DNA from: Bacteroidota bacterium
GTDB taxonomy: Bacteria; Bacteroidota; Bacteroidia; UBA8524
Length of the DNA: 64,000 bases
Direction of reading: 5' to 3'
Assembly (NCBI GenBank): GCA_016124735.1
Contig: WGMZ01000013.1
Coordinates: forward strand, 1-64,000
Shown here piece by piece: positions 1 to 64,000 of the stretch (positions are counted from its first letter, which is position 1; the number at the start of each line of letters is the position of its first letter). Below the pieces are notes generated by a model. It ran no database searches. It was not told the origin of the DNA and was given only the letters and a program-made list of their open reading frames with translations. The translations under genes were made by a program, and so were the position numbers.

Positions 1-543
1 CACTCATAGCGGACCAAAGAAGTCCAACCCGAGAGGCGCCGCACCGCCAGGCATGAGTGCACTTTAATCTGCGAAACTCTCAACTCTAAACGCTATACCC
101 TACAGGAACTCTGAGCCGCCAGGCCCGGAAGGCATGAGTGCACTTTACTCTGCGAAACTCTCAACTCTATACGCTAAACCCCACAGGAACTCTGAGCCGC
201 CAGGCCCGGAAGGCCTGACCGGCATTTGAATCAGCCACGAAAACTCTAAATGCTAAACCAAAAAAGACCCCGGAGGGGTCGGACCATCCTTAACTTCAAC
301 ACAAAGCCGGTCAACAACCCTGAAGGGGTTGCCCAATCTTTCATCGTGACACTCATAGCGGACCAAAGAAGTCCAACCCGAGAGGCGCCGCACCGCCAGG
401 CCCGGAATATCTGAATGAAATTTACTCTGCGAAACTCTCAACTCTATACGCTAAACCCCACAGGAACTCTGAGCCGCTCGGCCCGGAAGGCATGAGCGGC
501 ATATTAATCAGCCACGAAAACTCTAAACCCTAAACGAAAAAAG
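1..543. repeat. Composite non-coding repeat block at the window edge
   Basis: Three unit types recur. Unit A (52 bp) is identical at 1-52 and 350-401. Unit B (81 bp) is tandem at 53-133 and 134-214 with a few differences, and a degraded third copy lies at about 412-491. Unit C (about 46 bp, ending in an A-run) is at 221-266 and 498-543. The order is A-B-B-C, hairpins, A-B'-C', so a longer module is itself repeated and probably continues left of the window. It lies downstream of the iscA stop. No transposase or credible protein is encoded; the open frame at 253-441 on the minus strand runs through the repeats and is taken as spurious. Confidence 0.85.
266..330. other. Two small hairpins inside the repeat block
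   Basis: A perfect inverted repeat GACCCC-gga-GGGGTC lies at 266-280. A second, AACCC-tgaag-GGGTT, lies at 316-330. Both sit between the two A-B-C modules and may form RNA or cruciform structure. Neither is followed by a long T-run, so they are not called terminators. Confidence 0.5.
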
Positions 544-566
544 CCCCTGCATTCGCAGAGGCTTTT
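541..566 (-). terminator. Terminator of the isc operon
   Basis: An inverted repeat pairs 541-550 with 555-564 (10 bp, one mismatch, ATTC loop). On the minus strand it is followed by a run of T. It lies 24 nt after the iscA stop codon and fits a rho-independent terminator for iscS-iscU-iscA. Confidence 0.7.
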
Positions 567-589
567 GAAAAGAAATCTATAGTTGTAGC

Positions 590-940
590 CTATACGGCAA
601 AACTCTCTCCGCAGCCACAGGTGCGTGTGGCATTCGGATTATTAAAGGCAAAACCTTTACCGTTCAACCCATCACTAAAATCAAGTTCGGTTCCGCAGAG
701 GTAAAGAAAACTCTTCATGTCACAGACGATTTTCACACCATTGCTTTCAAAGATCTGGTCGCCAGCTTTTTCTTCGTTGTCGAAATCCAGCTTATACGAC
801 AAACCGGAACAACCTCCACCTTCCACAGCTACCCGAATAAAATAGGTCTCGTCCAGGTTTGCTTCTTTCATGAGATCAAAAACACGTTGCGCTGCCTTAT
901 CGGTAGCGGTAATCATGCTGGTGTCGAGTGTTGTTTCCAT
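590..940 (-). CDS. iscA: IscA/HesB-family iron-sulfur assembly protein
   Basis: A 116-residue A-type Fe-S carrier that binds iron or a cluster and passes it to target apoproteins. The three family cysteines are present: C44 in GGGCSGLSY, and C108 and C110 in the C-terminal CGCG motif. Length matches the family (about 107-120). It starts 3 nt after the iscU stop and is the last gene of iscS-iscU-iscA, followed by a terminator hairpin. IscA, ErpA and SufA cannot be told apart by sequence alone; the neighbours favour the Isc assignment. Confidence 0.93.
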   Translation of the reverse strand: METTLDTSMITATDKAAQRVFDLMKEANLDETYFIRVAVEGGGCSGLSYKLDFDNEEKAGDQIFESNGVKIVCDMKSFLYLCGTELDFSDGLNGKGFAFNNPNATRTCGCGESFAV

Positions 941-943
941 AAC

Positions 944-1348
944 TTACAATTTTTCAATTGGAGGTAAACCGTTTTTCACACGGTAATCATTGATTGCTGC
1001 TTTGATTGCATCTTCTGCAAGTACTGAGCAGTGAATTTTAACCGGAGGAAGAGCCAACTCTTCCACAATATCCATGTTATCAATATTCATTGCATCTTCA
1101 ATGCTTTTTCCCTTGAGCCACTCTGTAGCCAAAGAAGATGAGGCAATAGCAGATCCGCATCCGAATGTTTTAAACTTCGCGTCGCTGATTTTACCTGTAG
1201 TTTCGTCAACTTCAATCTGGAGACGCATCACATCCCCACATTCCGGAGCACCAACCAATCCGGTACCCACTTTACTGCTGCTTTTATCCAGGGTACCAAT
1301 GTTCCGAGGATTGCTATAGTGGTCGATTACTTTTTCTGAGTAAGCCAT
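944..1348 (-). CDS. iscU: Fe-S cluster scaffold protein IscU
   Basis: A 134-residue scaffold on which IscS builds 2Fe-2S clusters. The ligands are visible: C37 and D39 in PECGDV, C64 in FGCGSA and C107 in HCSVLAEDA. The LPPVK segment (100-104) recognised by HscA in other bacteria is kept, although no hscA/hscB is in this window. It is separated from iscS by 114 nt that carry a strong hairpin, and is 3 nt upstream of iscA. Confidence 0.96.
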   Translation of the reverse strand: MAYSEKVIDHYSNPRNIGTLDKSSSKVGTGLVGAPECGDVMRLQIEVDETTGKISDAKFKTFGCGSAIASSSLATEWLKGKSIEDAMNIDNMDIVEELALPPVKIHCSVLAEDAIKAAINDYRVKNGLPPIEKL

Positions 1349-1367
1349 ATTCTTGTATTGTTTAAGG

Positions 1368-1395
1368 TTGAGGGTTTATGGTTTAAAACCCTCAC
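1368..1395 (-). other. Hairpin in the iscS-iscU gap
   Basis: TGAGGGTTT (1369-1377) pairs perfectly with AAACCCTCA (1386-1394) around an 8-nt loop. Part of it (GTTTATGG) has a reverse complement again near 1437-1450, so an alternative long-range pairing is possible. There is no T-run after it on either strand, so it looks more like an mRNA processing, stability or attenuation element than a terminator. Confidence 0.5.
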
Positions 1396-1462
1396 CGCAA
1401 TTATATATTATAAATAAGTTTATGCTGAAATACTTCAACCATAAACCATAATCTTTAAACCA

Positions 1463-2677
1463 TTAATGTTCCGCCCATTCAATGCTCTTCAGGTCAATGC
1501 CTTCTTTGAACATTTCCCAAAGCGGACTCATCTCACGAAGCTTTTCAACAGCCTCTTTCACGTGGTTAATTGCATAATCAACTTCCTCTTCAGTGGTAAA
1601 GCGGCTTAATCCAAAACGCAAGGAGGAATGTGCCAATTCATCATCTAATCCAAGGTTCTTCAAAACATAACTAGGTTCAAGAGAAGCGGAAGTACACGCT
1701 GATCCGGAAGATACTGCAATGTCTTTAACACCCATCATCAAACCTTCTCCTTCTACATACTTGAAAGAGATATTCGCCACATGTGGCAAACGGTGTTCTT
1801 TGCTTCCATTCAAATAAGCTTCCTCTACCGTTAACAATTCATTTTCCAATTTATTGCGAAGCGCGATGATTCGTTTGGTATCTTCTTCCATATCCAAGCG
1901 TGCTACTTCGCATGCCTTCCCGAAGCCAACGATTCCCGGCACGTTCAAAGTTCCGGAACGCATGCCACGTTCATGACCTCCGCCGTCCATTTGAGCCGTT
2001 ACTTTCACCCGTGGACCTTTGCGACGCACATACAAAGCACCAACGCCTTTCGGACCGTACATTTTGTGTGCAGAAAAAGACATCAGATCAATTCCATCGA
2101 CATTTACGTCAACAGGAATTTTTCCAACTGCCTGGGTACCATCTGTCATAAACAGGGCTCCATGTTTATGCGCAATGGCCGAAATTTCTTTGATGGGTTG
2201 AACCACACCAATTTCATTATTGCCATACATGATGCTCACCAAAATGGTGTCCGGACGCATTGCTGCTTCCAGTTCTGCAAGATCTACAAGTCCATCTTCT
2301 TTAACACTGAGGTAGGTCACTTCCGCACCCAGCTTTTCCACATGTTTACATGTGTCCAGAACTGCTTTATGTTCCGTATTCAGGGTAATGATATGTTTTC
2401 CCTTCTGCGCATACATTTCAAATACCCCTTTGATAGCGAGGTTATCTGCTTCTGTTGCTCCGGAAGTGAAGATAATTTCTTTAGGGTTGGCACCGATGAG
2501 CGCAGCAATCTGCTCCCGTGCATAGTCTACTGCTTCCTCTGCCGACCATCCAAAGCTATGAGAACGACTTGCCGCATTACCGAAATGGGTCGTAAAATAA
2601 GGCATCATAGCCTCCAAAACCCGAGGATCGATAGGGGTTGTTGCATTATTATCCAGATAGATTGGTAGCTTTAACAT
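1463..2677 (-). CDS. iscS: Cysteine desulfurase IscS
   Basis: A PLP enzyme that takes sulfur from cysteine, forming alanine and an enzyme persulfide that feeds IscU. The 404 residues equal the length of E. coli IscS. Key residues are H103 (TEHKAV), D179 (MTDG), the PLP lysine K205 ([10 protein letters not shown]) and persulfide C328 ([10 protein letters not shown]), at or within one position of the E. coli numbering. It is first gene of the isc operon, with a TAnnTTTG promoter upstream. No iscR-type repressor is adjacent. Confidence 0.97.
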
Positions 2678-2702
2678 CTTTCTTATTTAGACTAATTCTA
2701 CA

Positions 2703-2710
2703 CAAAGGTA
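2703..2710 (-). promoter_or_regulatory. -7 box of the isc operon promoter
   Basis: Read on the minus strand this is TACCTTTG, an exact match to the Bacteroidota TAnnTTTG box, 25 nt before the iscS start. A TTG lies upstream (2738-2740) but at a longer distance (27 nt) than usual, so only the -7 element is claimed. Confidence 0.6.
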
Positions 2711-2809
2711 ATACCTATTTCTGTATTCGTGTTGAAACAATGGAAATTTTCCCGGTCATTATTCCCGATTAATTGCTGCAGGGCGTTCCAGGCATTTCGT
2801 CAGGATTTA

Positions 2810-2817
2810 TAATTTTG
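2810..2817 (+). promoter_or_regulatory. -7 box directly before the epimerase start
   Basis: TAATTTTG is an exact TAnnTTTG match and ends 4 nt before the ATG at 2822. Transcription would begin at or next to the start codon, so the mRNA should be leaderless. Sequence from the box to the start reads TTTGCTCCATG. Confidence 0.65.
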
Positions 2818-2821
2818 CTCC

Positions 2822-3226
2822 ATGTTTGGAAAAATAGAACATCTCGGCATTGCTGTAAAGGATTTGGAACAGTCCAATACCTTATTCACCAAATTACTGG
2901 GCCGCCCACCCTACAAGCAGGAAGCAGTAGAGTCAGAGCATGTGATTACCTCTTTCTTCCTAAGTGGTGAGAATAAAATAGAGCTTTTGCAAGCTACCTC
3001 TCCCGAATCAGCAATCGCGAAATATATAGAAAAGAAGGGGGAGGGCATCCATCATATCGCTTTTGATGTTTCCGACATCTACGCCGAGATTGAGCGACTT
3101 AAGGCAGAAGGATTTCATCTCATCAATGAAACTCCGAAAAGTGGAGCAGACAATAAATTAATTGCCTTCCTGCATCCCAAAGGAACCAACGGAGTATTGA
3201 TTGAATTATGCATGGAAAAACCTTAG
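2822..3226 (+). CDS. mce: Methylmalonyl-CoA epimerase
   Basis: A 134-residue vicinal-oxygen-chelate (glyoxalase-fold) protein that interconverts the two epimers of methylmalonyl-CoA in propionyl-CoA metabolism. Both beta-alpha-beta-beta-beta modules are visible: one starts at KIEHLGIAVKDLE (about 4-16) and the second at GIHHIAFDVSDI (about 74-85), and the family glutamate is near the end (VLIELC). Length matches MCE. It is transcribed alone from a promoter box that nearly touches its ATG. No mutase gene is nearby. Confidence 0.92.
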   Translation: MFGKIEHLGIAVKDLEQSNTLFTKLLGRPPYKQEAVESEHVITSFFLSGENKIELLQATSPESAIAKYIEKKGEGIHHIAFDVSDIYAEIERLKAEGFHLINETPKSGADNKLIAFLHPKGTNGVLIELCMEKP

Positions 3227-3269
3227 TCCTGTGTTTTAAGTGTTTTGAAATTCCTCTTTCGAGCTGTTA

Positions 3270-3296
3270 GAATTGACTGTAAAAGCTTGTCAATTC
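3270..3296. other. Hairpin downstream of the epimerase gene
   Basis: GAATTGAC (3270-3277) and GTCAATTC (3289-3296) form a perfect 8-bp stem with an 11-nt loop, 43 nt after the epimerase stop. There is no T-run, so it may be a weak terminator or an RNA 3'-end structure. Nothing else recognisable lies in the 227-nt gap. Confidence 0.4.
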
Positions 3297-3453
3297 AGGA
3301 CTTAAATGACTGATTTCATGATTGTTCCTTAGTAGTAACCGCTAACTAGGCAATTGTTCCCGTATTGATTTGTTGCAGAATAATATCTTAAATTCGGTTT
3401 GTTATTGAGCCAATAAATGGCTCATAATCAGAAAACCAAAACCAACTTTTTGC

Positions 3454-4047
3454 ATGAGAATCGTTCGTATAAGCGGTTTCTTAGCGTTACTTGCTTTATT
3501 GTCTTGCGATACGTTCAACAGCGGTCCACCCTGCACTGCAATTCAGGGTCAATATATTCGTGTGCTGGGATTGGACATTAGCAATCAACAAATGAGTCCA
3601 TGTTGCGACGAACCGATTCCTCCTTTCTCCAAAATCCATTTCAAAGAATATCGGATGCAATTGAATTTTCAGATTCAGTATTATTCTGAGCTGAAGACCA
3701 ACTCTATGTTATGGAACAGCTGCTATGCCTACGATTGCCCTCAGAACGGCGAAAATGGCTCTAAAGAAACGATATCAGAATTCGACATAGTTAGTCTTTA
3801 CGATTTCGATGAAAACCATAAAAAGGGTGAATCGGTTCGGGATTTATTTGATTACGAGGAAAATAAAACCCGTATTTCCCTAAACACCTACATGAAATCC
3901 AACTCGCGGCACATCCGGCGGGCCACCAACTATCTTTACCTCATGCAGGAGCCAACTCAGAGCGATACCGTTGCATTTAAAATCACTTTATCCCTCGATA
4001 ACGGCAACAAATTCACTGAAATCACGAGCCCGGTAATCTTCAACTAG
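3454..4047 (+). CDS. Hypothetical lipoprotein
   Basis: 197 residues that I do not recognise. The N-terminus is a lipoprotein signal: a basic start, a hydrophobic run LALLALLS and the lipobox cysteine C18. The mature part has five further cysteines (two in a CC pair near residue 50, later ones in NSCYAYDC) and many acidic and aromatic residues, with no known motif. It stands alone between an epimerase and a flavoprotein gene with its own gaps on both sides. A membrane-anchored periplasmic or surface protein is the most that can be inferred. Confidence 0.75.
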   Translation: MRIVRISGFLALLALLSCDTFNSGPPCTAIQGQYIRVLGLDISNQQMSPCCDEPIPPFSKIHFKEYRMQLNFQIQYYSELKTNSMLWNSCYAYDCPQNGENGSKETISEFDIVSLYDFDENHKKGESVRDLFDYEENKTRISLNTYMKSNSRHIRRATNYLYLMQEPTQSDTVAFKITLSLDNGNKFTEITSPVIFN

Positions 4048-4078
4048 CTTGCATTCCTTTCAATCCTGAAACAAAATG

Positions 4079-4086
4079 TACTTTTG
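4079..4086 (+). promoter_or_regulatory. -7 box that fixes the flavoprotein start
   Basis: TACTTTTG matches TAnnTTTG exactly and ends 6 nt before the ATG at 4093. An upstream in-frame TTG at 4084 lies inside the box and so is unlikely to be translated. Confidence 0.65.
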
Positions 4087-4092
4087 CGGCAC

Positions 4093-5667
4093 ATGGCTGA
4101 AAACCGCACAAAAAAGGCATTGATTATTGGCGCAGGTCCTGCAGGTCTTACGGCCGCGTGGGAACTACTTCACCGAACAGATATCAAGCCTGTATTAATT
4201 GAAGCCGATTCCGAATATGTTGGCGGTATTGCCCGTACCGTTAATTTTAAGGGAAACCGCATCGATATTGGCGGACATCGCTTTTTTTCTAAGTCGGATC
4301 GGGTAATGGATTGGTGGCTGAATATTATGCCCATCGATCCTCATGCAGAAAAGAACTTCTCCATCCAATATCACAATAAATCCAAAGAAATACATCGCCA
4401 GGACTCAGATGGAAATCCAGACGAGATTATGCTGGTGAGAAATAGAAAATCCCGGATTTATTACGATAAAAAATTCTTTGATTACCCGGTTAAACTCAAT
4501 CCCGACACCGTGCAAAAACTCGGTTTTGGGAAGATGCTACGAATAGGTTCCAGCTATATCAAAAGCGCCATATTCCCAATTCGTAACGAAGAAAATCTGG
4601 AACAGTTCTTTATCAATCGTTTCGGAAAAGAACTCTATTTAACCTTTTTCAAAGAATATACTGAAAAAGTATGGGGCCATCCTTGCAGTGAAATAAGTGC
4701 AGAATGGGGAAAACAAAGAATCAAAGGACTAAACCTTCGTTCTGCGCTCGCAAATTTTTTCGGCAGCCTCTTCGGAAATGAAGATGACCTGAAGCAAAAG
4801 AAGAAGGAAACGTCGCTCATTGAGCGTTTTCTCTATCCCAAATACGGACCCGGTCAACTCTGGGAAATTGTTCGGGATGATGTTTTATCGAAAGGCGGCG
4901 AATTGATCATGAATAGCCGCTGCACCCGTATCTTTAGCGATGGAAATACAATCACCGGAATTGAAGTAACCGACGAAAAAGGCGGAACAAAAACTCTTGA
5001 AGCCGATTATTACTTCTCTACCATGCCGATACGCGATCTGGTGCAAGGCTGGGTAGGAGAAGTGCCTCAGAGAATACTGGAAGTGGCAAAAGGATTGGAA
5101 TACCGCGACTTTTTTACCGTAGGCCTGTTAGTAAAAGACCTTAAGATCAAAGAAACGCATCCGCAAGCACCCAAGCTGATTCAGGACAACTGGATATACA
5201 TTCAGGAACCGGGCGTGGAAATCGGTCGACTGCAAATATTTAACAACTGGAGCCCATTCATGGTTGCAGATGAAAACACCGTATGGCTGGGACTGGAATA
5301 TTTTTGCAGGGATACTGACCCGGTTTGGAACCAGTCCGATGAGGAACTCATCCAGCTGGGCAAAGAAGAACTGAGCCGTATTGGAATAATTGAAGAACAC
5401 GCTGTACTTGATGCCTGTGTAATTCGCATGCCAAAAACCTATCCTGCCTACTTTGGCACTTATGGGTCTTTTGATGAAATCCAGACATTCCTGAATGGAT
5501 ATGAAAACCTGTTTCCCGTTGGAAGAAATGGCATGCATAAATATAACAATCAGGATCACAGTATGCTAACTGCCATGACGGCGGTAGATAATATTATTGC
5601 CGGAAGAACTGACAAAAGCAACCTCTGGGAAATCAATACCGAAGAAGAATACCACGAAGAAAAATAA
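4093..5667 (+). CDS. FAD-dependent oxidoreductase, UDP-galactopyranose mutase-like
   Basis: 524 residues. The N-terminal Rossmann motif is clear: [10 protein letters not shown] at about 9-18, then an acidic residue after the second strand (LIEADS). The segment [13 protein letters not shown] resembles the UDP-galactopyranose mutase / protoporphyrinogen-oxidase-like branch of the amine-oxidase superfamily. Such proteins often act on nucleotide sugars or lipid-linked glycans, but the substrate cannot be read here. ATG 4093 is chosen over TTG 4084 because the promoter box overlaps the latter. The porin gene follows after 28 nt and may be co-transcribed. Confidence 0.8.
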
Positions 5668-5695
5668 GCAAGGCAAACGTTAAATTGCCAGAGAT

Positions 5696-6796
5696 ATGAG
5701 ATGGCGGTTCTTTCTTCTATTCATTGCCCCCTCCCTCTTGCATGCCGGCAACGGCAATGGATTTAAAGGGAAACCTCAGTTCTACTATCTTTCATATCTC
5801 GATGCCTATTATTCAACCAATTTAAATTCGAAAATAAGAGGCCCCTCTGAGAGCTTTTTGTACAATTACAACAGAAACAATACCTTCAGCCAAAACCTCG
5901 TGTTGCTAGGATTAAATGTGAAGCACCCACGCTATCGTGCTGATTTATCATTTCAAACAGGAACCTATGTCGCAGACAATTACAAGACTGAGTCTTTTTG
6001 GACATCCCTAATTCATGAAGCCAAAGCAGGAATTGCACTGAACAGGAAGAAGTCCCTTTGGGTAGACGCGGGCATTATTAATTCGTATATAGGCTTTGAA
6101 TCGCCGAAAGGAATCGATAACGCTACCCTCACCCGATCCCTGGCAGCAGAAGCTTCACCCTATTATCTGACCGGGATGCGGCTGGGTTGGGAGCGTGATA
6201 GCCTGACTATTGCAGGATATTTGTTAAATGGATGGCAAACCATCCACCCTGCCAATCATGCTCCCACACCTTCTATAGGAACCGAAATAAAGTGGAAAGC
6301 CAATAAAACGGGAACCCTGACCTGGAATACTTTTCTAGGAAGTGTTTCAACTGCGGATACCAACAGATACAACCGCTATTTCAGCGATCTTTATTGGAAA
6401 CAAAAAATCCGAAAAAAATGGTGGCTGGTCTACGCCTTTGATATTGGCACCCAGCAAAACATTAGCCATACAGGATGGAATTCATGGTGGAATTCTACCT
6501 TTATTGTGCAATACAAGATCAATAAGTATTGGAGAATGGCGGTTCGTGCAGAATACTTTCATGACCCCCATCAAACCGCTACCTACGATTATAAATCCTA
6601 TCCCGGTTTTCAGGCATATGGCGCCTCTTTCAATCTGGATTGCCTGATAATTGAAGATTTACCTATCCGCTTAGAATACCGTTACATTAAAAGAACCCTC
6701 TATTCATTGGGAAACCCGGAAATCCATACTATTACATTAACAGTTTGCGGAATTGCATCCAATGAATTCCATTTACCGACCAAAGCCAAACATTAA
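5696..6796 (+). CDS. Outer-membrane porin, BBP2/OmpL-like family
   Basis: 366 residues with a signal peptide ending near LLHAGNG. The body is full of alternating hydrophobic and aromatic strands. Family-typical stretches are seen: LSYLDAYYSTNLN near the N-terminus, LSFQTGTYVADNY, VDAGIINSYIGFES and LTRSLAAEASPYYLTG, which is the recognisable core of Bacteroidota BBP2 porins. It should form a beta-barrel for small solutes. It is 28 nt downstream of the flavoprotein gene. Confidence 0.85.
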   Translation: MRWRFFLLFIAPSLLHAGNGNGFKGKPQFYYLSYLDAYYSTNLNSKIRGPSESFLYNYNRNNTFSQNLVLLGLNVKHPRYRADLSFQTGTYVADNYKTESFWTSLIHEAKAGIALNRKKSLWVDAGIINSYIGFESPKGIDNATLTRSLAAEASPYYLTGMRLGWERDSLTIAGYLLNGWQTIHPANHAPTPSIGTEIKWKANKTGTLTWNTFLGSVSTADTNRYNRYFSDLYWKQKIRKKWWLVYAFDIGTQQNISHTGWNSWWNSTFIVQYKINKYWRMAVRAEYFHDPHQTATYDYKSYPGFQAYGASFNLDCLIIEDLPIRLEYRYIKRTLYSLGNPEIHTITLTVCGIASNEFHLPTKAKH

Positions 6797-6843
6797 GCTG
6801 AATATTTATTCATTTTAACAAATGATGCCCCAAATTTGTTGCT

Positions 6844-7977
6844 GTGAAAGTATTGAAAAAGATTTTTAAGATGATACTAATAAGCCTGATCAGCCTAATC
6901 GCGCTCATTTTCGTGGTAGGTTTTATATTTATACAAACCAGCAAGCAGTTTGGCAAAACACCAAGTGATACGCAAAAGGCCCAATATGCTACGCTGAATC
7001 ATTATTCGGATGGAGCATTCCGCAATTACGATAATGTCGAAGTTAAGATAACCCCAGCCGGGATGATCAAGATGATTCCGGAATATTTCAAAAAAGGCAC
7101 CCACCGCGAACCGGATCATGACTTACCCAGAGAAAAGTTGGATTCTTTGGAAATTACCCAAACGCCAGACAGCAATCTGGAGTTGAATTGGTTCGGTCAC
7201 AGCGCCTTATTGTTGCAGATGAATGGAAAACGCATCATGATTGACCCCATGATGGGGCCAACCCCCGCGCCGCACCCAATGCTCGGAAAAAACCGCTACG
7301 CACCGGGGCTCCCCATTCAGGCGGAGCAACTGCCAGCCCTCGATATTGTATTGTACTCACACGACCATTATGATCACCTTGATTATGAGTCGGTGATGAA
7401 AATAAAGGACAAAACCGTGCTTTTTCTGGTTCCTCTCGGATTGAAAAATCATCTGGTATATTGGGGAGTCGATTCCAATAAAGTACAGGAATTCGACTGG
7501 TGGGATTCCACCGAAGTGGATGGATATACCTTCGTTTGCACCCCCGCTCAACATTTTAGCGGAAGAGGCCTTGGCGACCGTGGTTCCACACTTTGGTGTT
7601 CCTGGGTGGTGATGAACAATGGCAAGCGAATCTATTTTAGCGGCGACAGCGGTTATGGTCGACATTTCAAAGAAATAGGAGAGAAATATGGCCCCTTTGA
7701 TTTTGCTATGATGGAATGCGGACAATACAACGAAAAATGGAAAGAGATCCACATGATGCCGGAGGAAACCGCTCAGGCGGCCGTGGATATTAAAGCCAAA
7801 ACCTTCATGCCTATCCACTGGGGAGCCTTCACGTTATCCTTACACGAGTGGAACGACTCACCGAAACGTGTCACGGCTGCAGCAGAGAAACTGGGCATCC
7901 CCATTATTACGCCTATCATCGGCGAAACCATGGACCTCAATCACCTGAAGCCACTGAACAAGTGGTGGGAAGAATAA
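6844..7977 (+). CDS. Membrane-anchored metallo-beta-lactamase-fold hydrolase (NAPE-PLD/RomA-like)
   Basis: 377 residues. A basic N-terminus and one hydrophobic helix (about 10-31) anchor the protein. The metal motif is SHDHYDHLDY (H173, H175, D177, H178), followed by later ligands in PAQHFSGRG, YFSGDSGYG and MPIHWGAF. The spacing and the HFSGRG segment match the RomA / N-acyl-phosphatidylethanolamine phospholipase D-like group, so a phosphodiesterase on a lipid-like substrate is plausible. The GTG start at 6844 gives the basic N-terminal region; no nearby ATG keeps it. Confidence 0.85.
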   Translation: MKVLKKIFKMILISLISLIALIFVVGFIFIQTSKQFGKTPSDTQKAQYATLNHYSDGAFRNYDNVEVKITPAGMIKMIPEYFKKGTHREPDHDLPREKLDSLEITQTPDSNLELNWFGHSALLLQMNGKRIMIDPMMGPTPAPHPMLGKNRYAPGLPIQAEQLPALDIVLYSHDHYDHLDYESVMKIKDKTVLFLVPLGLKNHLVYWGVDSNKVQEFDWWDSTEVDGYTFVCTPAQHFSGRGLGDRGSTLWCSWVVMNNGKRIYFSGDSGYGRHFKEIGEKYGPFDFAMMECGQYNEKWKEIHMMPEETAQAAVDIKAKTFMPIHWGAFTLSLHEWNDSPKRVTAAAEKLGIPIITPIIGETMDLNHLKPLNKWWEE

Positions 7978-7988
7978 ATCCCTTTCCC

Positions 7989-7996
7989 TACTTTAG
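7989..7996 (+). promoter_or_regulatory. Probable -7 box before the PqqB-like gene
   Basis: TACTTTAG matches TAnnTTTG at 7 of 8 positions and ends 4 nt before the ATG at 8001, in the same arrangement as several exact boxes in this window. Confidence 0.4.
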
Positions 7997-8000
7997 ATGA

Positions 8001-8960
8001 ATGAAGTACGCCCTGATTGGTAGCCTGTTCATTTTATTTTCCTGTTCACAAGCGCCGAAAAATGCCCCGGGAGAACCAAATGAAAACTCCAGGCAGGATT
8101 CGCCCTATTTATTGGTTTTAGGCAATGTTCAGGATGCCGGTTCTCCGCAGGCCGGATGTATCAAAGTCTGCTGCAGGGACCTTTGGAACCACCCCGATTC
8201 CAGCAGAATGGTCAGTTCCCTGGCCTTCGTCAATCCAACCACGGATAACCTGGTTGTTTTTGATGCCACCCCGGATTTTTCCAGGCAACTTCTCCTAGCA
8301 AACACGGCCAATCATCATCCACTAAATCTTAAAGGCATTTTTCTAACCCATGCGCATATTGGGCATTATACCGGACTCATGTATCTCGGAAAAGAAGCCT
8401 GGAACACAAAGGAGGTTCCGGTGTACTGCATGCCGAGAATGTTCAGCTTCCTTCAAAATGAGGCGCCCTGGGAAGCTTTGGAGAAAAATCACAACATTGA
8501 TCTTATCGAGATGATGGCCTTAAATGGCGAGAGCCCAGACAGCAACCTCATGGTATTCCCTATTCCGGTTCCTCACCGCGACGAATACTCAGAAACGGTG
8601 GCTTACATCATTCAATCCGGAGATAAAAAAGCCCTGTTCCTTCCCGATATCGACAAATGGGAAAAGTGGGAACTGAATATTGACAGCCTCATCCATCAGG
8701 TCGATTATGCTTTTTTAGATGGCACCTTCTTCGATGGAAACGAAGTGCCCAACCGGGCTATAAAAACGATTCCCCACCCCTTTATTTCCGAAAGTCTCGA
8801 AAGGTTTTCTCATCTGGATTCTGTCAATAGAAACAAGGTTTGGTTCATCCATCTGAACCATACGAACCCCGCGCTGAATCCCAAATCTGATGCTTCTAAA
8901 AAAATCCAAGCCGCTGGCATGCACGTGGCCCGAACAGGAGATATCTTCAACTTCGACTAA
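8001..8960 (+). CDS. PqqB-like metallo-beta-lactamase-fold lipoprotein
   Basis: 319 residues with a lipobox cysteine at C15 (LFILFSC). The mature part resembles PqqB-like MBL proteins: an N-terminal DAGSPQAGC segment with C53, C57 and C58, then LTHAHIGHYTGL (H117, H119, H122). The usual HxHxDH aspartate is replaced by glycine, as I recall for this subgroup. Later histidines are in PVPHRDEY and IHLNHTNP. No pqqA/C/D/E is near, so a role in PQQ synthesis is unlikely. Its stop overlaps that of the convergent SGNH gene by 4 bp. Confidence 0.8.
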   Translation: MKYALIGSLFILFSCSQAPKNAPGEPNENSRQDSPYLLVLGNVQDAGSPQAGCIKVCCRDLWNHPDSSRMVSSLAFVNPTTDNLVVFDATPDFSRQLLLANTANHHPLNLKGIFLTHAHIGHYTGLMYLGKEAWNTKEVPVYCMPRMFSFLQNEAPWEALEKNHNIDLIEMMALNGESPDSNLMVFPIPVPHRDEYSETVAYIIQSGDKKALFLPDIDKWEKWELNIDSLIHQVDYAFLDGTFFDGNEVPNRAIKTIPHPFISESLERFSHLDSVNRNKVWFIHLNHTNPALNPKSDASKKIQAAGMHVARTGDIFNFD

Positions 8961-9634
8961 AAGGGACGTTGTTTGACTATTTCATCCACCCACATGCCGT
9001 ATTGAAGTGCACTGGGATGTAATCCATCCGAGGCAAACATGCTTTTATCACTGCTTCTGGAAATGCCTGTGATATCAATAAACTGAACCCCTTTTTCCTT
9101 GCATATACCCAATGCGATACGGTTGTATTGATCTGTTTGTTCACTGATTTTGGCCGGATCGCGCTGCTGGCCGAAGGGACTGTATCCATAATCCGGAATA
9201 GAGAGTACCATAACCCGTTTATAATCACCTTTTCCAAAAGCAATGGCATCCTCTAATAGTTCCCTGAATTCCCGGATATACACCTGACTATCCATTTGCT
9301 GATAGAAATTGTTTACGCCAATCAAAAGGCTCACCAAATCATAGGAGGAATCAGGGTTTTGTTGCTCTATTGCCGACTTCAAATTACTTGTGGTCCAGCC
9401 TGTTTGGGCAATGATATCCACCTCCCAGTTTCCCTTACCACTTGCCAACAATTTACTTTGCAACTGGTGAGGAAAATTGAGATTAGAGGCCACCGACTGC
9501 CCGATGGTATAAGAGTCGCCCAACGCGAGGTACCGGGAGCTATCTGAAGATATCGCAGGGCTGTATGATTTCATTTCTTTTTCCATGCACGATGAAAAGA
9601 ATATTGAAGCTAACACGAGGAGGAGGATCCGCAT
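8957..9634 (-). CDS. SGNH/GDSL-family hydrolase lipoprotein
   Basis: 225 residues from the ATG at 9634. This start gives a clean lipoprotein signal (MRILLLVLASIFFSSC, C16), while the longer open frame adds 38 hydrophilic residues and runs into sequence near the repeat. Block I is LALGDSYTIG with nucleophile S41. Block III is GVNNFYQ, with N in place of the usual D. Block V is SDGLHPS with D203 and H206. It is an esterase or lipase acting in the envelope; the substrate is unknown. The 3' end overlaps the PqqB-like gene tail to tail. Confidence 0.88.
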   Translation of the reverse strand: MRILLLVLASIFFSSCMEKEMKSYSPAISSDSSRYLALGDSYTIGQSVASNLNFPHQLQSKLLASGKGNWEVDIIAQTGWTTSNLKSAIEQQNPDSSYDLVSLLIGVNNFYQQMDSQVYIREFRELLEDAIAFGKGDYKRVMVLSIPDYGYSPFGQQRDPAKISEQTDQYNRIALGICKEKGVQFIDITGISRSSDKSMFASDGLHPSALQYGMWVDEIVKQRPF

Positions 9635-9750
9635 GTCTATAGATACGTATAGCGTTAATTTTTGGTTTTGAATCTTCGTCCTCCTCCGTTCATTCCCTAA
9701 GATATATGTCTGCTTGCCAGACTTACAATCCCTCTTCTTTCTTTGCATTT

Positions 9751-10119
9751 CTTTTTTTTAAAAAAAAGAAACAAAAAAAGCGCGCTTGCTTCCTCAATGA
9801 CCCGCTATGCCTTCCTTCGCTATTTTCTTCAAACTCGCTTCACTTCGTTCGCTCAAACAGGGAAGAAAATAGACGCTCCGTCAGGCAGCGGGTACCCTCC
9901 CGGCCAATTCGGGACGGAAGCTAGGCGCCTATTGCTTACGCCGGCTTAAGTTAACATCTCAATCTGTTGGATTCAGATAACTTCATGCGGGTGGGCTGGC
10001 CAAAATGCGGGCCGCGCGTTGGCGTGATGTTTTTTTTAGGGAGGCCAGACGCAATGGCCGACCGTTAAGAAAAAAACAGAGAGCAGGGAAGCTTATTTTG
10101 GCCTTGATTTTTTGGTTCA
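9751..10119 (+). repeat. Dispersed intergenic repeat, copy 1 (long form)
   Basis: Homologous in the same orientation to 47193-47465. Shared blocks include an A-rich lead, CTTGCTTCCTCA, GCTATGCCTTCC, TCGGGACGGAAG, CTATTGCT-ACGCC, GAGCTGGCCAAAATGCG-like, AGGGAGGCCAGA, GCAATGGCCGA, CAGAGAGC-GGGAAGCTTA and TTTGGCCTTGA. Copy 1 carries about 80 bp more after GCCTTCC. Short self-complementary pieces (GGCCA..TGGCC) suggest RNA structure. The 581-bp gap 9635-10215 holds nothing else I can name; open frames at 9706-9949 are products of the repeat. Confidence 0.8.
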
Positions 10120-10142
10120 TTTTGTATCAAGACAAAATGAAC
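10115..10142. other. Hairpin at the right end of repeat copy 1
   Basis: GTTCATTTTGT and ACAAAATGAAC, an 11-bp perfect inverted repeat, flank a short loop just after the conserved TTTTTTGG of the repeat. Copy 2 lacks this pairing, so the hairpin may be a separate element or a decayed end. Confidence 0.5.
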
Positions 10143-10215
10143 ATACAATAAAGAAGGAATAGGATCAAAGATTGGCACAATTACAACACGGCGAAGTGGC
10201 ATTCAATTGGAGATT

Positions 10216-11496
10216 TTAAAATCTTTTCAAATGAGACAGACCCAAACCTGCCAAAACAACCATCAATGGGAGTATCGCTGATTTATACCGCGCCGTTCCA
10301 ACCGGTCCTGTCAGAACCCAGAAATAACCGATGATCAGACAGAGAAGAATAACCAACATGGTTTGATTTGGTAAAGCTCTGAGCCCATTCAATGTAAGCA
10401 GGAGCAGGAGTAGCGAGCCCAGAAGATTTAAAAAAAAGAAGAATACAATCAGGGGCGATTGTGACCGTATCACTTCCCACATGCCCCGAAAATTCCCGCG
10501 GGCCAATTTGTACATCAATCCATCTTGTCCCTCATCCATCTTATAAAAATGAACATAATCGTGTCGGCCCGGATCCAATAACATGGCGAGCATTCCTTTT
10601 AGATGGACCTTTGCATACGCTCCTTTATTCGCGGCAATCAATTTTTTGCAGGTGTCCTGGATGAAGAAATTCCTCGCTTCGTAGCTGGATGCTGTATCGG
10701 CCATTGCATTAATCCCGGAAATCACGGAATCGGCATGTCGCGTCCCATATGCCGACTCCAGCATCAGGCGCGTATTGTAGTCTTTAAGATTAACCGTGCT
10801 CACGGAGGTATAATGCGCATAGCCAGTTTTCTTCTGGTTATAGGCGCTCCAAAGCAACACAACCAAAGGCAGAAGAAATACCGGCCAAATAACTTGCAGT
10901 CGCTTTCGCTGCATAGCGCGCACCGTGGCATAACCCAGGAGAGGCAGCCAGAAAAAGAGCATTACCGGTTTGATAAGTAATGCAGCGGCGAAACAGAGTG
11001 AGGCCCAAAGCCACTGCCGGTTTCCCGGCTTATCTATATCGCCCAGCAAAAACCAAAAACCACCAAACAATGCAAGCTGAAAGGGTATTTCAGAAAGAAT
11101 AGAATTGGCGTAGATGAGGGCATTACTCTGTAAAACCAATGTGCCTAAAATGAGCCAGGCTGCTGTCTGTTCTCTCACATTCTTTTTCAGCAATACGCGA
11201 AAAACCAGCCACCAGACAAAAATGGACATCACATTCTGCAGCATAAGAATTAGCCACTCCATAGAGCCCGTTAAGTAAAGCATGACGGCATAACCCGGAG
11301 TGCGTTTCGTGAAATAATCGGGTTTGATCGGCTCATTCATGTTCCAGGCATAAAAAGAACCGGATTCCCTCAGGTTTTCCGCCTGGTACAGGTAGTCATA
11401 GGAATCAGCAATTTTGGTTCCACCGATGATCAGCGCCATCAGATAGAACACCAGATGAAGTCCGATTAGTCCATATAGAAACCGGGTTTTGTTCAT
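10216..11496 (-). CDS. Polytopic membrane protein, GT-C glycosyltransferase-like
   Basis: 426 residues with about 8-10 hydrophobic helices. An early loop carries DSYDYLYQAENL with acidic residues, then RTPGYAVMLYL, which is the pattern seen in GT-C (PMT/ArnT-like, family 39) enzymes that use polyprenyl-phosphate sugars. A long hydrophilic stretch (about 235-330) is followed by more helices. The start overlaps the stop of the phosphatase gene (ATGA), so the two are translationally coupled. The glycosyltransferase call rests on topology and the N-terminal loop only. Confidence 0.6.
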   Translation of the reverse strand: MNKTRFLYGLIGLHLVFYLMALIIGGTKIADSYDYLYQAENLRESGSFYAWNMNEPIKPDYFTKRTPGYAVMLYLTGSMEWLILMLQNVMSIFVWWLVFRVLLKKNVREQTAAWLILGTLVLQSNALIYANSILSEIPFQLALFGGFWFLLGDIDKPGNRQWLWASLCFAAALLIKPVMLFFWLPLLGYATVRAMQRKRLQVIWPVFLLPLVVLLWSAYNQKKTGYAHYTSVSTVNLKDYNTRLMLESAYGTRHADSVISGINAMADTASSYEARNFFIQDTCKKLIAANKGAYAKVHLKGMLAMLLDPGRHDYVHFYKMDEGQDGLMYKLARGNFRGMWEVIRSQSPLIVFFFFLNLLGSLLLLLLTLNGLRALPNQTMLVILLCLIIGYFWVLTGPVGTARYKSAILPLMVVLAGLGLSHLKRF

Positions 11497-12290
11497 CTTT
11501 TAAAATGCGACTTAACCAGACTTAAGAATTCATCATTGACATGCGGTTGAGCCGCTACAATTTCCTTTCCCCAGAGGAAGTTATCCTCGCCAGAGAAATC
11601 CGAAACCTTGCCTCCTGCAGCCTGCACGATAAAAGCGCCAGCAGCGACATCCCAGGCGGCCAGGCTGTATTCAAAAAAGGCGTCAAATCTTCCGCAGGCC
11701 ACATAGGCCAAATCCACCGCAGCTGAGCCCATCCGACGCAGTCCGCGGGAACCTTTCATAAACACCTTGAGCAATTCCAGGTATTGATTCATCTGCTCAA
11801 AATCATAATAAGGGAATCCTGTCGCTAGCAAACTGTCTTCGAGCGAAGCCGCTTTGGAAACCTGTATTTCCTTTTCATTGCAATAGGCTTTTCCGCCTTC
11901 CCAGGCATAAAAGCATTCATCCAGATTGATTTCGTAAACGATGCCGCCACTCAGCTTTCCATTCGTCATCAAACCCACACTGACACTGAATACCGGTAAT
12001 CCGTGCACAAAATTGGTGGTGCCGTCCAGCGGATCCACAATCCACACAATCTCGGCATGGCGGTTTCTTTCCGTGGTTGCTTCTTCGGTAACAAAACCCG
12101 CTTCCGGCGTGATGGCTTTTAATCCTTCTACCAGGCGTTTCTCGGAAGTGAGATCGACATACGAAACCAGCTGATTCTGGCTTTTCAGGTCGGTAACATT
12201 TCGGTCAAAAAGCTTCACTTCATTTCGAATAAACGCACCCACTTCTTTCACAAGCGGTATGGCAGTTCGGATCATTTGTTCTGGCGACAT
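11493..12290 (-). CDS. suhB: Inositol monophosphatase family protein
   Basis: 265 residues. Metal and phosphate motifs are clear: TEEAT, VDPLDGTTNFVHG and, near the C-terminus, WDVAAGAFIVQAAGG. The enzyme dephosphorylates inositol-1-phosphate or a related sugar phosphate. ATG 12290 is chosen over the upstream in-frame start at 12320 because it gives the usual family N-terminus and a 7/8 promoter box (12296-12303) lies between the two. Coupled by ATGA overlap to the membrane glycosyltransferase-like gene, which hints at a shared glycan or lipid pathway. Confidence 0.9.
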   Translation of the reverse strand: MSPEQMIRTAIPLVKEVGAFIRNEVKLFDRNVTDLKSQNQLVSYVDLTSEKRLVEGLKAITPEAGFVTEEATTERNRHAEIVWIVDPLDGTTNFVHGLPVFSVSVGLMTNGKLSGGIVYEINLDECFYAWEGGKAYCNEKEIQVSKAASLEDSLLATGFPYYDFEQMNQYLELLKVFMKGSRGLRRMGSAAVDLAYVACGRFDAFFEYSLAAWDVAAGAFIVQAAGGKVSDFSGEDNFLWGKEIVAAQPHVNDEFLSLVKSHFKR

Positions 12291-12295
12291 GCGCA

Positions 12296-12303
12296 CGAAG
12301 ATA
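12296..12303 (-). promoter_or_regulatory. Probable -7 box before the phosphatase gene
   Basis: On the minus strand TATCTTCG matches TAnnTTTG at 7 of 8 positions and ends 5 nt before the ATG at 12290. It supports that start over the one at 12320. Confidence 0.4.
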
Positions 12304-12368
12304 GGAATCCAACACACCATTTACCTTCCTTCATCCGTTCTAATATAGAATACAGAAAGGAGCTACAG

Positions 12369-13049
12369 ATGAGAAGATTGATTTTCCTTTTATTGGCGCT
12401 CCCATTCCTTGACATAGGAAAGGACGCCGACGGGCAGATAGATAAGTTCGGTATGAGTTTGGGCTATAACCACAGCAACCAAACCTGGAGTGGCGGTGAA
12501 GTCTATCCCTCTAAAAATTTCTCTGGTTTTTCGGCTTCTCTGATTGGCGAACAATACCTCTTGTCTTTTCTTTCCGCACGATTAAGTATGGGCTATCAAA
12601 ACAGCAGCCTTGGATATTCAACGGCTAATGCTTCCAATAGCACTTCTTTCAACACAGAAACACTCCATTTGCATCAATTATCGACAGAGCTGGTGTTCAA
12701 AGGATATTTTTCCGGCTACCGGAATCGCCCCTATTTGCTCGTGGGTGCGAAGATGAATCATACATTTAAACAGAAGCTGGACTCCAGATACCTGTCATCT
12801 TTCGAACCGACCTATTCCATGCAAAACAACCAACTGAATAACTTGCAGGTTGCAGTAGTTGGCGGACTCGGTTTTGAAATCAACAACCGTTATTTTTTCG
12901 AAGCGAACTATGCGCGTGGTTTAAATCCGGTATTTGAGTGGGGAAATCACACCGGTTATATGCAGACAATCCATCTGAAATTTGGGATCAATTTTATCAA
13001 ACCGGGAGTATGTCGTTCCAAACATTTGGGACTTATCTCTCTGTATTGA
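12369..13049 (+). CDS. Small outer-membrane beta-barrel protein, array member 1
   Basis: 226 residues, signal peptide to about residue 20, then alternating strand pattern. Motifs shared with array member 2 are DKFGMSLGYNHSN / DKVGISGGYTNSF, LSTELVFKGYFS with RPYLLVGAKM, GFEINNRYFFEAN and a C-terminal KPGVCRSKHLG. ATG 12369 is preferred to 12276 because it starts the signal peptide and has AGGAG 9 nt upstream, one of the few Shine-Dalgarno-like sites here. Function beyond an outer-membrane barrel is unknown. Confidence 0.78.
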   Translation: MRRLIFLLLALPFLDIGKDADGQIDKFGMSLGYNHSNQTWSGGEVYPSKNFSGFSASLIGEQYLLSFLSARLSMGYQNSSLGYSTANASNSTSFNTETLHLHQLSTELVFKGYFSGYRNRPYLLVGAKMNHTFKQKLDSRYLSSFEPTYSMQNNQLNNLQVAVVGGLGFEINNRYFFEANYARGLNPVFEWGNHTGYMQTIHLKFGINFIKPGVCRSKHLGLISLY

Positions 13050-13124
13050 TTCCATCGAATCGTTTTCGTAGACTTTCTAATCTCGACTGGTTTTCTTAAG
13101 TTTAAATGTGTAAAAATTAGCGCA

Positions 13125-13814
13125 ATGAAAAGGTTCCTGTTTGTATTTCTGGTGATTCCCTTGCTTAGCTTCGGACAAAAGACCCAATGGAAAATAGATA
13201 AAGTCGGCATCTCTGGCGGATACACCAATTCCTTTTTGCAATGGAATCCCAGCGCTCCCTATACGGGCCATGTTGTAAAGGGCTCTGGACTTAATACTTC
13301 CCTGCTAATAGAGGAATACATCGTCAAATGGGTTTCGGTGCGTTTGAATGCTGGCTACCAATCTATCGGACTTCAGGATGGTGCCAACACAAAAAAAGAT
13401 AATTGGAAGTATAAGGCACAGCAATTCTCTACGGAATTATCTATCAAAGGATATTTAAGTGATCACCATCATCGTCCATACCTGATTGGCGGAATGCGCG
13501 GATCCTATCCATTCCATCAGAAAAACGAATTGAATTTTCCATCCAATATTGATATTGGTAATGTTTACGCATCGCGCAACAATCTTATAAGCGACAAGTA
13601 CACGTGCTATCTCTTGGTAGGTGCCGGTTTCGAATTCAATAACCGCTGGTTTGTGGAAGCCTTGTTTTCCAGAAATCTTCATCGTGTTACTACTGCATCC
13701 AGCAACAATGCAGATGGATACCTGGACGATATTAGTCTGCGCATTGGTTTAAACATTCTCAAACCAAGTGTAACCCGAGCAAAGAAACTGGGAATCATGC
13801 CCATGTTTGAATAG
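13125..13814 (+). CDS. Small outer-membrane beta-barrel protein, array member 2
   Basis: 229 residues with signal peptide (VFLVIPLLSFGQ). It is the closest relative of member 1: the same order of strands, FSTELSIKGYLS with RPYLIGGMRG, VGAGFEFNNRWFVEALF and the C-terminal segment LKPSVTRAKKLGIMP. It lies 75 nt after member 1. The pair looks like a gene duplication with strong divergence of the loop regions. Confidence 0.78.
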   Translation: MKRFLFVFLVIPLLSFGQKTQWKIDKVGISGGYTNSFLQWNPSAPYTGHVVKGSGLNTSLLIEEYIVKWVSVRLNAGYQSIGLQDGANTKKDNWKYKAQQFSTELSIKGYLSDHHHRPYLIGGMRGSYPFHQKNELNFPSNIDIGNVYASRNNLISDKYTCYLLVGAGFEFNNRWFVEALFSRNLHRVTTASSNNADGYLDDISLRIGLNILKPSVTRAKKLGIMPMFE

Positions 13815-13894
13815 AGTGATTAATCGAAAAATATACACCCGTCGAATTTTCCTCCGCAAAATCCCTTACCTTTAATCTCAGTGAGGTGCCAGGT

Positions 13895-14590
13895 ATGAAG
13901 AATTTGTTCCTTTTTGTTCTTCTTTTTCATTGTGCTCGATACGTCGAAGCACAAAGCATTCTAAGTCTGGAAGGGCTGGGGATTGAGGTGGGATATACCA
14001 ATGCTAACTTTGTGAATCGACCTGCCTTCAAACAAGGGCTGCCATTTAATCACTTCAAACTATCCTCTCTCAACAGCTTCAGTATGGCACTAACCAAAAC
14101 TGAGATGCTGACCCAGCATTTAACTCTATTGTATCGAGCTGGTTATACTCGACAGGGTTTTAATCGTCTTGATGCAAGGGATCTAGAAGGTTTAGCCGGG
14201 ACTCCCTGTGATTTACGCTTGCATCGCGCCATGGTAGATGTGAATATTCGCTACTCGTTGACCAATAAAAGAATTCGCCCTTATGTCGGGATGGGCATTC
14301 GGGGCCTGGCAACGCTTCACTCAAAATTGAATACCCTCTCGTTTATTGAACTATCCACTTCGAATTTCAATAAATTGGACTGGGCTCTTTTACCCGCGGC
14401 CGGACTTGAGATAGGGAATCGATTCCGTATGGAAGCTGCCTGTAATATTGGGATGAGGCAGGCGCTGAGTGGTGTTCCAGGCCTCAATGAAAGATGGTAC
14501 AACCGCAGTTTTACACTAAGCTTAGGATACGTTATTCGTCCGACGCATCGAATCAAATACCCTAAACATAGAGGCTGCTTAAATTTTTAA
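13895..14590 (+). CDS. Small outer-membrane beta-barrel protein, array member 3
   Basis: 231 residues from ATG 13895 (a GTG at 13886 adds only three residues). Signal peptide ends near YVEAQ. It shares with member 4 the segments LGIEVGYTNAN / FGIEAGYSRST, SLNSFSMALTKTEMLTQHLTLLYRAGYTRQGF, VDVNIRYSLTNKRIRPYVG and FRMEAACNIG. The C-terminus ends in F, as barrel proteins often do. It is 2 nt upstream of member 4, so the two are one transcription unit. Confidence 0.78.
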   Translation: MKNLFLFVLLFHCARYVEAQSILSLEGLGIEVGYTNANFVNRPAFKQGLPFNHFKLSSLNSFSMALTKTEMLTQHLTLLYRAGYTRQGFNRLDARDLEGLAGTPCDLRLHRAMVDVNIRYSLTNKRIRPYVGMGIRGLATLHSKLNTLSFIELSTSNFNKLDWALLPAAGLEIGNRFRMEAACNIGMRQALSGVPGLNERWYNRSFTLSLGYVIRPTHRIKYPKHRGCLNF

Positions 14591-14592
14591 AG

Positions 14593-15303
14593 ATGAAAAA
14601 GACACTGATTATCGCGCTATTGCTTGGAACTTTTCAGTTCGCTGAAGCACAATGTTTTTTCAAAGGCTTTGGAATAGAAGCCGGTTATTCGCGGAGCACC
14701 ATAACGGCCAATCCAATGAAATTCAGTCATCTGCTTCCGAAACCAACACTAAATAGTTTTAGTTTCTCTGTATATAAGACACAAAATATTTCAAATCATC
14801 TGTCATTGATATACAGGGCCGGTTACATCCGACAAGGTTATGAGTCATCGGAAAACATCAGATATGACTGGGAAGGTGCCTATTTCGGAAACAATGTATA
14901 CGGAATGAGATCACATCGCTTATCGCTTGATTTCAATGTACGCTACTCCTTTACTAAAGGGAAAATCCGCCCTTACATTGGATTTGGAGCCAGGACTCTG
15001 GCAACGCTAAAAACAAAAATAGACGATCCTTATAAGAACATTTATGATCCGGAAGGACAAGTCCCAAATATCCACAGCAGCAATTTCAGAAAGCTTGATA
15101 TTGCCTTACTTCCAGCCATTGGCCTGGAATTGGGCAAGCAATTCCGATTGGAAAGTTCCTGGAATTTCGGATTGATTAAGGCGGTTTATTTCAATGGGCT
15201 CCAGCCCTATTACAACCGCAGCTTCACCGTGAGCCTGGGCTATACCTTCCAACGCCCGAAAGCACATAGGAAATACAACAAAATGATTAACCCAGCATTT
15301 TAG
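14593..15303 (+). CDS. Small outer-membrane beta-barrel protein, array member 4
   Basis: 236 residues, signal peptide ending at AEAQ. Paralogue of member 3: SFSVYKTQNISNHLSLIYRAG, DFNVRYSFTKGKIRPYIGFGARTLATLKTK-like region and FTVSLGY near the C-terminus, ending in F. The two pairs (1/2 and 3/4) show only general similarity to each other (RPY-[LIV]-G, E-[LI]-x-NR/KxF). Function is unknown. Confidence 0.78.
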   Translation: MKKTLIIALLLGTFQFAEAQCFFKGFGIEAGYSRSTITANPMKFSHLLPKPTLNSFSFSVYKTQNISNHLSLIYRAGYIRQGYESSENIRYDWEGAYFGNNVYGMRSHRLSLDFNVRYSFTKGKIRPYIGFGARTLATLKTKIDDPYKNIYDPEGQVPNIHSSNFRKLDIALLPAIGLELGKQFRLESSWNFGLIKAVYFNGLQPYYNRSFTVSLGYTFQRPKAHRKYNKMINPAF

Positions 15304-15405
15304 CACATCAAAATTTAATTTGACTGTATAGAAGACCCGTTAAATCGCGCCGCTACAACATCTCTTCTCCCTAATTCCTTTTCTCCCCCTGTCTTTTGTA
15401 CTCTT

Positions 15406-15586
15406 GTACTCAGCACTTCTGTACTTCCAGGTTACTTCTTGTCTCAAAATCTCACCTCTCAAAATCTCACGGTCTAATTACTTCTGTACTCAGTACTTCT
15501 GTACTTCCAGGTTACTTCTTGTCTCAAAATCTTACCTCTCAAAATCTCACGGTCCAATTACTTCTGTACTCAGTACTTCTGTACTT
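15406..15586. repeat. 80-bp tandem repeat upstream of purK
   Basis: Two full 80-bp units (15406-15485, 15486-15565) and a 21-bp third start (15566-15586). Units differ at a few C/T positions. Each begins GTACTCAG-ACTTCTGTACT, which has inner inverted pairing (AGTAC..GTACT), and contains CTCAAAATCT twice. The partial last unit ends 4 bp before the purK -7 box. The whole 299-nt gap contains no gene. Confidence 0.85.
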
Positions 15587-15590
15587 TATT

Positions 15591-15598
15591 TACCTTTG
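15591..15598 (+). promoter_or_regulatory. -7 box of the purK-purE operon
   Basis: TACCTTTG is an exact match and ends 4 nt before the ATG at 15603 (TTTGCGCCATG). This rules out the longer open frame, which starts at 15396 inside the tandem repeat. No clear TTG stands 17-23 nt upstream. Confidence 0.65.
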
Positions 15599-15602
15599 CG
15601 CC

Positions 15603-16769
15603 ATGTCGAACGGCTCCAACCTGCGCAAACAGATCGGGATCATCGGTGGCGGACAACTTGGCAAAATGCTGATTGAGGCCGCCCAATCCTGGAACACTTT
15701 TTTTCATATTCTAGAAGCAAGCAATGATGCGCCCGCATCTCGGATTGCCGATTCTCAGATTATCGGCAAACTCACCGACGATGCCCTGATTCGTCAACTG
15801 GCGAACAAAAGCGATGTGCTGACTTACGAGATTGAACATGTGGGCGTCGACACCCTGAAAGTCCTGGAAGAACAGGGAACGCGCGTGGTTCCTAGTCCAA
15901 AGATTCTGGAAATCATCAAAGACAAAGGATTGCAGAAGCAATTCTACGCCGATCACCGTATTCCAACGGCTCCTTTTAAGTTGGTAAACAGTCCCGAGGA
16001 ATGGCTGGATGCAGCAGCGGAACTAGGCATCGACCGATTTGCCGCCAAAAGCCGCACCGATGGTTACGACGGAAAGGGGGTAGCTTTGTGTTCAGTAGAG
16101 GAACTGAAGCAAAGTGGGAATTATCCTTTCCCTGGTCCCACCCTGATCGAATCTTTTGTGGAGTGCGACAAGGAGCTTTCTGTCATCGTAGCCCGAAAGA
16201 AAACTGGCGAAATCATCACCTTCCCGACTGTCGAAATGGAATTCGATCCGGTAGCCAATCTGGTTGAATTTCTGGCTTGTCCGGCACGGATTGAATCTGC
16301 GATAGATGAAAAAGCTAAAGCCGTTGCAATAGATTGTATCGAAGCTTTTAAAGGAGAAGGACTTTTTGCCGTAGAGCTTTTTCTAACCAAGAATGGCGAG
16401 ATTCTGGTCAATGAAATTGCACCTAGACCTCATAATTCCGGACACCATACCATCGAAGCGAATTATACCTCACAATACGAGCAATTGAACCGCATCCTTC
16501 TGGACCTTCCTTTGGGTGCTACCGACCTTGTTTCTCCTGCTGTCATGATCAATCTTCTTGGCACAGAGGCAGTAAATGGTGCTTATTCAATTGAAGGGTT
16601 GAATGAGATTTTAGCGCTTCCAGGAGTGTATATTCATTTGTATGGAAAAGCGGAAACTCGTCCGAAAAGAAAAATGGGCCACGCAACGATTTTGGCACCA
16701 ACGCTGGACGAGGCCATCGAAAAAGCTAAATTTGTTCGCGACACATTCCGATTTATCCCCGCATCATGA
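15603..16769 (+). CDS. purK: N5-carboxyaminoimidazole ribonucleotide synthase
   Basis: 388 residues, ATP-grasp enzyme of purine synthesis: AIR + bicarbonate + ATP gives N5-CAIR. The N-terminal [12 protein letters not shown], then [23 protein letters not shown] and the metal-binding [17 protein letters not shown] are diagnostic. Start 15603 gives the standard N-terminus; the 69 extra residues of the longer frame are a translation of the repeat. The stop overlaps the purE ATG by ATGA. Confidence 0.96.
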
Positions 16770-17284
16770 CAGCACGCATAGGTATCATCATGGGTTCAGA
16801 CAGCGATCTTCCTGTAATGCAGGAAGCCGCTAAGATTCTGGATCAATTCAATATTCCCTACGAACTCACTATCGTCTCTGCGCATCGTACACCAGAAAAA
16901 ATGTACGACTACGCAACAACAGCAAGAAGCAGAGGCATACAAGCCATCATTGCCGGAGCTGGCGGAGCCGCGCATTTGCCAGGCATGGTAGCCGCCATGA
17001 CCGAATTACCTGTTATTGGGGTACCTGTTCAAAGCAAAACAATGAGCGGTATTGATTCCTTGTACAGCATCGTGCAGATGCCTCCGGGTGTTCCTGTTGC
17101 TACAGTTGCTATCAACGGAGCACGAAATGCCGGAATTCTGGCCGCCCAGATCCTGGGCAGTAGTGATGCCGCCGTGGCAGATACCGTGGCAGATTTTAAA
17201 AAAGGCATGAAGGACGAAGTAACGGCCAAAGCCGATAAAGTAGAAGGCATGGGCTTTAAGGATTATCTGAATCAGATGAAATGA
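16766..17284 (+). CDS. purE: N5-CAIR mutase
   Basis: 172 residues, class I PurE, converts N5-CAIR to CAIR. Visible motifs are [22 protein letters not shown] (with the catalytic histidine) and [12 protein letters not shown], then [17 protein letters not shown]. It is translationally coupled to purK upstream and to a Crp/Fnr-type regulator downstream, each by a 4-bp overlap. Confidence 0.97.
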
Positions 17285-17868
17285 GTGTCTTTGCTCCTTT
17301 CTGGGAAGTAGCCGGACAACTTGCCCGATTCAGCAAGGAAGAGAAGGAGCGCATCGAAAACAAACTCATCTACAAAGAAATCCCCGCAAAATACCGGCTG
17401 GTCGATTTGGGAGAAACTGCCAGGCAAGCCTATTTCATTCTCAAAGGATTTTCCCGCTTTTACTATATTAACGACAAAGCGGAAGAAATAACTGGCTTTA
17501 TTTTCTCTCCCGGACAATTCTTTTCTTCCCTGGAGAGTTTTTTCAATAAAGATGAAAGCAATCAGGTTGTTGAAAGTGTCACCCCTATGAAACTTCTTGC
17601 TATCAACCGGCAAGATTTGGAAGAATGGATGAATGAGATACCTGCCATTGAGCGCATGGTCCGCATGATTCTTCAGCAACGCATGATTTATGCGCAATCT
17701 GTCGTTGCCTCGCTAATCTCTCTGAAACCGGAAGAGCGTTATATCAGTATGCTTGAAAGTCGTCCCGATCTGGTGCAGCATATCCCACAACATATATTAT
17801 CAAGCTATATGGGAATCACCCCTGTTTCATTGAGCAGAATTCGGTCCCGGGTAAAAGATAAGCCATAG
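17281..17868 (+). CDS. Crp/Fnr-family transcriptional regulator
   Basis: 195 residues. A cyclic-nucleotide-binding-type beta-barrel covers about 25-110 ([20 protein letters not shown], then [14 protein letters not shown]), a helix spans about 115-145, and a C-terminal helix-turn-helix is at about 165-192 ([24 protein letters not shown] in pieces). It lacks the cysteines of Fnr and the full cAMP pocket of Crp, as usual in Bacteroidota members. The start overlaps the purE stop (ATGA). The stop codon is fused to a heptamer repeat. The ligand is unknown. Confidence 0.88.
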
Positions 17869-17924
17869 GGCTTGGGGCTTGGGGCTTGGGGCTTGGGGCT
17901 TGGGGCTTGGGGCTTGGGGCTTGG
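17868..17924 (+). repeat. GGGGCTT heptamer repeat, G-quadruplex-prone
   Basis: A partial unit (GGGCTT, 17868-17873) is followed by seven exact GGGGCTT units (17874-17922) and GG. The first base is the last base of the regulator's TAG stop. Runs of four G with 3-nt spacers on the plus strand fit a G-quadruplex consensus. Confidence 0.95.
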
Positions 17925-18039
17925 AAAAAAAATGCCAATCAGCTTAATATGTAAAACTAAAAACTAATTCAAGTTCTTAACAATTGTAAATGCGCAGTAC
18001 CTCAAACCCTTCCAACTTTGCTTCATCAATCTATTCGAC

Positions 18040-18465
18040 ATGAAACAAATCATCACACAACAATTTATTCAGGCAAAGCCGGAAACCGTTTGGAACATAT
18101 TAATGGAAACTCAATCTTATGCTGACTGGAACCCATTCATCGTAAAAATGGAAGGCACCCCTGGTATGGGGGCGCAACTCACCAACACCATGATGCAGGG
18201 CAAAAACCCGATGACCTTCAAACCCAGAGTCACTGCTTTTAATGAGGGCGAATATTTCGAATGGCTTGGTTCCATGCCACTTAACATGTTCAACGGTCGC
18301 CACTTCTTTCGATTAAGCTCGGCAAATGGAGGAACCCTTCTCGAACATGGGGAATACTTTGCTGGCTGGTGTGCCGGCTTGATTCTGAAGAAGATTGGCG
18401 ATGAAACCCGTAATGGCTTTATCGCCATGAATAAGGCCCTTTGCGAACGCGCTGAAAAAGCCTGA
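18040..18465 (+). CDS. SRPBCC (START/polyketide-cyclase-like) domain protein
   Basis: 141 residues covering one helix-grip domain: an N-terminal strand [19 protein letters not shown], the segment [13 protein letters not shown] and a C-terminal long helix ([17 protein letters not shown]). It should bind a hydrophobic ligand in the cytosol. A CAACTTTG box (7/8) lies at 18013-18020. It follows the G-rich repeat and precedes gcvH by 55 nt; no pathway can be inferred. Confidence 0.82.
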
Positions 18466-18520
18466 ATCTCATTTCCGTAAGCAGAAAATTTTCGCTTATT
18501 TCGGGGCAAATTTTAAATAC

Positions 18521-18901
18521 ATGAATATTCCAGCAGATCTCAAGTACACCAAAGACCACGAATGGGTTCGCATTGAAGGCAATACGGCCACGATTGGCAT
18601 CACCGATTTCGCTCAGGGCGAATTGGGTGATATTGTTTTCGTAGAGATTGAAACCGAAGGAGACACCCTTTCTCAACACGATGTTTTCGGCACCGTTGAA
18701 GCGGTAAAAACCGTTTCTGATTTGTTTATGCCTCTTTCAGGTGAAGTAGCAGAATTCAACAAGACACTGGAAACAAATCCGGAGAATGTCAATACTGATC
18801 CCTATGGCGATGGCTGGATGATCAAGGTAAACATGTCTGACGCTTCCGAAGCAGACTCGCTGATGTCGGCCGAAGAATACGGACAATTGGTTGGTGCTTG
18901 A
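18521..18901 (+). CDS. gcvH: Glycine cleavage system H protein
   Basis: 126 residues. Lipoyl carrier of the glycine cleavage system, shuttling the aminomethyl group between the P and T proteins. The lipoylation site is K63 in [13 protein letters not shown]. The family start ([11 protein letters not shown]) and GDIVFVEI are present, and length matches. gcvP and gcvT are not in the window. Its TGA overlaps the TTG start of the VanZ-like gene. Confidence 0.97.
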
Positions 18902-19296
18902 GAAAGCTTATTAAATACCACCGAAGCACGGTCATCTGGTCCATTTTTGTCATGACTATCATGTTCATGCCGGCAAATGGAATGGAAAATATTACGGCCA
19001 CCTACCTGGATAAAGCTATTCATATTAGCGTATTCTCGATGTTAAGCTATCTGGCAATTACTGGTTCCGTGAAACGCTACCGTTTCAGCATTAAAAAAAT
19101 GCGTTCGGCAAGGTACGGAGCCTCCTATGCGATTCTATTCGGATTGTTTACAGAGTTTGGTCAGTATTTTCTTGGATACCGGAGTTTTGATGTCCTGGAT
19201 ATATTGGCAAATATCGCCGGAGCTTTAATTGGCATGGTTTATTTCCAATTTTGGATTTCCAAATGTTTGAAGACTCCTTACAACCTCCCTGCTTAA
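18898..19296 (+). CDS. VanZ-like membrane protein
   Basis: 132 residues with about four hydrophobic segments. Family features are [16 protein letters not shown] and [31 protein letters not shown]. VanZ-like proteins are small integral membrane proteins of poorly known role. The likely start is TTG 18898, overlapping the gcvH stop by 4 bp (TTGA) and giving a basic N-terminus; an ATG at 18952 would cut into the first helix. Confidence 0.8.
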
Positions 19297-19318
19297 CAAT
19301 TCGTTTACCTTATTGTAT

Positions 19319-19349
19319 TTGGTGGTATATATCAATTGAACTAATTTTG
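19319..19349 (+). promoter_or_regulatory. Promoter of the first TonB gene
   Basis: TTG (19319-19321), 20 nt, then TAATTTTG (19342-19349): a complete Bacteroidota promoter with normal spacing. The box ends 10 nt before the ATG at 19360, giving a very short leader. Confidence 0.7.
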
Positions 19350-19359
19350 AATATTCATT

Positions 19360-20034
19360 ATGGAGCTTAGAAAATATCCACAAGCGGACATTCGCAAAAA
19401 GACCGACATCTACTTTATGATTGGTCTTACCGTTGCGCTCGGGGTTACCTATGCTGCTTTCAGCTACTCATCCAGCGATAAGGTTGACAACAGCCTTTTA
19501 GTGGATCAGGCTGTGGAAGAAGTAGAGGAGATGACCGAGATTACGCGTCAGGAACAACCACCACCCCCTCCGCCTCCACCCCCTCAAACAATCGAGGTTG
19601 TTGAAGATGATGCGGACGTTGAAGAAAGTGATATCGAGGATACCGAGATTGATCAGGAAACAGTGATAGAGCCCATCGTTCAGGAACAAGTGGAAGTGGT
19701 TGAACAAACCAAAGAACCAGAAGTATTTATGGTCGTGGAAGATCCTCCCTCCTTCCCGGGTGGAGATGCTGCCATGTTCAAATACATTTCCGATAATCTG
19801 GAATATCCTCCAATGGCACGTGAAAACAATATTCAGGGCCGTGTGGTGATACAGTTTGTCGTAGATGAATCAGGTAAAATTACAAAGGCTCATGTAGTCA
19901 AAGGAATTGGATGGGGTTGCGATGAAGCAGCTTTGAAAGTCGTGAATTCCATGCCACGATGGAAACCTGGAAAGCAAAGAAACAAACCGGTACGCGTGCA
20001 ATTTATGTTGCCAATCCGATTTGTTTTAGGCTAG
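19360..20034 (+). CDS. TonB-family energy transducer 1
   Basis: 224 residues. One helix near 20-37 crosses the inner membrane, followed by a periplasmic linker with EQPPPPPPPPPQ and many acidic residues, and a C-terminal TonB domain: FPGGDAAMFKYISDNLEYPP, GRVVIQFVVDESGKI and MPRWKPGKQ, ending LPIRFVLG. It would couple the proton-motive force to outer-membrane receptors. It has its own promoter and terminator. exbB/exbD are not adjacent. Confidence 0.93.
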   Translation: MELRKYPQADIRKKTDIYFMIGLTVALGVTYAAFSYSSSDKVDNSLLVDQAVEEVEEMTEITRQEQPPPPPPPPPQTIEVVEDDADVEESDIEDTEIDQETVIEPIVQEQVEVVEQTKEPEVFMVVEDPPSFPGGDAAMFKYISDNLEYPPMARENNIQGRVVIQFVVDESGKITKAHVVKGIGWGCDEAALKVVNSMPRWKPGKQRNKPVRVQFMLPIRFVLG

Positions 20035-20057
20035 CCCAAATACTATAAAACGTTTTT

Positions 20058-20095
20058 AAAGTCCGGTTCGTATTCGAGCCGGACTTTCTTTTTTT
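20058..20095 (+). terminator. Terminator of TonB gene 1
   Basis: A 13-bp stem (one G-T pair) with a TATT loop: AAAGTCCGGTTCG at 20058-20070 against 20075-20087, then a T-rich run to 20095. It lies 23 nt after the stop. Confidence 0.92.
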
Positions 20096-20163
20096 ATTCG
20101 GATTCAATTCCAACCTCAGCAATGGTAATCAACGTTTTATAATTAGAATCAATGCTTACCATT

Positions 20164-20865
20164 ATGAGAATAAGTCACCCCCAAACAGAAAGGACAAAAA
20201 GAAGAAGCATCATCTTCTTTGAAATCGGAATGATCATCGCCCTATCCATTACTCTCTGGGCTTTCAATATCTCTAACCGCACTTCCGACATCCGGGTCAC
20301 CGAAAACAAAACCACAGTTGACAAGGATCCATTCGATGATATTTTGCCTCCGGTAAATATTATCCATCCCGAAGAAGCTATCATGAAAGTTCGTAAAACG
20401 GATAAGTTTAAGATTGTAAAAGACGATACACCTCCCTTGCCTCAAGATTTACCAGACGATCCACAAAAGATTCAACCTATAATTATTTCCGACCTCAATA
20501 TAAAGACCAGCGTTATAGGTCAACAAATTGAAGTACCTGAAGAATTTCAAGATCCGGTAGTATTCGCTCAGAAGATGCCTAGTTTTCCAGGAGGTGAAGC
20601 TGCCATGATGCATTTCATCAACGAGAATATAAAATATCCATCCTATGATAGAGAAATGGGCATTCAGGGACGATGTACCGTACAGTTTGTGATTGAAAAA
20701 GACGGGAGCATCAGCAATATTTCCGTTTACAAAACGGTAAGTCCTGGCCTGGATGAAGAAGCTATGCGGGTTATTCGCCTGATGCCGAAATGGCTGCCCG
20801 GTGAAAACAATTTCAAAAAAGTCAGAGTACGCATGGCCATCCCTATCCGCTTTGTTCTCGGTTAG
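20164..20865 (+). CDS. TonB-family energy transducer 2
   Basis: 233 residues, paralogue of the preceding protein. ATG 20164 is chosen because the first 27 residues then align without gaps to paralogue 1 (MRISHPQTERTKRRS against MELRKYPQADIRKKT); ATG 20152 adds four residues. The N-terminal helix and the C-terminal TonB domain (SFPGGEAAMMHFINENIKYPS, IPIRFVLG) are kept, but the poly-proline stretch is missing and the linker is acidic and proline-poor. The shorter-reach linker may suit a different receptor. Confidence 0.9.
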   Translation: MRISHPQTERTKRRSIIFFEIGMIIALSITLWAFNISNRTSDIRVTENKTTVDKDPFDDILPPVNIIHPEEAIMKVRKTDKFKIVKDDTPPLPQDLPDDPQKIQPIIISDLNIKTSVIGQQIEVPEEFQDPVVFAQKMPSFPGGEAAMMHFINENIKYPSYDREMGIQGRCTVQFVIEKDGSISNISVYKTVSPGLDEEAMRVIRLMPKWLPGENNFKKVRVRMAIPIRFVLG

Positions 20866-20898
20866 TTAAGATACTTTTTTCTTTTAGTTGTTCGTTTT

Positions 20899-20930
20899 AT
20901 CCGCCTTTTCTCATCGAAAGGCGGATTTTT
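20899..20930 (+). terminator. Terminator of TonB gene 2
   Basis: ATCCGCCTTT pairs with AAAGGCGGAT around a short loop and is followed by TTTTT. It lies 33 nt after the stop and immediately before the feoAB control region. Confidence 0.9.
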
Positions 20931-20931
20931 A

Positions 20932-20948
20932 TTTAGAAAAATTCTAAA
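20932..20948. promoter_or_regulatory. Palindrome before feoA, candidate metal-regulator operator
   Basis: TTTAGAA-AAA-TTCTAAA is a perfect inverted repeat. It ends 8 nt before the GTG start of feoA and overlaps a weak -7-like TAAATTG. The position is right for a repressor that blocks transcription of the ferrous iron transporter when iron is plentiful. The regulator (Fur, DtxR or other) cannot be told from this one site. Confidence 0.45.
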
Positions 20949-20956
20949 TTGCAGCC

Positions 20957-21181
20957 GTGAATTTGGCGGATCTTAGCAAAGGAAAAAGCGCAGTCATCGC
21001 AGCAATTGATGAACAGTCGCTGGCTGAACGACTTCAGGAATTCGGAATATTTTCAGGAAGCCTGATTCGTTTGCTTGGCACAGCCCCTTCTGGTTGTCCA
21101 TTGATGCTCGAAGCCGAAGGAACCCAACTCGGATTAAGAAAAGAGCAAGCCGCTCTAATCAAAATATCACCGCTTGACTAA
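20957..21181 (+). CDS. feoA: FeoA ferrous iron transport protein
   Basis: 74 residues, one small SH3-like domain: NLADLSKGKSAVIAAI, LAERLQEFGIFSGSLIRLL and a C-terminal LGLRKEQAALIKI. It is cytosolic and modulates FeoB. The start is GTG 20957, directly after the palindrome; there is no ATG at the right place. Its end overlaps the TTG start of feoB by 8 bp. Confidence 0.93.
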   Translation: MNLADLSKGKSAVIAAIDEQSLAERLQEFGIFSGSLIRLLGTAPSGCPLMLEAEGTQLGLRKEQAALIKISPLD

Positions 21182-23018
21182 GAACAGAAGATTTGCCCTG
21201 GCAGGAAATCCAAACAGCGGCAAGTCGACCCTGTTTAATGAGCTCACCGGTCTGCACCAAAAAACGGGTAACCTCCCCGGAGTAACCATTGAGAAAAAAA
21301 GCGGTCGTTTTAGCTATAAAAATCAGTCCTATTTTATAGAAGACATTCCGGGAGTCTATAGTTTAAATGCCCGTTCAGCAGACGAGATGGTTGCCACCTC
21401 CCTGCTCCTCGACAATACGGCAGAAGCTCCTGAATTTTACGTTTTTGTTGCAGATGCCACGCACCTGAGAAAAAGCCTGTTTCTTCTTTTGCAAATGCAA
21501 GAGGCGGGATGCCGACTTATCCTGACGCTGAACATGCACGATCTGGCTGAAAAAAGAGGACTACAGATTGATCAGGCGGCATTGGAAGAAGAGTTAGGCA
21601 TTCCCGTAATTCCCATCAGCGCTTCCAAAAAAAGAGGCATTGAACCTTTAAAAGAAGCCATCTTCAACTACCCAAAATCAGATGTCCAGACGAAGGTACC
21701 TGTTAAGAGTAAACCGGATCAATTGTTCAAACGTATAGACAGTATTTTGAACCGATGTCAGAAATGGGAAGCGGGAAAAGTCTATAAGCGGAGCAGCGAG
21801 AAATGGGACCGGCTGTTATTGCACCCATTCTGGGGTTACGTCTTTTTCTTCATCATCTTATTTTTACTGTTCCAGGCCGTCTTTTTCCTTGCAGATTATC
21901 CCAATCAATGGATTGAACAATTTTTTATTATCACCGGCGATTGGTTTCAGGACATTATGCCTGGAGGTCCACTTCGAGACCTTTTGGTCAACGGAGTACT
22001 TCCTGGTCTGAGCGGAGTCTTGATGTTCCTGCCACAAATAGCCATCCTGTTTTTCTTCCTGATTGTTTTAGAAGATAGTGGTTACATGGTTCGCGCAACA
22101 TTACTCATGGATAAAGTCATGCGAAAAGCGGGGTTAAATGGCCGCTCCGTGATTCCAATGATTAGTGGTGTAGCCTGTGCCATCCCGGCCATTTTAGCTA
22201 CCCGCACAATTTCTCAGCCACGGGACCGCCTGATTACCATGTTTGTTTTACCCTTTATCAGCTGTTCCGCCCGACTTCCCGTTTTTGTGTTGCTCGTTAG
22301 TTTGATTCTTCCCGATCAACGTTTTCTGGGTATCTTCAATTATCAGGGTCTTGCGCTGAGTGCTTTGTATTTGACGGGATTTCTTGCCGCTTTCGGAACA
22401 GCCTGGCTTTTGAACAGAGGAATGAAGAAACAGAATCAGGATTTGTTCCTGATGGAAATTCCGGAATATCGCCTGCCCCACTGGCCTGTGGTTTTAAGAC
22501 AAATTGGTAACCGCTGCAAAAGCTTTGTTAGCGAAGCAGGGAAAGTAATTCTGGGTGTGAGCGTTATTTTATGGGCTCTCTCCAACTACGGACCTTCCGA
22601 TTTTACCGGAACCCATCAGGGGGAAACAACCTCTTTGGAAGAGTCGTTTGCAGGAATTGGAGGAAAAGCCATCGAACCCCTGATTAGACCATTGGGGTAT
22701 GACTGGAAAATTGGAATCGCCATCTTATCCAGTTTTGCTGCCCGTGAAGTGTTCGTGGGATCCATTTCAACATTGTATCATCTTGAAAATCCGGAGGATC
22801 AAAGCAGTATCCTGGAAATATTAGGAAAGCCGGGAGGAATCAGCGGTGCAACGGCCGTTTCACTTTTGCTATTTTACCTTTTTGCCCTGCAATGCGCCAG
22901 CACTCTGGTCGTTATGAAAAGGGAGACCGGTGGATGGAAATGGCCCATTATTCAATTCTCCTTCATGGGAATTATGGCTTATCTGAGCGCATTGGCTGCT
23001 TATCAAATCTTATCATAA
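21174..23018 (+). CDS. feoB: FeoB ferrous iron transporter
   Basis: 614 residues. N-terminal G domain with G1 GNPNSGKS (11-18), G3 DIPGVYSL and G4 NMHD. Membrane part with paired Gate motifs (SGVACAIPAILATR and SFAAREVFVGS). It is at the short end for FeoB (often 650-770), apparently through a compact linker and C-terminus. Start TTG 21174 overlaps feoA, giving translational coupling. It imports Fe2+ across the inner membrane. Confidence 0.96.
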   Translation: MTKNRRFALAGNPNSGKSTLFNELTGLHQKTGNLPGVTIEKKSGRFSYKNQSYFIEDIPGVYSLNARSADEMVATSLLLDNTAEAPEFYVFVADATHLRKSLFLLLQMQEAGCRLILTLNMHDLAEKRGLQIDQAALEEELGIPVIPISASKKRGIEPLKEAIFNYPKSDVQTKVPVKSKPDQLFKRIDSILNRCQKWEAGKVYKRSSEKWDRLLLHPFWGYVFFFIILFLLFQAVFFLADYPNQWIEQFFIITGDWFQDIMPGGPLRDLLVNGVLPGLSGVLMFLPQIAILFFFLIVLEDSGYMVRATLLMDKVMRKAGLNGRSVIPMISGVACAIPAILATRTISQPRDRLITMFVLPFISCSARLPVFVLLVSLILPDQRFLGIFNYQGLALSALYLTGFLAAFGTAWLLNRGMKKQNQDLFLMEIPEYRLPHWPVVLRQIGNRCKSFVSEAGKVILGVSVILWALSNYGPSDFTGTHQGETTSLEESFAGIGGKAIEPLIRPLGYDWKIGIAILSSFAAREVFVGSISTLYHLENPEDQSSILEILGKPGGISGATAVSLLLFYLFALQCASTLVVMKRETGGWKWPIIQFSFMGIMAYLSALAAYQILS

Positions 23019-23209
23019 CGGGAGAGAAGTTCATCAATGGGAAAGAATTACGAACGCTAATTCGTAATTTAAACATGCATTTCAGATGACGAAAAATTTT
23101 TATCCCTTTTGCCATTCAGCAATTGCATCGGAAAACGCTCATTTTCCAAGGAATTATCAACACTTTGGAGAGATTTTTGCTGCAAAAAGGGTTCGCATAA
23201 ACAAATCGA

Positions 23210-23217
23210 TAATTTTC
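23210..23217 (+). promoter_or_regulatory. Probable -7 box of rpoD
   Basis: TAATTTTC matches TAnnTTTG at 7 of 8 positions, 10 nt before the rpoD ATG at 23228. The 209-nt gap upstream holds no gene. Confidence 0.4.
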
Positions 23218-23227
23218 GGAGTCATAC

Positions 23228-24091
23228 ATGAGACAGCTTAAAATCAGCAAACAGTTTACCAACAGGGAAAACAAATCACTAGACAAGTACCTCAACGAGA
23301 TCAGCAAGGTGCCTATGATCGACGCTCAAGAAGAGGTTGAATTGGCAAGACGAATCAGAGAAGGTGATCAGGTTGCATTGGAAAAGTTAGTGAACGCCAA
23401 CCTGCGATTTGTGGTGTCTGTATCCAAACAATACCAAAACCAGGGGCTTACCTTAGGTGACCTGATTAATGAGGGCAACCTTGGATTAATCAAGGCGGCA
23501 AAAAGATTTGACGAAACACGGGGATTTAAATTTATCTCTTACGCCGTTTGGTGGATTCGTCAATCTATCCTTCAGGCTTTGGCTGATCAGTCACGGATTG
23601 TTCGTCTTCCTCTTAACAAAGTAGGTTCCATTGGCCGTATTGGCAACGCTGCCGCCGAACTGGAGCAGAAATTCGAAAGAGAACCTACTGCAGAGGAAAT
23701 TGCAGATGCATTGGACATTCCTGTAGTAGAAGTTGAAAATGCACTTCGGACGTCTGGCCGTCATTTGTCAATCGATGCACCACTTACTGAAGGAGAAGAC
23801 AATACGCTCCTGGGTGTACTTGACAACAATGACGAACCGAATCCGGATCTTCACCTGATCAATGAATCCCTTCAGAAGGAAATTTCCAGAGTGATCAATA
23901 CCCTTTCTGAAAAAGAAAGAGATGTATTGAAATACTACTATGGCTTGGACGGAGGTCCGGCACATACCCTGGAAGACATTAGCGAAAAAGTTGGACTTAC
24001 ACGTGAACGTGTACGCCAAATCAAAGAAAAGGCACTAAGAAGATTAAGAAAATCAAGCAAAAGCAAGATTCTTAAATCATACCTCGGCTAA
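23228..24091 (+). CDS. rpoD: Housekeeping RNA polymerase sigma factor
   Basis: 287 residues, the short primary sigma of Bacteroidota. Region 1.2 is near 17-45 ([20 protein letters not shown]), region 2 includes [39 protein letters not shown] and [10 protein letters not shown], and region 4 has [18 protein letters not shown]. Region 1.1 is missing, as is normal in this phylum. This sigma would read the TAnnTTTG promoters found across the window. Its 3' end overlaps recX by 15 bp. Confidence 0.97.
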
Positions 24092-24553
24092 TTCAGCTAA
24101 TAAACGATTAACCAATTCAGGCTCGTACCCTTTTTGAATAAGGTACGAGCCTGTTTTTTTTCTCTTGATCCAGCTATTTTTTTCTCCCTTCAATTTGTTC
24201 CAGTACTTTACTCCCAGCTCATGCAAAGCAGATGAATATTCCGTATCATCTATTTCATCCATTCCTTTATTCAGACAGTAGTCGCTGATATTTTTTAATT
24301 TTAATTCCCGGATAATTTTATTCCTGCCCCATCTTTTAAATCGGAATTTTCCCCGGGCAAATGCCCTTGCATAGCGCTCCTCGTCTAAAAAACCAGCTTT
24401 GGACAAGTGAAGAATAATCTCGCCTGCTTCCTCACCGTAGGCACCCAGACTTGCCAACTTTTGCTCTGCTTCAGAAAAACAGCGTTCCTGATAGGCACAG
24501 TATTTCATCAACTTAGACAATAATTCCTTTTGGCCTGGCGTCAAATCCTCCAT
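24077..24553 (-). CDS. recX: Regulatory protein RecX
   Basis: 158 residues. RecX binds RecA filaments and limits recombination and SOS activity. Family features are [40 protein letters not shown] and [16 protein letters not shown], followed by three-helix repeats. ATG 24553 gives the usual N-terminus ([11 protein letters not shown]); 24580 would add nine residues. The 3' coding end contains the strong rpoD terminator hairpin, read on the opposite strand. recA is not nearby. Confidence 0.9.
24118..24161 (+). terminator. rpoD terminator inside the recX coding region
   Basis: CAGGCTCGTACC (24118-24129) pairs perfectly with GGTACGAGCCTG (24142-24153), followed by eight T. It starts 26 nt after the rpoD stop and lies wholly within the 3' part of recX on the other strand, where it encodes the residues around [13 protein letters not shown]. 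Confidence 0.93.
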
Positions 24554-24665
24554 AGGAACGCAAGATACAAAAGGAGGCATTTACAATTCTTTCAATACGC
24601 ATGCGGACTTTTTGGAATAATCTTTGTAAAATTCAACCTGAAAAGAAATTTATAAGCTTAGCCCT

Positions 24666-25088
24666 ATGAAAAAGTTTTTATTATCTAGTATGATGATCCT
24701 GGTTGGTGTTTTTGCCAGCGCACAGGAAAAACAAGCCGAAATCGCTTTCGCGGTAGAGGTACACGATTTTGGAACCATCACTGAAGGAACTCAGGCCACA
24801 GTTGAATTTGAGTTTACTAATACCGGGAATGCTCCCTTGGTATTGAGCAGTGTAAGTGCCTCCTGCGGTTGTACTACTCCTGAATGGCCAAAAGATCCGA
24901 TTATGCCAGGTCAGAAAAGTAAAATCAAAGCGATTTACAATTCAACAGGTCGTCCAGGATCTTTTACCAAAAGCATTACGGTTAGCTCTAATGCTAAAAA
25001 CGGAACAAAAGTGTTGACCATTAAAGGTGTTGTTGAGCCTAAAAAAGTAGCTCCTCAATCACCGGTTCAAAACAAACCTCAGAACTAA
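24666..25088 (+). CDS. DUF1573 domain secreted protein 1
   Basis: 140 residues. Signal peptide ends at about residue 20 (VFASAQ). The rest is one immunoglobulin-like DUF1573 domain: EVHDFGTITEGTQATVEFEFTNTGNAPLVL, the signature SCGCTTPEWPKDPIMPG and a final TIKGVVEP, then a Pro/Gln-rich tail. Exported; function unknown. A terminator hairpin separates it from a second DUF1573 gene. Confidence 0.92.
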   Translation: MKKFLLSSMMILVGVFASAQEKQAEIAFAVEVHDFGTITEGTQATVEFEFTNTGNAPLVLSSVSASCGCTTPEWPKDPIMPGQKSKIKAIYNSTGRPGSFTKSITVSSNAKNGTKVLTIKGVVEPKKVAPQSPVQNKPQN

Positions 25089-25106
25089 TTGAGTTAATGC
25101 ATATCA

Positions 25107-25133
25107 AAAGCCTCGCAATGCGGGGCTTTTTTT
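25107..25133 (+). terminator. Terminator after DUF1573 gene 1
   Basis: AAAGCCTCGC and GCGGGGCTTT pair (10 bp, one G-T) around AAT and are followed by TTTTTT. It ends only 13 nt before the next ATG, so the second gene is probably read at a lower level or from its own weak promoter. Confidence 0.9.
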
Positions 25134-25145
25134 ATTCTTTTCATT

Positions 25146-25526
25146 ATGAGAAAATCCAGCATCCTACTCTTGTTTTTGGTTTCATTCGGATTGAAAATGG
25201 ATCAAAAGGTGGCCAATATTGAATTCGAGGAATTGGTTTACGACTTTGGATCATTGGATGAAGGTGAAAAAGCATTTCACGATTTCGAATTCAGCAATAC
25301 CGGCGATGCCCCACTTATTATAAGCGATGTGGAAGTGAGTTGCGGTTGCACCACTCCTAGTTTTCCAAAAGAAGCTATCGCACCCGGAGAAAAAAGCAGC
25401 GTGCGAATTGGATTTAATTCCAAAGGAAAATCAGGTCGTTTTGATAAATCGGTAACTGTGGTATCCAATGCAGAGGATAGCGCTGTGCGGTTGCGCATTG
25501 TTGGGCGCATTATCCCAACGCATTAG
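25146..25526 (+). CDS. DUF1573 domain secreted protein 2
   Basis: 126 residues, tandem paralogue of the previous gene with the same signature, SCGCTTPSFPKEAIAPG, after LVYDFGSLDEGEKAFHDFEFSNTGDAPLII. The N-terminal hydrophobic run (SILLLFLVSFGL) is a short signal sequence. The Pro/Gln tail of paralogue 1 is absent. Its end overlaps the convergent PLP-enzyme gene by 17 bp. Confidence 0.9.
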   Translation: MRKSSILLLFLVSFGLKMDQKVANIEFEELVYDFGSLDEGEKAFHDFEFSNTGDAPLIISDVEVSCGCTTPSFPKEAIAPGEKSSVRIGFNSKGKSGRFDKSVTVVSNAEDSAVRLRIVGRIIPTH

Positions 25527-26361
25527 CCCTGTCAGACATCCACCCCGCCAGTCCTCCGCTGTGCACAAAGAGAATGCGACTACCCCTTTCAATTCTTCCA
25601 TTCTCCAATAAATCCAATAGGGCCATCCATTGTTTCCCCGTATAGACCGGATCCAACAGAATACCCGACTTTTCAGTGAATGCCCGGCATGCCTCAATTA
25701 GTTTTTGGTCCATCCTGGCAAACCCTCCACGAGAATATTCTCTAAATACTCGTATTCCCATCGACTCGAGCCGGGAGGCTAAGGCAGCATCTTTAACTGC
25801 CATAACGCCCCACACTTTTGTATTTCCAGGATTTGTTTGAACCAAGCCTTGTACTGAAGTTCCTGAACCCACAGAATCCAATAAAATATCATATTCATGG
25901 CATAGCTCCTTCCATAAACCAGCCATACCCATTCGGCCTTCCTCACAATTGGCGCCTTCCGGAATAGTAAGAATATCGCCATCGGAATATAACATATCCA
26001 ATTGAGAACGAACCTCCCGGTAGGATTGCCGGTCGAGGAATTGAAGGTCCATTCCAAATTGCCTGCATAGATTCAGCAAGGGGTTCGCCACCACTTCACC
26101 CCGTACGATTCCTATTGTTTTAAGACCATTGGAAGCTCCTGCTGCAGCCAAAGCCAGTAAATGATTGGACCAGGCACCTCCATAAGATTTCATGGTGTTC
26201 AGCTTCCTTGCTTTAGCGAGTTCCACTAAGGGCATCAATTTGCGCCATTTGTTTCCGCTGATGAACGGATGAATGAGGTCATCTCGTTTTATAAACACCT
26301 CAATTCCAGCCTCTCCAAAAAGAGGCAGCTTTATTTCTTCTTCAGGAGAAGGCAGTCTCAT
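25510..26361 (-). CDS. PLP-dependent enzyme, ACC deaminase / D-cysteine desulfhydrase family
   Basis: 283 residues of the tryptophan-synthase-beta fold. PLP lysine lies in SGNKWRKL, preceded by FIKRDDLIHP; SYGGAWSNHLLALAAAG is the substrate-binding loop and DSVGSGTSVQGLV binds the phosphate. Members degrade 1-aminocyclopropane-1-carboxylate or D-cysteine; D-cysteine desulfhydrase is the likelier activity outside plant-associated species. Its ATG directly abuts the TAG stop of the M1 peptidase gene, so the two are coupled. Confidence 0.85.
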   Translation of the reverse strand: MRLPSPEEEIKLPLFGEAGIEVFIKRDDLIHPFISGNKWRKLMPLVELAKARKLNTMKSYGGAWSNHLLALAAAGASNGLKTIGIVRGEVVANPLLNLCRQFGMDLQFLDRQSYREVRSQLDMLYSDGDILTIPEGANCEEGRMGMAGLWKELCHEYDILLDSVGSGTSVQGLVQTNPGNTKVWGVMAVKDAALASRLESMGIRVFREYSRGGFARMDQKLIEACRAFTEKSGILLDPVYTGKQWMALLDLLENGRIERGSRILFVHSGGLAGWMSDRANALG

Positions 26362-28227
26362 CTATTCAATTTCAAAAAGTTCATTCAGCGTTCCAATCGA
26401 TACAGCGTGATATCCGGGTCTCGATACCTCATATATCAACCGGGCCTGAGTTTGCCAGTACGGGTTGGCATCGTGCATGGCTCGATACAGAGGCGTGAGA
26501 AATTTTCTCCTGCCCACATTGTTCAGGAAGTTGCGGATGAAAGGTTCCATCGCCACCCAATTGCTTTGCACTGCCAAAACAAACCAACGATCTGCAATTT
26601 CCGCATTGGCCTGGCTAAACCCGAAGCGCCTATCCAGCTGACGCAGCACATTGGTATCCATCGGTGTATTCAATCCACGAATAAAATGCAACCAGTGATG
26701 CGTAGTCCAGGTTTTGGTCAACGCAATGGCATTCGGATCATCTGAAAGAATTGCCGGGACGATAGAATCCACATCCTGAAACGCTTCAGAAACAGGTGGT
26801 ACAAAATCATTTGGCAAACCAGGTTGGTAAACCCATTCATCAATATGTGCCCCCTCTAACCAGGCCGGATTTTTATTCAAAAGATCACTTCTCAGATAGT
26901 CGATAAATTCGACAGTGGTCATGGTCTGGAATGCGTATGCAGCAAAGTATTCTCGAAGAAACGCATCAAAATTTTCCCTACCGACCAAATTTTCAAGATG
27001 AACCAAAAAGAATCGTCCCTTTTCATAGGCAATATCAGAAACACCGTCATCCGGATCCCGGCCGTACAGATCGAGGTACAATTTACTGTCAGGATCATCC
27101 GGTTTCATTTCCTCGAGGGTCGACTTCAGGTCTTCATAGCCCAATACTTCCAGCATGTCGGAATACTCTTTTCCATACACAGCCTCCATGATTCTTTGTT
27201 CAAAATACACTGTAAAACCTTCATTCAGCCAGAAGTCGTTCCAGGTTCGATTGGTTACGAGATTCCCCGACCACGAATGCGCCAGTTCATGCGCTACCAG
27301 CGCAACCAGTGATCCGTCGCCAGCAAGTATGGTTGGCGTTGCAAAAGTAAGCCGCGGGTTTTCCATTCCACCAAAAGGAAAGGAAGATGGAAGGAACAGC
27401 ACATCGTATTTTCCCCAATGGTAGGGACCATATAATTCTTCGGCGGCATTGATCATTGCCGGTAAATCTTTGAGCTCTTTAATCGCTTTATTTAAGACCA
27501 CAGGTTCAGCGAACACCCCGCATCTTTCTTCGTAGGCATGGTATTGAATATCGCCTGCAGCCAAAGCGAGGAGATAGGACGGAATGGGTTGATTCATTGA
27601 AAATTGGAACAATCCTTCTTTGTCTCGCTGCTTCGGATTTTCGGCGCTCATCAAAACCCGGTACTGGCTGTCGCATTCCACACTTGCCGAATAGGTAAAG
27701 CGAACTGCCGGTACATCCATGCAAGGAACCCAGGTGCGAGCCAAAATAGCCTGGCTTTGGGTGTAGAGGAAGGGCTTTCCTCCTGCAGTCTGTTCCGGTT
27801 TCATCCATTGCAGGGCCTCTGCATCAGGATGGGTGGTGTAGGCAATCTCCAGACTTTTTGACTCTTTCCGGACCGGAATTCGGAGTCCTTTTCCAAAAAT
27901 TGGATGATCGCCGCTCTGCTCAAAATTAACTTTCACACCATCTACCCAAACCTGATTAATTTCCATGGAGCGGGTGTCCAGAACGATGGATTCACTGCGG
28001 CAATCTGCAATCCTCCAATGGGCAATCCCCCGAAGCATCTGGCTTTTAAAATCAATTTTCAAATAAAGGTGCAGGGAATCCAATCTTGCTTCATCATAAT
28101 TTGAATAGGAATGGCGTGCATTCAATAAGGAGTCGGAACTATCCTTTTTCTCACTTGGTGTGGAATTTGATGAACAAGAAACGATTAAATTAATTACAAA
28201 CAGACTAAGAATAAATTTACCACTCAT
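26362..28227 (-). CDS. M1-family metallo-aminopeptidase lipoprotein
   Basis: 621 residues. Lipobox cysteine C18 (INLIVSC). N-terminal beta-sandwich domain, then the catalytic domain with GGMEN (286-290) and HELAH (H313, E314, H317) with the third zinc ligand E336 (LNEGFTVYFE). The C-terminal helical domain resembles leukotriene A4 hydrolase/aminopeptidase. It cleaves N-terminal residues from peptides at the cell envelope. It is first gene of a two-gene operon with the PLP enzyme, which could use released amino acids. Confidence 0.93.
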   Translation of the reverse strand: MSGKFILSLFVINLIVSCSSNSTPSEKKDSSDSLLNARHSYSNYDEARLDSLHLYLKIDFKSQMLRGIAHWRIADCRSESIVLDTRSMEINQVWVDGVKVNFEQSGDHPIFGKGLRIPVRKESKSLEIAYTTHPDAEALQWMKPEQTAGGKPFLYTQSQAILARTWVPCMDVPAVRFTYSASVECDSQYRVLMSAENPKQRDKEGLFQFSMNQPIPSYLLALAAGDIQYHAYEERCGVFAEPVVLNKAIKELKDLPAMINAAEELYGPYHWGKYDVLFLPSSFPFGGMENPRLTFATPTILAGDGSLVALVAHELAHSWSGNLVTNRTWNDFWLNEGFTVYFEQRIMEAVYGKEYSDMLEVLGYEDLKSTLEEMKPDDPDSKLYLDLYGRDPDDGVSDIAYEKGRFFLVHLENLVGRENFDAFLREYFAAYAFQTMTTVEFIDYLRSDLLNKNPAWLEGAHIDEWVYQPGLPNDFVPPVSEAFQDVDSIVPAILSDDPNAIALTKTWTTHHWLHFIRGLNTPMDTNVLRQLDRRFGFSQANAEIADRWFVLAVQSNWVAMEPFIRNFLNNVGRRKFLTPLYRAMHDANPYWQTQARLIYEVSRPGYHAVSIGTLNELFEIE

Positions 28228-28291
28228 GCGTGTAAAGTATCAGCGCAAAATATAAGAGAATAAAACAATTTGCATTGTTTAAAAATTTTTA

Positions 28292-28321
28292 TTGAGAAAT
28301 TCGTTGATGCTTGTATATTTT
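28292..28321 (+). promoter_or_regulatory. Promoter of the DUF4468 gene
   Basis: TTG at 28292-28294, 19 nt, then TATATTTT at 28314-28321 (7 of 8 to TAnnTTTG). It supports ATG 28342 as start, giving a leader of about 15 nt. Confidence 0.55.
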
Positions 28322-28341
28322 CGCCCAGATATTCACCAACT

Positions 28342-29070
28342 ATGAAGAATACAGTATTTGCCTTATCGGCCCTATTTCTGTTGATAATTGGCAGTTCCAA
28401 AGCCTCCGCTCAGTACGAAGATGATGGGACCGGATACGATAATTATTACGATTACGAACAAAATCCGGATTCCACTCAGGACGGATATGATGGCTATGAT
28501 CAGTACGATCCTTATTACGGTTCGGAAGAAGACCAGCCAAAAAAGAAGCCTGAAAAGAAACCCTATGTAAGGATTACCATGCCTTACGACACCATCACAG
28601 AAATGATTACCTATACCGGAATCATTGAACAGGAGGATTCCTATTACGACTCTCTTTATCTCCGTGCAAAGAAATATTTGATTAGCAAGTTCGATTTGAA
28701 TGACAAGGACTTTAAAGAATCAGCTATCAACATGGATAAAATTATCATGACGCTGAAAATGCCTTATGAAATGCAAAAGAACAAGTTCGTAACTGAGTCT
28801 GTCGGAAAGCTTGAGTTTAAACTGGCTCTCCGTTTCAAAGATGGAAAGTACAAGTACGACATCGATCATCTGAAACATCTTTTGCCTGAAAATGCAGCTG
28901 GACGCACACAGCCAGAATATGCCTATCTGGAGTATTATATGCGTGCTGAAAGGAATATCATCTACAATGATTTGCTCCTGCGTGCAGCCGACAAAGAAAT
29001 CAATGCTTTAATCGGAGAAATTAAAAAGGCCCTTAGAGAGCCCGTAATAATTGATGAGGACGACTGGTAA
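28342..29070 (+). CDS. DUF4468-like secreted protein with Tyr/Asp-rich region
   Basis: 242 residues from ATG 28342, which begins the signal peptide (cleaved near ASAQ); the longer frame from 28270 precedes the promoter box. Residues about 25-75 are a low-complexity stretch rich in Tyr, Asp and Gly. The remainder resembles DUF4468: ITYTGIIEQEDSYYDSLYLRAKKYLISKF, then a central strand region KLEFKLALRFKDGKYKYDI and a helical end. Function unknown. Convergent with DUF4834, with the terminator inside that gene. Confidence 0.72.
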   Translation: MKNTVFALSALFLLIIGSSKASAQYEDDGTGYDNYYDYEQNPDSTQDGYDGYDQYDPYYGSEEDQPKKKPEKKPYVRITMPYDTITEMITYTGIIEQEDSYYDSLYLRAKKYLISKFDLNDKDFKESAINMDKIIMTLKMPYEMQKNKFVTESVGKLEFKLALRFKDGKYKYDIDHLKHLLPENAAGRTQPEYAYLEYYMRAERNIIYNDLLLRAADKEINALIGEIKKALREPVIIDEDDW

Positions 29071-29073
29071 AAA

Positions 29074-29313
29074 TCAGTCTTTTACTTCTTCAAAGTCGAC
29101 ATAGTCGCCTTCTGACTCCAAAGATTTATGCGAAGATCCCGCTTTTCCGGCGGGATTTTCTTTTAATGTCACTTTGCCTTCTTCCTGTGTCCCATTGTAT
29201 TGCCTGTTATCGTGATAATGGTATTGTTTTACAATGACCTTTGCCCGGGAAAAAGCGCGGTATATCTTGATGATGAAATATATCACCACCACATAAATAA
29301 TAGCCTTAATCAT
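29074..29313 (-). CDS. DUF4834 small membrane protein
   Basis: 79 residues. One N-terminal helix (AIIYVVVIYFIIKIYRAF) and a hydrophilic tail ending GDYVDFEEVKD, which is typical of the DUF4834 family of Bacteroidota. The role is unknown. Its coding region contains the terminator of the convergent DUF4468 gene. It starts 29 nt after the end of carB and could be the last gene of a carB unit or be separate. Confidence 0.8.
   Translation of the reverse strand: MIKAIIYVVVIYFIIKIYRAFSRAKVIVKQYHYHDNRQYNGTQEEGKVTLKENPAGKAGSSHKSLESEGDYVDFEEVKD
29136..29164 (+). terminator. Terminator of the DUF4468 gene, inside the DUF4834 gene
   Basis: ATCCCGC (29136-29142) pairs with GCGGGAT (29150-29156) around a 7-nt loop, followed by TTTCTTTT. 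It lies 66 nt after the forward gene's stop and within the DUF4834 coding region on the other strand (around ENPAGKAGS). Confidence 0.75.
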
Positions 29314-29342
29314 ATAATGAAACTATTAGACAGGATTCGTGC

Positions 29343-32162
29343 CTATTTACTCAAGTACATGGATTTTTCCTTGTACAATTCGCGGAACACTTTGTCCTGA
29401 AGATCTTTAATAAACAGAATGGCCTCACCGGTAGATTTCATCTCTGGTCCAAGTTCCTTATTTACTTTCGGGAATTTATTGAACGAGAATACCGGTTGTT
29501 TAATAGCGTAGCCTTCCAGTTTCTCTTCAATCGTAAAGTCTTTTAGTTTGTTTACGCCCAGCATCACTTTGGTAGCAATATTCACGTATGGCACTCCATA
29601 AGCTTTGCAGATGAATGGCACAGTGCGCGAAGCTCTTGGGTTAGCTTCGATTACATAGACCTTTTGATCTTTTATGGCGAACTGGATATTGAGCAAGCCC
29701 CGGATATTCAGCGCCAAGGCCAGACGTTTGGTGTACTCCCGCATTCGATCCTGAACCGAATCCGGCAGACTAAACGGTGGCAATACAGCCGAAGAGTCCC
29801 CCGAATGAATTCCTGCTGGCTCAATATGTTCCATCATCCCAATAATGTGAACATCCTCTCCATCGCAGATTGAATCAGATTCAGCTTCCTCTGCGCGGTC
29901 AAGGAAGTGGTCAATCAAAACTCTGTTCCCGGGCATAGCTCCCATGAGATCTACCACTGCTCGTTCCAAATCCTCATCGTTGATTACGATTTTCATGCCT
30001 TGTCCGCCCAACACATAAGATGGACGCACCAACACCGGATAGCCTACTTTATGCGCTATCTCCAGGGCTTCGTCAGCTGTTTCTGCCACTCCATAAAGCG
30101 GGTAAGGGATATCGAGGCTTTTCAACAAATCAGAGAATCGGCCACGGTCTTCTGCCACATCCATATCCTGGAAGCTGGTACCAATTATATTGATACCGCG
30201 TTCATGAAGTTTTTCAGCCAATTTAAGCGCCGTTTGGCCGCCCAATTGAACAATGACACCTTCCGGCTTCTCCATCTCAATTAACTCATAGAGATGTTCC
30301 CAGAATACCGGTTCAAAATAAAGCTTGTCTGCCGTATCGAAATCAGTGGATACCGTTTCCGGGTTGCAGTTCACCATGATTGCTTCGTATCCCGACTCTT
30401 TCGCAGCCAAAAGACCGTGTACACAAGAGTAATCGAATTCGATACCCTGTCCGATACGGTTCGGTCCGGAACCCAATACAATAATTTTCTTTTTATCCGT
30501 GACTATAGATTCATTCTCTCCGTCGAATGTTGAGTAGAAATAATTGGTATCGCTTGGAAACTCAGCGGCGCAGGTATCTACCATTTTATATACTCTGTTC
30601 ACTCCCAATTCCTTTCTTTTGGCGTATACCTGATCTTCTGTGGTATCTCCGCCTAGAAGGTGAGCAATCTGCAAGTCGGAAAAGCCTTTTTGTTTGGCCT
30701 CTACTATCAACTCTTTTGGAAGATTGGCTACATTAAAGCGACGTATTTCCGTCTCTGTTTTCACCAGGTCCTGGAGTTGAAGCAAAAACCATCGATCAAT
30801 ATGAGTGATCTTCTGAACAGAGCTTACCGGTACACCCAATGCCAATGCATCTTTAATATGGAAAATCCGGTCGGAACTGGCATGTTCCAGTCCATCCAGG
30901 ATAAGGTCCAGATTCCGGGTTTGTTTTCCATCTGCACCCAGTCCGGCACGCCCTGTTTCAAGAGATTGACAAGCCTTTTGAATGGCTTCCTGGAAGCTTC
31001 TGCCGATACTCATTACTTCGCCAACAGATTTCATTTGTAAACCGAGAGTATGATCCGCTCCCTGGAATTTGTCAAAGTTCCATCTGGGGATTTTAACGAT
31101 CACATAGTCGATAGTTGGTTCGAAGAAGGCCGAAGTTGTTTTGGTAATCGGATTGGTCAGTTCATCCAGGTTATACCCAATGGCCAGCAGAGCTGCGATT
31201 TTCGCAATCGGGTAGCCTGTAGCTTTTGATGCCAGTGCCGAAGAGCGGGAAACACGTGGATTGATTTCAATGGCAATTATTTGTTCCGTTGCAGGGTCAA
31301 CAGAGAACTGCACATTGCAACCTCCGGCGAATTTTCCAATCGCCCGCAGCATCCGGAAGGATTGATTCCTCATTTCCTGAAAGCAGGTGTCAGAGAGTGT
31401 CATGGCCGGAGCCACTGTGATCGAATCACCGGTATGGATACCCATTGGATCAAAGTTCTCAATGGTGCAAATCACCGCGATATCATCTTTATTGTCGCGT
31501 AGCAATTCCAACTCAAACTCCTTCCAACCGAGCACAGCTTTTTCTACCAAAACCTCATGGGTTGGGGAGGCCTCTAATCCTCTTTTTAATGCCTCATCAA
31601 ATTCTTCCTTTCTATGCACAAATCCACCGCCGGTTCCACCCAAGGTATATGAAGGGCGTATTACCAGAGGAAATCCAATTTCCTGTGAAGCCTCTTTTCC
31701 TTCGAGGAAGGAATTGGCGATTTTGGAAGGTGCTACCACAATGCCCAGTTCAATCATCAGCTGGCGGAATTTCTCACGGTTTTCAGTGGTCTCAATGGCG
31801 TGAATATCCACGCCGATGATACGCACTCCGTATTTTTCCCAAATACCCAACTCATCCACATCAATGCATAAGTTGAGCGCCGTTTGTCCTCCCATGGTTG
31901 GCAGCACCGCATCAATTTGTCTCTCCTGCAGAATCTGCTCAATTGAAGCAGGGGTAAGAGGTAACAAATAGACATGATCGGCGGTTACCGGGTCAGTCAT
32001 GATTGTGGCAGGATTTGAATTGATCAATGAGACCTCAATACCTTCTGCTCGAAGGGCTCTGGCCGCTTGACTACCGGAGTAGTCGAACTCACATGCTTGA
32101 CCAATAATGATGGGTCCGCTACCAATAATCAGGACCGAACGGAGGGATTTATCTTTAGGCAT
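29343..32162 (-). CDS. carB: Carbamoyl-phosphate synthase large subunit lacking the MGS domain
   Basis: 939 residues against about 1070 in E. coli. Both ATP-grasp halves are present: VLIIGSGPIIIGQACEFDYSG at the start, PSYTLGGTGGG in the first half, VLGSGPNRIGQGIEFDYSC and RPSYVLGGQGM in the second. The protein ends just after EMKSTGEAI, so the C-terminal methylglyoxal-synthase-like allosteric domain (UMP and ornithine in E. coli) is missing. ATG 32162 is chosen because the promoter box overlaps the upstream in-frame start at 32186. carA is not adjacent. Confidence 0.96.
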   Translation of the reverse strand: MPKDKSLRSVLIIGSGPIIIGQACEFDYSGSQAARALRAEGIEVSLINSNPATIMTDPVTADHVYLLPLTPASIEQILQERQIDAVLPTMGGQTALNLCIDVDELGIWEKYGVRIIGVDIHAIETTENREKFRQLMIELGIVVAPSKIANSFLEGKEASQEIGFPLVIRPSYTLGGTGGGFVHRKEEFDEALKRGLEASPTHEVLVEKAVLGWKEFELELLRDNKDDIAVICTIENFDPMGIHTGDSITVAPAMTLSDTCFQEMRNQSFRMLRAIGKFAGGCNVQFSVDPATEQIIAIEINPRVSRSSALASKATGYPIAKIAALLAIGYNLDELTNPITKTTSAFFEPTIDYVIVKIPRWNFDKFQGADHTLGLQMKSVGEVMSIGRSFQEAIQKACQSLETGRAGLGADGKQTRNLDLILDGLEHASSDRIFHIKDALALGVPVSSVQKITHIDRWFLLQLQDLVKTETEIRRFNVANLPKELIVEAKQKGFSDLQIAHLLGGDTTEDQVYAKRKELGVNRVYKMVDTCAAEFPSDTNYFYSTFDGENESIVTDKKKIIVLGSGPNRIGQGIEFDYSCVHGLLAAKESGYEAIMVNCNPETVSTDFDTADKLYFEPVFWEHLYELIEMEKPEGVIVQLGGQTALKLAEKLHERGINIIGTSFQDMDVAEDRGRFSDLLKSLDIPYPLYGVAETADEALEIAHKVGYPVLVRPSYVLGGQGMKIVINDEDLERAVVDLMGAMPGNRVLIDHFLDRAEEAESDSICDGEDVHIIGMMEHIEPAGIHSGDSSAVLPPFSLPDSVQDRMREYTKRLALALNIRGLLNIQFAIKDQKVYVIEANPRASRTVPFICKAYGVPYVNIATKVMLGVNKLKDFTIEEKLEGYAIKQPVFSFNKFPKVNKELGPEMKSTGEAILFIKDLQDKVFRELYKEKSMYLSK

Positions 32163-32183
32163 AATGGAAACTGGAAAATCGGG

Positions 32184-32191
32184 CAAAGATA
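32184..32191 (-). promoter_or_regulatory. -7 box of carB
   Basis: TATCTTTG on the minus strand, an exact match, 21 nt before the ATG at 32162. It excludes the longer open frame. Confidence 0.6.
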
Positions 32192-32228
32192 GAAATTTTT
32201 GCCGCCTCGAAGGGCTTTCCCTCAGATT

Positions 32229-34730
32229 TTAAAAGCTAAACTGCGCAGAAATTTTCACTCCGAAACGATTAATCCCGGGGTTATCCAGATGTGTCAACCG
32301 ATGAATGAAATCAATCCTGCCAAAAGAATAGATATTTTCAATACCATAGGACACTTCCACATAAGGTTGATGATTCAGTTCATAAAACTGTGTAACCGGT
32401 CTGTTTTGCGAATCAAAACGGGGGACCAAATCCAGGTGTTTTTGACTGATCGACCCCCACACAGACTTGCCGGAAACGAATAAACGCAACTTGGCTTTTT
32501 TCACATAGGGAACCCGGTTGAATACTGCTCCACCAAAGTGGTGTTCGTAGTTGACAGAAACGTATTGATCGCTAACAAACTCGAACAGGTTCATCAGGTT
32601 AAATGTGTAACGATTGGCCAGGATGGATTGATTTCCTCTTTGCACATCGAGAATTGGATACGGTAATGAGTCGGCAAAAACTTTCCCGGCATGGATGATA
32701 TAGCTCCCTTCTCCGAAGCGGCCCATGCTCACCCATTGCTGAATGGTGATATTGGCTTTATTAAAGGAATAATCCCCTTGCAGCACATCCTTAAAACCGT
32801 GTGTATACGAAAATGTAATCGTCGGCCCCTTCTGTGCCCCCAATGAATACCTTTCATTGTGATTCAGAATCCATTGCTCCTGGAAGGCGAATCGCGTATC
32901 AATGGTGAGAGTTGTGGTTCTAAAATCGCTGGCGATCACTTTGTTGGTGGGGGTATTCACCTTGAAAAAGGCAAAATTAAATTTGTCTCCAACCGGCTCA
33001 AACATGTACTGTTTTCTTTGAAAAACCACGCGGCTCGACCAGGACGAATTGTGCTGACGACTCAAGTAGAATGTTTGTTCATTGGTACGATTCATCTGTA
33101 CCGCCTGAAAGAGAGCAAACGTGGTAAACAGGTTGGTCTGCTCATAACTGTGATCGGAAACCCCGATCTGTTCTACTTCCTTTCTTTGACGGAAACCCAT
33201 CACCATCCAATGTTTTTTGCTGATAAACCAATCGCCCTGCACCATGTACTTCACTTTTTGATCTCTGAATCCGTATGCAACCCGTCCACGAAGCTGAAAT
33301 TTTTCACTCCATAAGTAATTCGTTTTTGCTCCCAGCGTTACCCGGATTCCCTCCAGAGGGTTGTACGACATGAGGTAGGCGTAGGGGCCAATATCAATTT
33401 TACCCACACGCTTGTATCCATTAGCAATAATATTTACCCATTCCACCCAGGTTTTTACAATTGGCAGATTATTGAGGGTATCAATCATATGCGCTATTTT
33501 CTTGTCGCCTTCGGTAAGTTTTTCATGTCTGTTTTCTTCCCAGAACATGTCGTCTTTTTCGGCGGCACCTTCTTCTACCACCAATTTATTCTCGTAGAAT
33601 TTCGGGTCTTTGGGCTGATTCACCACGATGTCTTTATTGGACACATAAAACAGGGCTATGAATCCAGGCGTGGTTGAGGTTGGCTCGTCGAGATTCAGCA
33701 GAATCCGAGTTTTATTCGGCACCCAGGCTCCGGTCTCTGTCTGCTGGTATTCCTGCTGAATTTTAAATTGATCGATAAAATTAAGATTGGCCCGGCGATC
33801 CATGAAGAGTTGAGACTGACGAATGGCAAAACTGGAATCGGCAATCCAAATCGTTCCTGTGAACGCCAAATCGCTGGGTCTTTTTGGATTCAGCTCAATC
33901 TTGTAACATTTGGTTCCTCCAATATCTACACTATCGAGCAAAGTAAAGATGTACATTTCGAGAGCCGCATCACCAACGGGGGAAGCAAAATCTTTCTCCA
34001 GTATCCGGATCCAGTTCAGATGAAAATTATACTGCTGAAAGGTGCTTCCCAGCAATTGCGATGTGACACTTTCATCTTCCATCCCGACGCCAATAACATG
34101 GGTTGCCTTGATGATTTCCTTCTGTTTGAACGGGTTTTTTGTCGTGTAGAAATCAGAAATGGTCTCTGAAATAAATATGGGTAAAACCGGAGTATTCGAT
34201 CCATCGTTTAGCTCGCCAATGGTATCAAACAAAGGCATGACCGAATTCAGCAATTTGCTTTTTCTTTGTTTCTCAGTGAGTTGGTCAATAGCGATTTGAA
34301 CCTTGGTAAAACTTTCGTATTGGTAAGCTTTGAGGTTTTCGTAGCTATTATTCTTACGATTCTTTTGGGCCGCTTTGATAATCCGTATTGCAGGGTTCAC
34401 GCCCGGTTTAACCACGGCCTCAGGCAATTCGCTCACATTTTCGCGAAGCTGATAATGAACCGTTTGTGATTTCCCTCTTTGAATTTTCTTGGTAAGAGTA
34501 AAATAGCCAAGATAAGACACTGAAAGACTGTCAACGGGTAAGTCTGTTTCTATGGAATAAAAACCATCGAAGTCGGTAGTTACTCCGACGGTGGTACCGG
34601 TAAAGAATACATTGACAAAGGGCAATGCCTCACCGGAACCCGCGTCGGTCACCTTTCCGCTAACCCGGGTTTGTTGCGCCCACAATGACGAACAAAGAAA
34701 TAAAAGAGCAACGGAAAGGCTGAATTTCAT
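32229..34730 (-). CDS. DUF5686 outer-membrane protein with carboxypeptidase-like N-terminal domain
   Basis: 833 residues. Signal peptide to about 18 (SSLWAQ), then a CarboxypepD_reg-like beta-sandwich at about 20-95 (VSGKVTDAGSGEALPFVNVFF, TTDFDGFYSI). The central and C-terminal parts match the Bacteroidota DUF5686 pattern (NPAIRIIKAAQKNRKNN) and end in many barrel-like strands with a terminal F. It is probably an outer-membrane barrel of unknown role. It starts 2 nt after the cyclophilin gene and shares its promoter. Confidence 0.85.
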   Translation of the reverse strand: MKFSLSVALLFLCSSLWAQQTRVSGKVTDAGSGEALPFVNVFFTGTTVGVTTDFDGFYSIETDLPVDSLSVSYLGYFTLTKKIQRGKSQTVHYQLRENVSELPEAVVKPGVNPAIRIIKAAQKNRKNNSYENLKAYQYESFTKVQIAIDQLTEKQRKSKLLNSVMPLFDTIGELNDGSNTPVLPIFISETISDFYTTKNPFKQKEIIKATHVIGVGMEDESVTSQLLGSTFQQYNFHLNWIRILEKDFASPVGDAALEMYIFTLLDSVDIGGTKCYKIELNPKRPSDLAFTGTIWIADSSFAIRQSQLFMDRRANLNFIDQFKIQQEYQQTETGAWVPNKTRILLNLDEPTSTTPGFIALFYVSNKDIVVNQPKDPKFYENKLVVEEGAAEKDDMFWEENRHEKLTEGDKKIAHMIDTLNNLPIVKTWVEWVNIIANGYKRVGKIDIGPYAYLMSYNPLEGIRVTLGAKTNYLWSEKFQLRGRVAYGFRDQKVKYMVQGDWFISKKHWMVMGFRQRKEVEQIGVSDHSYEQTNLFTTFALFQAVQMNRTNEQTFYLSRQHNSSWSSRVVFQRKQYMFEPVGDKFNFAFFKVNTPTNKVIASDFRTTTLTIDTRFAFQEQWILNHNERYSLGAQKGPTITFSYTHGFKDVLQGDYSFNKANITIQQWVSMGRFGEGSYIIHAGKVFADSLPYPILDVQRGNQSILANRYTFNLMNLFEFVSDQYVSVNYEHHFGGAVFNRVPYVKKAKLRLFVSGKSVWGSISQKHLDLVPRFDSQNRPVTQFYELNHQPYVEVSYGIENIYSFGRIDFIHRLTHLDNPGINRFGVKISAQFSF

Positions 34731-34732
34731 TT

Positions 34733-35503
34733 TTATTTTTTCACCACCCGAATGGTCATTTTCACATCCTGCACAGGACGATCACCGGGACGGGTTTGAA
34801 CAGCCGCAATTTTATCAATTACGTCAAGTCCTTCCACCACTTCTCCGAAAACGGTATACTGGCCGTCGAGGAAAGGAGTTCCTCCAATTGTGGTATATGC
34901 TTGAATTTGCTCTGGTGAATATTTCACTCCACTTTGGGCTGTCATCATTCCGAGTTTTTGTTCATCCATTACTGAACCCTGAACAATATAAAATTGAGAT
35001 CCGCTGGATGCTTTTTGAGGGTTTACCTGATCGCCCATTCGCGCAGCTGCCAAAGCTCCTTTTTTATGGTACAGGGCTGGATTGAATTCGGCCGGAATCG
35101 TATAGCCAGGACCACCGCCTCCTAATTGGGCATCGGGTCCTGCATTTTTTGAATTTGGATCTCCACCCTGAATCATAAAATTCCGGATGACTCTGTGGAA
35201 TAAAAGTCCATCGTAAAAGCCTTCGTTCGCCAATTTGAGGAAATTATCGCGGTGCAAAGGCGTTTCGTCGTAAAGCCGAACCTTCATGGTCCCAAAGTCA
35301 GTGATTATTTCTACCATTTTCTGTTTTTTTTCTGGTTGGCTGGAAGCTGGAATAACCGGAGTATCTGCTTTTTGTTCAATTTTTACTTCCGTGTTTTGCT
35401 TTTCTTCTTTCTCTTCCTGTTTCTTATCAGAATTTTTTTTGCCATTGCAGGCCGACATCATGAGGGCGCTCGCAAAAATCAATAAGAGGCTTGTTCTTTT
35501 CAT
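34733..35503 (-). CDS. Cyclophilin-type peptidyl-prolyl isomerase lipoprotein
   Basis: 256 residues. Lipobox cysteine C19 (ALMMSAC), then a Lys/Glu-rich linker to about residue 60 and a full cyclophilin domain: VRLYDETPLHRDNFLKLANEGFYDGLLFHRVI, FMIQGGDPN and SSGSQFYIVQG. It folds exported proteins at the envelope. Being coupled to DUF5686 downstream suggests a role in making that outer-membrane protein or others. Confidence 0.93.
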   Translation of the reverse strand: MKRTSLLLIFASALMMSACNGKKNSDKKQEEKEEKQNTEVKIEQKADTPVIPASSQPEKKQKMVEIITDFGTMKVRLYDETPLHRDNFLKLANEGFYDGLLFHRVIRNFMIQGGDPNSKNAGPDAQLGGGGPGYTIPAEFNPALYHKKGALAAARMGDQVNPQKASSGSQFYIVQGSVMDEQKLGMMTAQSGVKYSPEQIQAYTTIGGTPFLDGQYTVFGEVVEGLDVIDKIAAVQTRPGDRPVQDVKMTIRVVKK

Positions 35504-35524
35504 TATCTTGATTTGCTAAAAGGT

Positions 35525-35532
35525 CAAATATA
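35525..35532 (-). promoter_or_regulatory. -7 box of the cyclophilin-DUF5686 unit
   Basis: TATATTTG on the minus strand, an exact match, 21 nt before the ATG at 35503 and directly after the stop of the upstream gene. It separates this unit from the crcB unit. Confidence 0.6.
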
Positions 35533-35874
35533 TCAAAGGGCATCAAAATAGGCAATGACCCTTTCCATGAGGTAAAACTCCTGTTCAGGGAGATTGATGA
35601 ATGGGAGTTTTTTCAAGGCTTTCCAGTGAGGCCATCCATCTTTATCCAGGCCTTCCAATTCGTAATACCCTTCTTCACTCATCAGCCTGCAAACGGCAAT
35701 GTGCATGAGATTGACCTTATCTTCCTTGGTCCATTTCTGTTTCACCTTGCCCAATTCCCGAATGCCTATAAGGATGAGCACCATGTTTAAATCAGGTTTA
35801 TTTCCAAACTGCTTATGGAGTTGGATTTGCAGCGCTTCCCACCTCAGATCCAGTTCTTCACGTGCTGTTTTCAT
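35533..35874 (-). CDS. Conserved hypothetical protein
   Basis: 113 residues from ATG 35874 (the frame opens at 35892, but the shorter start has a -7-like TATTTTTA just upstream). Soluble, helical and rich in Trp, Glu and Leu: ELDLRWEALQIQLHKQFGNKP, LILIGIRELGKVKQKW and DGWPHWKAL. No motif known to me. It lies 28 nt downstream of the AsnB-annotated unknown gene, in the same direction. Confidence 0.7.
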   Translation of the reverse strand: MKTAREELDLRWEALQIQLHKQFGNKPDLNMVLILIGIRELGKVKQKWTKEDKVNLMHIAVCRLMSEEGYYELEGLDKDGWPHWKALKKLPFINLPEQEFYLMERVIAYFDAL

Positions 35875-35902
35875 GGCGTAAAAATAAGGCAAGTAGCCTA
35901 AA

Positions 35903-37171
35903 TCAGGTCTTTTGTTTTTTCTTTTTCGCAGATGGAAAAAGAATGTTATTGAGAATCAATCTGTAGCCCGGAGAATTCGGAGTCAGTTTCAGATCGGTGG
36001 GAGGTTCACCCACATAATGTTGGTAGTCTTCCGGATCATGTCCTCCATAAAAGGTCCAAGTCCCATTCCCGGCCGTACCATGGATATAACGGGCCTCACC
36101 CAGCGTTTTGGTTTCTCCCATGATAATGATTCCCGGCTTAATCAAATCTTTCCGAAAGGCAGTGGTTTGTCCCATAAAACCTTTAATCACCCGGGTATGA
36201 TTTTGGGTGAGAAGAGTGGGGATCAAATCAAATTTTGCGCTGAATTCAAATAGGGTAAAATAATCATTGTCTTCGGTAATACGGGGTGCTCTGTTGTTTG
36301 GACGGGAGTCGATATTGGAATATTCGTATTCAAAAGGGTTTCGTTCCAAAAGAAAATTTTCAAAGGCAAAGGTGTTCTGAAAATTCAGTTTACTCTGAGC
36401 CTGTGGGTCTGCACCATCTCCATCGTAGATGCTCGCACAAATATCGACACCATCCGCTGAGAGCGCAATATCGTAGCTATCGGTGGCAGAACACATGGCA
36501 AACAGGAACCCTCCTCCAAGGGTAAAATCCCGAATCTTTTTCGCCACGGCCAGTTTCAGTTGTGACACTTTTGCAAAGCCATGTTTTTTGGCCATGTCTT
36601 CTGCTTCTCTAACTTGTTCTTTGTACCAGAGAGCATTATGGAAGGACTGGTAGAATTTACCATATTGGCCGGTAAAATCTTCATGGTGCAAATGCAGCCA
36701 GTCGTATTCCGGAAGTTTATCGCCCAGAACCTCATCGTCGAAAACGATATCATAAGGTATTTCTGCATAGGTCAGCACCATGGTAACTGCATCGTCCCAG
36801 GGTTGCGCTGTTTTGGGAGAATATACGGCAATCTTTGGTGCCGTTAATAATTTCACGGCTTCCATGTTGGCTTCGGGATCGGCAATTTCATTGTGTATTT
36901 GCTGAGCCTTTACTTCCGGGATAATTTCGATGCTTACTCCCCGGATCAGGCATTCCCTTTCGAGAGAACTACTGTGATCGAACATAAAGCTTCCGCCTCT
37001 GTAATTGAGCAACCACTCACCTTCACCTCCCAGGTTCAACACCCAATAAGAAATGCCATACGCTTTAAGGTGATCCTTCTGCGACTCGTCCATTGGCACC
37101 AATATTTTCACTGCCCAAAGGGGTTGAAAAATCAAAACCAATACCCCCAAAAACATCCATCTCAATCTCAT
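35903..37171 (-). CDS. Conserved secreted protein often annotated 'asparagine synthetase B'
   Basis: 422 residues from ATG 37171, which begins a signal peptide (LGVLVLIFQPLWA); the longer frame would run back through crcB. The sequence KILVPMDESQKDHLKAYGISYWVLN and LLNYRGGSF is conserved in a Bacteroidota family that databases often call asparagine synthetase B, but I see no glutaminase cysteine or PP-loop. Segments FAMCSATDSYDIAL and TWTFYGGHDPEDYQH suggest a class-I-amidotransferase-like or glycosidase-like fold. The true function is unknown. It starts 1 nt after the crcB stop. Confidence 0.75.
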   Translation of the reverse strand: MRLRWMFLGVLVLIFQPLWAVKILVPMDESQKDHLKAYGISYWVLNLGGEGEWLLNYRGGSFMFDHSSSLERECLIRGVSIEIIPEVKAQQIHNEIADPEANMEAVKLLTAPKIAVYSPKTAQPWDDAVTMVLTYAEIPYDIVFDDEVLGDKLPEYDWLHLHHEDFTGQYGKFYQSFHNALWYKEQVREAEDMAKKHGFAKVSQLKLAVAKKIRDFTLGGGFLFAMCSATDSYDIALSADGVDICASIYDGDGADPQAQSKLNFQNTFAFENFLLERNPFEYEYSNIDSRPNNRAPRITEDNDYFTLFEFSAKFDLIPTLLTQNHTRVIKGFMGQTTAFRKDLIKPGIIIMGETKTLGEARYIHGTAGNGTWTFYGGHDPEDYQHYVGEPPTDLKLTPNSPGYRLILNNILFPSAKKKKQKT

Positions 37172-37172
37172 G

Positions 37173-37538
37173 TTATCTCGCAATTTGAATACCCACAAAA
37201 ACGGCCAATATGCCCGCAATATTTGTTCCCAATATAAAGAATATCGCTTCCTTCCAGGCTTTTGCCTCGATGAGTGCAATGGCATCGAGTCCGAAAGATG
37301 AAAATGTGGTAAATCCACCCAATAATCCAACGATAAGCAGCGGTTTGTATTGTGTCCATTGAGGCTGTTCAATCAGCCAGACACTCACTAAGCCAATAAA
37401 AAAACAACCAATAACATTGGCGCTGAATACAGTCCAGGGGAAAATAGTTGTCCCGGCATGGGTAAAAAGAAAGGACAAGGCAAATCGGGCCATGGCTCCA
37501 AGCGCCCCACCCAATGCAATTTGCAACCAAATGAGCAT
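37173..37538 (-). CDS. crcB: CrcB/Fluc fluoride channel
   Basis: 121 residues, four helices: GGALGAMARFALS, TVFSANVIGCFFIG, GLLGGFTTFSSF and a last helix. These are the family motifs of the dimeric fluoride exporter. A perfect promoter box ends 5 nt before the ATG, so a fluoride riboswitch in the leader is excluded by lack of space. It heads a unit with the 'AsnB'-like gene. Confidence 0.95.
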   Translation of the reverse strand: MLIWLQIALGGALGAMARFALSFLFTHAGTTIFPWTVFSANVIGCFFIGLVSVWLIEQPQWTQYKPLLIVGLLGGFTTFSSFGLDAIALIEAKAWKEAIFFILGTNIAGILAVFVGIQIAR

Positions 37539-37543
37539 GGAAT

Positions 37544-37551
37544 CAAAGGTA
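37544..37551 (-). promoter_or_regulatory. -7 box directly before crcB
   Basis: TACCTTTG on the minus strand, exact match, ending 5 nt before the ATG at 37538 (TTTGATTCCATG). Back to back with the tatC box 22 nt away. Confidence 0.65.
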
Positions 37552-37573
37552 TGGAAATGCGCTGGCTTTAAGG

Positions 37574-37581
37574 TATTTTTG
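37574..37581 (+). promoter_or_regulatory. -7 box directly before tatC
   Basis: TATTTTTG, exact match, ending 8 nt before the ATG at 37590. The spacer GCGCCCTCC resembles that of other short-leader genes here. Confidence 0.65.
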
Positions 37582-37589
37582 CGCCCTCC

Positions 37590-38438
37590 ATGCCACTTGA
37601 TCAGGAATTTGATTTAGAAGAATTGCAGCGCAGCACACAGGAAGAGCCCGAGGAAATGACCTTCATGGATCATATTGAAGAGTTACGCTGGCATTTGGTC
37701 CGGTCCATTATTGTGGTGCTGGCCATGACTGTTTTGGCATTTGTCTTCAAGAATATTCTGTTTGATCAAATCATCTTTGGGCCAAAAAGACTCGATTTCT
37801 GGACTTACCGTGCTTTATGTGATTTGGGATATAGAATTTATGGAGACGATAGTTTGTGCATTAAAGAATTTTCCTTTCGCATCACCAATATCAGCATGTC
37901 TGGGCAGTTTACTTCCCACCTGTTTATTTCTTTTCTTGCCGGTATTGTGTTGGCATTCCCATATATCATCTGGGAAATATGGCGCTTTGTAAAGCCTGCA
38001 CTCCACGCAACTGAAAAGAACAAAACCCGCGGAGTGGTTTTTTATGGAAGTCTGCTTTTCGCTGCCGGGGTGCTGTTTGGATACTATTTCCTCTCTCCCA
38101 TTTCTGTCAATTTTATGGGCAGCTATAAGGTAAGTGATGAAGTGGAAAATTATATAAGCCTGGACTCTTATTTGAATTTTGTGGCGAGCCTGACTTTTGG
38201 ATCCGGCTTGCTCTTCGAGCTACCTTTGGCTATCTTTTTCCTCGCAAAAATCGGATTGATAACTTCCGATTATATGAAACGATACCGGAGTTATGCTTTT
38301 GTAATTATCCTGATAATATCGGCTATCGTAACTCCGCCGGATGTCGCATCCCAAATATTAATGACGCTTCCAATCTACGGATTGTATGAAATAGGAATAT
38401 GGATCGCCAGGCGCGTTGAAAAACGGCAGGCATTATAA
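37590..38438 (+). CDS. tatC: Sec-independent translocase TatC
   Basis: 282 residues. The conserved MTFMDHIEELRWHLVRSI near the N-terminus is the Tat signal-peptide receptor site, followed by six helices, with FAGVLFGYYFLSPI-like and YRSYAFVIILIISAIVTPPD in the second half. An insert of about 35 residues between helices 1 and 2 is longer than in E. coli, as is common in Bacteroidota. tatA/B is not in the window. Confidence 0.96.
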   Translation: MPLDQEFDLEELQRSTQEEPEEMTFMDHIEELRWHLVRSIIVVLAMTVLAFVFKNILFDQIIFGPKRLDFWTYRALCDLGYRIYGDDSLCIKEFSFRITNISMSGQFTSHLFISFLAGIVLAFPYIIWEIWRFVKPALHATEKNKTRGVVFYGSLLFAAGVLFGYYFLSPISVNFMGSYKVSDEVENYISLDSYLNFVASLTFGSGLLFELPLAIFFLAKIGLITSDYMKRYRSYAFVIILIISAIVTPPDVASQILMTLPIYGLYEIGIWIARRVEKRQAL

Positions 38439-38449
38439 ACAGTACAAAA

Positions 38450-38878
38450 ATGAAACTAGCGATTGCCAGTGACCATGCCGGTTACGAACTCAAGGAAAAG
38501 ATGAAATTACACCTGACTCAAATGGGTCATGAAGTAGAGGATTTTGGGACCAATAGCACGGAATCTACAGATTATCCGGATTATGCTCATCCATTGTCCG
38601 CATCAGTAGAAAGCGGCAAGAATCAGCTGGGGATTCTTATTTGTGGTAGCGGAAACGGTGTTTGCATGACGGCCAATCACCATGCGGGCATTCGTGCAGC
38701 TTTAGCCTGGAATAAAGAAATTGCAGAACTGGCCAGACAGCATAACAATGCCAATGTTCTGTGTCTTCCAGCCCGCTATATCAGTACTGAAGAAGCGTTT
38801 GCCATTACAGAAGCTTACCTGAATGCCCATTTCGAAGGCGGACGCCATGAGCGTCGGGTAGAAAAAATAGCTTTGTGA
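38450..38878 (+). CDS. rpiB: Ribose-5-phosphate isomerase B
   Basis: 142 residues. It interconverts ribose-5-phosphate and ribulose-5-phosphate in the pentose phosphate pathway. Motifs: IASDHAGYELKE at the N-terminus, DYPDYAHPL, ILICGSGNGVCMTANHHAGIRAAL with the catalytic cysteine, and NANVLCLPARYIS. It follows tatC by 11 nt; the TGA stop overlaps the start of the M28 peptidase. Confidence 0.95.
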   Translation: MKLAIASDHAGYELKEKMKLHLTQMGHEVEDFGTNSTESTDYPDYAHPLSASVESGKNQLGILICGSGNGVCMTANHHAGIRAALAWNKEIAELARQHNNANVLCLPARYISTEEAFAITEAYLNAHFEGGRHERRVEKIAL

Positions 38879-39870
38879 TGCGGATTTTTGTTGTCGGCAT
38901 TGGCCTGCTAATTTCCTTCACGGGTTTTGCCCAATTAAAAACGGCAGTGAGTGATACGACACGCAACTTTTCTGAAGCACGCCTTAAAGCGCACTTGGAA
39001 GTACTTACTTCTGACAGCCTTGAAGGGCGTTGCACCGCAACAGAAGGACAAAAAAAAGCGGCTGCCTACATCTCCTCATTCATGGAGGAATATCATCTGC
39101 TGCAGGTCGTCAAAGACAGCAATGGCAACGCAAGCTGGTTTCAGTCCTGGCCTTTTGCCAAGCGATTTGGCGACCCGAAGAAATACCTACCCTATTCTGA
39201 AAATGTAATTGGGTTACTTCCCGCAAGTGTTCCAAACAATGAATACATTGTGATTTCCGGCCACTACGATCATCTTGGGATCATCCGCGATACGATTTAC
39301 AACGGTGCAGATGATAATGGTACAGGAACAGCCAGCTTACTGGAACTGATTCGCTTGTTGAGCATGGATTCTATCCGGCCCCGAAATATCTTGTTTATTT
39401 TCTTTAGTGGCGAAGAGAAAGGCTTACTTGGCTCAAAGTATTACAGTGAACATCCGGTAATTCCATTAGAAGAGCTGTATTGCGATATCAATATTGATAT
39501 GATTGGTCGGGCAGACAGTGCCCATATGGCAGATAGCAATTACATTTATGTAATCGGTTCCGATCGAATTTCGAATGACCTGGACCAATTGCTTCGGAAT
39601 GCCAATGCCAGAGGCGATTCTTTGTTTCTGGATTATACCTTCAATGACCCTGAAGACCCTCAGCGTCTCTATGAGCGTTCGGATCATTATAATTTTGCCA
39701 AGCACGATATACCCGTAGTATTTTTCTTTTCAGGCTTGCACCCGGACTACCATAGTTTTTCAGATGATATGGAGAAAATCAATCTTGGGATTTTATATAA
39801 AAGGATGATGCTGGCCTATCGATTAACCAAAGAGTTGTTGGTTCATCCGGGGAACTTACAGAGAAATTGA
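38878..39870 (+). CDS. M28-family metallopeptidase
   Basis: 330 residues with a signal peptide (LLISFTGFAQ). Zinc ligands and catalytic residues are in order: SGHYDHLG, YNGADDNGTG, FSGEEKGLLGS, NIDMIGR and HPDYHSFSDD. It is an exported aminopeptidase. ATG 38878 shares its A with the rpiB TGA stop (TGATG); a GTG lies one codon earlier. Its 3' end overlaps the convergent GH3 gene by 15 bp. Confidence 0.93.
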   Translation: MRIFVVGIGLLISFTGFAQLKTAVSDTTRNFSEARLKAHLEVLTSDSLEGRCTATEGQKKAAAYISSFMEEYHLLQVVKDSNGNASWFQSWPFAKRFGDPKKYLPYSENVIGLLPASVPNNEYIVISGHYDHLGIIRDTIYNGADDNGTGTASLLELIRLLSMDSIRPRNILFIFFSGEEKGLLGSKYYSEHPVIPLEELYCDINIDMIGRADSAHMADSNYIYVIGSDRISNDLDQLLRNANARGDSLFLDYTFNDPEDPQRLYERSDHYNFAKHDIPVVFFFSGLHPDYHSFSDDMEKINLGILYKRMMLAYRLTKELLVHPGNLQRN

Positions 39871-41397
39871 CTGAGTGCGGTATTGATTTACAAAACTTTG
39901 CCAATCGCTCATCATCTCTCCTTTTAAAACGCGTGGAAACTTATTCTGCGATCCGATTTTCCCTTTTTCTTTCAGGAAGTCAATGAACACGTGGTTGGGC
40001 AGTATATCCACTAAAATATCGTGGAGTGCATGATTCCTTTCCACCGCATAATCGTCATTAAGCTCCTTAAGGTAACCATCCAGTTTTTCTTTGATTTCAG
40101 CGTTATCCAGCTCTGTATCGCAACCGATAAACCAGTGGTGTGCAAACAGACCTTCGTGAGGAATTCCCATCACAGTAAATTCCGGCATATAGGCGCCACA
40201 TTCTTCTGACAACAGAGAAATGGCTTTGGTCATATTGTCTACGGAAAGATGCTCTCCACAAAGACTCAAATAGTGTTTGATTCTTCCGGATATCACCAGC
40301 TCAAGGTTGTGACTATCAATGAACTTTACTACATCACCGATGAGATAGCGCCAGGTTCCGGAAACCGTGCTGATGACTAATGCATATTCCACTCCGGGTT
40401 CAACCTGCATGATATTCAATGCCTTTGCATCCGGAAGTAAATCTCCGTCTTCCGTGAAATTTTCGCGATCGAAGGGAACGAATTCAAAATAGATTCCCGA
40501 ATTGACCTGCAAGGCCATTCCCTCTGCATGTGGACGGTTTCCGAAAGCCATAAATCCCTCCGAGGCGAGGTAAGTTTCGTAGTAATAGATTTCTTCGCCA
40601 ACAAGTTTCTCGAAGGCCTTTTTATACGGACCAAAGGCTACGCCACCATGTATATAGACTTTGAAATTGGGCCAAATATCATGGATGGTCTGCAATTCGT
40701 AGCGTTCAATAATCTTTTCGAAGAGAATTTGAATCCAGGCCGGCACACCGGCAATCATGCCCACATCCCATTTTTTCGCCTCGGTCACCATTTCTTCAAT
40801 CTTTTGTTCCCAGTTGCGGTTCTTTCGAATGCGTTTTTCCGGCTTGGAAAATACTTCGAACCAGAATGGAAGATTGCTGGTAGTGATTCCACTTAAATCA
40901 CCTGAATAGCTAATTCCATTGAATTGAAGATCAGTGGATCCCCCCACCATCAGCGAATGTTTGGTGATAAATTCTTTGGGCAAATTGGAACGGGCAATAG
41001 CCAAAATTTGCTTGGCACTTGTTCGTTTAATCTGTTTGAGCATATCCCGGGTTACCGGAATGTATTTACTTGCGCCCTCTGAGGTGCCAGAACTCAGTGC
41101 AAAATGAGTAGTTTTTCCCGGCCAGGTAACATTTTCCTCTCCCTCATAGGCGCGCTGCCACCAGGGATGCATGGTCGAGTAATTTCCGAGAGGAACCAAT
41201 CGGGCATAATCTTCGGCAATGTTCTGACTGTAGTAGAGATCGCGAAAGCCATGTGCCTTTCCGAATTCAGTGTCCTGCGCTTTTTCAATCAGCTTTCGGA
41301 GCACAGCCGTTTGAACATCAAAAACCTGGGGTTGTTTCAAACGGAAGCGTTGACCAAGGTCTCTGCCCTGCTTGACGAAATTTCTGATAATGCCCAT
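39856..41397 (-). CDS. GH3 auxin-responsive-promoter-family protein
   Basis: 513 residues of the GH3 acyl-adenylate fold. Seen motifs: HFALSSGTSEGASKYIPVT (phosphate loop), an acidic YYETYLASEGF region and YRYLIGDVVKF-like (WRYLIGDVVKF). Plant relatives join amino acids to hormones; bacterial members have no known substrate and are widespread in Bacteroidota. A near-match box TTACTTTG lies 9 nt before the ATG. It may be co-transcribed with the YdeI-like gene 59 nt upstream. Confidence 0.88.
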   Translation of the reverse strand: MGIIRNFVKQGRDLGQRFRLKQPQVFDVQTAVLRKLIEKAQDTEFGKAHGFRDLYYSQNIAEDYARLVPLGNYSTMHPWWQRAYEGEENVTWPGKTTHFALSSGTSEGASKYIPVTRDMLKQIKRTSAKQILAIARSNLPKEFITKHSLMVGGSTDLQFNGISYSGDLSGITTSNLPFWFEVFSKPEKRIRKNRNWEQKIEEMVTEAKKWDVGMIAGVPAWIQILFEKIIERYELQTIHDIWPNFKVYIHGGVAFGPYKKAFEKLVGEEIYYYETYLASEGFMAFGNRPHAEGMALQVNSGIYFEFVPFDRENFTEDGDLLPDAKALNIMQVEPGVEYALVISTVSGTWRYLIGDVVKFIDSHNLELVISGRIKHYLSLCGEHLSVDNMTKAISLLSEECGAYMPEFTVMGIPHEGLFAHHWFIGCDTELDNAEIKEKLDGYLKELNDDYAVERNHALHDILVDILPNHVFIDFLKEKGKIGSQNKFPRVLKGEMMSDWQSFVNQYRTQSISL

Positions 41398-41456
41398 AAA
41401 GTATCACAAAGTAACAGAAAAATGCATGAATCGTAAAAAGCAGGCATCTGCCAGCT

Positions 41457-41936
41457 CTATTTAATTTTCCCCTCGGCATGCAGTTCCCGCACACGTGTCA
41501 TGAGATGTAAAGCCCGATTTATTCGCATCTGCACCCCTTTCGCCGAAGACACATAATGCAACAGACCTCTTTGCAACCCGGGTGTGGCTCTTTGAAAAAG
41601 ATCACGCCCTTCCGGGTCTTGTTCCATTACTTCTCTCATCTCATCCGGAAAATCCATTCCATATTCAGAACGATCTTCCTGCAAATGAATTTCGACTTCC
41701 ATCCCTTCTTTTAGATGATATTTATCCACCAGCTTCTTATTTAAAGCAACATGGGAATAGCCATTTTTGGAATTCCGCAACCCGCGATGAAGCGTATCCT
41801 CTCCCAACTCCATCATGACACGTGCATTCGGATCAATTCCCAGTTTCTCATGACTGTTTGCCTCGAGCTCCAGGTACCAGCCACCTATTTCTGCTCCTGT
41901 ATAACGCACTATTCCGGTGAAAGCAATTTTCTTCAT
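41457..41936 (-). CDS. YdeI/OmpD-associated family protein with DUF1905 domain
   Basis: 159 residues. An N-terminal DUF1905 barrel (FTGIVRYTGAEIGGWYLELE to about 85, VALNKKLVDKYHLKEGMEVEI) and a C-terminal YdeI helical part with LLHYVSSAKGVQMRINRAL. Relatives are linked to bacteriocin protection or stress, without a known mechanism. The start overlaps the upstream gene's stop (ATGA). Confidence 0.8.
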   Translation of the reverse strand: MKKIAFTGIVRYTGAEIGGWYLELEANSHEKLGIDPNARVMMELGEDTLHRGLRNSKNGYSHVALNKKLVDKYHLKEGMEVEIHLQEDRSEYGMDFPDEMREVMEQDPEGRDLFQRATPGLQRGLLHYVSSAKGVQMRINRALHLMTRVRELHAEGKIK

Positions 41937-42601
41937 TGGGTCGAATTGAATGCTACTTTTGGATAATCCGGCATCTCCGTCCAGGCAGGGTCAGGTTCTT
42001 CTGATGATTCTATTCGGAATGCTTCAATTCGAATATTGACCGGAAACATGACCAAAGAACGCAAAAGATAAGGAGCCTGGCAATCGGCATAATACCGGTT
42101 ATAATGTCCCTGATACAGGCGACTAAATCGTTTGGGAGAAACGTGCATGGTAGAATCGTACCACATCTCAATCTGAAACTGATTATCTTCCATAAAATAG
42201 CTATTGCACTCTCTACCCAATAGCTGATGTTTTTCCTCTCGCTTCACTGCATTGCGAAGCATATTTTCTTCTTTGGCCACTTCGTAATACAAAGTGTCAA
42301 CACCTTCCTTAACAAAATAGATGAGGCCCTTGTCGTTGTCGTACCACTCTGTTATGGGAGCTTCGCTGTAAATCTCCAACTTATATCCTTTGTCTGTAAA
42401 GCTTACTGCAATTGAATCGCCAAACACTCCCTGCAGACGCGAAATGATATCTCCGGATGCCTGTCCACCCACACTTACCTTGTAAATGATTTTGCCATAA
42501 AACTCGTGTTCCTTTTCACGGCCTGATTCATTGCAGGTAAGAAACAATGTGCTTACCCCGGGCAAACACAAAGCGAAAAGCAGGAGCATTTTATTCATCA
42601 T
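41933..42601 (-). CDS. Hypothetical exported protein
   Basis: 222 residues. The N-terminal hydrophobic run (MLLLFALCLPGVSTLFLTC) is a signal sequence, possibly a lipoprotein one with C23. The body has features of DUF4412/GLPGLI-like proteins (GKIIYKVSVGG, EICSE-like strands, LLGRECNSYFMEDNQFQIEMWYD), but I cannot assign it. Translationally coupled to the YdeI-like gene. Start could be M1 (42601) or M2 (42598). Confidence 0.7.
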   Translation of the reverse strand: MMNKMLLLFALCLPGVSTLFLTCNESGREKEHEFYGKIIYKVSVGGQASGDIISRLQGVFGDSIAVSFTDKGYKLEIYSEAPITEWYDNDKGLIYFVKEGVDTLYYEVAKEENMLRNAVKREEKHQLLGRECNSYFMEDNQFQIEMWYDSTMHVSPKRFSRLYQGHYNRYYADCQAPYLLRSLVMFPVNIRIEAFRIESSEEPDPAWTEMPDYPKVAFNSTQ

Positions 42602-42655
42602 CCAAACTTAAGCTTTCCTTTTCTCAAAGCGGAAAATTCTCATCTTTGAAAATCC

Positions 42656-43687
42656 ATGCGGCGTCCCTATTTATTTTTTCTAAGTCCCATTTATGCCCTG
42701 GCGGTTTCTATTCGCAATTGGCTCTTTGATGCCGGATTATTGAAGTCGATTCGATTTGGTACGCCGACACTGGTTATTGGGAATTTGAGTGCAGGGGGAT
42801 CGGGGAAAACGCCACATACTGAATATTTTTTGTCATTATTTATAGAGAAGAAATGCGCAGTAATCAGCCGGGGATATGGAAGAAAAACGAAAGGCTTCCT
42901 CTGGGTGGAAAGCGATTCGACTGCTGATTTCGTGGGAGATGAGCCTCTTCAGATGAAGAAAAAATACCCTCACATTCCTATTGCTGTTTGCGAAGATCGG
43001 GTTATGGCAGTTCCTGAGCTGATGGAGCAATTCCCGGAAACAGAGCTCATTCTTTTTGACGACGCTTTCCAACATCGCTACCTGAATGGAAAATGCCAGG
43101 TCTTACTGAGCATGTACTCGGATTTATTCGTGGATGACACTTATCTGCCCGGTGGAAATTTACGTGAATCACAAATGGCGGCCAAACGCGCGGATATGGT
43201 CATCGTGAGTAAATGTCCCAATAATTTGAATCCCTCCGAAATGGCCATATTGGAAGAAAAGCTTTCCCGCTATACCGCAGCACCCGTCTTTTTTAGCCGG
43301 TTGGAAGCCGAAAATGCAGTTTTTCCGCTGGGCAATGAGCGACAATCAGAGGAGTTAAAAGAAGAAAACATGATGGTATTTTCTGCCATTGCCGGAGGCA
43401 GTAAGTGGGCTGAATCTTACCGTTCTTTGTTCAAAGCGAAAACCGGACAGCTAACTTACCGGGATCACCACCGATTCAGCATTCATGATATTCGTCTGCT
43501 GCGAAAAAAATGGGAAGCTCTCAATAAACCGCTTATTCTGACAACCGAGAAAGACTGGATGCGTTTGCAACAATTCCAGCAGGAATTGGATGGGTTGCCA
43601 TTGCTTTATTTTCCAATATTTGTCAAATTTCTGAAAGATGATATTGCACTCAAAAAGCAGTTGGAATTTTGCCTGTTTCAACGATGA
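42656..43687 (+). CDS. lpxK: Tetraacyldisaccharide 4'-kinase
   Basis: 343 residues. Inner-membrane kinase adding the 4'-phosphate in lipid A synthesis. N-terminal membrane helix, then the P-loop VIGNLSAGGSGKTPHTEY (about 40-57), SRGYGRKTKGF, GDEPLQMKKKYP and LFDDAFQHRYL. A CATCTTTG box (7/8) ends 7 nt before the ATG. It shows that the organism makes lipid A. Confidence 0.95.
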   Translation: MRRPYLFFLSPIYALAVSIRNWLFDAGLLKSIRFGTPTLVIGNLSAGGSGKTPHTEYFLSLFIEKKCAVISRGYGRKTKGFLWVESDSTADFVGDEPLQMKKKYPHIPIAVCEDRVMAVPELMEQFPETELILFDDAFQHRYLNGKCQVLLSMYSDLFVDDTYLPGGNLRESQMAAKRADMVIVSKCPNNLNPSEMAILEEKLSRYTAAPVFFSRLEAENAVFPLGNERQSEELKEENMMVFSAIAGGSKWAESYRSLFKAKTGQLTYRDHHRFSIHDIRLLRKKWEALNKPLILTTEKDWMRLQQFQQELDGLPLLYFPIFVKFLKDDIALKKQLEFCLFQR

Positions 43688-43723
43688 TTTCCGGATTATG
43701 TAAACATTAAGCAGCCGTGACCT

Positions 43724-43731
43724 TACATTTG
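43724..43731 (+). promoter_or_regulatory. -7 box of the T9SS-cargo gene
   Basis: TACATTTG, exact match, 18 nt before the ATG at 43750. The GTG at 43717, which opens the frame further upstream, precedes the box and is excluded. Confidence 0.6.
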
Positions 43732-43749
43732 TTGTCCTATCATTATTGC

Positions 43750-45141
43750 ATGAAAAAATATTTTCTACTCTTAGGTCTGCTGGCAAGTACCTTTTCTCAG
43801 GGCCAGTTCTATACCGGATATAATATGGTTCAACTGAGTCGGTGGAGCAACGACAATCTTCCATCACTCGGAACCCAAAAATTCAATAATGGCTGGGGCT
43901 GGTATGACAGCGCTAAGCAGAAAGAATATGCAATTTTTGGTAGCCTCGATTCCACCTATTTTTTCGATGTGACAGATCCATTCAACATTATACTTTGCGA
44001 TGCAGAAGCGGGTCGCGCAACGGGTTCCATCTGGAGAAATTATAAAACGTATCAGCATTATTGTTACGCAGTGGCCGACCATGGAAGAAGCTCTCTTCAG
44101 ATTTTTGACATGCAATATCTGCCGGATTCTGTGCATAAGGTATACGATTCGGATTCGCTCATCATGCGTTCGCATACTTCCTATATTGATGGGAACAGAT
44201 TGTACTGCAATTCAGTAGTTAACGGAATCAATGTTTCTTCGGCCGTCACGGTTTTGGGCTTGGATGACCCGGAAAACCCGCAATTTTTAGGCACCTTGCG
44301 CCCACCTATTTTTGATGGAGTGCCTGCTTTTGTCAAGTGCCATGATTCCTATGTACGTAATGATACACTGTATTGTTCCGGGGAAAATGCCGGCGTCTTC
44401 ATCTACGACATGAAAGACCCGAACAATGGAAATTTGCTGGGTACCATTTCTGATTACCCCGACAAGGGATATAACCACTCGAGTTATTTATCCGATGACG
44501 GAAAAGTTCTGGTTTTTGCAGATGAAAACGCCGATTTGGGACTAAAAGCCTACGACGTTACCAATCCGGCTAATCCCAAATTTCTATCTCTGTTCAAATC
44601 GCATGCTAACGCCACGCCCCATAACCCCTATTTTATCGGACGCCGGCTCTTTGTAAGTTACTACCACGATGGCATTTATGTATGGAACCTAAACGATCCG
44701 AAAAACCCGGAAGTGATCGCATGGTATGACACCTATCCACAAAACGGCACCGATTATGCCGGCTACGAAGGGTGTTGGGGAGTTTATCCTTACCTGCCCT
44801 CCGGAAATATTCTGGCTTTCGATATGACCAACGGAATGTTTGTACTTCGAATGGACAAAGAAGCCAGTTCGCAAAATCCGAATTATGTTTCACACGACAT
44901 TCGAATATATCCAAACCCAAGCAAGGGAATAGTAAATATTGACTGGGTTCAGGGAATTGAAGAAACACAAGATCTACAGGTTCTGGACTTGCAGGGGAAA
45001 GTCGTTTTTCAACAGAATTTTCAAGCGATTGCGGGTCAGAATGAGTTGCAAATTCATCTCCAGGGAATGGAGAAAGGGATTTATGTCGTTCAATTAACAG
45101 GCGCAAAAACCCATATTTGCAAGAAACTGACTCTGCAATAA
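43750..45141 (+). CDS. Choice-of-anchor B (LVIVD-repeat) protein with T9SS sorting domain
   Basis: 463 residues. Signal peptide (LLGLLASTFSQGQ), a beta-propeller-like body of repeated strands (IFGSLDSTYFFDVTDPFN, LQIFDMQYL, VTVLGLDDPENPQFLGTL, IYDMKDPNNGNLLG, LKAYDVTNPANPKFL, IYVWNLNDPKNPEVI) and a C-terminal Por domain from about 385: YPNPSKGIVNI, DLQGKVV and KGIYVVQLTGA. It is exported through the type IX system to the surface. The porin gene follows after 3 nt. Confidence 0.92.
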   Translation: MKKYFLLLGLLASTFSQGQFYTGYNMVQLSRWSNDNLPSLGTQKFNNGWGWYDSAKQKEYAIFGSLDSTYFFDVTDPFNIILCDAEAGRATGSIWRNYKTYQHYCYAVADHGRSSLQIFDMQYLPDSVHKVYDSDSLIMRSHTSYIDGNRLYCNSVVNGINVSSAVTVLGLDDPENPQFLGTLRPPIFDGVPAFVKCHDSYVRNDTLYCSGENAGVFIYDMKDPNNGNLLGTISDYPDKGYNHSSYLSDDGKVLVFADENADLGLKAYDVTNPANPKFLSLFKSHANATPHNPYFIGRRLFVSYYHDGIYVWNLNDPKNPEVIAWYDTYPQNGTDYAGYEGCWGVYPYLPSGNILAFDMTNGMFVLRMDKEASSQNPNYVSHDIRIYPNPSKGIVNIDWVQGIEETQDLQVLDLQGKVVFQQNFQAIAGQNELQIHLQGMEKGIYVVQLTGAKTHICKKLTLQ

Positions 45142-45144
45142 TTA

Positions 45145-47094
45145 GTGAAGCTGTTCAAGAAAGCCAGTATAATTCTTTTTCTGTTTTGCCTGACTTCCGG
45201 CGCGATGCTGAAAGCACAGTCAGATACCGCTTACTCCTCATCGTACAAGACGAGTGAAGAAAATTTATTAATGGGAGTCGATAGCCTGCGGTATATCGAT
45301 ACCAGCATGGATGATTTCCATCTCTACTACCCGGCCTTCAAGAAAAATTATGGCCTGCTCGATTTGGGTAACAGTGGCACGGCCATCTACCCCTTGGTGT
45401 TTCAGCTGAATAATACTCCCGGTTTTGACTTAGGCTGGCATTACATGGATTTTAACCGAACGCTTTATTCAGAAAGCAACAATCTGTATAAAACCCGGAA
45501 GCCCATTACATCGCTGTATTACAAGCAAGGACCGAACAATTTACTGGGCATGGAAGCTTTGCATTCGCAAAACATCAAGCCCAACTGGAATTTCGGAGTG
45601 GAGTTTCGACGCCTGAAGGAAGATGGATTCTATATCAACCAAAGAAGTAGTTCTTACAATACCCGACTGTTCAACTGGTACCACACGAAAGATTTCCGTT
45701 ACCATGTGATTGGAAGTGCGATCTGGAACCGCATTGATAATCAGGAAAGCGGGGGAATTTATAACCGGGCATCTTTTGACACCTTAAGCGGAGCCATCCG
45801 AAATCCGCTGATTCACTATTATCAGGATCCTGTAAGAAACAAACTCAGAAGCAACCACTTTACCGTAACCCAGCTTTACCGCTTTGGGCAAAAACGGCAT
45901 TTCCCGACCGAGGCACTTGACAGCCTTAACCGACCGATACCGGATAGCATAGCTACTTTTATCCCTCAGCATCAAATCAGCTTGCGCGCCAGTTTACAGA
46001 CTTATTCAAACTTATTCACCGTAGGCAGTTTCAAGGAAGACAATTTCACGAATTTCTATCTTGACTCAACACAGACCTTCGACTCAACATTTTACCGGAA
46101 TGGAGAGTTGAGCCTGGGTTACGAAACGGGAGCTTTTAAACGAATGGCAGATGACAGTATCTCCATTCAGGAGAAGAAATACTATTTCAGTGCATTTTTT
46201 GACATCAATTTCATCAAGGTTGCCTGGCTGAAGGATTATGCAGCCTATACTAATATTGCGCTCCGTTCGGTCATTGCTACCCGCAGTTGGATGAAAGAAA
46301 AAACAGGATTGTATGCTAAGATTTATTCTTGTTTGCACGGTTACAATGCCGGGGATTTCGATCTTCATCTGCAAAGTGCCCAATACCTGAGCTTTTTCCG
46401 ATTTGAGGGATCCTTACGGCTCAAAGGCTATCAACCCAATTTTTTTAGTTACTACTATTTTGGCAATCATAATTTTTGGTACAATAAAAACCTGAAACAA
46501 CAGAAAGCCAATCAGCTTGAATTAAGCATCAGCAATAAAGGAAGCAATGAATGGTTTAGGCTCAGTTATACGGCCAACAATCTTAATGATTATATCTATC
46601 TGGGTCCGGATGCCATGCCGCATCAGTATTCATCATCTATCAATCTTCAACAAGCCAAGCTACAATTCAAAGCGGCTGTTCGTTGGTTGCACTGGCATGG
46701 CAATGTGGTCTGGCAAAAAGCGAGTGTACCCAGTGTACTTCCAGTTCCTCAGTTTGCCAGTAAACAGACTCTGTTTGCTGAAGGCTGGCTTTTTAAACAC
46801 AATTTAAGTGGACGGCTTGGCGTGGATTTATTTTGGTGCTCTCAATACAACGCTCCCGAGTATGTGGCTTCCCTTCGCAGTTTCAAGGTACAAGACCCTA
46901 ATGGAGCTTTTCAGGTGGGGAACTACCCTTTTATCAATGTATATGTAACCGGGCGCATCAAGACTGTAACCTTTTTTGTTATGCTCCAGCATGCTACTGC
47001 AGGGATTTTTGGCAATTCCTATTATTCATCGCCATACTATCCCATGCAACCGAGGGCGGTCCGTTTGGGGATACAATGGAAGCTCTACGAATAA
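45145..47094 (+). CDS. Putative outer-membrane porin, Porin_10 family
   Basis: 649 residues from GTG 45145, 3 nt after the previous stop; basic N-terminus and signal peptide ending near MLKAQ. A short N-terminal part (DDFHLYYPAFKKNYGLLDLGNSGTA) is followed by many amphipathic strands (PITSLYYKQGPNNLLGMEALHSQN, NWNFGVEFRRLKEDGFYINQRSS). These match the Bacteroidota 'putative porin' family. It is probably co-transcribed with the T9SS cargo protein. Confidence 0.87.
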   Translation: MKLFKKASIILFLFCLTSGAMLKAQSDTAYSSSYKTSEENLLMGVDSLRYIDTSMDDFHLYYPAFKKNYGLLDLGNSGTAIYPLVFQLNNTPGFDLGWHYMDFNRTLYSESNNLYKTRKPITSLYYKQGPNNLLGMEALHSQNIKPNWNFGVEFRRLKEDGFYINQRSSSYNTRLFNWYHTKDFRYHVIGSAIWNRIDNQESGGIYNRASFDTLSGAIRNPLIHYYQDPVRNKLRSNHFTVTQLYRFGQKRHFPTEALDSLNRPIPDSIATFIPQHQISLRASLQTYSNLFTVGSFKEDNFTNFYLDSTQTFDSTFYRNGELSLGYETGAFKRMADDSISIQEKKYYFSAFFDINFIKVAWLKDYAAYTNIALRSVIATRSWMKEKTGLYAKIYSCLHGYNAGDFDLHLQSAQYLSFFRFEGSLRLKGYQPNFFSYYYFGNHNFWYNKNLKQQKANQLELSISNKGSNEWFRLSYTANNLNDYIYLGPDAMPHQYSSSINLQQAKLQFKAAVRWLHWHGNVVWQKASVPSVLPVPQFASKQTLFAEGWLFKHNLSGRLGVDLFWCSQYNAPEYVASLRSFKVQDPNGAFQVGNYPFINVYVTGRIKTVTFFVMLQHATAGIFGNSYYSSPYYPMQPRAVRLGIQWKLYE

Positions 47095-47192
47095 GGCCCA
47101 ATATTTCGCTAAAATATAATTCATTAGTCTCCGTCCATTTCCCACAAAACCTTTTAATTGAAGTATTAATTCATTTTCACTTATAATTATTT

Positions 47193-47465
47193 CCTTTTTA
47201 TTAAAAAAAGAAAGTAAAAAATCGCACTTGCTTCCTCATTGACCTGCTATGCCTTCCTCCCGATAAATTTCGGGACGGAAGCCAGGAGCCTATTGCTGAC
47301 GCCAGCATTATATAACATCTCCGTCTGTAAAATTAGAAAAGCTCCTTTTGGGTGAGCTGGCCAAAATGCGCATAACGTTTTTTAGGGAGGCCAGATGCAA
47401 TGGCCGAACATTAATAAAAAAACAGAGAGCGGGGAAGCTTAATTTGGCCTTGAATTTTTTGGTTC
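47193..47465 (+). repeat. Dispersed intergenic repeat, copy 2 (short form)
   Basis: Homologue of 9751-10119, in the same orientation and also downstream of a plus-strand or between genes. It keeps CTTGCTTCCTCA, GCTATGCCTTCC, TCGGGACGGAAG, CTATTGCTGACGCC, GAGCTGGCCAAAATGCG, AGGGAGGCCAGATGCAATGG and TTTGGCCTTGAATTTTTT. It lacks the 80-bp insert of copy 1. The rest of the 602-nt gap 47095-47696 holds no gene; its last 37 nt are the next promoter. Confidence 0.8.
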
Positions 47466-47659
47466 TCGTATGTTTGACTGCAATGCGTTTCTTTAGTGAA
47501 ACAGGGCAGTGAGAATGGGAGAAGCATTTTGGTTCAGGCCAAAAATATCATTCAATAAAGAAATAGGACTATACTCATCAATCCGATGTGTGATTGAAAC
47601 GGAGGCTCTAGATATAATTTTTAAACTCTTTTACCAGTTGAGAGAAACACGGAATAATA

Positions 47660-47690
47660 TTGGCTTGCAAATAGAATGCACCTAACTTAG
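47660..47690 (+). promoter_or_regulatory. Promoter of the glutamate-synthase-like gene
   Basis: TTG (47660-47662), 20 nt, TAACTTAG (47683-47690; 7 of 8). The box ends 6 nt before the ATG at 47697, so the message should be leaderless or nearly so. Confidence 0.55.
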
Positions 47691-47696
47691 CGCATC

Positions 47697-49226
47697 ATGA
47701 GAGAAGCCATTCGTTTTACGTTCATTCTTTTATTCCTGATTGCATTGATTGTTTGCACAGTCATCTGGCCAATTCACGGGTTTATTGTTTTAGCGGTATT
47801 TATTCTGAGTATTGGAATGCATGATATTTTCCAGAGCAAACACAGTATTCTCAGAAACTTCCCGGTGTTGGGACACATGCGTTATCTTATGGAGCTTATC
47901 CGTCCGGAACTCCATCAATATTTTGTGGAGAACAATATCGAAGGGAAACCCATTGACCGGAACCGCCGCACCTATATCTATGCCAGGGCAAAACTTCAAA
48001 ATGAGATGCATCCCTTCGGAACAGAACTCGACGTGAATATCGAAGGCTATAAATGGATGCATCATAGTATTTATCCTGCCCCTGTTGCAACGGAATACCC
48101 TCGGGTAACCATTGGGGGCAAGGACTGTAAGCAACCCTATTCTGCCAGTTTATTTAATATCTCGGCCATGAGCTATGGCGCCTTGAGTAAAAATGCCATC
48201 ATGGCTTTGAACAAGGGTGCCAAGGCGGGGAACTTTTATCACAATACCGGTGAAGGCGGAATCTCGCCTTATCATCTTCAGGGCGGAGATTTGGTATATC
48301 AGGTAGGTACAGGCTATTTCGGTTGCCGGGATGAACATGGTCATTTTTCGCCGGAAAAGTTCCGTGAGTCGGCAGCGCATCCGGAAGTCAAGATGATAGA
48401 AATTAAAATATCCCAGGGTGCCAAACCCGGCCATGGGGGCGTTTTACCCGCGGCCAAAAACAATGCAGAAATAGCCTCCATTCGTGGTGTCGAGCCACAC
48501 ACCATGGTATTATCGCCTCCCGGACATTCCAAATTTAAAGATGCTGATGGTCTATTGGCCTTTATCAAAGAGATCAGAGAACTTTCAGATGGTAAACCCG
48601 TCGGGTTTAAACTCAGCGTAGGAAACAAAAGGGAATTCATTGAAATCTGCGATCGGATGGTGAAAACCGGTATTCTACCCGACTTTATCACTGTAGACGG
48701 CGCAGAAGGCGGGACGGGTGCCGCGCCTATTGATTTTTCCAACTACGTGGGCATGCCCTGGGAGGAAGCGCTCATTTTTGTAGTGGATACACTCAATGAA
48801 TTCGGATTGAAGGATCAGATTAAAGTAATCACCGCCACCAAAATTTTTACTGCATTCGACATATTTAAAGCCCTATGTCTTGGCGCCGACCTTTGCAACT
48901 CTGCACGTGGAATGCTATTGGCCCTGGGCTGCATACAAGCATTACGATGCGAATCGAATAAATGCCCAACAGGAGTAACCACCAATGATCCTCGTTTGAT
49001 GCGGGGTCTGGTTGTGGAAGACAAATGGCATCGGGTGAAGAACTACCAGGAGCAGACCCTCGATGATTTTCTGGAACTCTTTGCTGCTGCCGGATGTACC
49101 CGACTGGATCAGATGAACAGAACCCATATTTACAAAAAACTTGACCATATTGTTCATTCGTACCAGGAACTATTTCCTTCAAAACAGGTACGAACCATGG
49201 AGGCCAGCGAACTTCATGTCAATTAA
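47697..49226 (+). CDS. FMN-binding glutamate-synthase-family protein
   Basis: 509 residues. Two N-terminal helices (about 5-42), then the FMN-barrel domain of the glutamate synthase large subunit: FNISAMSYGALSKNAI, HNTGEGGISPYH, KISQGAKPGHGG, TVDGAEGGTGAAP and CLGADLCNSARGMLLALGCIQ with CESNKCPTGVTT. The glutaminase domain is absent, so it cannot act as a normal GltB. Membrane-attached members of this group are common; their electron partner is unknown. Confidence 0.9.
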   Translation: MREAIRFTFILLFLIALIVCTVIWPIHGFIVLAVFILSIGMHDIFQSKHSILRNFPVLGHMRYLMELIRPELHQYFVENNIEGKPIDRNRRTYIYARAKLQNEMHPFGTELDVNIEGYKWMHHSIYPAPVATEYPRVTIGGKDCKQPYSASLFNISAMSYGALSKNAIMALNKGAKAGNFYHNTGEGGISPYHLQGGDLVYQVGTGYFGCRDEHGHFSPEKFRESAAHPEVKMIEIKISQGAKPGHGGVLPAAKNNAEIASIRGVEPHTMVLSPPGHSKFKDADGLLAFIKEIRELSDGKPVGFKLSVGNKREFIEICDRMVKTGILPDFITVDGAEGGTGAAPIDFSNYVGMPWEEALIFVVDTLNEFGLKDQIKVITATKIFTAFDIFKALCLGADLCNSARGMLLALGCIQALRCESNKCPTGVTTNDPRLMRGLVVEDKWHRVKNYQEQTLDDFLELFAAAGCTRLDQMNRTHIYKKLDHIVHSYQELFPSKQVRTMEASELHVN

Positions 49227-49252
49227 TCATCCATAATTCATTAATTCGTAGC

Positions 49253-50353
49253 ATGATCCTTCGCGAAATCATTGCATACCTCGAAAAAATAGCTCCACCC
49301 AGCCTTCAGGAAACCTATGACAACTCCGGCTTATTGGTAGGGAACAGAGAAATGGAAATTACCAGGGCGCTCATTTGCCTTGACAGCATCCCGGAGGTGA
49401 TCGACGAAGCATTGGAAAAGGGAGCCAATTTGGTTATCGCCCACCATCCAATTGTATTCAACGGGTTGAAGCGATTTAACGGCTCGACCCACGTGGAGCA
49501 GGCAGTAATAAAAGCCATTAAAAACGACATTGCCATTTATGCTATCCATACAAATCTGGACAATGTATTGCAAAATGGAGTCAATCAAAAAATAGCAGAA
49601 AAGCTGGGTCTGACAGATACAAGGATACTGGAGCCTAAAATTGGAATTCTGCGAAAGTTAAGTGTCTTCTGTCCGGATAGTCATGCCGAACAAGTTCGTA
49701 TGGCGCTATTTAAGGCAGGTGCGGGAAAAGTAGGAAACTACGACGCATGCAGCTTTAACCTGCAGGGAGATGGAAGCTTTCGAGCTCTCGAGGGGGCAAA
49801 ACCCTATGTCGGAGAAATCGGTAAGATTCATTGGGAACCGGAAATTCGCATGGAGGTGGTATTCCCCGATTACCTTCAAAATGCCATCTTACGGGCCATG
49901 TTTAGAACACATCCTTATGAAGAAGTGGCCTATGACATTGTGAAACTTGAAAATAGCTGGAGTGCAGTTGGCTCCGGACTCATAGGCGATTTACCGGAAG
50001 AGATGAGTCCGCAGGAATTTCTGGAGCATATCAAAGTACGGATGAATATCCCCATGATTCGCTATACGGATTCCATCCATAAAAAGCTAAAAAAAGTGGC
50101 ACTTTGCGGAGGTTCCGGAAGCTTTCTTCTACAACGGGCCATAAGCCAGGATGCCCAGGTTTTTTTGAGCAGCGACTTCAAATACCACCAGTTTTTTGAG
50201 AGCGAGAAAAAGATCATGATTGCCGATGTAGGCCATTACGAAGGAGAATATTTCACGATTGAGTTACTGGGCCACTTATTAACAGAAAATTTCCCTACTT
50301 TTGCAGTCATTTTTTACGGTAATAATACCAACCCTTTAAAATACTATTGCTGA
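49253..50353 (+). CDS. Nif3-like dinuclear metal-centre protein
   Basis: 366 residues, the long Nif3/DUF34 form with a PII-like insert. Metal-binding segments are VIAHHPIVFNGLKR (paired His near 64), IYAIHTNLDN and, near the C-terminus, IADVGHYEGEY. A GTP cyclohydrolase-like or metal-chaperone role has been proposed for the family; the function is not settled. Its TGA overlaps the ATG of the zinc-ribbon gene. Confidence 0.92.
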   Translation: MILREIIAYLEKIAPPSLQETYDNSGLLVGNREMEITRALICLDSIPEVIDEALEKGANLVIAHHPIVFNGLKRFNGSTHVEQAVIKAIKNDIAIYAIHTNLDNVLQNGVNQKIAEKLGLTDTRILEPKIGILRKLSVFCPDSHAEQVRMALFKAGAGKVGNYDACSFNLQGDGSFRALEGAKPYVGEIGKIHWEPEIRMEVVFPDYLQNAILRAMFRTHPYEEVAYDIVKLENSWSAVGSGLIGDLPEEMSPQEFLEHIKVRMNIPMIRYTDSIHKKLKKVALCGGSGSFLLQRAISQDAQVFLSSDFKYHQFFESEKKIMIADVGHYEGEYFTIELLGHLLTENFPTFAVIFYGNNTNPLKYYC

Positions 50354-51087
50354 TGGAAGCAAGCATTGAAGAAAGATTGAATAATCTGGCCGACCTTCAG
50401 GCCATCGACTCGAAGATTGATGAAATCAAAGCAATTCGCGGAGAATTGCCCATGGAAGTTTCGGATTTGGAGGACGATATCGCTGGTTTGGAGACCCGTA
50501 TTGAAAAATATGGCGAAGAGATTAAGGAGCAAGAAGGTTCTATTTCAGCGAATAAAAATAAAATAAAGGAAGCACAGCAATTCATCAAGAAATATCAAAC
50601 ACAGCTTGACAATGTAAAAAACAACCGTGAATACGATGCCTTGAGCAAAGAGATCGAGATTCAGGGATTGGAAATTCAAGCTGCAGAGAAAAGAATTGGT
50701 GAGTACGGCAAACAAATCGAACTCAAAAAAGAAACGCTGGACGCTGCAAATGCTGAACTGGAAGGCCGTAAGCTTGATTTAGAGAACAAGAAAAAGGAAT
50801 TGTCTACCATTATCGAGGAGACAGAAAAAGAAGAGAAAGAATTAATGACGAAACGCAACAAGGCAGAGGCCAAGTTGGAAGATCGTCTTCGCGTAGCATA
50901 CAACCGTATTCGCCAGAATGTAAAAAATGGCATTGCGGTTGCGAATGTTGAGCGGAATTCCTGTACCGGATGTTTCGGAAATATTCCTCCTCAAATGCAA
51001 GCGGATATTCGTTCCCGTAAAAAGATCATTGTATGCGAACATTGTGGTCGCATTCTGATTGACTCGAATGAAGAAGCCACTTCTTAA
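50353..51087 (+). CDS. Coiled-coil protein with C4 zinc ribbon
   Basis: 244 residues from ATG 50353 (TGATG overlap with the Nif3 gene; a TTG six nt earlier is less likely). Residues about 20-180 form a long heptad coiled coil rich in Glu and Lys. The C-terminus has CTGCFGN and CEHCGRIL, a four-cysteine zinc ribbon. Such proteins commonly stand next to nif3 in many phyla. They resemble the Chlamydia CT398/CdsZ fold; the function is unknown. Confidence 0.88.
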   Translation: MEASIEERLNNLADLQAIDSKIDEIKAIRGELPMEVSDLEDDIAGLETRIEKYGEEIKEQEGSISANKNKIKEAQQFIKKYQTQLDNVKNNREYDALSKEIEIQGLEIQAAEKRIGEYGKQIELKKETLDAANAELEGRKLDLENKKKELSTIIEETEKEEKELMTKRNKAEAKLEDRLRVAYNRIRQNVKNGIAVANVERNSCTGCFGNIPPQMQADIRSRKKIIVCEHCGRILIDSNEEATS

Positions 51088-51107
51088 TCGAATTTAAAAG
51101 AAATACG

Positions 51108-51142
51108 AACCCCGGGATGAAAGCATCGCCGGGGTTTTTTTA
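51108..51142 (+). terminator. Terminator of the nif3/zinc-ribbon unit
   Basis: AACCCCGG (51108-51115) pairs with CCGGGGTT, with inner GATG/CATC pairing, followed by TTTTTT. The T-run merges into the -7-like TTATTTTG (51140-51147) of the next gene, so terminator and promoter overlap. Confidence 0.88.
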
Positions 51143-51153
51143 TTTTGCATCAA

Positions 51154-52644
51154 ATGCGCCAACTTCTCCTTTCCTTCTTTCTGCTCGCAACTACTTTGCT
51201 CCATGCCAATAAGGAGGCATTTGTCTTTACGCCAAAGATTGTTGAAGCCTATCATGAAATAATGGCCCTGCGTCTGGAAAAAGGGAATGACTTGTTGAAG
51301 GAAGAGGCGAAAAAAAATGCGAAGTCCCCCGCACTCGCCTTTGTTTCGGAATACTATTATTTCCTGAAATCTTTTATCAATGAAGATGTTCAGGAATTCG
51401 ACAAAGAAATAGAGGCTTTCAATAAGCGACTTTCAATAATCAGGCAAGGCGATCAGGAATCGCCCTACTACCTGTATTGTCAGGCTGAACTTTTGCTGCA
51501 TCAGGCTGCAATGCGATTCAAGTTTCGCGACTACCTGCGGGGAGCAAATAACGTGAGAGACGCCTATAAGCTCCTTGAGAAAAATATTCAGCTCTATCCA
51601 AAGTTCAGCCCTCAGTACAAATCCATGGGAATGCTCCAGGTTTTGGTTGGAACAGTTCCCGATAACTATTTATGGATTACCGATTTGTTGGGGATGAAAG
51701 GCAATATCCACGACGGAATGAAAAAAATAGAATCCTTCCGCAATGCTCCGTTTGTAAATCCTGAAACTGAAATGCTAAAAGAAGAAGCGCTGTTTATGTA
51801 CGCTTTTCTTCAATTGCATATTGTCAAGGAAAAAGAAGAAGCCTGGCAGGTCGTAGAAGCGTCAACCCGAAATTATTCCAATAATTTACTGCAGTGTTAT
51901 GTCCGTGCTGCCATCGGACTTCAATGTAAAAAAACAGATGAGGTTATACGCACCCTGAACCAGCGTCCGAAAGACAAAGAGTATGCTCGTTTTTATTTTC
52001 TCGAATATATGCTGGGCAAAGCATATTTGTTCAAGCAAGACAGTAGCGCCCAAATACACTTTAAAACCTTTGTCAGTTTTTTTAAAGGAAAAAATTACAT
52101 CAAAGACGCCTATCGTAAGCTCGGTTGGTCCTACCTCTGCATGGGAGATGAAGACAAATACCATATCTACATGGGTCTGGTTGAAAGATACGGCCAGGCA
52201 GACATCGATGAGGACAAGCAAGCCCTTTTGGAAGCTGAGAAAAAGGACATTCCTCAGCCTGAGATTCTTCGTGGCAGAATGTATTTCGATGGAGGATACT
52301 ATAAAGAGGCTCTGAATATTTTAAAATCGCTGGAAAATAGAAAATGGGATCGCGAGCAGGACGCTATTGAATATCCCTACCGACTTGCACGTGTTTACGA
52401 CGAAAGCAATCAAACTGATTTAGCCATATCGTATTATAAAAAAACAATTGCAATTGGGGCGAACGCTATTTGGTATTTTGCTGCAAATTCAAGTCTTCAC
52501 CTGGGACTGATCTACGAAAAAGAAGGAAAATACGATTTGGCAAAACAGTATTTCAACAAGGCTATGAACTTCCCGAATCAGGAATATACTTTCGGCATCA
52601 ATCAACAGGCAAAATCCGGTCTGGAACGACTCAAAGAAAAGTAA
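51154..52644 (+). CDS. TPR-repeat secreted protein
   Basis: 496 residues from ATG 51154; a TTG at 51145 lies within the promoter-like T-run. Signal peptide LLSFFLLATTLLHA. The rest is alpha-helical, with C-terminal tetratricopeptide repeats such as YPYRLARVYDESNQTDLAISYYKKTI and SSLHLGLIYEKEGKYDLAKQYFNKAM. Likely a periplasmic or outer-membrane-attached scaffold; no further function. Confidence 0.85.
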   Translation: MRQLLLSFFLLATTLLHANKEAFVFTPKIVEAYHEIMALRLEKGNDLLKEEAKKNAKSPALAFVSEYYYFLKSFINEDVQEFDKEIEAFNKRLSIIRQGDQESPYYLYCQAELLLHQAAMRFKFRDYLRGANNVRDAYKLLEKNIQLYPKFSPQYKSMGMLQVLVGTVPDNYLWITDLLGMKGNIHDGMKKIESFRNAPFVNPETEMLKEEALFMYAFLQLHIVKEKEEAWQVVEASTRNYSNNLLQCYVRAAIGLQCKKTDEVIRTLNQRPKDKEYARFYFLEYMLGKAYLFKQDSSAQIHFKTFVSFFKGKNYIKDAYRKLGWSYLCMGDEDKYHIYMGLVERYGQADIDEDKQALLEAEKKDIPQPEILRGRMYFDGGYYKEALNILKSLENRKWDREQDAIEYPYRLARVYDESNQTDLAISYYKKTIAIGANAIWYFAANSSLHLGLIYEKEGKYDLAKQYFNKAMNFPNQEYTFGINQQAKSGLERLKEK

Positions 52645-53013
52645 AGGACGACTACCTGGCTTCTACGAAAATAGGCGAAGCAATCCAGCTGCGTATATTA
52701 GTACCAGCCGGTTATCCTCCCAATCAAACTGTTTTTCAGACCCAGGATAAACATATCGCTTTACCTATGAAAAATTTCGTTGCTTTCACTTTTTTCCTGT
52801 GTTGTTCTACTTGAGTGGCGCAAATTTCAACATGACTGTTGTCAATTTCGGAATCATATTCTTCTTTGATGATTGATTTGCCAAATCATAGAAAACGAAT
52901 TCATTTAGCAGTCCAATATTTCACTCTGCACTGGCATTTAATGGGTTAGCGCACTTTATTCCCCAGATTGGAACAGCTCTTGATTATAGTTAATCTCACT
53001 TACTATAATCACC
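52645..53013. other. Gene-free gap between the TPR and OMP genes
   Basis: No coding region, RNA gene or terminator is visible. The one structured site is a palindrome TGATTTG-C-CAAATCA at 52874-52888. An open frame at 52470-52814 in another phase overlaps the TPR gene and is taken as chance. Confidence 0.6.
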
Positions 53014-53667
53014 ATGAAGAAATATTTTACTCTCCTCATTTTCTCACTATTCATTTCACAAGTTAACGCACAGCTGGAAGCGGGCAGAATCTACACAACT
53101 GGTTTCGGCAGCATCTATCATTCAAATGATAAGGTTATCACAAGCGGTACAGGCATTCTAACAACGACTCTAAAGGGCACAAAAGAGTTCAACGGAAAGA
53201 TCGGTTTAGGAGCCGGTTATTTTCTAACCAAGCATATTGCAGTCGGAGGAAACGTTCACCTCAACACACATAAAATCCAATTCAACGACACTTCAAATAG
53301 AATTGATAAATACAGAATAATGGGACTGGGTCTTTCCGCCCGATACTATATTACCATTGCGTCCAATTTTTACTTTTACGGCTCTTTGGGTTACGCCATC
53401 GGGTTTCAGAAATATACCAATATGCGTGGACAGGTCACAGATGTCAACCCGAAAGTCATCAATCAAAGTATTGGAATTAGTCCCGGTTTTACCTGGTTTG
53501 CCAGCGACAATTTCGCTTTCAATGCCTCCTGGGGATTTCTTGGATTGAAGCACAAAAGAACGCGAACCACAAATTCAACTAGTGAAACAACCTTCAAACA
53601 GAATGAACTGATGGCAAACTTCGGGTTAAGTCAGATCAACTTTGGCGTGATGGTATTCATTGATTAA
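53014..53667 (+). CDS. Small outer-membrane beta-barrel protein
   Basis: 217 residues. Signal peptide ending VNAQ, then eight or so amphipathic strands: FNGKIGLGAGYFLTKHIAVGGNV, YRIMGLGLSARYYITIASNFYFYGSLGYAIGF and a final INFGVMVFID. This matches the general OMP_b-brl pattern of Bacteroidota. It is not an obvious paralogue of the 12369-15303 array. Its stop is 1 nt from the convergent ccmB stop. Confidence 0.8.
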   Translation: MKKYFTLLIFSLFISQVNAQLEAGRIYTTGFGSIYHSNDKVITSGTGILTTTLKGTKEFNGKIGLGAGYFLTKHIAVGGNVHLNTHKIQFNDTSNRIDKYRIMGLGLSARYYITIASNFYFYGSLGYAIGFQKYTNMRGQVTDVNPKVINQSIGISPGFTWFASDNFAFNASWGFLGLKHKRTRTTNSTSETTFKQNELMANFGLSQINFGVMVFID

Positions 53668-53668
53668 A

Positions 53669-54325
53669 TCACTCTTTCCAAAGCCAGGGATACAGAACGA
53701 ATCCCAGCATGGAAACCATCAAATAAAATATAAACACCACCAAGAGGTCATTGTAGAGAAGGGAAACTTCCAAACCGTCTACTGCTGTTTTACTCGCTTT
53801 CACGGCAATCAGTAAAAGAGGAATCAATAATGGGATACTTAAAACCGGCATTATCAAATGTCCGTTTCCTGTTTTAGAGGAAACTGCCGACACCATGGTC
53901 AGAACGGAGGAGAATGCCGCGCTTCCCAGGGTCACAGCAAGGATAAACCAGCCCAAGTGGTCGGCTTGTTGTCCCAGTAATAATGTATAGGCAACCAGGA
54001 CAAGCAGAGAAAGCACCACCATCAAAAGTGAATTGTAGAGAATTTTTGCAATGAGCAAACTTGCCGGATGTACCAATTGATGCAGGTAGAGCATGCGTCC
54101 TTTCGACTCCTGCATAAAACTTTTTGCAATCGCACTCACCCCGGAAAAAAGAAGTATTACCCAGTACAAAGCATTCCAGGAAGGCGGGTCCAGGCGCTGC
54201 ATGGCGAGGTATACCACATAGGTTGCTGCCACTGCATAAAGCAAAATTCCCTGCACCGTGAATTTTTGGCGCCACTCTTGCTTTAGTTCTTTGCGTAACA
54301 ACCACATGACTTGTACCCACTTCAT
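53669..54325 (-). CDS. ccmB: Heme exporter protein B
   Basis: 218 residues with six helices. CcmB is the membrane subunit of the ABC exporter needed for cytochrome c maturation. LRKELKQEWRQK at the N-terminus and LLYNSLLMVVLSLLVLVAYTLL-type helices are typical, as are LGSAAFSSVLTMVSAVSSKTGN and a short periplasmic end. It stands alone: ccmA, C and E are not in the window. It fits the diheme cytochrome gene at 56323. Confidence 0.9.
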   Translation of the reverse strand: MKWVQVMWLLRKELKQEWRQKFTVQGILLYAVAATYVVYLAMQRLDPPSWNALYWVILLFSGVSAIAKSFMQESKGRMLYLHQLVHPASLLIAKILYNSLLMVVLSLLVLVAYTLLLGQQADHLGWFILAVTLGSAAFSSVLTMVSAVSSKTGNGHLIMPVLSIPLLIPLLLIAVKASKTAVDGLEVSLLYNDLLVVFIFYLMVSMLGFVLYPWLWKE

Positions 54326-54368
54326 GACGCTTTTTTCTTAATTTCGACCGCGAATTTTTAGCAAAACT

Positions 54369-54839
54369 ATGTTATATCAATTGGAAAAACTGAACAAGGA
54401 AGAAAAAGAGCTGGTGCTAAATGCCCCTGCGTACATCACCATCCTGATTGCCGGAGCCGATGATGACATCACCGAAGCTGAAGTAAAACGTTCCCTGCAA
54501 CTTGTTCACATAAAGACTTATTCGGAGTCCGTGGATATCCGTGACGTTTACCAGGAAATTGACCACGATTATGAAGGGCATCTCAACGAATTGATTGAGT
54601 CTATGCCGAAAAACCTGGAAGAGCGAACCGAACAATTGGTGAAAACATTAAGTAAATTAAACGGTATCCTGAAGAAGATTGATCACCGCATCGCTCATAA
54701 GTACTATCTGAGTCTCCTGAGTTTTGCTGCATTCATCGCCCGTGCCGCGGGAGGTGTTTTGGGATTTGACCGGGTTTCATTTCGCGAGGAGAAATACGTT
54801 CATCTTCCAATGATTCAGGACCCAAATACGGAACAATGA
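54369..54839 (+). CDS. TerB-like conserved hypothetical protein
   Basis: 156 residues, helical and acidic. The segment AGADDDITEAEVKRSLQLV resembles the acidic metal-binding region of TerB-like proteins, but the similarity is short. A later part (KINGILKKIDHRIAHKYYLSLLSFAAFIARAAGG-like) is amphipathic. The end overlaps the accC start by 4 bp (ATGA), so the two products are made in a fixed ratio and may work together. Confidence 0.68.
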   Translation: MLYQLEKLNKEEKELVLNAPAYITILIAGADDDITEAEVKRSLQLVHIKTYSESVDIRDVYQEIDHDYEGHLNELIESMPKNLEERTEQLVKTLSKLNGILKKIDHRIAHKYYLSLLSFAAFIARAAGGVLGFDRVSFREEKYVHLPMIQDPNTEQ

Positions 54840-56326
54840 AGAAGCTCCTTGTTGCCAACAGAGGCGAAATAGCCCTTCGCGTAATGCGAACGGCGAAAGA
54901 AATGGGGATTCAAACGGTGGCCGTTTATTCTGAAGCAGATCGTCAGGCGAAGCATGTTCGCTTCGCAGATGAGGCGGTTTTGCTGGGGCCTCCCCCTTCC
55001 AACCAAAGTTATCTGCTGGGCGATAAAATTCTGGAGATTTGTAAAGAATTAGAGGTGGATGCCATCCATCCAGGCTATGGCTTTCTTTCAGAGAATGCCG
55101 GTTTTGCCAGAAAGGTGAAAGAATCTGGTATCACCTTCGTTGGACCAAGCGCCGAAGCTATGGAAATTATGGGTTCCAAACTGGGAGCCAAGGAAGCGGT
55201 AAAAGCATACGGTGTGCCAATGGTTCCCGGACTTGACCACGCAATAGCCGACATTGAAGAAGCCAAAAAAGTAGCAATAGAAGTAGGGTATCCAATACTC
55301 ATCAAAGCTTCAGCAGGTGGTGGTGGAAAGGGAATGCGCGTCGTAAACGATCCCAAGGAATTTGAAGAACAGATGAAGCTGGCCGTTTCTGAAGCAACTG
55401 CTTCTTTTGGCGATGGAGCTGTGTTCATTGAAAAATATGTAGGGTCTCCCCGTCATATTGAGATTCAGGTGCTCGGCGACAACCAGGGGAATATTGTTTA
55501 CTTATTTGAAAGAGAGTGTTCAATTCAGCGCCGGCATCAAAAGCTTGTTGAGGAAGCCCCTTCTGCTGTATTGACACCGGAACTGAGAAAACAGATGGGC
55601 GAAGCGGCGGTGAATGTAGCGAAAGCCTGTAATTATACCGGGGCCGGAACTGTGGAATTCCTGGTGGATGAAACCATGAACTTTTATTTCCTCGAGATGA
55701 ATACCCGCTTGCAGGTGGAACATCCCGTTACAGAAATGATTACCGGGCTTGACCTGGTTCGCGAACAGATTCGCATTGCACGAGGCGAATCCCTTGGATA
55801 TACTCAGGAAGATCTAAGTATCAATGGACATGCTATCGAGCTTCGGATTTGTGCGGAAGACCCATCCAATAATTTCTTACCGGAAGTTGGTAAACTGGAA
55901 ACGTACCGTGTCCCCATGGGAACAGGGGTTCGGGTGGATGATGGATTTGAAGAAGGAATGGATATCCCGATTTACTACGACAACATGATTGCCAAGTTAA
56001 TCGTCTATGCTTCGGACCGTGAGAAAGCCATTGAAAGGATGAAAAGAGCCATTTCGGAATATGAAATTTCCGGTATTGCTACAACCCTTGAATTTGGCGA
56101 ATGGGTGATGAACCATGAAGCATTTAAGGAAGGTCAATTCGATACCAAATTCATCGATAAATACTTCAACGTCGATTCTCTTAAAAGAGAGGACGAAGGC
56201 GAAATGCTGGCAGCTGCTCTGGCAGCTACATTGTTTAACGCAGAACAAAAGTTGCAAAACGGCTCCTCTTCAAAATCTGAACAAGGCATGAGCGAATGGC
56301 GTCGCAACCGCACCCACCTGCGCTAA
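54836..56326 (+). CDS. accC: Biotin carboxylase (acyl-CoA carboxylase subunit)
   Basis: 496 residues. ATP-grasp enzyme that carboxylates biotin on a carrier. LLVANRGEIALRVMRTAKE, DAIHPGYGFLSENA, KASAGGGGKGMRV, ECSIQRRHQKLVEEAP and FLEMNTRLQVEHPVTE are diagnostic. A C-terminal tail of about 40 residues extends past the usual 450. It has no biotin-carrier domain and no accB beside it, so it may serve acetyl-CoA or propionyl-CoA carboxylase; the epimerase at 2822 would fit the latter. It overlaps the convergent cytochrome gene by 4 bp. Confidence 0.93.
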   Translation: MKKLLVANRGEIALRVMRTAKEMGIQTVAVYSEADRQAKHVRFADEAVLLGPPPSNQSYLLGDKILEICKELEVDAIHPGYGFLSENAGFARKVKESGITFVGPSAEAMEIMGSKLGAKEAVKAYGVPMVPGLDHAIADIEEAKKVAIEVGYPILIKASAGGGGKGMRVVNDPKEFEEQMKLAVSEATASFGDGAVFIEKYVGSPRHIEIQVLGDNQGNIVYLFERECSIQRRHQKLVEEAPSAVLTPELRKQMGEAAVNVAKACNYTGAGTVEFLVDETMNFYFLEMNTRLQVEHPVTEMITGLDLVREQIRIARGESLGYTQEDLSINGHAIELRICAEDPSNNFLPEVGKLETYRVPMGTGVRVDDGFEEGMDIPIYYDNMIAKLIVYASDREKAIERMKRAISEYEISGIATTLEFGEWVMNHEAFKEGQFDTKFIDKYFNVDSLKREDEGEMLAAALAATLFNAEQKLQNGSSSKSEQGMSEWRRNRTHLR

Positions 56327-57324
56327 TTGCCAATATACGTCGAATCATTCAATGCATACAAAAAGGCCTCCAGGGCCTTTTTTTGTTCCACACCAATCGC
56401 TGAAAAATCGCCCGCCTTCAGGCGTTCATCTGCCAATGGGTTCTGAGCCTGGTTCCGAGCGTAATGATTCAGGACATCATCTAATGAAGCCAAACGTCCA
56501 TCGTGCATGTACGGTGCTGTGAAACCGACATTACGGAGTGAGGGTGTTTTAAACTTGCCAATATCTGCAGAGTCATTGGTAATGCGATAACGCCCCCAGT
56601 AAATCAGCTCATGACTTTTATCGCTAATGGATGAGTCTATTCCATTCGCGTGATAGGAGAGGTCTGTAAAAAGGGGTGCCGGATGACAGGAGGCACAGAA
56701 TTGCGTATACAGTTTCTCCCCTTCCAACTCCATACGGGTGAAATTTTCTTTCCCCGCCTTTACACGGTCATAGTGAGAATCAAAGCTTAGCAGTGTTCTT
56801 TCGTACTGTGCCAAGGCTCTTGCCAGTCCCTGAGTGGTGATCGAATCTTCACCAAAAGCATCCCTGAACAACTTCGGATACTCTTTGTCTGCTCTAAGCT
56901 TTTTTAGCAGTATAGTGAGGTCCATCCCCATTTCATCCGGATGTGTCAGCGGGCCAAAAACCTGTGATTCCAGATTCTTCGAGCCGCCATCCCAAAATAA
57001 ACCCGGATACCAGGCTAGATTGAAAAGAGCCGGAGCGTGCCTCAACAAAGGCTTATGTGAAACACCCATCGAGGTTAGGCTTTGTCCATCTGTAAAGGCT
57101 TTTTCCGGATGATGGCAAGTCTGACAAGAAACCGTTCCATTGGAAGACAGTTGCGAATCAAAAAACAAACGCTTACCAAGCTCCACTCCCTTTTCGGTAG
57201 CCTTATTGCTTTCAGACTGCGGAACCACCCCTGCCGGAGTATCAGGAAATGTATAAGGCGCATTCGTCTTAGGCGACGAACAGGCAACACAAAATACAAT
57301 TCCCAATAATCCGTGGAGGCGCAT
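56323..57324 (-). CDS. Diheme cytochrome c peroxidase, MauG/MbnH-like lipoprotein
   Basis: 333 residues. Lipobox cysteine C15. Two heme c sites: CQTCH (C67, C70, H71) and CASCH (C210, C213, H214). Flanking RLFFDSQLSSNGTVSC, FWDGGSKNLESQ, TPSLRNVGFTAPYMHDGR are typical of the CcpA/MauG family. Being next to an mbnP gene points to MbnH, which in methanotrophs oxidises a tryptophan of MbnP. A plain hydrogen-peroxide-removing peroxidase is the alternative. It is last gene of a five-gene unit, 10 nt after mbnP. Confidence 0.9.
   Translation of the reverse strand: MRLHGLLGIVFCVACSSPKTNAPYTFPDTPAGVVPQSESNKATEKGVELGKRLFFDSQLSSNGTVSCQTCHHPEKAFTDGQSLTSMGVSHKPLLRHAPALFNLAWYPGLFWDGGSKNLESQVFGPLTHPDEMGMDLTILLKKLRADKEYPKLFRDAFGEDSITTQGLARALAQYERTLLSFDSHYDRVKAGKENFTRMELEGEKLYTQFCASCHPAPLFTDLSYHANGIDSSISDKSHELIYWGRYRITNDSADIGKFKTPSLRNVGFTAPYMHDGRLASLDDVLNHYARNQAQNPLADERLKAGDFSAIGVEQKKALEAFLYALNDSTYIGN
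56361..56384 (+). terminator. accC terminator inside the MauG-like gene
   Basis: AAAGGCC (56362-56368) pairs with GGCCTTT (56374-56380), followed by four more T. It lies 35 nt after the accC stop and within the 3' coding end of the MauG-like gene on the opposite strand (around EQKKALEAFLY). Confidence 0.8.
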
Positions 57325-57334
57325 TACTTGCTAA

Positions 57335-58114
57335 TTATAACTCTTCGAAGTGGTGCAAACTAAAAGCCTGGGAATAATTCTCTGCCACCTTAGCCGTTTG
57401 AGCCGGTGGTCCTACCAATAAATAGGGATAGGTCTTGAGGTCCATGGCATTCGGATCGGTGAACAAATTCAGGGCATGCAACAAAATATGCAATTCATAT
57501 GAACTTCCGCCGTTTACATCCGTAGCCACAGGAAAATCTATGGTAACGATTTTGTAGTTGGCATTCGTCCCTATATGGTACTGAAAAGGAGTATATGCCA
57601 TCGAATCAGAATTATAGAATGTTCCTTCTGTTTTCAGGAAGATATAGCCTGTTTGCCAGGTCCAGCTCATGCCCACTGTTGGGCTTAACTCTCCGACCAG
57701 TGAATCCAGACTCGCATTGTGGTTGGAGTCAACTCCTACTGTAAAGCGAACTGATTTGTATTTACCCGCCGGAATATTGACACTAAATGTTTCCCGCTCC
57801 TTTTTATCATCCCGACGTAAAAGTCTATAGTTTTTGGCTTCGTTCCATTCACTCCCATCCTCAGCAGTAAAGGTAATATCAGACACCCACCAATTGAGAA
57901 AATCGAAAGTAACTGAATCTCCTTTAGAGGTGGAATATACCTGACCCAATTTGAGGGTCTCATAATCCAAATCACCCACCGCCTGAAATTCAAAATTGAT
58001 AGTTGCGTCAGTAGATGGCTGAGGATTTTCTTTTTTATCATTCTTATGACAGGAAGACAAAATCCACATTGCCAATGTCACAAGTGTAATTACATTAAGA
58101 TTGAATATTTTCAT
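57335..58114 (-). CDS. MbnP-family periplasmic lipoprotein
   Basis: 259 residues. Lipobox cysteine C22 (WILSSC). Family features are INFEFQAVGDLDYETLK with LGQVYSTSKGDSVTFDFLNWWVSDI (W75, W76), NIPAGKYKSVRFTVGVDSNHN and GMSWTWQTGYIFLKTEG (W151, W153), then His-containing YHIG and ELHILLHAL. MbnP proteins in methanotrophs bind copper and carry a tryptophan turned into kynurenine by MbnH. The same tryptophan-rich core and the adjacent MauG-like gene suggest the same chemistry here. Confidence 0.85.
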   Translation of the reverse strand: MKIFNLNVITLVTLAMWILSSCHKNDKKENPQPSTDATINFEFQAVGDLDYETLKLGQVYSTSKGDSVTFDFLNWWVSDITFTAEDGSEWNEAKNYRLLRRDDKKERETFSVNIPAGKYKSVRFTVGVDSNHNASLDSLVGELSPTVGMSWTWQTGYIFLKTEGTFYNSDSMAYTPFQYHIGTNANYKIVTIDFPVATDVNGGSSYELHILLHALNLFTDPNAMDLKTYPYLLVGPPAQTAKVAENYSQAFSLHHFEEL

Positions 58115-58158
58115 GTTATTTATTTTAGTAAGAGCATTTGGTAGGTGTTTTTGTTGCT

Positions 58159-58560
58159 TTACCTACTAATGAAACAGTAAACCTCTTCCAACAATTCGCC
58201 CTTGTGATTTGTCGTGACTACTTGTAAGTGCAGGGTATCCCCCTTTTCACAGTTGTTCGTCCAGGTTTTATTGAAATTGTATTCATAGGTGTGGGTATGT
58301 CCTTCTTCATCAAAAAAGAGGGAATCCCCGTGATTCAGCCGAAAAGCATATTCATGTAAACTAAGTTTGTCGGAGATATAGACTTGGAAATCCACCGTTA
58401 CGCCACTATCGAGATAGCTGCCATCGGCAGGATGAATCAAATCAATCTCCATATCTGTTTGATTACCGGTTGCCGGATCTACTGTCGTGGTCCCGGAATC
58501 TTGCTTTTTGCATGCGTTGAACAAAAGCGCAATGCTTGCGATTGCTAGTATACGTATCAT
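58159..58560 (-). CDS. Small His-containing lipoprotein
   Basis: 133 residues from ATG 58560, which gives a lipoprotein signal (IASIALLFNAC); the longer frame opens 21 residues earlier inside the barrel gene. The mature part resembles an immunoglobulin-like strand set (IDLIHPADGSYLDSGVTVDFQVYISD) followed by EEGHTHTYEYNFN and NCEKGD. The HxH and nearby acidic groups could bind metal. I do not recognise a named function. It starts 1 nt after the barrel gene stop and is 44 nt before mbnP. Confidence 0.78.
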   Translation of the reverse strand: MIRILAIASIALLFNACKKQDSGTTTVDPATGNQTDMEIDLIHPADGSYLDSGVTVDFQVYISDKLSLHEYAFRLNHGDSLFFDEEGHTHTYEYNFNKTWTNNCEKGDTLHLQVVTTNHKGELLEEVYCFISR

Positions 58561-58561
58561 C

Positions 58562-59482
58562 TTAAAATTTCGGATAATAGGTAAGTTGAAATTGAAATCT
58601 TGACTGGATATGAACCCGTCCATTTGCTATCTTTCCATTTACCGGAAGGAAATACATGGCTCCTGCAGCCAGTCGGTTTTTTCTCCATTGCATCCCCGCT
58701 TTCATCTGGCCCGTCGAATACGCACTGAATTCGAGTTCTTCCTGATTTTGGAAGTCTCGGTACCCTTTTTCATACAGATAGCCAAGAGAAACATAGAGGT
58801 CGTTCATTTTTTTCAGGGAAATCACTTTTCCAAAATCGCCTTGAAGTTGAACCCGGTTGCCCCAATTCAAACCATCTCTTGTACTTCCATTTACCCGGTA
58901 CAATCCTCTGAGTGATACAGACCAGGACTTTATGATATACTGGGCATTCACGCGAAAGAAATGATCAAAACTACCGGTTCCCGGAATCATGTAACGACTT
59001 ACCGATTCGCTGATCATATCTGAATGGTATTTCCCGGTAGGGAGTTTCAAGGCATAGGAAGCCGACATTAATAGACGATGATTCTTGTAGATGGAATCCA
59101 TTTCAAAAAAGCGGGTCACGCCCATCTGCATATCGCTCATGCCGAAAATATGGCTTTGAACCGACTCTTCCGTTTTACTCACATATTGCAAGGGAATAGC
59201 CACATTGGCCTGCCAATTTTTAATAATCCGGATACCAGCCGTAAAGGCGCTGACCTGAAAATATTCCTGCGACCTCATCTGATAGCCTACCTGTCCATTT
59301 TGCACACTTGGCAGGTGTAGAGACTGAAAAGCCATAAACTGGTACAGCCACCCCAATTGGTTCTCTCTATTAAAATTGCCGGGGAAATTGGCAGCCGACG
59401 CGCTGGAACATCCACATACGTCGCATGCCTGTGCCGGATACATGGCTAGAAGGCCTGCCAGCACAACAAGTATTTTTTTCAT
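58562..59482 (-). CDS. Outer-membrane barrel with N-terminal CDVCGC motif
   Basis: 306 residues. The signal peptide would be cut after AQA, so the mature protein begins CDVCGC (C20, C23, C25), followed by a Ser/Ala spacer and then strands such as WQANVAIPLQYVS, GMSDMQMGVTRFF, ALKLPTGKYHSD, YIIKSWSVSLRGLYRV and a terminal F. The barrel part is like the 'transporter' or MetA-pathway-type OMPs in Bacteroidota. The exposed Cys cluster suggests soft-metal binding. It lies 36 nt after the small Cys/His gene. Confidence 0.78.
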   Translation of the reverse strand: MKKILVVLAGLLAMYPAQACDVCGCSSASAANFPGNFNRENQLGWLYQFMAFQSLHLPSVQNGQVGYQMRSQEYFQVSAFTAGIRIIKNWQANVAIPLQYVSKTEESVQSHIFGMSDMQMGVTRFFEMDSIYKNHRLLMSASYALKLPTGKYHSDMISESVSRYMIPGTGSFDHFFRVNAQYIIKSWSVSLRGLYRVNGSTRDGLNWGNRVQLQGDFGKVISLKKMNDLYVSLGYLYEKGYRDFQNQEELEFSAYSTGQMKAGMQWRKNRLAAGAMYFLPVNGKIANGRVHIQSRFQFQLTYYPKF

Positions 59483-59518
59483 TGATAATAATTACGTTTA
59501 AGATTGATTTATTCGGTC

Positions 59519-59893
59519 TTAAACGTGTGCGGGCGGAGGACGATGGGTTGCATAGAGTGAAATGCCCGGATAATGATTTATCCAGGGGAAATATTCCACC
59601 TGCTGAAATAAAGTTTGAGCAGTTACAATTCCCAGCCCTTCTATTGGGGCGCAGAAAGGCGACAAATGCCCTTCAAAAATTAAGTGACGATCCTGATCTT
59701 GACGCGCCTGTTTTTTGATGGTTTCATGAAGATGACATTGACCCTGACAGGTGTTTTCAACAGCATCTTTTTGAATACAAAGCTCTTTAATGATATAGGC
59801 TTTGTTAAGCGTATAATAGAGTGTGGCCTTGATACCGCCCAGCGACAGGACGAGCAATTGAAAAGAAAGGATAATGGCCAAAAACTTCCTCAC
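59519..59893 (-). CDS. Small membrane-anchored Cys/His-rich protein
   Basis: 124 residues from GTG 59893. The longer frame would start before the promoter box, so GTG is chosen; it gives RKFLAIILSFQLLVLSLGG as a signal or anchor. Then LNKAYIIKELCIQKDAVENTCQGQCHLHETIKK in pieces holds C39, C49, C53 and H54/H56; C81 follows, and the C-terminus is HRPPPAHV. The C-x9-C-x3-CH pattern suggests metal binding. I believe similar small proteins precede copper-related OMP genes in Bacteroidota, but the family has no function I know. It leads the operon. Confidence 0.75.
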   Translation of the reverse strand: MRKFLAIILSFQLLVLSLGGIKATLYYTLNKAYIIKELCIQKDAVENTCQGQCHLHETIKKQARQDQDRHLIFEGHLSPFCAPIEGLGIVTAQTLFQQVEYFPWINHYPGISLYATHRPPPAHV

Positions 59894-59897
59894 ACGG

Positions 59898-59905
59898 CAA
59901 AGGTA
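59898..59905 (-). promoter_or_regulatory. -7 box of the MbnP operon
   Basis: TACCTTTG on the minus strand, exact match, ending 4 nt before the GTG at 59893. It faces away from the M61 box 18 bp to its right. Confidence 0.65.
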
Positions 59906-59923
59906 GCATTGTTTATTAAAAAT

Positions 59924-59931
59924 TAACTTTG
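59924..59931 (+). promoter_or_regulatory. -7 box directly before the M61 gene
   Basis: TAACTTTG, exact match, ending 5 nt before the ATG at 59937 (TTTGCATCCATG). Confidence 0.65.
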
Positions 59932-59936
59932 CATCC

Positions 59937-61652
59937 ATGAATTATACCCTCAGCACCCTACACCAGGGAAGTCGATTCCTCTCCGTTTTAGCCGAATTCA
60001 GTACCCATGGAAGAGATGAGATGGAAATACAACTTTCTTCCTGGCGCCCCGGGCGGTACGAGATTGGCAATTTTGCTAAAAACATACGAAAGTTTGAGGT
60101 GTACAGTCAGGATGGAGAAGTTCTGGGATTTCATAAAATCAATAAGGACCGCTGGTTGATTCATTGTTCAGGCAAAGATAAAATCCGGATTTCATACGAA
60201 TACTTTGCCTCGACATTGGATGCCGGTTCCACCTTTTGCGGAAAAGACCTTCTCTATGTCAATCCTGTAAATTGTTTGGTATATGACCCGGATTACGAAA
60301 TGCAAGCCTGCGAGGTGTTGTTGAAGGTGCCGGATAATTACCAAATTGCGAGCAGCATGCAGGTTAAGGGTAAGCGTTTATTCGCTACCGACTACCACGA
60401 ATTGGCCGATTCCCCACTCATCGCATCTCCAGATTTGGTTCATCATCTTTTTGAGGTAGAAGGTTATCGTTTCCATGTATGGTTACAAGGAAAAAACAAC
60501 CTGGATATCACGCGTTTCATGGTAGAGGCAAAGGCTTATACGATGGAACAACTCAAAGTGTTTGGAGACATGGAGACGGAGGAATACCATTATTTATTCA
60601 TCTTCCTTCCTACCCGTTATCATCATGGAGTAGAGCATCATGCATCCACCGTAATAGTCATGGGTCCGGGTGAGGAATTTAACCAGGAAGCACGTCATCA
60701 TGAATTTCTTGCAATTAGCTCTCATGAATTATTTCATTACTGGAATGTGAAGAGGATTCGACCAGCAGACATGTTCCCCTACGACTATACCAAAGAAAAT
60801 TACAGTCGGATGGGATACGTGTACGAAGGAATAACCACTTATTACGGCGATTACATGCTGTTGCGTTCCGGTGTATTGAATTTTGACGACTACACGCTTC
60901 AAGCCAACGCGGACCTTCAAAAGCACTTCGACAATGAAGGACGCTACCATTATTCCGTAGCAGAATCCTCATTCGATACCTGGCTCGATGGATATGTTCC
61001 CGGCGTGCCTGGAAGAAAAGTAAGTATTTACACAGAAGGGATGTTGGCAGCTTTAATGCTGGATATAGAGGTTCGATGCGCGACTCAAAACCAATCCTCT
61101 TTAGATACTGTAATGAAGCGGCTCTATGTTGATTTTTATAAAGAAGGACTGCCGTATACCGAAAAACAATTCAAGCAGCTGATTGAAGAAGTAGCCGGCA
61201 AATCATTCGACTTCTTTTTCCACGACTTTTATTGGGGCAAAGGCAATATTGAAAAGGCCCTTCCTAAGAGTCTGTGGAGTATTGGATGTGAAATCAAAAC
61301 GGAAGAATCCAGTTATTTGCACGAGGCTAAATACGGATTCAAACTGAGTGGTGGCCAAAAAGTCATTGTTACTACGATTCTGGAAGATTCTCCGGCGGAA
61401 CATGCCGGATTAAGTTTGAACGACGAAGTGATGTTAATTAACAATACTCCGGTGGGACAAGGAACCGATTGGAATCAATTGTTTAACGCAGGAAGTACTT
61501 TACTCGTCTGGAATAGCATCGAAGGAAGTAAAACCATCGATTTAGTTCCAAATGGCGGAACATCTTTCAAACGTTACAGTATTCGGAAGTTAGATAATGC
61601 CACCGCAGATCAAAAAGCCTTTTTTGAGGCTTGGAGCGGGCAGAAATGGTAA
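59937..61652 (+). CDS. M61-family glycyl aminopeptidase with PDZ domain
   Basis: 571 residues. N-terminal beta-sandwich, then GVEHHASTVI and the zinc site HELFH (H263, E264, H267) in FLAISSHELFHYWNVKRIRP, with E298 in YEGITTYYGDY as third ligand. A C-terminal PDZ domain lies at about 450-545 (VIVTTILEDSPAEHAGLSLNDEVMLINN). No signal peptide is visible, so it is likely cytosolic. It is divergent from the MbnP operon, with 43 nt between start codons. Confidence 0.92.
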   Translation: MNYTLSTLHQGSRFLSVLAEFSTHGRDEMEIQLSSWRPGRYEIGNFAKNIRKFEVYSQDGEVLGFHKINKDRWLIHCSGKDKIRISYEYFASTLDAGSTFCGKDLLYVNPVNCLVYDPDYEMQACEVLLKVPDNYQIASSMQVKGKRLFATDYHELADSPLIASPDLVHHLFEVEGYRFHVWLQGKNNLDITRFMVEAKAYTMEQLKVFGDMETEEYHYLFIFLPTRYHHGVEHHASTVIVMGPGEEFNQEARHHEFLAISSHELFHYWNVKRIRPADMFPYDYTKENYSRMGYVYEGITTYYGDYMLLRSGVLNFDDYTLQANADLQKHFDNEGRYHYSVAESSFDTWLDGYVPGVPGRKVSIYTEGMLAALMLDIEVRCATQNQSSLDTVMKRLYVDFYKEGLPYTEKQFKQLIEEVAGKSFDFFFHDFYWGKGNIEKALPKSLWSIGCEIKTEESSYLHEAKYGFKLSGGQKVIVTTILEDSPAEHAGLSLNDEVMLINNTPVGQGTDWNQLFNAGSTLLVWNSIEGSKTIDLVPNGGTSFKRYSIRKLDNATADQKAFFEAWSGQKW

Positions 61653-61665
61653 GGATGTTCTCCCT

Positions 61666-62445
61666 TTAATCTTTATGGCGAATACAGATAAAATGGCTCA
61701 TTTCCGTTTTATCTCTCAACTCAGGGCTAAATGTTTTAAGAGAATAACTTATCGCCTGATTTTCATCCGATTCTGTGCTGGACCAAAGGCTTGTGGCATT
61801 GGAGGCGAGTCTTAGCTGATTACTATTTTGTACGATACTATACAGTTCTTTATCCGATGGCAAATACCAATCAGAGTGTCCGTCTACGGTTAAAGACGCA
61901 CAATATTTTGCTGCTGAGTTTTGACTTGATCCCGGAATTTTAGAGGTATTTGCTAAACCATCCGTCGGACTGTCTGCACCAACGACACCAGATTGTGCGG
62001 CCCAACTTCGGCTTTGAAAAGAGATGGAATCCATGATCTCCACATCGATTTTGGTCGCGGTAATATTCAATGCATAGAATGAAGAAGTCGCTCCGGTAAT
62101 TTCTTCACTGAAAAAAGTATTTTCCGAATTGCTAACAAATGCTCTCATATAATATTGTGTATGAGGCGAAAGCGAATCAATCGTGGCCGTAAATGTATCT
62201 ATACTCGAAAAGTATACCTTGTCGCTAAGGTCAGGCATTGAATGCGTCGCAACACAAAAACCTACCGATTTAACCGGAAGCGAGCCTTGATTATCCAAAA
62301 TGGCTGAAGTCCAGAAACCATAAGGCCAATTCCCCGATTGAGTATATCCCATTCGGACTTGCGGATTCTCGATTGGCGTTGATTTCTCTTTAGCACAGGA
62401 AACTGTAATCAATAAAGCTGCGGCAATTATCCAGGGCGTTTTCAT
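61666..62445 (-). CDS. DUF1566 lipoprotein with a fibronectin-like region
   Basis: 259 residues from ATG 62445, which gives a lipoprotein signal (AAALLITVSC, C17). Residues about 30-120 resemble an Fn3-like strand set (LPVKSVGFCVAT, DSLSPHTQYYMRAFVSNSENTFFSE). The C-terminal part is the DUF1566/Lcl-type domain: AAKYCASLTVDGHSDWYLPSDKELYSI and SLWSSTES. Such domains occur in surface lipoproteins that bind host or matrix molecules; the role here is unknown. Confidence 0.8.
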   Translation of the reverse strand: MKTPWIIAAALLITVSCAKEKSTPIENPQVRMGYTQSGNWPYGFWTSAILDNQGSLPVKSVGFCVATHSMPDLSDKVYFSSIDTFTATIDSLSPHTQYYMRAFVSNSENTFFSEEITGATSSFYALNITATKIDVEIMDSISFQSRSWAAQSGVVGADSPTDGLANTSKIPGSSQNSAAKYCASLTVDGHSDWYLPSDKELYSIVQNSNQLRLASNATSLWSSTESDENQAISYSLKTFSPELRDKTEMSHFICIRHKD

Positions 62446-62540
62446 GGTAGTGTGGTTGGTTAAAAAATATAAGAACTTGATCATCAATGCCTCACAAATA
62501 ATGCCATACATTTATATTATTAATCTTTATAACAAGCTGC

Positions 62541-62674
62541 GCTGCGATGAATCACAGCTCTACTCCATTGCATGGCCAACATTTTATCCTTTGAGGTAAG
62601 GTCGCCGATTTGTCGCGACCTGATCATGGCGATGAAAATAGGATGTCTGACGACACCAGCCGCGATGAATCGCG
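62541..62674. repeat. Cluster of short inverted repeats
   Basis: Three hairpins lie in the 257-nt gap: 62541-62558 (GCTGCGAT-ga-ATCACAGC, one mismatch), 62600-62620 (GGTCGC..GCGACC) and 62661-62674 (CGCGAT-ga-ATCGCG). The first and third share the core CGATGAATC. No T-runs follow. This could be a small repeat element; no gene is present. Confidence 0.55.
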
Positions 62675-62702
62675 ACCTTCCTTCCGTGCGGAGTAACTTG
62701 AC

Positions 62703-63188
62703 TTACGCCCGGTATTTCTTTTGCATACCCACTGCCCTTTGTGCAAAATCGGGAAGCTCTTCTTCCATCAATAAGGGCATAAACTTGTCCAGAAGAAATG
62801 CGTCGTAAGGCACCGGGCGCATGGTCGACATATCGATGTATTGGAAATTGCTCCACATGAGGGCTTTCAATTTCTTGCGGTCTTTGTCCCACATGCCGAA
62901 TTCAACGATATTGTCCGTTTCCGTTTGAAAGACGATGCCGGAGGTAATCGTGACCCATTCATTGACTTTGACCGGCCTTAGAAATTGGATTCGGTGTTCT
63001 TTGACCACCCAGGCCTTGCCGCTTTTCTCCATCCAGGAAGGAATATCAAAATCGTAATTCTCCCGGAGATGATCTTCCCGCGCATTCATAAAATAGTCCA
63101 GGTAACGGGCATTATTCAAATGACCAAAAGGGTCGCAGTCGGCAAAACGGATAGAATAAAGTTTGGAGCTGAATCCCGGATGGCTCAT
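62703..63188 (-). CDS. Hotdog-fold acyl-CoA thioesterase
   Basis: 161 residues. RFADCDPFGHLNNARYLDYF is the 4HBT thioesterase signature, with the catalytic Asp in DCDPFGH; later IQFLRPVKVNEWVTITSG and MWSNFQYIDM form the central sheet. It hydrolyses acyl-CoA; the chain length is unknown. Its start overlaps the rfaE2 stop (ATGA). Confidence 0.9.
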   Translation of the reverse strand: MSHPGFSSKLYSIRFADCDPFGHLNNARYLDYFMNAREDHLRENYDFDIPSWMEKSGKAWVVKEHRIQFLRPVKVNEWVTITSGIVFQTETDNIVEFGMWDKDRKKLKALMWSNFQYIDMSTMRPVPYDAFLLDKFMPLLMEEELPDFAQRAVGMQKKYRA

Positions 63189-63691
63189 TTGTCCTGATCC
63201 TCCGCTTTAATTTTTCGGATGATTTTGGAAGTCGAATACCCATCGATGAATTCCAAAGTTTTCACCTCACCTCCCCAACCGGTTACTTCATGATAACCCA
63301 CAATTTCCTCTGGTTTGTAATCAGCGCCTTTCACCAATACATCCGGGCGAACCTTTTTGATCAGGTTGAGAGGCGTAGAATCCTGGAAGAGTACCACCGC
63401 ATTGACGAATTCCAGTGCAGCAATCAAATACATGCGTGAATCTTCATCCTGAATGGGGCGGCCCGGCCCTTTGATGGCTTGAACGGATGCATCGGAGTTA
63501 ATGCCAACCATCAATTTGGTTCCGAGTTTGGAAGCTCTGAACAGGTAATCAATATGTCCTTTGTGTACCAGGTCAAAACAACCATTGGTAAAAACGATTT
63601 TATCGTGCTGATCGCTCCATTTTTCCAACAAGCTGTTCAGCTTTTCCGGAGTGGTAATCAACTTCCGGGTAAAATCTTCCGTTTGTTTCAT
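63185..63691 (-). CDS. rfaE2: D-glycero-beta-D-manno-heptose 1-phosphate adenylyltransferase
   Basis: 168 residues, the stand-alone C-terminal half of HldE. Nucleotidyltransferase motif GCFDLVHKGHIDYL (HKGH at about 43-46), then DSASVQ-like NSDASVQAIKGPGRPIQDE, VRPDVLVKGADY and DGYSTSKII, which is the counterpart of the ISSTxII motif. It makes ADP-heptose for LPS core. The ATP kinase half is not in the window. Coupled by overlaps to the thioesterase and the membrane gene. Confidence 0.94.
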   Translation of the reverse strand: MKQTEDFTRKLITTPEKLNSLLEKWSDQHDKIVFTNGCFDLVHKGHIDYLFRASKLGTKLMVGINSDASVQAIKGPGRPIQDEDSRMYLIAALEFVNAVVLFQDSTPLNLIKKVRPDVLVKGADYKPEEIVGYHEVTGWGGEVKTLEFIDGYSTSKIIRKIKAEDQDK

Positions 63692-64000
63692 TCGGTAAGT
63701 GATTTACGTTGTAAAAGTAACATACTTACTAAACTGATGGTACCAAAAAAGATGAACATCAGCATTTGAGAAGCGTGCGCGATGGTAGCGTAAGACAATC
63801 CATCTTCCGGGTCAATACCATATAAGGTCAATGCAATCGGCACAAAATAATGGAAGGTTCCAATTCCTCCGGGAGAAGGAAGCACCACTGCCAGGGTTGA
63901 AGTTACGAGCACAGTCAACCCTGCTGCAAGTCCAAGATGAGAAGTTTCGGGAATACAATAAAAACAGAAATAGACCATCAGGTAATACATGATCCATATA
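63688..64000 (-). CDS. Partial UPF0104 / lysylphosphatidylglycerol-synthase-TM-like membrane protein
   Basis: Only the C-terminal part (about 104 codons) is inside the window; the frame stays open to base 64000. It has helices and the segment VLPSPGGIGTFHYFVPIALTLYGI, which is diagnostic for the flippase-like LPG_synthase_TM/UPF0104 family. It overlaps the rfaE2 start by 4 bp (ATGA). The N-terminus lies beyond the edge. Confidence 0.82.
   Translation of the reverse strand, partial: IWIMYYLMVYFCFYCIPETSHLGLAAGLTVLVTSTLAVVLPSPGGIGTFHYFVPIALTLYGIDPEDGLSYATIAHASQMLMFIFFGTISLVSMLLLQRKSLTE

Follow-up and report, generated by a model that had tools for sequence, protein, structure and literature searches.

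In this study, we show that the dispersed intergenic repeat found twice in the window (the whole stretch of 64,000 nucleotides of Bacteroidota DNA analysed here) is a real and mobile element, in kind an ordinary one, that represents a new IS1595-type MITE family. The assignment is made because the element has inverted ends and 8-bp target duplications and shares its genome with resident IS1595 elements whose ends match its own. It has probably been spread in trans by the IS1595-family transposases of the same genome. An earlier note had hesitated between a structured RNA and a non-autonomous mobile element, and on the second reading it was right, as the ends, the duplications, the resident elements and the intergenic position of the copies all agree. 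A named transposon family accounts for the dispersed repeat and for part of the contig breaks in the assembly, and it supplies ends that can be used in annotation.

The two copies in the window lie in the same orientation, as the earlier note had stated (47256-47465 matches the copy-1 query with a BLAST E value of 1.2e-43), and the conserved blocks that it named are present, namely GGCTGGCCAAAATGCG at 9995-10010, AGGGAGGCCAGA, GCAATGGCCGA, and TTTGGCCTTGA, together with a GGCCA(7 nt)TGGCC hairpin in both copies. However, its unit of about 270 bp was too short: when copies were aligned with their flanks, conservation ran past that unit to the ends listed in Table 1. The first condition under which it would have been refuted, a total of only two copies, fails outright, as a search of the 3.11-Mb genome (53 contigs) with positions 9700-10150 as the query located the repeat at about 40 places on many contigs and on both strands, of which about 20 are nearly complete and 79-93% identical. 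This count is approximate, since more partial copies lie close to or at the ends of contigs, where two halves may in some cases be parts of one element. Copy 2 of the window is among the more diverged members (78%). The "extra 80 bp" ascribed to copy 1 is a normal internal hairpin that nearly all copies carry and that has been deleted from copy 2.

Table 1. Features of the two MITE copies in the window.
Feature	Position	Strand	Basis
MITE copy 1, whole element, eroded ends	9677..10217	+	homology to full-length copies
Left subterminal hairpin TTTCTTTTTTTT/AAAAAAAAGAAA	9748..9771	+	sequence; in most copies
Internal hairpin ACCCGCT...AGCGGGT, exchangeable inner hairpin	9800..9893	+	copy comparison
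Conserved core blocks incl. GGCCA...TGGCC hairpin (10043-10059)	9995..10089	+	near-invariant across copies
Right subterminal hairpin CTTGAT-TTTTTG-GTTCATTTTG(T)-ATCAAG-(A)CAAAATGAAC	10103..10142	+	phylum-wide, compensatory stem changes
Left target duplication ATATAATT, copy 2	47114..47121	+	exact direct repeat
MITE copy 2, 490 bp, diverged, internal deletion	47122..47611	+	TIRs CATTAGTCTCCGTCCATTTCCCAC, GTGTGATTGAAACGGAGGCTCTAG
Right target duplication ATATAATT, copy 2	47612..47619	+	exact direct repeat

A full copy measures about 490-545 bp (about 600 bp in subfamily B, L036 and L037) and possesses imperfect 24-bp inverted ends (CATGnGTnTCCG...) flanked by 8-bp target duplications. Full elements start with CATGTGTATCCGTTTATTTCCCAC and finish with GTGGTATTGAAGCGGAGACTCATG, which, read inward, form imperfect inverted repeats. 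Direct 8-mers flank several copies, including AAAATCCT (L009), AAAATAAA (L013), TTTTTTAT (L017), TATTACTT (L021), TGAAATTT (L023), and ACAAAAGT (L027), as well as TTTATGAA in L032 if its left end is moved by two bases. Among the 18 copies with both ends, the flanking 8-mers are identical at 112 of 144 positions, against a mean of 53.7 and a maximum of 75 when right and left flanks were re-paired in 2000 shuffles, and exact duplications in strict register number six where 0.33 would be expected. All 16 copies tested are intergenic, none lying inside an ORF. At about 490-600 bp the elements are short and lack a transposase gene, and the window ORF list holds no ORF of at least 80 aa wholly inside either window copy.

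The ends of copy 1 are degenerate, with a left TIR CGTCCTCCTCCGTTCATTCCC at 9677 and a right TIR GTGGCATTCAATTGGAGATTTT at 10196-10217. Its right end was placed by hand and could be 10219; with the hand-placed end only, the flanks TGAATCTT and AAAATCTT match at 6 of 8 positions, and this duplication is therefore putative. For copy 2, no MITE-empty site was found in a relative, as a search of the same-genus genomes for the gene next to it gave no match. Four further loci (L026, L034, L035, and L046) have a good core without recognisable TIRs, with 9-13 mismatches in 24 positions at both ends; either their ends have been lost or the core can spread alone.

Sites that resemble the TIRs but lie beyond the known MITE copies led us to a 1004-bp insertion sequence in the same genome (G000:C12:22144-23147, L183:1645-2648), which is bounded by CATGAGTCTCCGTTTCCTTACCAC and CATGAGTCTCCGCTAGTTTACCAC and flanked by an exact 8-bp duplication, AAATCCAT. 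Its protein of about 304 aa is an IS1595-family transposase (PF12762, 60.9 bits; PF12760, 28.5 bits; NF033547, 152.6 against a cut-off of 75). The element interrupts a gene, as its flanks, joined over one copy of the duplication, give an unbroken frame of 766 codons in place of broken frames of at most 371 and 478 codons; the split gene looks like one for a LamG-like repeat protein. A second IS1595 element, with the ends CATGACTGTCCGTTTAATTCCCAC and CATGACTGTCCTTTAACTTACCAC, occurs at many contig edges and is taken to be multicopy because five near-identical 3' ends were found, and IS1595 remnants are also present in the genome. Contig breaks (C7, C8, C20, C24, and C53 at their starts, C14, C32, and C42 at their ends) fall in many cases inside a multicopy IS1595 element and in others inside the MITE, and these repeats explain part of the assembly fragmentation.

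The best pairs of MITE and IS ends are identical at 20, 21, and 23 of 24 positions, where the shuffled maximum is 16; the left end of subfamily B (L036, L037) is the one that matches the IS right end at 23 of 24. A target duplication of 8 bp is usual for the IS1595 family. The interior of the MITE shows no similarity to that of the 1004-bp IS, and the MITE is thus not a simple deletion derivative of the IS. We infer that the MITE is probably mobilised in trans: the IS1595-family transposases of the genome would recognise its CATGnGTnTCCG ends, and insertion into AT-rich intergenic DNA would leave the 8-bp duplications. Its interior does not derive from the IS and consists of hairpins in series; the one nearest the right end, the right subterminal hairpin, is part of a phylum-wide module, and a folded single-stranded DNA or RNA form may, as our guess, help the element to persist.

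Within the genome, parts of this interior are exchangeable. In L031 the stem of the left hairpin has been replaced in sequence with its self-complementarity kept. The inner hairpin exists in two versions, with variants such as TTTTCTTC...GAAGAAAA and CCCGCACGTGCGGG, and the right hairpin has a short loop in some copies and in others a loop with an additional palindrome, e.g., ATGCTGAGCGAAGTCGAAGCAT. RNAalifold predicted 57 pairs from 21 copies with a covariation term of only -0.3, and much of the double-sided change among the copies comes from exchange of the inner hairpin, or of the loop of the right hairpin, as a whole. At gathering scores, Rfam matched nothing in the window, and for the element in its own and related loci it gave no match at E values up to 1.

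Beyond this genome, the right hairpin stands out. In most relatives of the class, matches are confined to one or the other subterminal hairpin, and the right-hairpin pattern occurs in 12 of 158 genomes of the phylum (that of the window included), a second class among them, whereas a reversed-pattern control gave no match. We collected 27 distinct hairpins chosen only on CTTGA, TTT.G, and TCAAG with one mismatch allowed. Their flanking stems pair at 9.33 of 10 positions on average, against a mean of 7.82 and a maximum of 8.30 in 200 re-deals of the 3' arms; these hairpins are related, and the shuffles consequently overstate significance. The stems differ outright (GTTC/GAAC, GTTAC/GTAAC, GGTAC/GTACC, CTTC/GAAG), and pair 6-24, which joins the loop to the upstream segment, is of a standard type in each of the 27, with C-G in place of T-A in two. 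On these sequence comparisons, compensatory changes have kept the right hairpin in two classes of the phylum. Its 6-nt loop, ATCAAG, has a complement, CTTGAT, shortly upstream. An H-type pseudoknot was considered and rejected by reasoning, since hardly any nucleotides would be left to cross the stem once the whole loop had paired with that hexamer; the two pairings should therefore be alternatives rather than simultaneous. We found no literature on the right-hairpin sequence, and this module is the only part of the element that may be new.

Parts of the core also recur elsewhere. The motif CAGAGAGCGnnGAAGCnTATTT, which starts at 10077 in copy 1, is present in G004, a genome from another genus of the same family, and in three genomes from family f34, where more core blocks (AAATGCGGGC..., GGCGTGAATG) are recognisable by eye. 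CATG...TCCG ends were not recognised at the few related core loci read by eye. The TIR pattern gave one or two matches per genome, with 2-3 mismatches, in 59 relatives, where no second family was seen, and two exact TIR matches in GTDB contigs were discarded, as they have no element homology around them and apparently lie inside coding genes and arose by chance. Several neighbouring features were observed in passing. In one genome (L142, G341:C4:1-14000), four same-strand repeats carry the right hairpin and have a common sharp right border (...AAGATCCTGGG). A Flavo-1 RNA (RF01705, 64.1 bits, cut-off 42) lies at L096:2213-2288 in G171, about 650 nt downstream of a related core and within a stretch of about 1 kb that recurs in G037 (L063). 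A match to a group II catalytic intron at L095:2812-2900 on the minus strand (G077) scores 39.3 bits, just below the Rfam cut-off of 40.

We tentatively consider, while holding it to be rather doubtful, that the interior is a deeply conserved folded module, i.e., an undescribed selfish or regulatory RNA or ssDNA element captured by an IS1595 MITE, in the order of a AAATGCGGGC..GGCGTGA block, a variable long hairpin, a ACAGAGAGCG..GAAGC block, and the terminal hairpin. This reading rests on compensatory change in at least the terminal hairpin, on its dispersal without recognised IS1595 ends and on the cores without TIRs in the genome itself. The widely shared terminal hairpin offers a testable lead, as several Bacteroidota genomes have unannotated intergenic hairpins of such form. 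It is less probable still that the MITE is only a carrier and that its core from the left to the right hairpin, about 370 bp, constitutes a gene for a structured non-coding RNA or else a regulatory RNA. The sharp conservation of blocks in diverged copies, their recurrence in G004 and family f34, and the pairing of the right hairpin kept across the phylum speak for this reading, but covariation within the genome is negligible, no Rfam family matches, and copies readily swap or lose the inner hairpin. The structured RNA of the earlier note is thus unproven for the element as a whole but keeps some ground in the right hairpin, the one part in which compensatory change is seen and for which a lack of covariation, named in that note as refuting, does not hold.

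Two other routes of dispersal were weighed against transposition by IS1595 enzymes. In the first, the repeat would be REP-like and a Y1 (HUH) transposase of the RAYT/TnpA-REP type would recognise it through its hairpins. Subterminal hairpins and palindromes are indeed present, and the subclass 2.6 TnpA-REP genes of Bacteroidetes are described as having atypical flanking structures of which the genome carries copies in other places (PMC6006769). Y1 genes occur in the genome of the window and in 13 of the 15 relatives searched, and a truncated one precedes a partial MITE copy by about 165 bp (G000:C12:44555-44776, L048), which we take as chance neighbourhood. However, the combination of inverted ends and 8-bp duplications suggests a DDE enzyme, the one intact Y1 gene of the genome (C42) has no adjoining copy, and none of the 30 Y1 loci scanned in relatives, over about 1.5 kb on each side where contigs allow, has the right hairpin beside it. 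Such a partner was accordingly rejected, and we regard a REP-like origin as very unlikely. Even harder to credit is a recombination site of integron-like cassette arrays. Some relatives do carry several right hairpins on one strand a few kb apart, but the intervening genes look, by eye, like ordinary chromosomal genes with irregular spacing, which makes cassette arrays unlikely, and in the genome of the window the copies occur on numerous contigs and in either orientation. An IS1595-type MITE remains the preferred and a very probable reading.

The element can be compared with several known systems. It is like REP sequences with Y1 transposases in being a dispersed intergenic palindrome (PMC6006769), but differs from them in its anatomy of TIRs and 8-bp duplications, and no association with a Y1 gene was found. 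BrickBuilt and other MITEs of Porphyromonas gingivalis are likewise intergenic elements of Bacteroidota with predicted stem-loops and no internal transposase remnant; in contrast to the present MITE, BrickBuilt is built on direct 23-nt repeats and has other TIRs and duplications of 2-5 nt (PMC4596501). The resident IS1595-family elements (PF12762/PF12760, NF033547) have CATG...TCCG ends like those of the MITE, and the duplication of the resident copy is of the same length, whereas the MITE has no transposase and an unrelated interior. In Acinetobacter, MITEAba12 is a short element for which ends and duplication length in common with a co-resident IS indicated mobilisation in trans (PMC6382973). 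Although MITEAba12 is only 113 bp long, with duplications of 9 bp and a link to ISAba12, of another family (PMC6382973), the same logic, in which ends and duplication length are common to the MITE and a resident IS, applies to the element described here.
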